From: a virus
DNA length: 22,443 nt
Virus record (IMG/VR): IMGVR_UViG_3300022187_000267
Location: 1 to 22,443 of that record
Direction: 5' to 3' (one strand)
Part shown: positions 1-22,443 of the stretch, piece by piece
Position numbering within the stretch: the first letter of the stretch is position 1
Layout of the letters: every line of letters starts with the position of its first letter
Notes under the pieces: model-generated
Told to the model about the DNA's origin: nothing
What the model saw: the letters and a program-made list of their open reading frames with translations, nothing else
The model's database searches: none
Translations under genes and position numbers: made by a program

Positions 1-129
1 GGCAGTATTGATACATACGAAATTCACACCGATAAAGATCATGCTAAAAATCGACTTGAGGAATTAAAGAAAGATGCAATTGAAGGAGTAGATCAATACT
101 GGATTAAAAAAACAATAGCATATAAATAA
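1..129 (+). CDS. C-terminal end of an unknown protein (partial)
   Basis: An open frame runs in from the window edge and stops with TAA at 127-129, giving the last 42 residues of a protein that starts outside the window. The piece is charged, with an acidic/basic helix-like stretch (KNRLEELKKDAIEG) and the tail YWIKKTIAYK. No domain is recognisable. Its last codons lie inside the first copy of the 19-bp repeat (109-127), and its TAA overlaps the next ATG as TAATG, so the downstream gene is probably translated by coupling. The function is unknown. Confidence 0.6.
   Translation, partial: GSIDTYEIHTDKDHAKNRLEELKKDAIEGVDQYWIKKTIAYK
109..127 (+). repeat. 19-bp direct repeat, copy 1
   Basis: The sequence AAAACAATAGCATATAAAT is identical to 349-367. 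This copy codes for the end of the upstream protein and ends just before the ATG at 129. The two copies are 240 bp apart and bracket one small gene exactly. It may be a shared translation-initiation or promoter element, or the scar of a duplicated or inserted gene cassette. Confidence 0.85.
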
Positions 130-350
130 TGGGGATTACGAAGTATAACCTAATCGAGAAATTGAGTTCCAATTCTACTATACCTGAACATTTAAGGGTA
201 GTAGTTAGACCTTTTAATCTAAGTGAGACTACTCTTATACCATTGACTAGGGTTGATAATAAAGAGTTTAAATCTACAGTAAAGAAGAAGGGTAGTTTTG
301 ATAAATTCAAACCGAAGATAAACATTAAGCAACAATACAAAAGACACTAA
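129..350 (+). CDS. Small basic protein of unknown function
   Basis: A 73-residue frame starts at an ATG whose A is the last base of the preceding TAA stop (TAATG). The product is strongly basic at its C-terminus, rich in lysine with few acidic residues. It has no membrane segment, no cysteine pairs and no recognised motif. A basic tail of this kind would suit nucleic-acid or protein binding, but that is only inference. The gene lies between two identical 19-bp repeats and is followed by another small gene at 366, so the three genes on this strand read as one operon running towards the end of the head-gene operon. Confidence 0.55.
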   Translation: MGITKYNLIEKLSSNSTIPEHLRVVVRPFNLSETTLIPLTRVDNKEFKSTVKKKGSFDKFKPKINIKQQYKRH

Positions 351-367
351 AACAATAGCATATAAAT
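349..367 (+). repeat. 19-bp direct repeat, copy 2
   Basis: This is an exact copy of 109-127. Here it is non-coding apart from the last two bases of the upstream stop and the first two bases of the ATG at 366. Recombination between the copies would remove the gene at 129-350 cleanly and place the third small gene directly behind the first. Confidence 0.85.
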
Positions 368-518
368 GAAATACCCAATCGGATTAACATTCACTCACAA
401 TAATAAGAATCATGAAATATTCAGATTCAATTCTGGTCGTTATCATGTTTGGTGTAGACAATGCCGAAAGTCATTTGTCTACACTGAGCAAGAACTAGAT
501 TCTATGATCAATCAATAA
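366..518 (+). CDS. 50-aa protein with a CxxC zinc-knuckle-like motif
   Basis: The frame ATGAAATACCCA... runs 50 codons to TAA at 516-518. The product has one CxxC pair (C30 and C33 in WCRQC) preceded by three histidines (H11, H16, H27). It could form a small zinc-binding fold if His and Cys share the metal, but one pair alone is weak evidence. The start follows the second 19-bp repeat. Its 3' end overlaps the end of the oppositely transcribed MuF-like gene by 11 bp, so the two operons converge without a spacer and without an obvious terminator. The function is unknown. Confidence 0.55.
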   Translation: MKYPIGLTFTHNNKNHEIFRFNSGRYHVWCRQCRKSFVYTEQELDSMINQ

Positions 519-1257
519 TAGGATCGTAACCACAAACACAGCGACAATTTATTATATTGCTCGCTGAACCCCTCGGGTCATTCGGATGCGCCAATCTTTC
601 GTCATTGACGATAAAATCTTCGTCCATACCCACAGGAGAAACACCTATATGACCTTGTCTTGTTGCATCGTCTGAAACAGGTATCCATTCTTTTCTAAAA
701 TCTAACCCAGATTCCCTCGCCCCTAATTCTTGAGCGTATGAACTTGCATTGCCTGTTTCGGTTCTGGCTATTGTCCTTGCTCTATGTGTTGATATAGTTC
801 CAGAAAATGAATCTCTAATATTCTTTGCAATCGGTTTTTCTCCTATTCCTTCTTGTATCCCATCCTCAATAATCTTTCCGACTATCTTTGCACTGGTTCC
901 AGTTATTAGATCAGACTGACTAAGAACATTCTCAGCGATCCATTCTTGCGACAACATAACAAAACGGCTCGACTCTGGAAATTCCTGTTTCTGCTTTTTC
1001 TGTTGTTTTCGGATCATTTGCTTTAACTGAGCAAGCCCCATAGTCCCGATAACTTTATCATAGAATTTTCGCATTAATTCCTGGACTTCTAAATCACTTT
1101 GATTAACCACACTAAGCGCGCCATCAATACCATTCATGAGATATTGACTAGCTATCTCGTCACCCTGCTTTTTATACAGTTTCTTAAATGATCGAAATAA
1201 GGATTTTTCGAACTGACTGCGTAATCTTACAAAGTAAGCAACATTTCTTCTATTCAT
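508..1257 (-). CDS. MuF-like head morphogenesis protein
   Basis: The 249-residue product carries the C-terminal signature of the phage Mu gpF family (SPP1 gp7-like minor head proteins): RTIARTETGNASS at 161-173, KEWIP at 189-193, R200/H203 and the closing NCRC at 237-240. Family members are minor capsid proteins made next to the portal; some are packaged into the head and ejected with the DNA. The gene follows the portal on the same strand, and its ATG overlaps the portal stop (GATGAATAG), which is the usual order terminase-portal-MuF. The first about 100 residues are basic and helical with a KQQKKQKQ stretch. No toxin domain is fused to the C-terminus, which ends 9 residues after NCRC. It is the last gene of this operon within the window. 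Confidence 0.9.
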   Translation of the reverse strand: MNRRNVAYFVRLRSQFEKSLFRSFKKLYKKQGDEIASQYLMNGIDGALSVVNQSDLEVQELMRKFYDKVIGTMGLAQLKQMIRKQQKKQKQEFPESSRFVMLSQEWIAENVLSQSDLITGTSAKIVGKIIEDGIQEGIGEKPIAKNIRDSFSGTISTHRARTIARTETGNASSYAQELGARESGLDFRKEWIPVSDDATRQGHIGVSPVGMDEDFIVNDERLAHPNDPRGSASNIINCRCVCGYDPIID

Positions 1258-2497
1258 CTAGTAAATTAAATTCCATGCCTTTAGGCACTTGACTAGATGG
1301 CATAAAAAACTCGCCCTCTGCTTCTTCTGGATAATTACCCTCTTGACGTGCTTCAATATCCGAAATAATACCCGCTTGAAAGTCGTTTCTAGCTGATTCA
1401 CGTTTTTCAAATACTCTCGGCTGTAATGCAAGAATATTATCTCTATCAATCATTGTATTAGATTGCTTTCCTGTTATTGATTCAAAGAAAATATCAAGAT
1501 CAGATAGAAACGCGCTCAACATCGGTATTACCGTATTGTCATAAAGACTCATACGAGCCTCAGACACGTTATTGAAAGTAGATCCTTCCGCGAGTCCTAA
1601 AAGGAATGGAGGATAACCAAGGGCAAGGGCAATTTCTCTAGCTGTGGTAGTCTTACTGTTCACCCAGTCCATTTCTTGTTGAGTCATGCCAGCCGATAAT
1701 ACAGAGTATTGCCAATTAAGCATTGCTATATTACTGCTTCTACCTTTACCCATAGCTATTTCCATATCCTTCCGGACTGCTTTCATTTGCTCGGGACTAG
1801 GTGGCTCTATAAAGTTATCTTTAGGCATATTCATGCCGAGAACCATAGAAGGTACACCGTTATTTTCAACAACCTTCTTATTGTATGCGCTCATTGCATT
1901 ACTCTGGTCTATGCTGATAATAGCAGATTGAAGCAATGACATTCCGAGCCATTCATTCTGAGGGTTAAATAATTTTGAGTGAAACATTTCAGATTTCAAC
2001 TCTTCATCAACTGGAAAAAGTTTAGTGCCTCCTTGTGTCCATCTATAGGCTATCAATTGTTCATTAAGACCGCCTCTCATGCCATACTCTAAATCAACTC
2101 TATCAGGTCGAATAGTCCTAAGCATTGAAATCTTTTTACCTACTGTTATTGCTTCAGCGTAGAAGTTGCCACCTAATAATTTATACTTCAACGCATCTTG
2201 AATGAAATTCGTATAGCCTTGTTTATAGTATGGCTTTCTTAGTAGTTCCTCTAATTCTGGTTGATCGAATACTAAAGGTATCTGACTTGCTGATTCTGCA
2301 ATGTCAGTTATGGCTCTAAATACAACATAGTTCTTTTCAAATCCATCACGTGAAGCAGTATTGTAATTTACTTTCCTGAATCCATCATCGCCTTGAAATA
2401 ATGAATCTGGATAGTTTAAAATTGGATCACCTGAAAACCCTTTTTGATTAAGGTCATCCTTGTTTCCCTTAGAGAAAAGCTTGTTTAGTCCTAACAT
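1250..2497 (-). CDS. Phage portal protein (HK97 family)
   Basis: This 415-residue protein is of normal length for HK97-type portals, which form the dodecameric ring at the head vertex through which DNA enters and leaves. Family-typical stretches are NYVVFRAITDIAESASQIPL at 56-75, the LLGGNFYAEAI segment near 107-117, and the NNVSEARMSLYDNTVIPML region near residue 310, where portals carry a conserved pattern before the C-terminal wing. It starts 2 bp after the terminase large subunit stop and overlaps the MuF-like gene, so all three are co-translated in packaging order. The assignment rests on motif pattern and gene order. Confidence 0.93.
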   Translation of the reverse strand: MLGLNKLFSKGNKDDLNQKGFSGDPILNYPDSLFQGDDGFRKVNYNTASRDGFEKNYVVFRAITDIAESASQIPLVFDQPELEELLRKPYYKQGYTNFIQDALKYKLLGGNFYAEAITVGKKISMLRTIRPDRVDLEYGMRGGLNEQLIAYRWTQGGTKLFPVDEELKSEMFHSKLFNPQNEWLGMSLLQSAIISIDQSNAMSAYNKKVVENNGVPSMVLGMNMPKDNFIEPPSPEQMKAVRKDMEIAMGKGRSSNIAMLNWQYSVLSAGMTQQEMDWVNSKTTTAREIALALGYPPFLLGLAEGSTFNNVSEARMSLYDNTVIPMLSAFLSDLDIFFESITGKQSNTMIDRDNILALQPRVFEKRESARNDFQAGIISDIEARQEGNYPEEAEGEFFMPSSQVPKGMEFNLLDE

Positions 2498-2499
2498 AA

Positions 2500-3921
2500 C
2501 TATAATACTTGAGGAGTAAAATTCCCTCTTCTTTTCATCCTATTAATATATTGAGTTGTCATATCCACTTGGTCGTCATGTTTGGCGTTTGGAAATAATG
2601 TCATTTCTTTTATGTAATCATCTAACCATTCCGCTTGAAATGGCAAGAATATTTTTCCATTCTCCCATTCTGGCTGTATCGCATAGGCTCTAGTTAATTT
2701 GTCAGTATCAACTTTTATGGGGCGAATCGGTATCAATGTTGATGATATTAATTCTTGGATTAATGATTGCCCGCTTGCCTTATCTTCAATTAAGCAATAG
2801 CGAGGTTTCCAATATTCGCACAATTGCTCGACCCTTGCTTTAAGGTCTGGAAACTCAACCTTTTCGCGTATGCTATTAAGTAGAAAATATCCTTTTTCAC
2901 ATTTACCCCATACCCCAATAGATGAATAATCGTTTTCCGCGCCTGTCTTAAACGCAGAGTCAATTGATATATCTATATGTTCAAACTCTGGCAGGTTTTT
3001 AGGGTCGTAATTCTGTATGAAATGTTTCTTAAATAATCCACCACCACGAGGCGCGGGTCGTTGTTGTAATTGTCCAGCCGTTGCATATGTGCCGAGTGTT
3101 TTCTCTAATTCCGCGACTTGTTTTTCTGGAAATCTCTCAGGAAACATTAATTCCCCTTCTTTGGTTCTTGGATCTTTCCACCCAATACAAGAAACAGAGG
3201 TTTTTCCTTTTTCCTCATAGCGCATAGGAATTTTCAAATGTTCGTAAGGCAATCCAAGTTCAAGTATTACCCCGCTAGTATCGGCTTCGTTCAATCTCTG
3301 CATGATTACAATGATTGCTGAATCCTCATTGTTTACACGTGATGGCAATGTTTCAGTAAATGTGATTCGAGCGTTTTCCAACTCTGCTTGACTGTTGGCA
3401 TTATCCGCGCTCAATGGATCGTCCAATATAACACGATCACCCCGAGAACCAGTCATGCCAGTGAATGACATCGCTTCTCTAAATCCTGTTTTACTGTTTT
3501 CAAATTTAGTTTTAGCGTTCTGGTCGCTCGTCAACTCAACCCCAAACATAGACTTATACCATTCTGACTGAATTAACCTTCTGCATTTCATATTGTCACG
3601 AACTGCAAGCGTCTGATTATGTGCGGTTCCAATGTATCTATATTCTTGTTCGCCCCTTGCCCATTCCCACGCTGGAAAAATTACGCCTGTTAGCAAACTT
3701 TTCATCGAGCCGGGCGGTACGTTCATCAAAAGCCGTTTTATTTGACCAGAATTTACCGCCTCAAGGTGTTCGCAAATTGCATCTAAACACCACCCCCATT
3801 TCAAAGGGGTGGATGGCTCTAATACGTGCCAAGCTTGCTGTGCGAACTCAGCTAATGACCTTTGACATAATTCAATATCAATAGCCTTGAAATCATCATG
3901 AGTCAGCTTCGATTCTTGCAT
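2500..3921 (-). CDS. terL: Terminase large subunit
   Basis: This is the ATP-driven DNA-packaging motor and nuclease, 473 residues. The N-terminal ATPase shows a Walker-A variant PPGSMKS (69-75), typical of the Terminase_6 group, and Walker B VILDDPL (164-170). The C-terminal RNase-H-like nuclease has its acidic residues at D321 (in ISIDSAF), E379/D380 (in LIEDKASG) and D449/D450 with D453 (in KHDDQVD). The family-typical segment YATAGQLQQRPAPRGGGLFK lies at 279-298. The start overlaps the small-subunit gene by 26 bp. All catalytic positions are present, so the enzyme looks intact. Confidence 0.97.
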   Translation of the reverse strand: MQESKLTHDDFKAIDIELCQRSLAEFAQQAWHVLEPSTPLKWGWCLDAICEHLEAVNSGQIKRLLMNVPPGSMKSLLTGVIFPAWEWARGEQEYRYIGTAHNQTLAVRDNMKCRRLIQSEWYKSMFGVELTSDQNAKTKFENSKTGFREAMSFTGMTGSRGDRVILDDPLSADNANSQAELENARITFTETLPSRVNNEDSAIIVIMQRLNEADTSGVILELGLPYEHLKIPMRYEEKGKTSVSCIGWKDPRTKEGELMFPERFPEKQVAELEKTLGTYATAGQLQQRPAPRGGGLFKKHFIQNYDPKNLPEFEHIDISIDSAFKTGAENDYSSIGVWGKCEKGYFLLNSIREKVEFPDLKARVEQLCEYWKPRYCLIEDKASGQSLIQELISSTLIPIRPIKVDTDKLTRAYAIQPEWENGKIFLPFQAEWLDDYIKEMTLFPNAKHDDQVDMTTQYINRMKRRGNFTPQVL

Positions 3922-4303
3922 CCTTTAAAGCTCTCAATTGTTCGGTTGTAAGCTTCTTTATGTCAATTGTCGGTTGCAATGTTCCGTCAGAGTTCGAAAC
4001 ATCAAGCTCGGTGCGTTCAACATATCCGCGCTTCTTGCCTTTGGTTTTCAAATAGAAAATAGTAGAGGTGGCATTCCCTTCATTGATTTGCTTGTGTAAG
4101 CTGGACTCGGCAAAGTCTAATGTTACATTGTCAATCTCCTGAACTGCCATTGCAAACTCGGGATCATTCTCTTTCCATTCATAAAAAGATGATCTTGCAA
4201 CCCCTGCTGTTTTACACGCGGTTGTGACGATCCCTAAAGATTTCTCAAGTGCCTCAAGTAGTCTCTGTTTTTTGATTTCTATTGCTTGGGTTGTAATTGG
4301 CAT
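3896..4303 (-). CDS. terS: Terminase small subunit
   Basis: The 135-residue product has an N-terminal helix-turn-helix of the phage small-terminase/resolvase type at about 23-47 (GIVTTACKTAGVARSSFYEW). A central helical segment contains GNATSTIFYLKTKGKKRGY (76-94), a pattern seen in many small terminases, where it helps the protein form a ring. Small subunits recognise the packaging site and regulate TerL. The gene lies directly upstream of and overlaps terL. Its start is coupled to the methyltransferase stop as TAATG. Confidence 0.9.
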   Translation of the reverse strand: MPITTQAIEIKKQRLLEALEKSLGIVTTACKTAGVARSSFYEWKENDPEFAMAVQEIDNVTLDFAESSLHKQINEGNATSTIFYLKTKGKKRGYVERTELDVSNSDGTLQPTIDIKKLTTEQLRALKDARIEADS

Positions 4304-5448
4304 TATGCGACTCCTGTTTCAAATACTTTTTCTGGATCAATGTCTTTTAATTTGCAATATCGGTTTACTATTACGTCACAATATTTTGGGTCTAGCTCCA
4401 TCATTCGGCATTTTCTTTTTGTTTGCTCACAAGCTATTAATGTAGAGCCTGAACCTCCAAAAAGGTCTAATACAATAACTCCATTTTTATTATATTTATC
4501 AAAACACCAAGAAGCTAACGAAATTGGTTTTTGTGTCGGATGAACACGCTTTTCGCCATGCTCAGAAGCTTTAATCATACCATGCCATTTATGTCGAAAA
4601 ATATTGACACGAACACCACCGCTAACAAATGCCAATTCGCCACCACTAAACGTATCACCTTCTCTCTCTTTGTCCCATATTAGCCACCCATTACCATTCG
4701 GAAGGCATGATGGATAATAATTTGCTCCCCAAAAAACTTTCAAAGAATCTGGAAACATTGAAGATATTAAATTAAAACAATTAATAGCAACCATTGTATC
4801 ATTATCGCCAAGTATATATCCGAAGTCCTCGCCAACTGTTACTCCATCAATACCTTTACCTGAATGTTTAATACCATACGGAGGATCAGTGAAAACCATA
4901 TCTGCAAGCTCACCACCCATTAGCCTTTGCACATCTTCCTCTTTGGTTGAGTCGCCACACATCAAACGATGTTCGCCTAGTTGGTATATTCGCCCTAATT
5001 CGGTTTTTGGTTCCTCTGGTGGCTCTCCGTCAAAATCATCCTCTTCAGCGTCTTGAATCTCTTCTTCGACTTCAAAAAAACTTAATTCATCCGATTCAAA
5101 CCCCCATTCGCCTAACGCTTCTTTATCAAAGTATTCGCGCAAAGCATCTTCATCAAAAGAGCCAGTGTTTTTATTCAAACGAATATTTAGCTCTTTTTCT
5201 CTTTCGAGAGTTAAGTCAAGCTCGACTGTGGGAACCTCTTCATAACCCATTTCAACAGCCACTTTTGTTCTCTGGTGACCGCCAATGATTATGTCTTTTC
5301 GATCCTCGTTTATGTTGACGATTACAGGGTCTACAAAACCGAATCTTTTAATGCTGTCTTTTATCGTTTGCTTCTGTGCATCCGACAATGATCTCGGGTT
5401 ATATTCCGCAGAAATTAAATCCTTTGGATTACGGTTAATAATTTTCAT
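4303..5448 (-). CDS. ParB-like nuclease domain / DNA methyltransferase fusion
   Basis: Residues 1-125 resemble the ParB/Srx N-terminal domain, with NPR at 17-19 and IIGGHQR at 54-60. An acidic linker (about 115-150) follows. Then comes an amino-methyltransferase with the catalytic DPPYG at 188-192 before the S-adenosylmethionine motif FGGSG at 330-334, the beta-class order. Such enzymes methylate the exocyclic amine of adenine or cytosine; the target cannot be read from sequence. This ParB-methylase fusion occurs in many phages and prophages, probably protecting DNA from host restriction or marking it for packaging. Here it sits directly upstream of terS, coupled to it by TAATG and to the RHH gene by the same overlap, which fits a link to packaging or regulation. 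Both domains look intact. Confidence 0.93.
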   Translation of the reverse strand: MKIINRNPKDLISAEYNPRSLSDAQKQTIKDSIKRFGFVDPVIVNINEDRKDIIIGGHQRTKVAVEMGYEEVPTVELDLTLEREKELNIRLNKNTGSFDEDALREYFDKEALGEWGFESDELSFFEVEEEIQDAEEDDFDGEPPEEPKTELGRIYQLGEHRLMCGDSTKEEDVQRLMGGELADMVFTDPPYGIKHSGKGIDGVTVGEDFGYILGDNDTMVAINCFNLISSMFPDSLKVFWGANYYPSCLPNGNGWLIWDKEREGDTFSGGELAFVSGGVRVNIFRHKWHGMIKASEHGEKRVHPTQKPISLASWCFDKYNKNGVIVLDLFGGSGSTLIACEQTKRKCRMMELDPKYCDVIVNRYCKLKDIDPEKVFETGVA

Positions 5449-5591
5449 TACTTTTCCGCTAAATAATCAATCGTTTTGCCAAGCGATTTTATTGAATATC
5501 GTCTTTTGAGTTTTTCAAGGGCTTCGATGGTTTCTGGTAAAAGCCTAACCGTTTTTGTTACTCGGACTAGGTGTGATGGTTTTCTGTTCAT
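5448..5591 (-). CDS. Ribbon-helix-helix (Arc/CopG-like) regulator, 47 aa
   Basis: A short frame from ATG (5591-5589) to TAA overlaps the methyltransferase start as TAATG. The product has the layout of an RHH DNA-binding protein: a basic N-terminus, a short alternating strand (VTKTVRLLP, 11-19), helix one (ETIEALEKLKRRY, 20-32) and helix two (SIKSLGKTIDYLAEK, 33-47). RHH proteins bind as dimers with the strands in the major groove and often repress their own operon. That fits here: the gene is first behind a promoter whose -35 box is overlapped by a perfect palindrome (5624-5636). It is probably an autoregulator of the methyltransferase/terminase operon. The fold is inferred by eye. Confidence 0.75.
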   Translation of the reverse strand: MNRKPSHLVRVTKTVRLLPETIEALEKLKRRYSIKSLGKTIDYLAEK

Positions 5592-5597
5592 GGTCTT

Positions 5598-5626
5598 AAT
5601 ATTTATTGCGTTACGGATAATGTCAA
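5598..5626 (-). promoter_or_regulatory. Promoter of the RHH-methyltransferase-terminase operon
   Basis: On the minus strand a perfect sigma-70 -35 hexamer TTGACA (5626-5621) is followed, after exactly 17 bp, by AATATT (5603-5598), which matches 4 of 6 positions of TATAAT. The expected transcription start, 7 bp further, falls on the A of the ATG at 5591, so the mRNA may be leaderless. The -35 box overlaps a palindrome (5624-5636). Confidence 0.55.
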
Positions 5627-6003
5627 GAAATTCTTGTTATTCGGGTAAATTTCCCTTGATCGGGTAAATTGAAAGTTTCTGTCTTGAATTTTTTATTTGA
5701 AGATTTTCCGTAGCAATGAGCGTATCTTTGCATTTTTGCGCGGTCGTCTTTGAAATCGACAAATTCACCTGTTTTTAATTTTTTGAAAGAAGCTGAAGAT
5801 TGTTTTTTGTTGTCGGTTCTGAGAATCCAGAAATTATCTGGATTTGATGTTTTTTGAATTATGAAATTTTTAGGGTCTTGGTCTACGATGAACAATCTAA
5901 TTTTTTTAGGTACTTGCCCTTCGCAAAAAATCAATTCTCCTGTTTTCATTTCCTCAATATCTGATTCTTGGATTGCCTTAAAATTTGTGTGTTTGATTTC
6001 CAT
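5623..6003 (-). CDS. Unknown 126-aa protein, first gene of the minus-strand block
   Basis: The product has no family I recognise. It seems to contain two loosely similar halves, each beginning with a KTGE motif (MKTGELIFCEG near residue 20 and LKTGEFVDFKDD near 76), followed by a beta-rich stretch and a lysine-rich end. It is basic overall, with no signal peptide and no membrane segment. A duplicated small beta domain that binds nucleic acid would be one reading, but nothing proves it. The start at 6003 lies about 5 bp behind a promoter-like element. The gene faces the repeat-rich divergent region, a position often held by a phage control gene. Its stop overlaps the palindrome of the next promoter. 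Confidence 0.7.
   Translation of the reverse strand: MEIKHTNFKAIQESDIEEMKTGELIFCEGQVPKKIRLFIVDQDPKNFIIQKTSNPDNFWILRTDNKKQSSASFKKLKTGEFVDFKDDRAKMQRYAHCYGKSSNKKFKTETFNLPDQGKFTRITRIS
5624..5636. promoter_or_regulatory. Palindromic operator candidate
   Basis: CAAGAA-A-TTCTTG is a perfect 6+1+6 palindrome sharing three bases with the -35 hexamer of the RHH gene promoter. A protein bound here would block RNA polymerase. The RHH protein encoded just downstream is the obvious candidate ligand; that is inference from position. Confidence 0.5.
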
Positions 6004-6008
6004 ATAGA

Positions 6009-6038
6009 CAAAGATACATCAATATTGATTAAGTTCAA
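6009..6038 (-). promoter_or_regulatory. Promoter of the gene at 5623-6003
   Basis: On the minus strand TTGAAC begins at 6038 and is followed after 16 bp by TATCTT, which fits sigma-70 moderately. The same bases also fit the Bacteroidota consensus, with TTG, 19 bp, then TATCTTTG matching TAnnTTTG. In either reading the transcription start falls within a few bases of the ATG at 6003, again predicting a leaderless or almost leaderless mRNA. Confidence 0.45.
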
Positions 6039-6067
6039 TATTAAATACAATTATTTATATTTATGAA

Positions 6068-6410
6068 CCGTTTGCAACCGTTTGCAAATTTGCAAACCTA
6101 TAAACAATTGAGCAATAGCAAGTTGCAAATTCCGTTTGCACAGTGCAAACAACTTTTGCAACCATGCAACTTTTTGATTATCAATGATTTATCCCCTCTA
6201 ATAATAATAAATATTTAAAATAATAATAATAATAATATAGAGGGATAAAGTATATAATATTAAATACATTCTTTTATATTAACTTATACTTTATAGTTCT
6301 ATTCTCAGGATTTTTGCAAACGTGCAAACGAGGCAAAAAATATTTATAAGTATTTGATTTATAAAAAGTTACATGGTTGCAAACGGTTTGCAAATTTGCA
6401 AACGAATCAT
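6068..6410. repeat. TTTGCAAA site cluster in the divergent intergenic region (origin or control-region candidate)
   Basis: About 340 bp between two divergent genes hold 13 sites with a TGCAA core, most of them (T)TTGCAA(A): near 6071, 6081, 6089, 6123, 6134, 6143, 6154, 6164, 6313, 6323, 6377, 6387 and 6395. Three are paired into perfect palindromes: GTTTGCAAATTTGCAAAC at 6080-6097 and again at 6386-6403, and GTTTGCACAGTGCAAAC at 6134-6150. The outer two lie close to the two divergent genes. Between the clusters lies a pure A/T tract. Dense palindromic sites round an A/T-rich core are what a replication origin with initiator-binding sites, or an operator array, looks like. Apart from the candidate genes and promoter listed, nothing else is seen here. 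Confidence 0.8.
6188..6249. repeat. Inverted repeat around a pure A/T core
   Basis: TTTATCCCCTCTA (6188-6200) and TAGAGGGATAAA (6238-6249) are complementary apart from one extra C. They enclose 37 bp made only of A and T, largely repeats of AAT. The structure could extrude as a hairpin or cruciform, or act as a DNA-unwinding element flanked by binding sites. It lies in the middle of the TTTGCAAA site cluster. Confidence 0.7.
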
Positions 6411-6639
6411 AAAAAATGCAAATAATTTAAAAAGTGCTTGCGTTTTGATAGATAAAGATAATATATTATTCTTATCACTAAAACAGAAACCGATTGCAAA
6501 AAACATCATGGAAATAACAATAAAAAAATGCGAAAAAACAAATAAAGTAAGATTTTATAGTAAAAAAAATCAAATATATCCTATTAAAATATCTGGAAAT
6601 ATAGCGCAATTTCAATGCGGATCAGTAATTTTATTCTAA
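6373..6639 (+). CDS. Unknown small protein facing the control region
   Basis: An 88-residue frame. The ATG at 6373 lies inside the right-hand TTTGCAAA cluster, so the first about 13 codons are made of operator-like repeats and the true start may be later. No strong in-frame ATG with a ribosome binding site is present before residue about 50, so the start is uncertain. The rest (from about residue 20) looks like a compact beta-rich basic domain, with strands such as ACVLIDKDNILFLSL and NKVRFYSKK, without known motifs. A terminator-like hairpin follows it at 6663-6691, suggesting a short separate transcript. It could be a regulator acting on the neighbouring sites, but that is only positional inference. 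Confidence 0.5.
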   Translation: MVANGLQICKRIIKNANNLKSACVLIDKDNILFLSLKQKPIAKNIMEITIKKCEKTNKVRFYSKKNQIYPIKISGNIAQFQCGSVILF

Positions 6640-6662
6640 TGAATCTATCAGAAATATTAAAC

Positions 6663-6691
6663 AAACAGCCTTCAAAATGGAGGTTGTTTTT
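6663..6691 (+). terminator. Rho-independent terminator candidate
   Basis: AAACAGCCTTC (6663-6673), the loop AAAAT and GGAGGTTGTTT (6679-6689) pair over 11 bp with two G-U pairs, and the stem runs straight into a T run (TTTTT at 6687-6691). It lies between the small gene ending at 6639 and the transglycosylase-like gene starting at 6712, so it would end the short leftmost transcript of the plus-strand block or attenuate read-through. Confidence 0.6.
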
Positions 6692-6711
6692 AAACAAAAT
6701 CAGAACCAAAT

Positions 6712-7080
6712 ATGAACATAAAACTATTAATTTACCTACTAATACTTATCGAAAGTGGGGGCAATGATTCCGCAGTTGGTGACAATGGACTAGCTGTTGG
6801 ATGTCTTCAGATTCACCCGATATTAGTTGAGGATATAAACCGAATCTATGGAACAAATTACACTTTAGATGATCGCTACCTTAGAAGTAAATCAATTGAA
6901 ATGTTTGCTTTATTTCATCAACACTATACTACAAAGAAAAGATTAGGATACGAGCCTACCGCTATGGACTTCGCGAGAAATTGGAACGGTGGGGGCAACG
7001 GCTACAAAAAGATCGCAACTTTACCATATTGGAACAAAGTAATAACCGAATATCACAGAATAAACAATGGAAGAAGATAA
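6712..7080 (+). CDS. Lytic transglycosylase / lysozyme-like protein
   Basis: The 122-residue protein carries the start of the SLT/lysozyme-like fold: ESGGND with the probable catalytic glutamate E14, then the pattern DNGLAVGCLQIHP (24-36), equivalent to the GLMQI segment of soluble lytic transglycosylases. A later NWNGGGNGYKK segment (about 90-100) with YW near 106 matches the substrate-cleft end of this fold. Such enzymes cleave the glycan strand of peptidoglycan. There is no cleaved export signal, since the hydrophobic KLLIYLLILI runs directly into the catalytic helix, so export would need a holin or virion delivery. Its place at the head of the replication operon, far from the 17.7-18.7 kb envelope cluster, is unusual. 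The 3' end overlaps the next small gene by 14 bp. Confidence 0.75.
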   Translation: MNIKLLIYLLILIESGGNDSAVGDNGLAVGCLQIHPILVEDINRIYGTNYTLDDRYLRSKSIEMFALFHQHYTTKKRLGYEPTAMDFARNWNGGGNGYKKIATLPYWNKVITEYHRINNGRR

Positions 7081-7243
7081 CGAAGTAATAGAATTATTAT
7101 TCTACCCGATCCCACATAAAACAGTAAGAGAATTAGTATATGAACTTAATTCCGCTTGCAATTTAAACGAAGAACAAGCAATTTCATTAATTGATGCAAT
7201 CAATAAGGGTCGCATCAGAAAACTAAAAATCAAATCAGAATAA
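7067..7243 (+). CDS. Small 58-aa protein of unknown function
   Basis: A frame starting at ATGGAAGAAGATAAC overlaps the transglycosylase-like gene by 14 bp and ends with TAA at 7241-7243, five bases before the next ATG. The product has an acidic N-terminus (MEEDNEVIELL), a predicted two-helix middle and a basic tail (RIRKLKIKSE). No domain is recognised. The tight spacing and full use of the gap between two better-supported genes argue that it is real and co-translated. Its function is unknown. Confidence 0.6.
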   Translation: MEEDNEVIELLFYPIPHKTVRELVYELNSACNLNEEQAISLIDAINKGRIRKLKIKSE

Positions 7244-7248
7244 ATACC

Positions 7249-8454
7249 ATGTCAGAAATACAAATAATCAATAACATAAAACCAGTAGAACTATTCAATA
7301 ATTCAGATAATGTTGATAGTCTAATATCTGCGATTGAATCCTTAATTAATGATCATGTGCCAGACACAAGCACAGATAAAGGACGAAAAGAAATTGCGAG
7401 CCTAGCATATAAAGTAAGTCAGACTAAATCTAAACTAGAGAAACTAGGTAAAGATTTAGTAGCTGATGAAAAAGAGAAGATCAAAAAAGTAGACTCTGAA
7501 AGAATCAGATTAACCAAACATCTTGACGAGTTGCGAAATAAAGCGAGGCAACCTTTGACACTATGGGAAGAGGAACAAGATCGTATTAAGAGAGAGATCG
7601 AACAATTTAAAGTTGAATTGAATTCACTAAAGCCGATACTAGAAGATGATATAAATTCATTAAAATCTAAATTGGAAAAATTAGAAAATTTTAACTTTTC
7701 TATATTTGAAAATGGAGGAGAGTTTGAAAAATCAATAGCGGAATCTAATAAAAATGCTTTAATCTCTCGAAAATCTGAGCTTGAACTTATTGAAAAGCAA
7801 AAGATTGAACTAGCTAAACTTGAATCTGAAAAAAAAGCCGAACAAGAAAGACAGGCTAAAATCAAAGCAGAGCAAGAAGCCAAGGAATTAGCTGAAAAAG
7901 AAGCTAAAGAAAAAATCAGACTCGCAAAACTAGAAGAAGATAGAAAGTTAGAGCAAGAAAAATTAAAGACTCAATCAATTATCAATAAGATTGCAGAAAT
8001 TAGACCTAGAAAAGAATCAATACTATTAAAGGCTCAGATTGAAGAACTGGAAAACTACGAATTTCAAGGCGTTGAGATATTGAGAGAATCTTTCATTGAT
8101 ACAAAATTATCTAAAATAAAAACTCTAAAATATGAACTTGGAAAAGCTATCGAATTTGAAAAGCGTGAAGCGGAATTAATAGCCAAAGAAGCAGAAGCAA
8201 AAAAACAAGCAGAGATTGAGCAAGCTAAAAAGCAAGCGATTGAAGATGAACGCAAGAAGCAAGAAGCAATTGAAATAGAAAAAGCCAAAAAAGCTCAAAA
8301 TCTAGCCTATAGGAAAAAAATAAATAATGAGTCTCTAAGTGATATTGAATCATTCTGCAACGAAGAGAAACTCACAATATCAATTGAGGCAATGAAGGGT
8401 ATAATCACAGCTATCGCAACTAATCAAATCAGAAACATCACAATCAATTATTAA
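7249..8454 (+). CDS. Coiled-coil protein of the phage recombination module (DUF1351/TolA-like)
   Basis: The 401-residue product is mostly coiled coil. The N-terminal part (about 40-115, ending near RQPLTLWEEEQDRIK) matches the layout of phage proteins that accompany YqaJ-type exonucleases. Two K/E/A-rich helical stretches follow (about 175-240 and 300-350), which resemble TolA in composition and give such genes misleading TolA annotations. The C-terminus (SLSDIESFC... ITAIATNQIRNITINY) resembles the conserved end of the same proteins. The exact role is unknown; the constant neighbourhood suggests a structural or loading partner for recombination. It starts 5 bp after the previous gene and is followed after 24 bp by the exonuclease. 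The same 13-bp leader AGAATAAATACCA precedes both. Confidence 0.7.
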   Translation: MSEIQIINNIKPVELFNNSDNVDSLISAIESLINDHVPDTSTDKGRKEIASLAYKVSQTKSKLEKLGKDLVADEKEKIKKVDSERIRLTKHLDELRNKARQPLTLWEEEQDRIKREIEQFKVELNSLKPILEDDINSLKSKLEKLENFNFSIFENGGEFEKSIAESNKNALISRKSELELIEKQKIELAKLESEKKAEQERQAKIKAEQEAKELAEKEAKEKIRLAKLEEDRKLEQEKLKTQSIINKIAEIRPRKESILLKAQIEELENYEFQGVEILRESFIDTKLSKIKTLKYELGKAIEFEKREAELIAKEAEAKKQAEIEQAKKQAIEDERKKQEAIEIEKAKKAQNLAYRKKINNESLSDIESFCNEEKLTISIEAMKGIITAIATNQIRNITINY

Positions 8455-8478
8455 ACAAATAAAGAATAAATACCAGAA

Positions 8479-9135
8479 ATGAGAAAAATACACGAGAAAC
8501 TAGAGCAACGGTCTGAAGAATGGCACAATCTAAGAAGGGGTCGCATTACCTGTTCTGAATTATCAAACATTCTAACCCCCGCAAAATTACAACTAAGTAA
8601 ACAGGCTGAAACATTCGCATTAGTTAAAGCAAGTGAGAGAATCACAGGATTAACAGAGCCTTTTGTAGAAAATTGGCAAATGCAAAGAGGGGTAGAAAAC
8701 GAGCCAATAGCGCGCGAATATTACGAGACTGTAACTAATAAAAAAGTCAAAGAAATTGGATTTTACGAATATAATCAAGATTTCTTATTCGGGTATTCCC
8801 CTGATGGAGTAGTTGGTGAAGATGGATTAATTGAAATCAAATGCCCATCTCCTGCCGTTCATCTGAATACGCTAATTAATAAGAATATTGACGGTAAATA
8901 TATGTTACAGATGCAAGGGGGTATGTTGGCAAGCGGTAGGAAATGGTGTGACTTTGTGAGTTATAGCGAAGGTTTGGCACTATCTATAATTAGGGTTCAT
9001 CGTTGTGAGGATACTATCGAAAAAATAGAGGAAAATCTTCTTAAATTTGAATTACTAATTAATTCAGTAATATTAGAACACAATAACGCTATAAAAAACG
9101 GATCACTATTAACACAAAAAATACAATCACTATGA
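8479..9135 (+). CDS. YqaJ-like (lambda exonuclease family) recombination nuclease
   Basis: This 218-residue PD-(D/E)XK nuclease probably degrades one strand from double-stranded ends to expose single strands for annealing. It opens with RSEEWHNLRRGRITCSE, the family N-terminus, and continues with RGVENEPIAREYYE (residues about 73-86). The active site is D109 (in SPDG) and E119-I-K121 (in LIEIKCPS), with the glutamine pair of YMLQMQGG around 144-146. The D/E/K spacing of 10 and 12 equals that of lambda exonuclease. All catalytic residues are present. The gene is coupled to its partner at 9132 by an ATGA overlap and is part of the recombination module. Confidence 0.95.
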   Translation: MRKIHEKLEQRSEEWHNLRRGRITCSELSNILTPAKLQLSKQAETFALVKASERITGLTEPFVENWQMQRGVENEPIAREYYETVTNKKVKEIGFYEYNQDFLFGYSPDGVVGEDGLIEIKCPSPAVHLNTLINKNIDGKYMLQMQGGMLASGRKWCDFVSYSEGLALSIIRVHRCEDTIEKIEENLLKFELLINSVILEHNNAIKNGSLLTQKIQSL

Positions 9136-9701
9136 AATTTGCAGAAACCATAAAAACTAAAAGCGATCAACTAAACGCAGATGATTTCATCGGGAAAGAT
9201 GCGCTAATCATCACTATTACAAAGGTTGATTGTAAAGATAGTCAAGACCAGCCAGTTGCGATACACTACGAAGGGGATAACGGCAAACCATATAAGCCAT
9301 GTCTAAGCATGAGAAAATTGATCGCTCATGCTTGGGGTGTAGATGAATCAAAATTCATAGGGCGATCGTTATCACTCTATAGGGATGCTAGTGTCAAATG
9401 GGCTGGCGAGAATGTAGGAGGAATTAGAATTAATGCAATGTCAGATATTGACTCTAAATTAAGAATTGCCTTACAAGAAAGCAAAATGAAGCGAAAGATT
9501 ATTGAGGTTGAAAAACTAGAACCTCAAGTAGACGCAAAAAGAATTAAAGCTGAAAAGTTCGTTGAATCTGTTTTGTCAGGAGAAAAAGAAGCGGATGAGA
9601 AAGCAGTCGCATATTTAGAGAAAGATTATCCCGATTTGCTAGAGAAATTAAACACTGCAAAGCAAGAAGAAGAACCCGAAGAAGAATGGGAGGGTGTATA
9701 A
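9132..9701 (+). CDS. Exonuclease-partner protein, probable DNA-binding/recombination factor
   Basis: The 189-residue product belongs to a group often found directly beside YqaJ-type exonucleases in phages, recognised here by MKFAETIKTKSDQLNADDFI at the N-terminus and the block HYEGDNGKPYKPCLSMRKLI (about 45-64), followed by FIGRSLSLYRD (about 76-86) and VGGIRINAMSDID. I know no settled function. The beta-rich N-terminal domain of about 125 residues could be an OB-like single-strand-binding fold, with a charged helical tail (about 130-189) ending in the acidic EEEPEEEWEGV. Acidic tails are typical of SSB-like proteins that recruit partners. No RecT, Erf or Red-beta annealase is seen nearby, so this protein is the leading candidate for that role; that step is inference. 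Confidence 0.75.
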   Translation: MKFAETIKTKSDQLNADDFIGKDALIITITKVDCKDSQDQPVAIHYEGDNGKPYKPCLSMRKLIAHAWGVDESKFIGRSLSLYRDASVKWAGENVGGIRINAMSDIDSKLRIALQESKMKRKIIEVEKLEPQVDAKRIKAEKFVESVLSGEKEADEKAVAYLEKDYPDLLEKLNTAKQEEEPEEEWEGV

Positions 9702-9913
9702 TGTCTAGACCTTGTTTTATGGATAGGGATACTGTAAGGACACCGAAAACGTTTACAGTATCAAAAATTAATCAACAAAAATTGAAAACTGTTAGTTTTA
9801 TTTTAGGACAATCAGAATCAGAAACTATAAACCAACTCATAGAAAACCATGCCAGAGACATCCGAACAAGAAATACAGAATCAGATAATATTAGCACTAA
9901 GTCAGGGCAATAG
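9701..9913 (+). CDS. Ribbon-helix-helix-like small DNA-binding protein
   Basis: The start at 9701 is preferred over an in-frame ATG at 9686 because it overlaps the preceding TAA as TAATG, the joining style used throughout this genome. The 70-residue product has a strand-like KTFTVSK (16-22), helix QQKLKTVSFILG (25-36), a turn and helix SESETINQLIENHARDI (38-54), the RHH order, with a disordered polar tail. It probably binds DNA as a dimer and may regulate this operon or help recombination. Its last 65 bp overlap the start of the VRR-NUC gene in another frame, so the tail is dual-coding and could be dispensable. Confidence 0.6.
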   Translation: MSRPCFMDRDTVRTPKTFTVSKINQQKLKTVSFILGQSESETINQLIENHARDIRTRNTESDNISTKSGQ

Positions 9914-10196
9914 TCGATTATTCCGAAATAATGTAGGAGGTGCGAAATTAGCAGATGGACGCTGGCTAAACTTTGGATTACACAAAGGGTCAAGCGATCT
10001 AATCGGCTGGAAAACAATAGAGATTACACCCGATATGGTAGGCAAAAAGATTGCTCAGTTTTTGAGTGTAGAAGTAAAGAAACCAAAAGGGCGAGTAAGT
10101 AAAGATCAACAGAATTGGATAGACGCGGTTAATGCTCAAGGTGGGTGTGCGTTTATCGCAAGATCAAAGGAGGATGCAGTCAATGCAACTATCTGA
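9849..10196 (+). CDS. VRR-NUC domain nuclease
   Basis: The 115-residue protein is essentially a bare VRR-NUC domain, the PD-(D/E)XK-type nuclease also found at the end of FAN1. It begins PETSEQEIQNQI, with the family acidic residue near E6/E8, and shows NNVGG, KGSSDLIG with D50, and VEVKKPKGRVSKDQQNW with E75 and K77 as catalytic residues and Q87/Q88 behind them. Stand-alone phage members are structure-specific nucleases thought to act on branched DNA during replication or recombination. The active site is complete. The start overlaps the RHH-like gene by 65 bp; a later start would remove the family N-terminus, so 9849 is kept. Confidence 0.9.
   Translation: MPETSEQEIQNQIILALSQGNSRLFRNNVGGAKLADGRWLNFGLHKGSSDLIGWKTIEITPDMVGKKIAQFLSVEVKKPKGRVSKDQQNWIDAVNAQGGCAFIARSKEDAVNATI
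10166..10173 (+). promoter_or_regulatory. Strong Shine-Dalgarno site that fixes a start
   Basis: AAAGGAGG lies within the end of the VRR-NUC gene. It is 9 bp before the ATG at 10183 and directly touches the ATG at 10174, so 10183 is the more likely start of the next small gene. It is one of the strongest ribosome binding sites in the window and shows that the host reads classical Shine-Dalgarno signals. Confidence 0.7.
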
Positions 10197-10323
10197 AAAA
10201 GAAAAATACGTAGTAGCAATGGTTGAACCTCATTTGATTAAAGCATCAAATGATGTTGAAATTGATTTCGAAGTCATAAAATACGAGATAAAAACTATAT
10301 TAGAACAATTAACCAATGATTGA
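10183..10323 (+). CDS. 46-aa acidic protein before the primase
   Basis: The start was chosen by the AAAGGAGG site 9 bp upstream. The product (MQLSEKEKYVVAMVEPH...) is helical and acidic and ends LEQLTND. No family is recognised. It overlaps the VRR-NUC gene by 14 bp and the primase-helicase start by 8 bp, so it is translated together with both and may be an accessory factor of the replication proteins. That is inferred only from position. Confidence 0.6.
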   Translation: MQLSEKEKYVVAMVEPHLIKASNDVEIDFEVIKYEIKTILEQLTND

Positions 10324-12901
10324 TTTCGATAAAATAAATCAAGTGGCTCTAGCAAATCTAGAGTCACTTTGCTGTGAGTATTTAACAGGTAAGCGCAACG
10401 GTAGAAATTTTGTTGCGTTAAATCCGACTAGGGCAGATGGGAGTTTGGGAAGCTTTCAAATATCATTAGATAAAGGAAACTGGATTGACTTTGCGAATGG
10501 TGACAAAGGAGGCGACCCGATAGCATTAATGGCTTACATATGGGGATGCTCGCAAGGTGATTCCGCAAAGAAATTAAGCACTCGTTTAAATGCTGGTGGT
10601 CTTGATAAGGTTGCGGAAGTTATGACAGGCGGTTTCAATTCCTCAGGCTCTTCAGATTGGGAACCGTTGCCGTTTGCTGATACTGTAGACGCTCCGTATT
10701 TTGATCATAAGGCATGGGGTAAACCTACATTAAAAACTCATTATAAAGACGAGCAGGGGCGAACTGTTGGATATGTTGCCCGATATGAACACGCAGAAGG
10801 CAAAGACACAATACCGATTACATATTGCAAGAACAAGAAAACAGGATTGTGCGCGTGGAAATGGAAAGGATTTGCAAAGCCAAGACCGCTATTGAATCTT
10901 GATAAAATCACATCTGCGAAAGACAACACGCCTATATTAATAGTTGAAGGCGAAAAGTGCGCAGAGATAGCACAGGCGAAACTAAGTATTATTGTAACCT
11001 GTTGGGCGGGTGGAACGAATGCTATTGACTATGTAAACTTTGAACCGTTGTTGCGTCATAAGGTATTTATTATGCCTGACAATGACGAAACAGGGATTAA
11101 ATGCGCTAACAATATAAAAAAGAAATTACCTAATGCAGAGATTGTTTTTCCAGATGCGAGCAAACCCAAAGGATACGACATTGCGGATTATATCCAGAAT
11201 GAAAACTGGACTGAAAAAGAAATTAAGGAATTTATTAAAACTCGTAAGGAGAGAGAACCAATTGAAGAACCAGAAATTATTGGACCGATTCCTACTAAAT
11301 CCGCGCCAAGCGAAGAAGTTAGAGCAGAAACGATTGAAACGAATACTGAAACATCTAAAGAAGAATCAGAGCCGTTCATAATTCTAGGCAAAGACTCGGA
11401 TAAAAACTATTGCTACTACTCGAAAAATGACAGACAAATCCATGTTTGGAGCGCGACCAATCACACAAAGAACAATTTCATTCAATTAGCGTCTTGGGAT
11501 TATTGGGAAGATAGATTTGAAGGTAATACAACCGCAATATCTAATTTTCTGATTCGCAAATGCCAACAAAAAGGAATCTTTGAAGCTGAGAGAATAAGGG
11601 GGCGCGGTGCATGGTTAGATAATGGACGCAATGTATATCATTCAGGTGGTTATCTAGTAGTTGATGGTGTAAAGTGTGATTTGTCATTGAAAAATAGTGA
11701 ATATATATACGAGTCAAGATCAATGCTAGAGCACGAAACTTGCGAACCTCTAAAGGTTGAGGAATCAAGGAAACTTGCGGATATATGCGAAAAACTGAAT
11801 TTTACGAATTACCTAGATAATTTCCTACTTGCTGGATTTATTGCGGTAGCTCCTATATGTGGGGTAATGCCTTGGAGATCTCATATATGGGTAACAGGTT
11901 CAAGCGGGTCAGGTAAAACATGGATAACTGATAATTTAGTTCATCGAATGATTTCAAAAACTGCATTAATGGTTCAGGGAAATACGACCGAAGCGGGGAT
12001 TAGACAAGCCTTACAATCAGATGCAAGACCAGTATTGATAGACGAGGCAGAATCACAAGACCAAGCGGGAATGAAACGGATGCAGAATATTATGGAATTA
12101 GCGCGTCAATCAAGCAGCCCTGAAGGTGGCAAAATTATCAAAGGAAGTGCAAGCGGTTCAAGTATTACATTCGACATTAGAAGTTCGTTTTACTTTTCAT
12201 CAATTGGAGTAAGCGCGCGATATAAAGCGGATCTTTCGCGAATTAGCATACTACACTTGAAGAAAAATACATCTATTACCGCATCTGAGGACTTCGAGGA
12301 ATTAGAGCAAATGTATAAAGAAACCTTTGCGATGGATGATATGGCTAACGGCTTGAGGGCTAGATCGTTTAAGATGGCTCCAATAATTGCAAAAAATGCA
12401 AAGATATTGAGCGAAGCTACTAGAATGATTCTAGGTTCGCGCGGTGGCGATCAGATAGGCGCATTGCTCGCGGGGTATTACAGTTTGATTTCGGATGATG
12501 TGTTGACATTGGAACGTGCTCAGATTTGGGTAAATAGCCATGATTGGGAAGTGTATAAAGAAGATGATAAAGACTTAGACGAGCAACAAGCCTATAGTGT
12601 ATTGATGGAGTCTATAATCAGACATGAAACAGATGATGGAACCCGCAATTTAAGCATAGGCGAATTGATAGAATATGGCACTACTTCAGCCGATGCAACG
12701 CTTGCAAGGCATGGGATTCGAGTAAAAGACAAATGGGTATATATCGCAAATAGTCATGTTGAATTGAAGAAAATTTACAAAGACACGCAATTTTCCGACA
12801 AATGGAAAGATCAATTTTTGAGATTAGAAAACGCAGAAAGTGTTGCGGGATATAAATTTGCAGGTGTGACAAGTAGGTGTGTAAGAATACCAATTAAATA
12901 A
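10316..12901 (+). CDS. TOPRIM primase / DUF927-like helicase fusion
   Basis: This 861-residue replication protein has three parts. Residues about 15-85 resemble the N-terminal region of CHC2/TOPRIM-type phage primases (GSLGSFQISLDKGNWIDFAN, then GGDPIALMAYI), but without a clear zinc-binding cysteine set. Residues about 205-275 form a TOPRIM domain with ILIVEGEK (glutamate near 211) and MPDNDETG (253-260, aspartates 255 and 257). After an acidic linker rich in E and T (about 310-350), the C-terminal half is a DUF927-like P-loop ATPase with Walker A GSSGSGKT (528-535) and Walker B VLIDEAES (573-580). It probably primes and unwinds phage DNA, and both catalytic sites look intact. No DNA polymerase is present in the window. 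Confidence 0.9.
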   Translation: MIDFDKINQVALANLESLCCEYLTGKRNGRNFVALNPTRADGSLGSFQISLDKGNWIDFANGDKGGDPIALMAYIWGCSQGDSAKKLSTRLNAGGLDKVAEVMTGGFNSSGSSDWEPLPFADTVDAPYFDHKAWGKPTLKTHYKDEQGRTVGYVARYEHAEGKDTIPITYCKNKKTGLCAWKWKGFAKPRPLLNLDKITSAKDNTPILIVEGEKCAEIAQAKLSIIVTCWAGGTNAIDYVNFEPLLRHKVFIMPDNDETGIKCANNIKKKLPNAEIVFPDASKPKGYDIADYIQNENWTEKEIKEFIKTRKEREPIEEPEIIGPIPTKSAPSEEVRAETIETNTETSKEESEPFIILGKDSDKNYCYYSKNDRQIHVWSATNHTKNNFIQLASWDYWEDRFEGNTTAISNFLIRKCQQKGIFEAERIRGRGAWLDNGRNVYHSGGYLVVDGVKCDLSLKNSEYIYESRSMLEHETCEPLKVEESRKLADICEKLNFTNYLDNFLLAGFIAVAPICGVMPWRSHIWVTGSSGSGKTWITDNLVHRMISKTALMVQGNTTEAGIRQALQSDARPVLIDEAESQDQAGMKRMQNIMELARQSSSPEGGKIIKGSASGSSITFDIRSSFYFSSIGVSARYKADLSRISILHLKKNTSITASEDFEELEQMYKETFAMDDMANGLRARSFKMAPIIAKNAKILSEATRMILGSRGGDQIGALLAGYYSLISDDVLTLERAQIWVNSHDWEVYKEDDKDLDEQQAYSVLMESIIRHETDDGTRNLSIGELIEYGTTSADATLARHGIRVKDKWVYIANSHVELKKIYKDTQFSDKWKDQFLRLENAESVAGYKFAGVTSRCVRIPIK

Positions 12902-12925
12902 TTTATAAATTTATTAACATTTTAC

Positions 12926-12954
12926 TTGCGTTTTAATTATTAGTATCATATATT
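12926..12954 (+). promoter_or_regulatory. Promoter of the small-gene operon
   Basis: TTGCGT (12926-12931), a 17-bp spacer and TATATT (12949-12954, 5 of 6 matches to TATAAT) lie in the longest non-coding gap of the plus-strand block. They sit 43 bp before the ATG at 12997, which has AAAGG 10-14 bp upstream as a ribosome binding site. The -35 match is only moderate. The -10 box is covered by the dyad at 12941-12966. Confidence 0.5.
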
Positions 12955-12966
12955 AATATCATACTA
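12941..12966. promoter_or_regulatory. 26-bp dyad operator candidate over a promoter
   Basis: TAGTATCATAT (12941-12951), the spacer ATTA, and ATATCATACTA (12956-12966) form an inverted repeat in which 10 of 11 positions per arm match. It covers the -10 hexamer and start region of the promoter. This is the geometry of a dimeric repressor site. The arms differ from the TTTGCAAA sites and from the CAAGAA palindrome, so a third regulator may be involved. Confidence 0.6.
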
Positions 12967-12996
12967 ACAAAAACAACTTAAACAAAAGGTATCAAA

Positions 12997-13332
12997 ATGA
13001 AAATCGAAATAAAAAACGACAACTTAGTAATAGATGGCAAAAATGTAGCCAACATAAACTATGATGATACTTTCATGGATGACAGTGGGAATTATTGGAT
13101 TTGCCCAATAAACTGGACTGATGAAGATGGAGATGATCGCTTGTATCAAATCATTTATTACCCATGCCAAGCATGGATTGAGCAGGCGGAGGATATAAAA
13201 CGCCAATTTGAAGAAGGAATGGACCCTTGCGACGTTGATTTCGGTATACATAACGATGAGTCATATGCTTGTGACTGGGACGTTTTCGAGGTCAAAGACG
13301 AGTCAGGAACAGTGGTTTTTAGGACTAAATAA
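12997..13332 (+). CDS. Strongly acidic 111-aa protein, first gene of the small-gene operon
   Basis: There is an AAAGG ribosome-binding site and a clear promoter region upstream. The product contains roughly three times as many Asp/Glu as Lys/Arg, in clusters such as TDEDGDD (near 40-47) and a C-terminal half rich in D, E and C. It appears beta-rich, with no export signal or membrane segment. No family is recognised. A small, soluble, very acidic protein as first gene of a controlled early operon would suit a DNA-mimic inhibitor of host DNA-binding proteins, but the sequence does not prove this. Codon use looks like its neighbours. Confidence 0.75.
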   Translation: MKIEIKNDNLVIDGKNVANINYDDTFMDDSGNYWICPINWTDEDGDDRLYQIIYYPCQAWIEQAEDIKRQFEEGMDPCDVDFGIHNDESYACDWDVFEVKDESGTVVFRTK

Positions 13333-13345
13333 CATAACAAACAAT

Positions 13346-13459
13346 ATGAAAGATAAATTAAGATTCAGAGTAGCCGAAAAAGGATGGCTAATCCTTCAAA
13401 TTAACATCAACGGAATATGGACAGACGTTGATTTAAACGAATTAGATCGGGTTAAATAA
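13346..13459 (+). CDS. 37-aa small protein
   Basis: The ATG at 13346 follows a short gap after the previous gene, and the frame ends with a TAA overlapping the next ATG (TAATG at 13457-13461). An upstream in-frame start exists inside the previous gene but would only add out-of-frame overlap. The product (MKDKLRFRVAEKGWLILQI...) looks like two or three beta strands ending in an acidic helix with WTDVDLNELDRVK. No function can be given. Support comes from the coupling at both ends. Confidence 0.5.
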   Translation: MKDKLRFRVAEKGWLILQININGIWTDVDLNELDRVK

Positions 13460-13617
13460 TGAACGAAGAAATGAGACAAGACTTGCGTGACCAAATCGAA
13501 CAAATGCCACACTGGTTCCAGGATTTTGATCACGAATATATTTCACCTAGAACTGGGCTGATGAGATTTAGGAATCCAGACCCGCTAGAGACACCAGACG
13601 ATTATTGGGAGGAATAA
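13459..13617 (+). CDS. 52-aa acidic protein
   Basis: This frame of 52 codons starts in TAATG behind the 37-aa gene and ends in TAATG before the next gene. The product is acidic with several aromatic residues (PHWFQDFDHEY, 17-27) and ends DPLETPDDYWEE. The final codons supply the GGGAGGAA ribosome binding site of the next gene. No domain is recognised. It is a typical early-region small phage protein whose role cannot be predicted. Confidence 0.6.
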   Translation: MNEEMRQDLRDQIEQMPHWFQDFDHEYISPRTGLMRFRNPDPLETPDDYWEE

Positions 13618-14180
13618 TGAAAACTAAAACATACGATTTCAAAGAAGCACTAGACCTGTATATCGAGACAGGTTATAAACCGATACCTACAGTAGAAGGG
13701 AAAGTATTATGGTTTCATGCAAGAGATAAAACAATGCTTTGTGAGAGACAAGGTATAAACTATCACCAAACAGAAATAGAAGTCCCAATCCCAGAGGGAC
13801 GCAACCCAGACGAGTTAACCATTGCCCACTTGCAGATGGGTGAGGATGGAGAGCAATGCCGAGTCACTGAAGAGGGCGAACCTTTACCCGATGATGCTGA
13901 GTTTTGGGTCAGGGTAGACAAGAGATGGCAACCGACCGAAACGCGATGGGCAGAGATGACGATACGCACCCGTAAGCCGAAGGGGTGGTTTAACTCAGAT
14001 AACAAGGAATCCTTGACTACTGATAAACCCGACTTGGCTCAGGAGTTTGAGGAAATGGCTTATGATCCTAATAATATAAATAAAGACTTAATTATGAAAC
14101 TACACCAACGACTCACAGAAGTAGAGAAACTGTGTGAGGAGATGTATAGAGAGTTGGAGAAGTTGAGAAAGGACTTATAA
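13617..14180 (+). CDS. Unknown 187-aa protein with a C-terminal coiled coil
   Basis: The start at 13617 is chosen because TAATG overlaps the previous stop and GGGAGG lies just upstream; an in-frame ATG at 13605 precedes that site. The N-terminal half (about 1-125) looks globular, with a VLWFHARDKTMLCERQ strand region and an acidic patch (EEGEPLPDDAEFW). A linker leads to a heptad-like helix (about 155-187, LHQRLTEVEKLCEEMYRELE) that probably oligomerises. No known family. It is coupled by TAATG to the DnaA-like gene behind it, which makes a joint role in replication possible but unproven. Confidence 0.75.
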   Translation: MKTKTYDFKEALDLYIETGYKPIPTVEGKVLWFHARDKTMLCERQGINYHQTEIEVPIPEGRNPDELTIAHLQMGEDGEQCRVTEEGEPLPDDAEFWVRVDKRWQPTETRWAEMTIRTRKPKGWFNSDNKESLTTDKPDLAQEFEEMAYDPNNINKDLIMKLHQRLTEVEKLCEEMYRELEKLRKDL

Positions 14181-14602
14181 TGAAAGCAGTATTTGATACA
14201 GTAGAAGAGATAACTGGGTTCACCCAAGACGATCTAGCCTCAGATAGAAGAGGCAAACGCATATCAACAGTGAGACAAATCACAGCTTATATACTATACA
14301 ACTCGTATGACCATAAGATTGATGAACTTTGCATAGCACTAAATAGACAAAGAAATACAGTCTATTACATGATCTCTCAAGTCGAGAAATATGATGAATG
14401 CACACCTGAATGCGACCTATACGTAAGAATATTAGATGCGTGTCCAGAACGATCAGAACGATCAGACCAGAATTGCCATGATTTACTTGATGAGGCTGTA
14501 GCTATTATGTGTGAGTTTCGATCTAAAAGACTATTTACCAGAGAAGCTAGAGATATTAAAACTAAAATGGAAAAATGGATAAAGAAAGTAAGAATACAAT
14601 AG
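14180..14602 (+). CDS. DnaA domain-IV-like DNA-binding protein (no ATPase)
   Basis: Residues about 8-70 follow the C-terminal DNA-binding domain of DnaA: VEEITGFTQDDLASDRRGKR resembles the start of domain IV, STVRQITAYILYNS (29-42) its long RQ-containing helix, and LNRQRNTVYYMISQVEK (54-70) the recognition-helix region, where DnaA normally has a DHST/DHTT motif. Here RNT replaces it, so box specificity may differ. The AAA+ domain that binds ATP in DnaA is absent. After the domain comes an insertion coded by a 9-bp tandem repeat (PERSERSDQN, near 89-98) and a helical tail. It may bind the phage origin or hijack host initiation, or act as a repressor. The start is coupled by TAATG to the upstream gene. 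Confidence 0.75.
   Translation: MKAVFDTVEEITGFTQDDLASDRRGKRISTVRQITAYILYNSYDHKIDELCIALNRQRNTVYYMISQVEKYDECTPECDLYVRILDACPERSERSDQNCHDLLDEAVAIMCEFRSKRLFTREARDIKTKMEKWIKKVRIQ
14446..14463 (+). repeat. Two tandem copies of a 9-bp unit
   Basis: AGAACGATC is repeated twice head to tail inside the DnaA-like gene, in frame, giving the doubled ERS of PERSERSDQN. It sits in the presumed linker after the DNA-binding domain and probably arose by slippage without disturbing the fold. Confidence 0.6.
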
Positions 14603-14811
14603 AACTACCGATACCCGAAGAGTATGGGACAGATTTGGCGATGAACAATAATCTAAAAAGTGGCTGTGAGGAACTTGAGAGACAACTAACTCTCGATGGA
14701 AGAATAGGCTATCAAGATCGAAAATGGCATTGCTTTGCAAAATCAGGAGAGGCTCTTACAGATGGAGCTAAAACCATATATGACTTAATATTACAATTAA
14801 GCAGAATTTAA
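14575..14811 (+). CDS. Unknown 78-aa protein
   Basis: The ATG at 14575 lies 28 bp inside the previous gene; a second in-frame ATG at 14641 would remove the first 22 residues. The product is mixed alpha/beta with the segment RIGYQDRKWHCFAKSGEALTD suggesting a small strand-turn-helix unit. No export signal, membrane segment or known motif. The overlap and strand place it in the same operon. No function can be given. Confidence 0.6.
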   Translation: MDKESKNTIELPIPEEYGTDLAMNNNLKSGCEELERQLTLDGRIGYQDRKWHCFAKSGEALTDGAKTIYDLILQLSRI

Positions 14812-14830
14812 CTAACAATAAAGGAATAAA

Positions 14831-15136
14831 ATGACTAACATAAAAAATAAAGAAGGATGGTCTTTAGAAGAAGCCAGTTTCACGTGCAATAATATTGCTA
14901 CAGATGATCGCTATGACCTTATGGCAAATGAGAATAAAGAGCAAATATGTGATTGTATATATGGCGAAAAGAACGCTCTAATGTTCTTTAACGCTCCTGA
15001 AATGCTAGAAATAGTCAAAGCAGTTGCCCATATAGGGATTGATTTTGGTTATGGTAAATACGAGATAGAAGATAAGCATATTGAAAAGGCTAGAAAAATT
15101 TATGAATCATTTACGGATAAAGGAATTAACGTATGA
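14831..15136 (+). CDS. Unknown 101-aa protein
   Basis: It starts behind the ribosome binding site AAGGAATAAA. The product is slightly acidic and mostly helical: an N-terminal part with SLEEASFTCNNIAT, a middle segment ALMFFNAPEMLEIVKAVAHI that looks like an amphipathic helix, and a charged C-terminal helix (EDKHIEKARKIYESF). No family recognised. Its ATG-coupled neighbour at 15133 overlaps the stop by four bases, so the two are probably made together. Confidence 0.7.
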   Translation: MTNIKNKEGWSLEEASFTCNNIATDDRYDLMANENKEQICDCIYGEKNALMFFNAPEMLEIVKAVAHIGIDFGYGKYEIEDKHIEKARKIYESFTDKGINV

Positions 15137-15390
15137 CAACAGAAGTATATACTTCAGGGGGTGAGTCTTGGATAGACGACACTGAATGGAACGATTATTC
15201 TATTCATGTTGGAGACGTAACAATAGATCATCTCCACTCTGACACTATGCTTTCACTAGCTAAAGCTATAGTAGATCATTTAATTGTAAATGGTCATAAT
15301 TTTGAGCTAGTTAAATCTCCTGAGCAAGACCAAATGTATCAGTTAGAAATACAAGACGAATACGGTAAGAAAAGAGAACAATTTAACTAA
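15133..15390 (+). CDS. Unknown acidic 85-aa protein
   Basis: The start is in the ATGA overlap with the gene before. The product is acidic in its first half (ESWIDDTEWNDYSIHVGDV) and carries a helix near the centre (DTMLSLAKAIVDHLIVNG, 38-55), then strands to a charged end (EYGKKREQFN). There is no known domain. It is the last gene before a 111-bp gap that contains a GC-rich hairpin, so this may be the end of one transcript. Confidence 0.65.
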   Translation: MTTEVYTSGGESWIDDTEWNDYSIHVGDVTIDHLHSDTMLSLAKAIVDHLIVNGHNFELVKSPEQDQMYQLEIQDEYGKKREQFN

Positions 15391-15451
15391 CAAGAACCAA
15401 TAACGGAGTAGAAAGGCTCCTTTAAAGTGGATTGTTAGAAGTTAATAAGGG

Positions 15452-15477
15452 GCGGGCTGGCGTAGGAACCAGTCCGC
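15452..15477 (+). terminator. GC-rich hairpin, terminator or structured leader
   Basis: GCGGGCTGG (15452-15460), an 8-base loop and CCAGTCCGC (15469-15477) form a 9-bp stem with one G-U pair, followed by ATTTAATTT. It is the only strongly GC-rich hairpin noticed and lies 25 bp before the next ATG. The T-tract is broken by A residues, so it may be a weak terminator, an mRNA stabiliser or a leader regulating the zinc-motif gene. The rest of the 15391-15501 gap holds no ORF. Confidence 0.5.
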
Positions 15478-15501
15478 ATTTAATTTAAAGAAAAGGATAA
15501 A

Positions 15502-15834
15502 ATGAGCATAAAACACGATAGATGCGTCTATGAAAGATCAACCGTAATGGCTAAAAGGATGGTGGCATATACAATAGACCTAGCAGACAAATTTGCGAAT
15601 GATCCAGAAAAGAGAAAGCGACTAGAGGAATGCCTTTGCCCTATATGTTATTATGAAAAAAGCAGGATTGGTGGAAGTGCTATAAGAACCGTTGAGTGTG
15701 TCTGCGGAAAAGAAATGCACTTTGCGAATACTTGTACTGATAATCTTTGTGATGACTGTGCAGAAGATCGAGGCTGTTGCAAGCATTGCGGTGGTGACTT
15801 AAATATTAAACTAAGAAGAAAACTAAACTTTTAA
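15502..15834 (+). CDS. Cysteine-rich multi-zinc-motif protein
   Basis: The ribosome binding site AAAAGGATAAA precedes the ATG. The 110-residue product has a helical N-terminus and twelve cysteines, eleven of them between positions 44 and 96: CLCPIC (44-49), CVC (66-68), C78, CDDC (83-86) and CCKHC (92-96). This arrangement would fold around two or perhaps three zinc ions, as in RING-like or zinc-ribbon domains, and the tail is basic (NIKLRRKLNF). Likely roles are protein or nucleic-acid binding. The spacing does not let me assign a named family. A 35-aa basic peptide gene follows. Confidence 0.75.
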   Translation: MSIKHDRCVYERSTVMAKRMVAYTIDLADKFANDPEKRKRLEECLCPICYYEKSRIGGSAIRTVECVCGKEMHFANTCTDNLCDDCAEDRGCCKHCGGDLNIKLRRKLNF

Positions 15835-15846
15835 GGAAAAAATAAA

Positions 15847-15954
15847 ATGAAAAATAAAAAAATCAGAAAAAACAAGACTAGTAAAAAATGGAATCGCGAA
15901 CTAGATCGAATCCAACAAATGATAAATAGAGTCAATCAAATTGAAATATTATGA
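15847..15954 (+). CDS. 35-aa basic peptide
   Basis: The frame ATGAAAAATAAAAAA... has 35 codons and a TGA stop that overlaps the next ATG (ATGA at 15951). The peptide is very basic at its N-terminus (MKNKKIRKNKTSKKWNRE) and then helical with an amphipathic RIQQMINRVNQIEIL. AAGGAAAAAATAAA precedes the start. Such peptides often bind RNA or DNA. Existence is supported mainly by spacing, the ribosome binding site and coupling. Confidence 0.5.
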   Translation: MKNKKIRKNKTSKKWNRELDRIQQMINRVNQIEIL

Positions 15955-16325
15955 CTAAATACACATTAGGCGAATTAGATAGGAAAATTAGCAATATGTA
16001 TGAAATAAAAACTTGTATTAAAACAGATGGAAGAGCAAAAAAATCTGAAGCGATAGCAAGGTCTTTATTTTGTTGGGTATGTTCAGATTATGATCATTCA
16101 AAAGTATGGAAATTTTTAAACTTCAAAGACCATACATTATTTTATTATTATTTAAAAACTCATAATGAATTATGCGATATAGATAAACTGTATGAACAAG
16201 TTGCTAAAGGATTTTTAGACACATTGATAATCTTTGACCATCCAGAAGATTCAAAGCAGACGCAATTTTATAATAAAGTCTCAGAAATTGAAAGACTACT
16301 TAAAGAAATAAAAGAGCTTATTTAA
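15951..16325 (+). CDS. Second DnaA domain-IV-like protein
   Basis: Residues about 30-72 resemble DnaA domain IV: KKSEAIARSLFCWVCSDY matches the helix with the RQ-A-M-Y pattern, and VWKFLNFKDHTLFYYYLKTH (52-71) carries the DHT motif of the DnaA recognition helix (60-62), which in DnaA is DHS/T-T-V. The N-terminus and the C-terminal coiled-coil-like tail (SEIERLLKEIKELI) are unlike DnaA, and there is no ATPase domain. It differs strongly from the other such protein at 14180, so the pair is not a simple recent duplication. Likely role: DNA binding at the phage origin or control region. Coupled by ATGA upstream and TAATG to the helicase downstream, which supports a replication role. Confidence 0.65.
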   Translation: MTKYTLGELDRKISNMYEIKTCIKTDGRAKKSEAIARSLFCWVCSDYDHSKVWKFLNFKDHTLFYYYLKTHNELCDIDKLYEQVAKGFLDTLIIFDHPEDSKQTQFYNKVSEIERLLKEIKELI

Positions 16326-17701
16326 TGCAATTAAGACCTTACCAGCAATCAGGAGTTACAGCGATACGCAACTCATATAAGACGTATCGCGCCCCTCTTT
16401 ATGTATTACCAACAGGAGGAGGTAAAACATTTACTTTCTCTTATATCGCATTACACGCAATGCAAAAAGGAAATACCGTATGGATTATGGCTCATCGTGC
16501 AGAGTTGATTGATCAAATCCACAAATCACTTAATCAAATGGGGTGTGATCATGGAATAGTATGCGCTGGCTATATGCCTGACCATTCTAAAAGTGTTCAA
16601 GTGTGTTCTGTTCAATCAGTTGTCAATAGATTAGATAAGGTCAAATCTCCTGACTTAATCATCACAGACGAATGCCACCACTCTACAAGCTCAACATACA
16701 TTAAGATTTATAATCACTTTCCTGATTCTAAGCTATTAGGAGTTACAGCAACACCGCAAAGATTGGACGGTAAAGGATTAGGATTAGTTTACGACAAAAT
16801 GATTCTTGGTGTGTCTGTTCGCGAGTTAATGGACATGGGGTTTCTGTGCAAAACTAAATACTATGCACCGCCCTTGAGATATACACTTGATGATGTAAAG
16901 CAAACCGCAGGAGATTATAACAAGAAGCAACTCGAAGAGGTAGTCGATAAACGTCAAATTATTGGTGACGCTGTTAAACATTACAAAAAACTTGCTAATA
17001 ATACTCAAGCAATAGCATTCTGTGTTTCAGTTGCTCATTGTCAGCACGTGCTTGAACAGTTTGAGCAATCAGGGGTATCTTGTCAGATAATACATGGTAA
17101 ACTGAAAAAACAGGAGCGAAAGCAATTAGTCAAAGATTTTACAGACTGCAAATTCAAAATACTAATAGCTTGTGAGATTATTTCTGAGGGGTTCGATATT
17201 CCGAAAGTTCAAACTGCGATACTATTAAGACCTACCGCATCCCTGTCAATGCACTTGCAACAAATAGGGCGCGTTTTACGTCCATTTGAAGGCAAGGAAT
17301 ATGCTATTGTAATAGATCACGCGGGCAATTGTATAAAACATGGACTAGCAGAAGAAGAACGAGAATGGAGCCTTGAGCATAAGCGCAAGAAAAAGCGTTC
17401 AAAGAATGTCGAAGTCGTTACACAGGTGAAGCAATGCCCCAAATGTTATATTGTTCATGAGCCATCAACGCATTGTCCAAACTGCGGTCACGAATACCCA
17501 ATAAAAGAAAGATCACTTGATGAGGTTGAAGGAGATTTACAAGAAATAGACCCAGAGTTATTAAAGCGACAACGAAAGAGAGAACAAGGGCAAGCAAAAA
17601 CCCTTGAAGATTTAGTAAATCTTGCAAGGGCTAGAAATTATAAAAACCCAACGGCATGGGCTGGGCATATATTTAGGGCAAGACAAAGAAAAAGGGGTTA
17701 A
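16325..17701 (+). CDS. SF2 DNA helicase (RadD/UvsW-like) with zinc ribbon
   Basis: This 458-residue ATP-dependent helicase has all superfamily-2 motifs: Q-like QLRPYQQ (2-8), motif I PTGGGKT (29-35), motif II DECHH (115-119), motif III TAT (141-143) and motif VI QIGRVLRP (about 312-319). Two zinc-binding pairs follow, C371/C374 and C384/C387 (CPKC...CPNC), a feature of RadD-type proteins. The closing segment (YKNPTAWAGHIFRARQRKRG) is also like this group. Phage members remodel replication forks or recombination intermediates. It is complete, is coupled by TAATG to the DnaA-like gene, and its stop overlaps the stop of the convergent gene. Confidence 0.93.
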   Translation: MQLRPYQQSGVTAIRNSYKTYRAPLYVLPTGGGKTFTFSYIALHAMQKGNTVWIMAHRAELIDQIHKSLNQMGCDHGIVCAGYMPDHSKSVQVCSVQSVVNRLDKVKSPDLIITDECHHSTSSTYIKIYNHFPDSKLLGVTATPQRLDGKGLGLVYDKMILGVSVRELMDMGFLCKTKYYAPPLRYTLDDVKQTAGDYNKKQLEEVVDKRQIIGDAVKHYKKLANNTQAIAFCVSVAHCQHVLEQFEQSGVSCQIIHGKLKKQERKQLVKDFTDCKFKILIACEIISEGFDIPKVQTAILLRPTASLSMHLQQIGRVLRPFEGKEYAIVIDHAGNCIKHGLAEEEREWSLEHKRKKKRSKNVEVVTQVKQCPKCYIVHEPSTHCPNCGHEYPIKERSLDEVEGDLQEIDPELLKRQRKREQGQAKTLEDLVNLARARNYKNPTAWAGHIFRARQRKRG

Positions 17702-17988
17702 AGATTATCACCTCGTCTAATTGCTCTCAAAATACGTTCTTCCATGTTATCCATTTTAGATTCTATCCTTAGCAATTCTTCTTTTCTAACATACGTTTCA
17801 GGTATATGAACAGATAATTTATTGTATTTTTCATCAATCTCTTTTACCTCAGATGCAAATTTATCCTTTGTGGAGTTTATCCGATCATGTAGTTTGTTAT
17901 TACCTGTATTTATATATTTTAAAAACGCAAAGAATGCCAAGACAACGCCAAGCATCGAACTTAGCAAACTTTGTATTTCAGGTGTCAC
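17698..17988 (-). CDS. Membrane-anchored coiled-coil protein (spanin or holin-like candidate)
   Basis: The start codon is GTG. The 96-residue product has one membrane helix near the N-terminus (MLGVVLAFFAFLKYI, 12-26) and then a long charged helix with heptad-like repeats (KLHDRINSTKDKFASEVKEI; KEELLRIESKMDNMEERI). This is the layout of an inner-membrane spanin (Rz type), though it also occurs in other phage membrane proteins. It lies 6 bp behind the lipoprotein gene on the same strand, and an outer-membrane lipoprotein is the usual partner of a spanin. The order here is reversed from the classical Rz/Rz1 order, and no overlap nests the two. So a lysis role is plausible but unproven. Confidence 0.6.
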   Translation of the reverse strand: MTPEIQSLLSSMLGVVLAFFAFLKYINTGNNKLHDRINSTKDKFASEVKEIDEKYNKLSVHIPETYVRKEELLRIESKMDNMEERILRAIRRGDNL

Positions 17989-17994
17989 AGAATT

Positions 17995-18267
17995 TTATTT
18001 ACCTGTAGAATATCCTTCAATCTCAATGTTAGCACCGAAAAAAGGGTTGCTATGAGTTATTTTAACTTGCTCGATTACTATTCCAGTATCAGATTTCTTT
18101 GCACCAATAGCATAAATAGTAGAGCTTGTAACATTTCCTGTTCTTGAATATGAAAACTTTTTAAATTCTCTATTAGGTAATTTTTGCAATGCGTTCTGAT
18201 AAGTCGAGCAACTTGCCATAAGCAATGTTATTCCAGCGATTGCGGTAATTTTTAACATCTTTTTCAT
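17995..18267 (-). CDS. Small lipoprotein
   Basis: The 90-residue product begins with a typical lipoprotein signal: MKKMLK, then the hydrophobic ITAIAGITLLMA and the lipobox MASC with the acceptor C20. The mature protein of about 70 residues is beta-rich (TSSTIYAIGAKK, GIVIEQVKITHS). With serine at +2, outer-membrane sorting is expected in many Gram-negative bacteria. It could be an outer-membrane spanin or an anti-superinfection lipoprotein; the sequence fits neither closely. The first 95 bp overlap the end of the hydrolase gene in another frame, so the signal peptide and the hydrolase tail are coded by the same DNA. Confidence 0.75.
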   Translation of the reverse strand: MKKMLKITAIAGITLLMASCSTYQNALQKLPNREFKKFSYSRTGNVTSSTIYAIGAKKSDTGIVIEQVKITHSNPFFGANIEIEGYSTGK

Positions 18268-18703
18268 TTATTTTCTGTAAAATTGGCGATCTTGATAATA
18301 AGTGTGGTGACACTTCCCACCCTTGCGTATTTTTAAATAAATCTATTCCACAATAGTGCAATAAGTCAAATACCAATTCAGAACAAAAATACTTGTCTTT
18401 AGTCTTATTTGATTCACTCATTCGAGTCATAAACCTTGCTACCATTTTGTAATCATATTCAGAACCGTTGACTTTATCAATAAATTCAACGGCTTTAAAT
18501 TGCTGGCTAAGTGATAACGAAATGTAATAGTAATCAATATTCTTAAATTCATAACGCCAATTAAATCCTACACCCTTAAATTCTCGTGCTTCAAATATTA
18601 AATCTTCATCAATAATAATGCTCGCATGAGAATAAACGCCTCTCGTTTGCCACTTGATTAGATTACCTATTAAGCCAGTGCCTTTGTGCAATTGAATAAT
18701 CAT
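18173..18703 (-). CDS. YiiX/YebB-like permuted papain-fold (NlpC/P60-type) hydrolase
   Basis: The 176-residue protein shows the permuted NlpC/P60 order His-Glu-Cys: H26 in YSHASI, E38 in LIFEAR, and C107 in YFCSELVFDLL. The opening LHKGTGLIGNLIKWQTRG is the family start. Known members are cysteine hydrolases on amide or ester bonds, sometimes in peptidoglycan; the substrate cannot be read from sequence. No export signal is present. The start overlaps the stop of the tail-fibre gene as ATGA. The C-terminus overlaps the lipoprotein gene by 95 bp. Its place behind the tail genes suggests lysis, or a virion enzyme acting at entry. The catalytic trio is complete. Confidence 0.85.
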   Translation of the reverse strand: MIIQLHKGTGLIGNLIKWQTRGVYSHASIIIDEDLIFEAREFKGVGFNWRYEFKNIDYYYISLSLSQQFKAVEFIDKVNGSEYDYKMVARFMTRMSESNKTKDKYFCSELVFDLLHYCGIDLFKNTQGWEVSPHLLSRSPILQKINEKDVKNYRNRWNNIAYGKLLDLSERIAKIT

Positions 18704-21700
18704 AATAATGCAGGGATAATGTCAGTATTTTGTTTGATTGATTGAGCCTGTGCATTTGTTGCAAGGTCGGCATCTGTGAGAGCTTGATCGGCTTGTGCCT
18801 TAACTTGTGCCTCGGATAAATTATTAAGTGCCGAAATAGCAACTCCATTGGCTGTAATTCCTGCATTATCTGGCACAACTGTATTCGCTCCATCTGTTCC
18901 ACGCATATCATTATTTGTGTCAATAGTTCCACCTGTTACCGTTCTGGTAGCATAAGCCCATACATCGGCAGGAGTAGTTCCTCCACTAATAGACCCGACC
19001 GAATCACTAATAGCCTTTAATGTATCTGATGTTGTCCATCCAGCACCTTTGATCTCAGTAAACGCACTTGTTAACTCTGTTAGCGTTGGCAATCCGTATG
19101 AGGTCAATCTTGCGTCAATGTCCGCAGTGCTAAGATTGTTTAATCCTGCAATGTCTGACTGAGTTTGTGTATGCTGTGCCAATAATGCTGTTTGTCTAGT
19201 ATCGGCTTGAGCTTTTGTTTCGATTAAATCAATCTTAGTTTCGTTTGTGTTAACTTCTGCTATTATATTCGCTTCTGAATCAGTCACATTTGTAGTAGTT
19301 GCAAAACCTGTAGCTGTTGCCCAATCGCCTTGATTAGTTTGAAGCTCGTTCGTATCTGCTAATATAGCATCTACATTTGCATCAATAGTGTCTACGCTTG
19401 ATTGAGTCGCTAATCCTGATATGTCCGCTTTGAAGTCATCAATATCAGTTACGTCTGTTCCATTTACCGATACTATATTTACGTTATTATTGGGAGTTAC
19501 AAACTGAACCGATCCATTTGTATTATCTAGAACAATCCCATCCGTTGACTGCACAAATGCTTCTATAGTTGCATTTGCATCTGGCGCAGTATCTCGAATT
19601 ACTCTTACATTCGTTTTAAGGAATACAAATTGCCCTGTAGGTAATAATGCGATTGATACTTGACCTCCACCATTACACAAATAAGTCATCCCATCTTGAG
19701 TTTGCAAAGCATCCTCAACTTCGTTAAAAATAACTTGTGCAGATATTGCCCCATCCGCAACACGCAAATTCATCCGAGAACCATCTGCTTGAGTTGTAAC
19801 AGTTAAAAATGCAGAAGTAGTTCCAGTGTACATACTAGACCCATCAGAAAGCGTTTTTTCATCCTGTGTAGCATCTACTATAACATCAATACCGTCTGCT
19901 GTGTATGTTCCTGTTATTGGCTCATATCCTTCTCGATTTATGATATAACACCAAGTGCCACTAGATCCATCAGGAGTATTGAAAACTAAAGTTCCCGTTT
20001 GTGAAATCTGTCTATCATTTACTGTAGTATTATCATCCTCAATAATTTGAACATTTGCAGAAGTCAGATTGTTAAATGTAACAGTTGCACCAGCATTGAG
20101 GAAATTAGTTGTTCCACCGCCTGTTACTGTTGGTTGCTGTTGCCCTGCATTAATTACGATGTCAACTACTCCACCGCTAGAATTATTTAGAGTGGTCGAA
20201 GCATCAAACGTGAACCCTGTTGCATCATAAGTTCCTGTATTTGCTACATCTATTGTTTCGGTTGCCCCTGCTGATCCTGTCCAAGTTGATTGAACTGCGT
20301 TCCATGTTGCCCCTCCTGACAATACTAAATCCGTAATTAATGCACCATTGAGTTGATTTAGCGTACCAGACCCATCGTAACCCCCAATAAACGCACTAGA
20401 TTTTAGTGTCACAAGTGAAGCTGAATACGCTCTGACACTCCCTGCACTTGCATCAATTGTTAGCCCTCTAGCACCGCATATTAATTGAGTTTCATTTCTG
20501 GAAATTATGGTTTCCGTTTCTCCTGCGTAATTATCGAAAAGCTCAGATTTTATAGCGTCATAAGCCTCAAATATAGTGTCTAGTGTAGAATATGCGTCAA
20601 CGGTTGCTTTTGTGGCTTCGATAATGCTCAGGTCAGGAGTCATGATAACATCCTCGGTGAGTGTGCCTACTCCGATAAGGTCACTATTCCATGTAGTGAT
20701 ATTCTGATTATAACCAATAAACCTTATTGGTATTTTGTCACTGTTAGTGCGGTCATCGGCTGTGCCAACTGAATTTATACAGGCGAATGTTTCAATTAAA
20801 ATATCTTCTGAGTAATCCCCTGTTTGGTCTATCCCTGAATATACCTTGTTTGCGGTATCATCTTGATCTACTGTAGTTAAATCACCTGTACCATCTACAC
20901 CTCCATCATTTGGTCCTACCGTTCTATTGCCGTTGTCTATGTCAACACCATAGAAACTGTAGCTAATTCCCGATCCATCGAGGTCTAATGGTGATAGGTT
21001 GACAGTCTTATATGTTTTAACATATCCATAACGATTAGAGCCTAAATCATAAGTTATGCGCTTATCCACACCTTTAAACTCAATGTTGTTTCCTCTGGAG
21101 GAAACAGAGTTTGTAAAAACAAAATCATTCGGAGCCACATTAAGTTGGTTTTTAAAGTCACTATAAACTTGTATAGGATACGATCCATTGTATTGCTGAA
21201 TTTGCCCACGCAGTAAAGTAAATACTGCGCTATTGAACCCGAACGTAGTAAAAAACCTTGCTGTTCCACCACCTATTCCGTCCAAAACAAGATCATTGAT
21301 GTTGAGTGTAGCGTTATCCCCTGTGTTTGATGGTGTTAATCGAAACTGACAATTAAGGTCGGAAGCATCAAAGAATGTCCCTTTATTTACATTTAAAGTG
21401 CATCCACTATAGAACCTAACTGTGCTCGCAGTTCTATAGATGCCTCCATTCCAGTTCATGGTCCCGCCATTAGTAACAGCAAGACCCCAGTGTCCAAAGT
21501 TATTCGTGCCCTTGTCTGTAAAGTTAAGACCTGTCCCTTGAGAATAAATCGTTTGTCCGTTTCCGCTTTTTGCTACTCCATAATTTAGTGTGCCATTCAC
21601 TCTAACAGGGGCATCGCTGGTATTCGTTGCTGTACCCTCAACAATTAAACATTCATAGTCTGGTTCTATCGTAAGCGTTCCGTCAATTACAAGTCTGGTG

Positions 21701-21849
21701 CTTGCGTCCATCACATAAAAGTCCTGACCCCATGTGTCTGTGTCTGGGTCGCTTGTCCATGTAGTAATACCAGTTAGACCTGACAGCCCTGAAAGGTCGG
21801 TATCTGTCCCTGTCTGTGTTATGACTCCTGCTGACTCTGAAAAACTCAT
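18700..21849 (-). CDS. Large tail-fibre-like / receptor-binding structural protein
   Basis: The start at ATG 21849 is preferred to one 18 bp upstream because it forms an ATGA overlap with the previous stop. The product of 1049 residues has no cysteine-based fold. About residues 30-330 are a repetitive G/N/T-rich region (such as NGGTMNWNGGIY and STVRFYSGCTLNVNKGTFF) that looks like a right-handed beta-helix of phage tail proteins. A beta-rich middle follows. Then comes a helical stretch (about 810-930) with many D, A, T and Q, as in trimeric coiled coils, and TPADVWAYATRTVTGG (near 980), a motif found in many phage tail fibres. It is probably a trimeric fibre or spike recognising the host surface. 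Partners are the small genes upstream. Confidence 0.8.
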   Translation of the reverse strand: MSFSESAGVITQTGTDTDLSGLSGLTGITTWTSDPDTDTWGQDFYVMDASTRLVIDGTLTIEPDYECLIVEGTATNTSDAPVRVNGTLNYGVAKSGNGQTIYSQGTGLNFTDKGTNNFGHWGLAVTNGGTMNWNGGIYRTASTVRFYSGCTLNVNKGTFFDASDLNCQFRLTPSNTGDNATLNINDLVLDGIGGGTARFFTTFGFNSAVFTLLRGQIQQYNGSYPIQVYSDFKNQLNVAPNDFVFTNSVSSRGNNIEFKGVDKRITYDLGSNRYGYVKTYKTVNLSPLDLDGSGISYSFYGVDIDNGNRTVGPNDGGVDGTGDLTTVDQDDTANKVYSGIDQTGDYSEDILIETFACINSVGTADDRTNSDKIPIRFIGYNQNITTWNSDLIGVGTLTEDVIMTPDLSIIEATKATVDAYSTLDTIFEAYDAIKSELFDNYAGETETIISRNETQLICGARGLTIDASAGSVRAYSASLVTLKSSAFIGGYDGSGTLNQLNGALITDLVLSGGATWNAVQSTWTGSAGATETIDVANTGTYDATGFTFDASTTLNNSSGGVVDIVINAGQQQPTVTGGGTTNFLNAGATVTFNNLTSANVQIIEDDNTTVNDRQISQTGTLVFNTPDGSSGTWCYIINREGYEPITGTYTADGIDVIVDATQDEKTLSDGSSMYTGTTSAFLTVTTQADGSRMNLRVADGAISAQVIFNEVEDALQTQDGMTYLCNGGGQVSIALLPTGQFVFLKTNVRVIRDTAPDANATIEAFVQSTDGIVLDNTNGSVQFVTPNNNVNIVSVNGTDVTDIDDFKADISGLATQSSVDTIDANVDAILADTNELQTNQGDWATATGFATTTNVTDSEANIIAEVNTNETKIDLIETKAQADTRQTALLAQHTQTQSDIAGLNNLSTADIDARLTSYGLPTLTELTSAFTEIKGAGWTTSDTLKAISDSVGSISGGTTPADVWAYATRTVTGGTIDTNNDMRGTDGANTVVPDNAGITANGVAISALNNLSEAQVKAQADQALTDADLATNAQAQSIKQNTDIIPALL

Positions 21850-22187
21850 ACTGTATGTGCCTCCCAAATTACATTTAATTCAGGGAATTTCTGGTTCATC
21901 ACGTCCGCAATTGCTTTATCTACTCCGAAATAACCTTCCGAAAAACTCGGTTCACCTTGATTTAATAAATAGTCCTCGGCATCAGAAATAAATATTTTAT
22001 AAATCTTGTCATTATTAAATACTCGTTTTCCTGATTCTAATTCCAAATACGGCACTAATTCGACTACTATGGTTTGTTTACTAATTCCATTAGTCGGAAA
22101 CTCCATGATGAATTTCTTAATGTGAAGAAGATCGAATTTAGCTTCTCCTTTGCCTTCTATATATTCCGTATTTTGTATCCTTATCAT
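21846..22187 (-). CDS. Unknown 113-aa virion-region protein
   Basis: The start overlaps the stop of the previous gene (ATGA), and the stop overlaps the start of the large fibre gene in the same way. The product is a mixed alpha/beta domain (KFIMEFPTNGISKQTIVVELV; KIYKIFISDAEDYLLNQ) with no signal peptide or membrane segment. I recognise no family. Its position between two structural genes, with strict coupling, suggests a small virion protein or an assembly factor for the fibre. Confidence 0.75.
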   Translation of the reverse strand: MIRIQNTEYIEGKGEAKFDLLHIKKFIMEFPTNGISKQTIVVELVPYLELESGKRVFNNDKIYKIFISDAEDYLLNQGEPSFSEGYFGVDKAIADVMNQKFPELNVIWEAHTV

Positions 22188-22443
22188 GAGTATGCCCTTG
22201 TAAATGGCTTCAAACTACCATCTAAATTAAATCCGTTAAATGTCTTTGTTAAAACTCTACCGCTTATCAAATCGGTTACTACAACTGACGCTATATCATC
22301 ACCGCTATAGGTTAATACTTGAGTAAATAACTGAGTTGTTTTTGTATCGTCTGTGTAAACATTGATTTGCGTTAATTTACCACCGCTATAAATAGGATCG
22401 TTCCAATAAGTTGAATATCCAACCTTCTTTTTTAGGTCTATTA
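22184..22443 (-). CDS. C-terminal part of a virion-like protein (partial)
   Basis: An open frame enters from the right edge and ends with TGA at 22186-22184, giving about 85 residues. The visible part is beta-rich with regular short strands (YSGGKLTQINVYTDDTKT, ASVVVTDLISGRVLTK) and ends GFNLDGSLKPFTRAYS. Such sequences are common in phage tail or fibre-associated proteins. It is coupled to the downstream gene, so it belongs to the same structural operon. Its full length and start are outside the window. Confidence 0.6.
   Translation of the reverse strand, partial: IDLKKKVGYSTYWNDPIYSGGKLTQINVYTDDTKTTQLFTQVLTYSGDDIASVVVTDLISGRVLTKTFNGFNLDGSLKPFTRAYS

Follow-up and report, generated by a model that had tools for sequence, protein, structure and literature searches.

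What is a non-coding stretch of about 340 bp, crowded with copies of one short word, doing between two phage gene blocks that point away from each other: does replication start here, are the two blocks switched from here, or both? The stretch lies in IMG/VR virus record IMGVR_UViG_3300022187_000267, whose 22,443 bases are called the window below and are probably a fragment, contig L004 running on past their left end. An earlier, sequence-only reading had proposed a phage origin or a master switch, which is the right pair of alternatives and one that sequence cannot settle. Our own analysis indicates that the region, an element of a familiar general type, is probably where phage replication starts and/or genes are switched. 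Its features and the surrounding genes are collected in Table 1.

Table 1. Coordinates of the array, its parts and the genes discussed in the text (window positions).
Feature	Position	Strand	Remarks
Whole array with A/T core, conserved non-coding unit	6067-6405	none	339 bp aligned to L007, 79% identical, no gaps
Left arm, 8 TGCA sites	6070-6175		sites at 6073, 6083, 6091, 6124, 6137, 6144, 6157, 6165
Right arm, 5 TGCA sites	6312-6403		sites at 6315, 6323, 6378, 6389, 6397; includes palindrome copy 2
18-bp perfect palindrome GTTTGCAAATTTGCAAAC, copy 1	6080-6097
18-bp perfect palindrome GTTTGCAAATTTGCAAAC, copy 2	6386-6403
17-bp palindrome GTTTGCACAGTGCAAAC	6134-6150
Pure A/T run of 41 bp, candidate DNA-unwinding element	6199-6239		longest A/T run of the window
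Inverted flanks (TTTATCCCCTCTA / TAGAGGGATAAAG) around the A/T run	6187-6251		flanking word TTTAYCCC
Possible left promoter, TTG-19-TATCTTTG	6007-6038	minus	ends 5 bases short of the gene 5623 start codon (ATG); pattern match only
Conserved block TGCTTGCGTTTTGATAG..GATAATATATTA, possible right-operon promoter	6435-6468	plus	about 80% identical in L007
Leftward block	508-6003	minus	head morphogenesis, portal, large and small terminase, ParB-domain DNA methyltransferase, 47-aa protein, unknown 126-aa protein
Rightward block	about 6.7-17.7 kb	plus	YqaJ-type exonuclease, VRR-NUC protein, primase-helicase, orphan DnaA domain IV protein, helicase
47-aa ribbon-helix-helix (RHH)-like protein, best candidate array binder	5448-5591	minus	AlphaFold2 model, gene linkage
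Second RHH-like protein, alternative binder	9698-9913	plus	right operon; AlphaFold2 pLDDT 71; weak matches to MatP, CopG, ParG
Primase-helicase, possible initiator	10316-12901	plus	right operon; PHROG 35358 DNA primase, 2.8e-127
Orphan DnaA domain IV protein, alternative binder	14180-14602	plus	Pfam Bac_DnaA_C, 32.2 bits (cut-off 31.5)

Paired TGCA sites form a dense, palindromic array

Between 6073 and 6397 we counted 13 TGCA sites, matching the 13 TGCAA-core sites in about 340 bp of the sequence-only reading, and one more follows at 6417. Most stand in pairs 7 or 8 bp apart (6083/6091, 6137/6144, 6157/6165, 6315/6323 and 6389/6397) that fit GTTTGCA-N3/4-TGCAAAC exactly or closely; those at 6073, 6124 and 6378 are single. 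Both copies of the 18-bp palindrome and the 17-bp palindrome were confirmed where they had been reported, and the 18-bp word has no other exact copy in the record. As palindromic binding sites automatically do, these palindromes fold well, whether as RNA or as DNA (z about -3); no Rfam match to a known structured RNA was obtained for the region up to E = 1, and no intrinsic terminators were found in this part of the window.

TTGCA and TGCAA together occur 22 times in the roughly 340 bp of the array, within 6061-6410; stretches elsewhere in the window average 1.3 and reach at most 7, so the density is indeed unmatched. In 2000 dinucleotide-preserving shuffles of the region itself the count averaged 3.0 and did not exceed 11, shuffles of the rest of the window gave at most 7 per 350 bp, and 10 of the 12 GTTTGCA/TGCAAAC words in the window fall within the array. 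The motif is thus not equally common elsewhere, as the sequence-only reading had asked, and is concentrated at a single place in the contig; the other numbers of that reading also proved right or nearly right on recount. An open reading frame at 6373, which it had taken for a flanking gene and possible binder, did not hold up: it starts inside the array, the corresponding frame of L007 is closed by a stop after 15 codons, and this comparison suggests that it is probably spurious.

The array is kept in place while its neighbors diverge

Among the relatives, L007 alone (about 77% DNA identity) has the complete array, and L008 has half of it, namely the left arm plus the core's edge. The gapless 79% identity between array and L007 compares with 43% in the leader to its left, 61% in the RHH-like gene and 70% in gene 5623; the right-hand genes, at 44%, are unrelated. 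Within the array, identity is 87% in the TGCA bases, 66% in the arm spacers and 84% in the core, with 95% over 6160-6219 and 85-95% over 6120-6175. Ten of the 13 TGCA sites occupy exactly the same place in L007 and two are shifted by one base; the retention of 10 has p = 1e-5 against spacer identity and 1e-3 against whole-arm identity. In L008 the left arm and core edge are conserved too, and the 17-bp palindrome persists in both relatives with a changed middle. Conservation of the motif, a second of the three tests put forward for it, was thus found in one relative, L007. The array is identical, with zero differences, across the near-identical contigs L004, L005, L034 and L035, of which L004 spans its left half only.

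Searching a phage database with the array-region DNA returned chance-level matches only. Bacterial genomes contain relatives of the large terminase (TerL) with no more than 55% identity, most of them in Alphaproteobacteria, and all that a scan of these loci for TTGCA density picked out was coding sequence in L112. A literature search for the motif retrieved only papers unrelated to phage control regions.

Several other differences came to light among these contigs. The small gene at 129-350 is missing from L004, which is otherwise 99.9% identical (window 128-348 against L004:5869-5995); this is an insertion/deletion variant within the population. The ParB-domain methyltransferase (window 4303-5448 against L007:1491-2678) is 78-96% identical at both ends and 13-24% in the middle, about alignment columns 181-360, which from the alignment looks like a swap of the catalytic or recognition part. 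L008:1-760 is without gene 5623 and the methyltransferase, and joins a different N-terminal part of the small terminase (TerS) to the same C-terminal tail. Finally, a 353-kb virus contig carries, at L071:2826-3060, about three repeats of a unit some 90 bp long, in which a TGGCA/TGCCA frame encloses GTTTGCANNNTGCAAAC-like sites.

Sites on both arms share one face of the helix

With a helical period of 10.5 bp, the 13 sites give R = 0.69 (p = 9e-4 against uniform positions, a value that ignores the dependence between paired sites). R rises to 0.90 if each pair is represented by its first site only, a selection made post hoc, and the right arm is in phase with the left across a gap of about 150 bp. 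The sites of L007 over the same stretch give R = 0.68, their spacing being inherited and hence not an independent sample. In the unrelated TTTGCA arrays of L063, L066, L069 and L075, R is 0.12-0.28 and there is no phasing; phasing is therefore a property of this array and not of the word. Given the site density, the conservation in place and the shared helical face, we read the region from its sequence as a conserved protein-binding array.

An A/T-rich core lies between the arms

The sites had been described as framing a pure A/T core. An A/T run is indeed present; the pure stretch is 41 bp long, however, and the remainder of the gap of about 140-150 bp between the arms is merely A/T-rich. Over 50, 100 and 150 bp alike, no DNA in the window is less stable than this core (z 4.7 at 100 bp). 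Its inverted flanks retain their pairing in L007, in part by G-U type pairs. Since the folding energy of flanks and core is ordinary (z about -1.2), we set aside a core hairpin as a structure.

As in bacterial oriC with its DnaA box and DnaA-trio, the core carries TAA repeats after a TTATCCCC word, and the oriC of Bacillus subtilis requires DnaA boxes plus 3'-GAT-5' trios (PMC6669920). Unlike in oriC, TTATCCCC is not a DnaA box, nor is it constant, becoming TTACCCCC in L008, and we rejected a DnaA-trio reading of the core. A search for DnaA boxes (TTATCCACA or close) found no exact TTWTNCACA between 5900 and 6700, which sets the region apart from a DnaA-dependent oriC.

Outside the arms, the 33-bp block at 6435-6468 is kept in L007 despite unrelated genes on its far side, and this conservation makes it a possible promoter of the right operon. 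On the left, a TAnnTTTG similar to that of the candidate promoter can be read from the sequence ahead of the L007 gene.

A 47-residue RHH-like protein is the best candidate binder

The protein that we consider the best candidate, encoded at 5448-5591, was absent from the candidates listed in the sequence-only reading. It matched no family by sequence in any library searched, and no further relatives were found in IMG/VR or in the loci fetched. Its AlphaFold2 model (pLDDT 74, two helices) has structural matches almost exclusively to RHH proteins (NikR, CopG bound to DNA, Arc, MazE and MatP) and to the RHH-like TCP domains of plants, all of them weak (best Foldseek E 0.28, best Z 4.8). Common to all three sequences are 25 of the 47 residues, among them the invariant V9, R10, T12, K13, T14 and R16; in the model, R10, T12, K13, T14 and R16 would fall in the putative DNA-contacting strand. 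What singles the protein out is L008, where its gene directly adjoins the array although gene 5623 and the ParB-domain methyltransferase are missing and TerS is different. Two binders proposed earlier, the gene 5623 product and a ParB-domain protein, which is this methyltransferase, can thus be dismissed as required binders, both being absent from L008 while the half of the array that it covers is retained. That the RHH-like protein binds the array strikes us as evenly balanced.

Another earlier proposal, a DnaA-like binder encoded at 14180, fared better in part. The protein is a true homologue of DnaA domain IV, without an AAA+ domain. The box-contact motif of DnaA is RDHTTV; at its position the phage protein has RQRNTV, so that the box-contact residues are changed, and the region has no exact box for it to read. 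We found no relatives in 50,697 phage records, and in IMG/VR only the near-identical contig. The L007 and L008 fragments end before this gene and before the second RHH-like gene. Both of these proteins, and the primase-helicase as well, compete with the 47-aa protein as candidate binders.

Replication origin, gene switch, or both

We favor a replication origin doubling as control region for the divergent operons, a reading that we hold at about an even chance; taken by themselves, origin activity is something of a toss-up and control of the promoters is fairly likely. A small dimeric DNA-binding protein of the phage, most likely the RHH-like product of 5448-5591, would bind the TGCA-centered sites cooperatively. 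The bound dimers would all lie on one side of the helix in both arms, so that the arms could be wrapped or looped together, straining and opening the A/T core, and the primase-helicase of the rightward operon would be loaded at the opened core. The same complex would set the activity of the promoters on either side. In its most specific form, in which the 47-aa protein itself builds the initiator complex, its one-face dimers on both arms looping the DNA and opening the core for the primase-helicase, so that a mini-protein both starts replication and sets divergent transcription, the proposal is a long shot.

Counting toward an origin are the low stability of the core, the strictly maintained spacing and the gene content of the rightward operon, which includes a primase-helicase, a helicase and an exonuclease. 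In addition, TTTGCA arrays of two other lineages (L066:8950-9090; L069:6600-6860 and L075:9170-9420) lie directly downstream of DnaB-like or Toprim-helicase genes, the helicase gene having been read in L066 (DnaB-like, 6.7e-26) and L075 (Toprim plus AAA_25) and the lineages having been found by TTTGCA words only; judging by these positions, such arrays may be origins. Cumulative GC skew, suggested earlier as a test, does have its minimum at about 6 kb, but this is also the point at which the gene strand switches. Third-position skew, taken in the coding direction, is 0.107 in the left block, 0.077 in the right and -0.007 in the far-right one; four-fold skew is -0.060, 0.028 and 0.153. The two disagree, so the skew supports neither reading and the test is uninformative.

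The strongest challenge to an origin is that the array is an operator and nothing else, at which the RHH-like or another phage regulator binds cooperatively to switch between the rightward replication operon and the leftward packaging and structural operon, the A/T core serving as divergent promoters or as a loop while replication begins elsewhere. We regard this as a real possibility, if short of even. Conserved sites and core are predicted by origin and operator alike, and would also be expected if divergent promoters lay in the core. The position between divergent operons and the palindromic paired sites suit an operator, the phasing suits DNA looping, and L073 has TTTGCA sites adjoining an HTH repressor-like gene; transcription regulation is, in addition, the usual role of RHH proteins, the studied examples RelB, Arc, CopG and AmrZ being transcription regulators (PMC3325190, PMC2812701). 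Yet the two best promoter candidates (6007-6038 and 6435-6468) lie outside the core and are not covered by sites, the region has no excess of sigma-70-like matches over shuffled sequence, and an operator does not by itself explain a core of lowest stability or the strict gapless spacing.

Other binders would give the array other meanings. An origin read by the orphan DnaA domain IV protein, its recognition helix altered for TTTGCA and the RHH gene a neighbor by chance, overlaps with our preferred explanation as a variant that differs in the binder. The homology of that protein speaks for it, as do TTTTGCAAA at 6312 and GTTTGCACA at 6134, each one mismatch from the loose box TTWTNCACA; since the array sites are dyads, whereas DnaA boxes are not palindromic, and the contact residues differ, we judge it unlikely. 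RHH centromere-binding proteins such as ParG and omega bind arrays of short repeats, with A/T-rich spacers in TP228, and repress promoters (PMC5016525), but a centromere-like partition site bound in this way by the RHH-like protein seems very improbable, as no partition NTPase was present among the proteins scanned from this fragmentary record and no integrase or plasmid genes were recognized in the fragment. Least credible of all is a packaging (pac) site bound by the small terminase: the array does lie upstream of the terS-terL genes, but not inside terS, and L008 combines the same array arm with a different TerS N-terminal region. On account of this difference in TerS, we rejected the pac reading.

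Relation to known systems

Our preferred reading finds its closest parallels in iteron-type origins of plasmids and phages, which likewise have a cluster of repeated short sites, here far above chance, helical phasing, adjacent least-stable A/T-rich DNA and replication genes nearby. The array, known from sequence, differs in having palindromic sites on both sides of the A/T core, no exact DnaA box and no recognized initiator family: the proteins scanned included no member of a known one, the linked genes encoding the primase-helicase and the orphan DnaA domain IV protein.

Operator arrays of RHH proteins (CopG, MetJ, Arc and RelB) resemble the region in that a very small RHH-like protein is encoded nearby and that short symmetric sites stand in close pairs on one helix face. 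CopG half-sites contain TGCA, and a pair spacing of 8 bp is MetJ-like. It is not that of RelB, whose dimers bind one helix face at hexads (PMC2812701), and these operators are far smaller than an array of 13 sites over 330 bp. Many repeats and A/T-rich spacers are shared with RHH partition centromeres (ParG parH of TP228, omega parS of pSM19035), whose binders also regulate promoters (PMC5016525); these differ from the phage fragment, in which no partition NTPase was found.

It is rare for the replication origin or master switch of an uncultured phage to be identified. The element described here is compact and conserved, has a candidate binder and yields clear predictions, which opens the question to tests with synthetic DNA; the part of it that concerns binding needs no host in hand. 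To our knowledge, no RHH protein is known as a replication initiator; if it is true that one acts in initiation here, this would be an unusual use of the fold.
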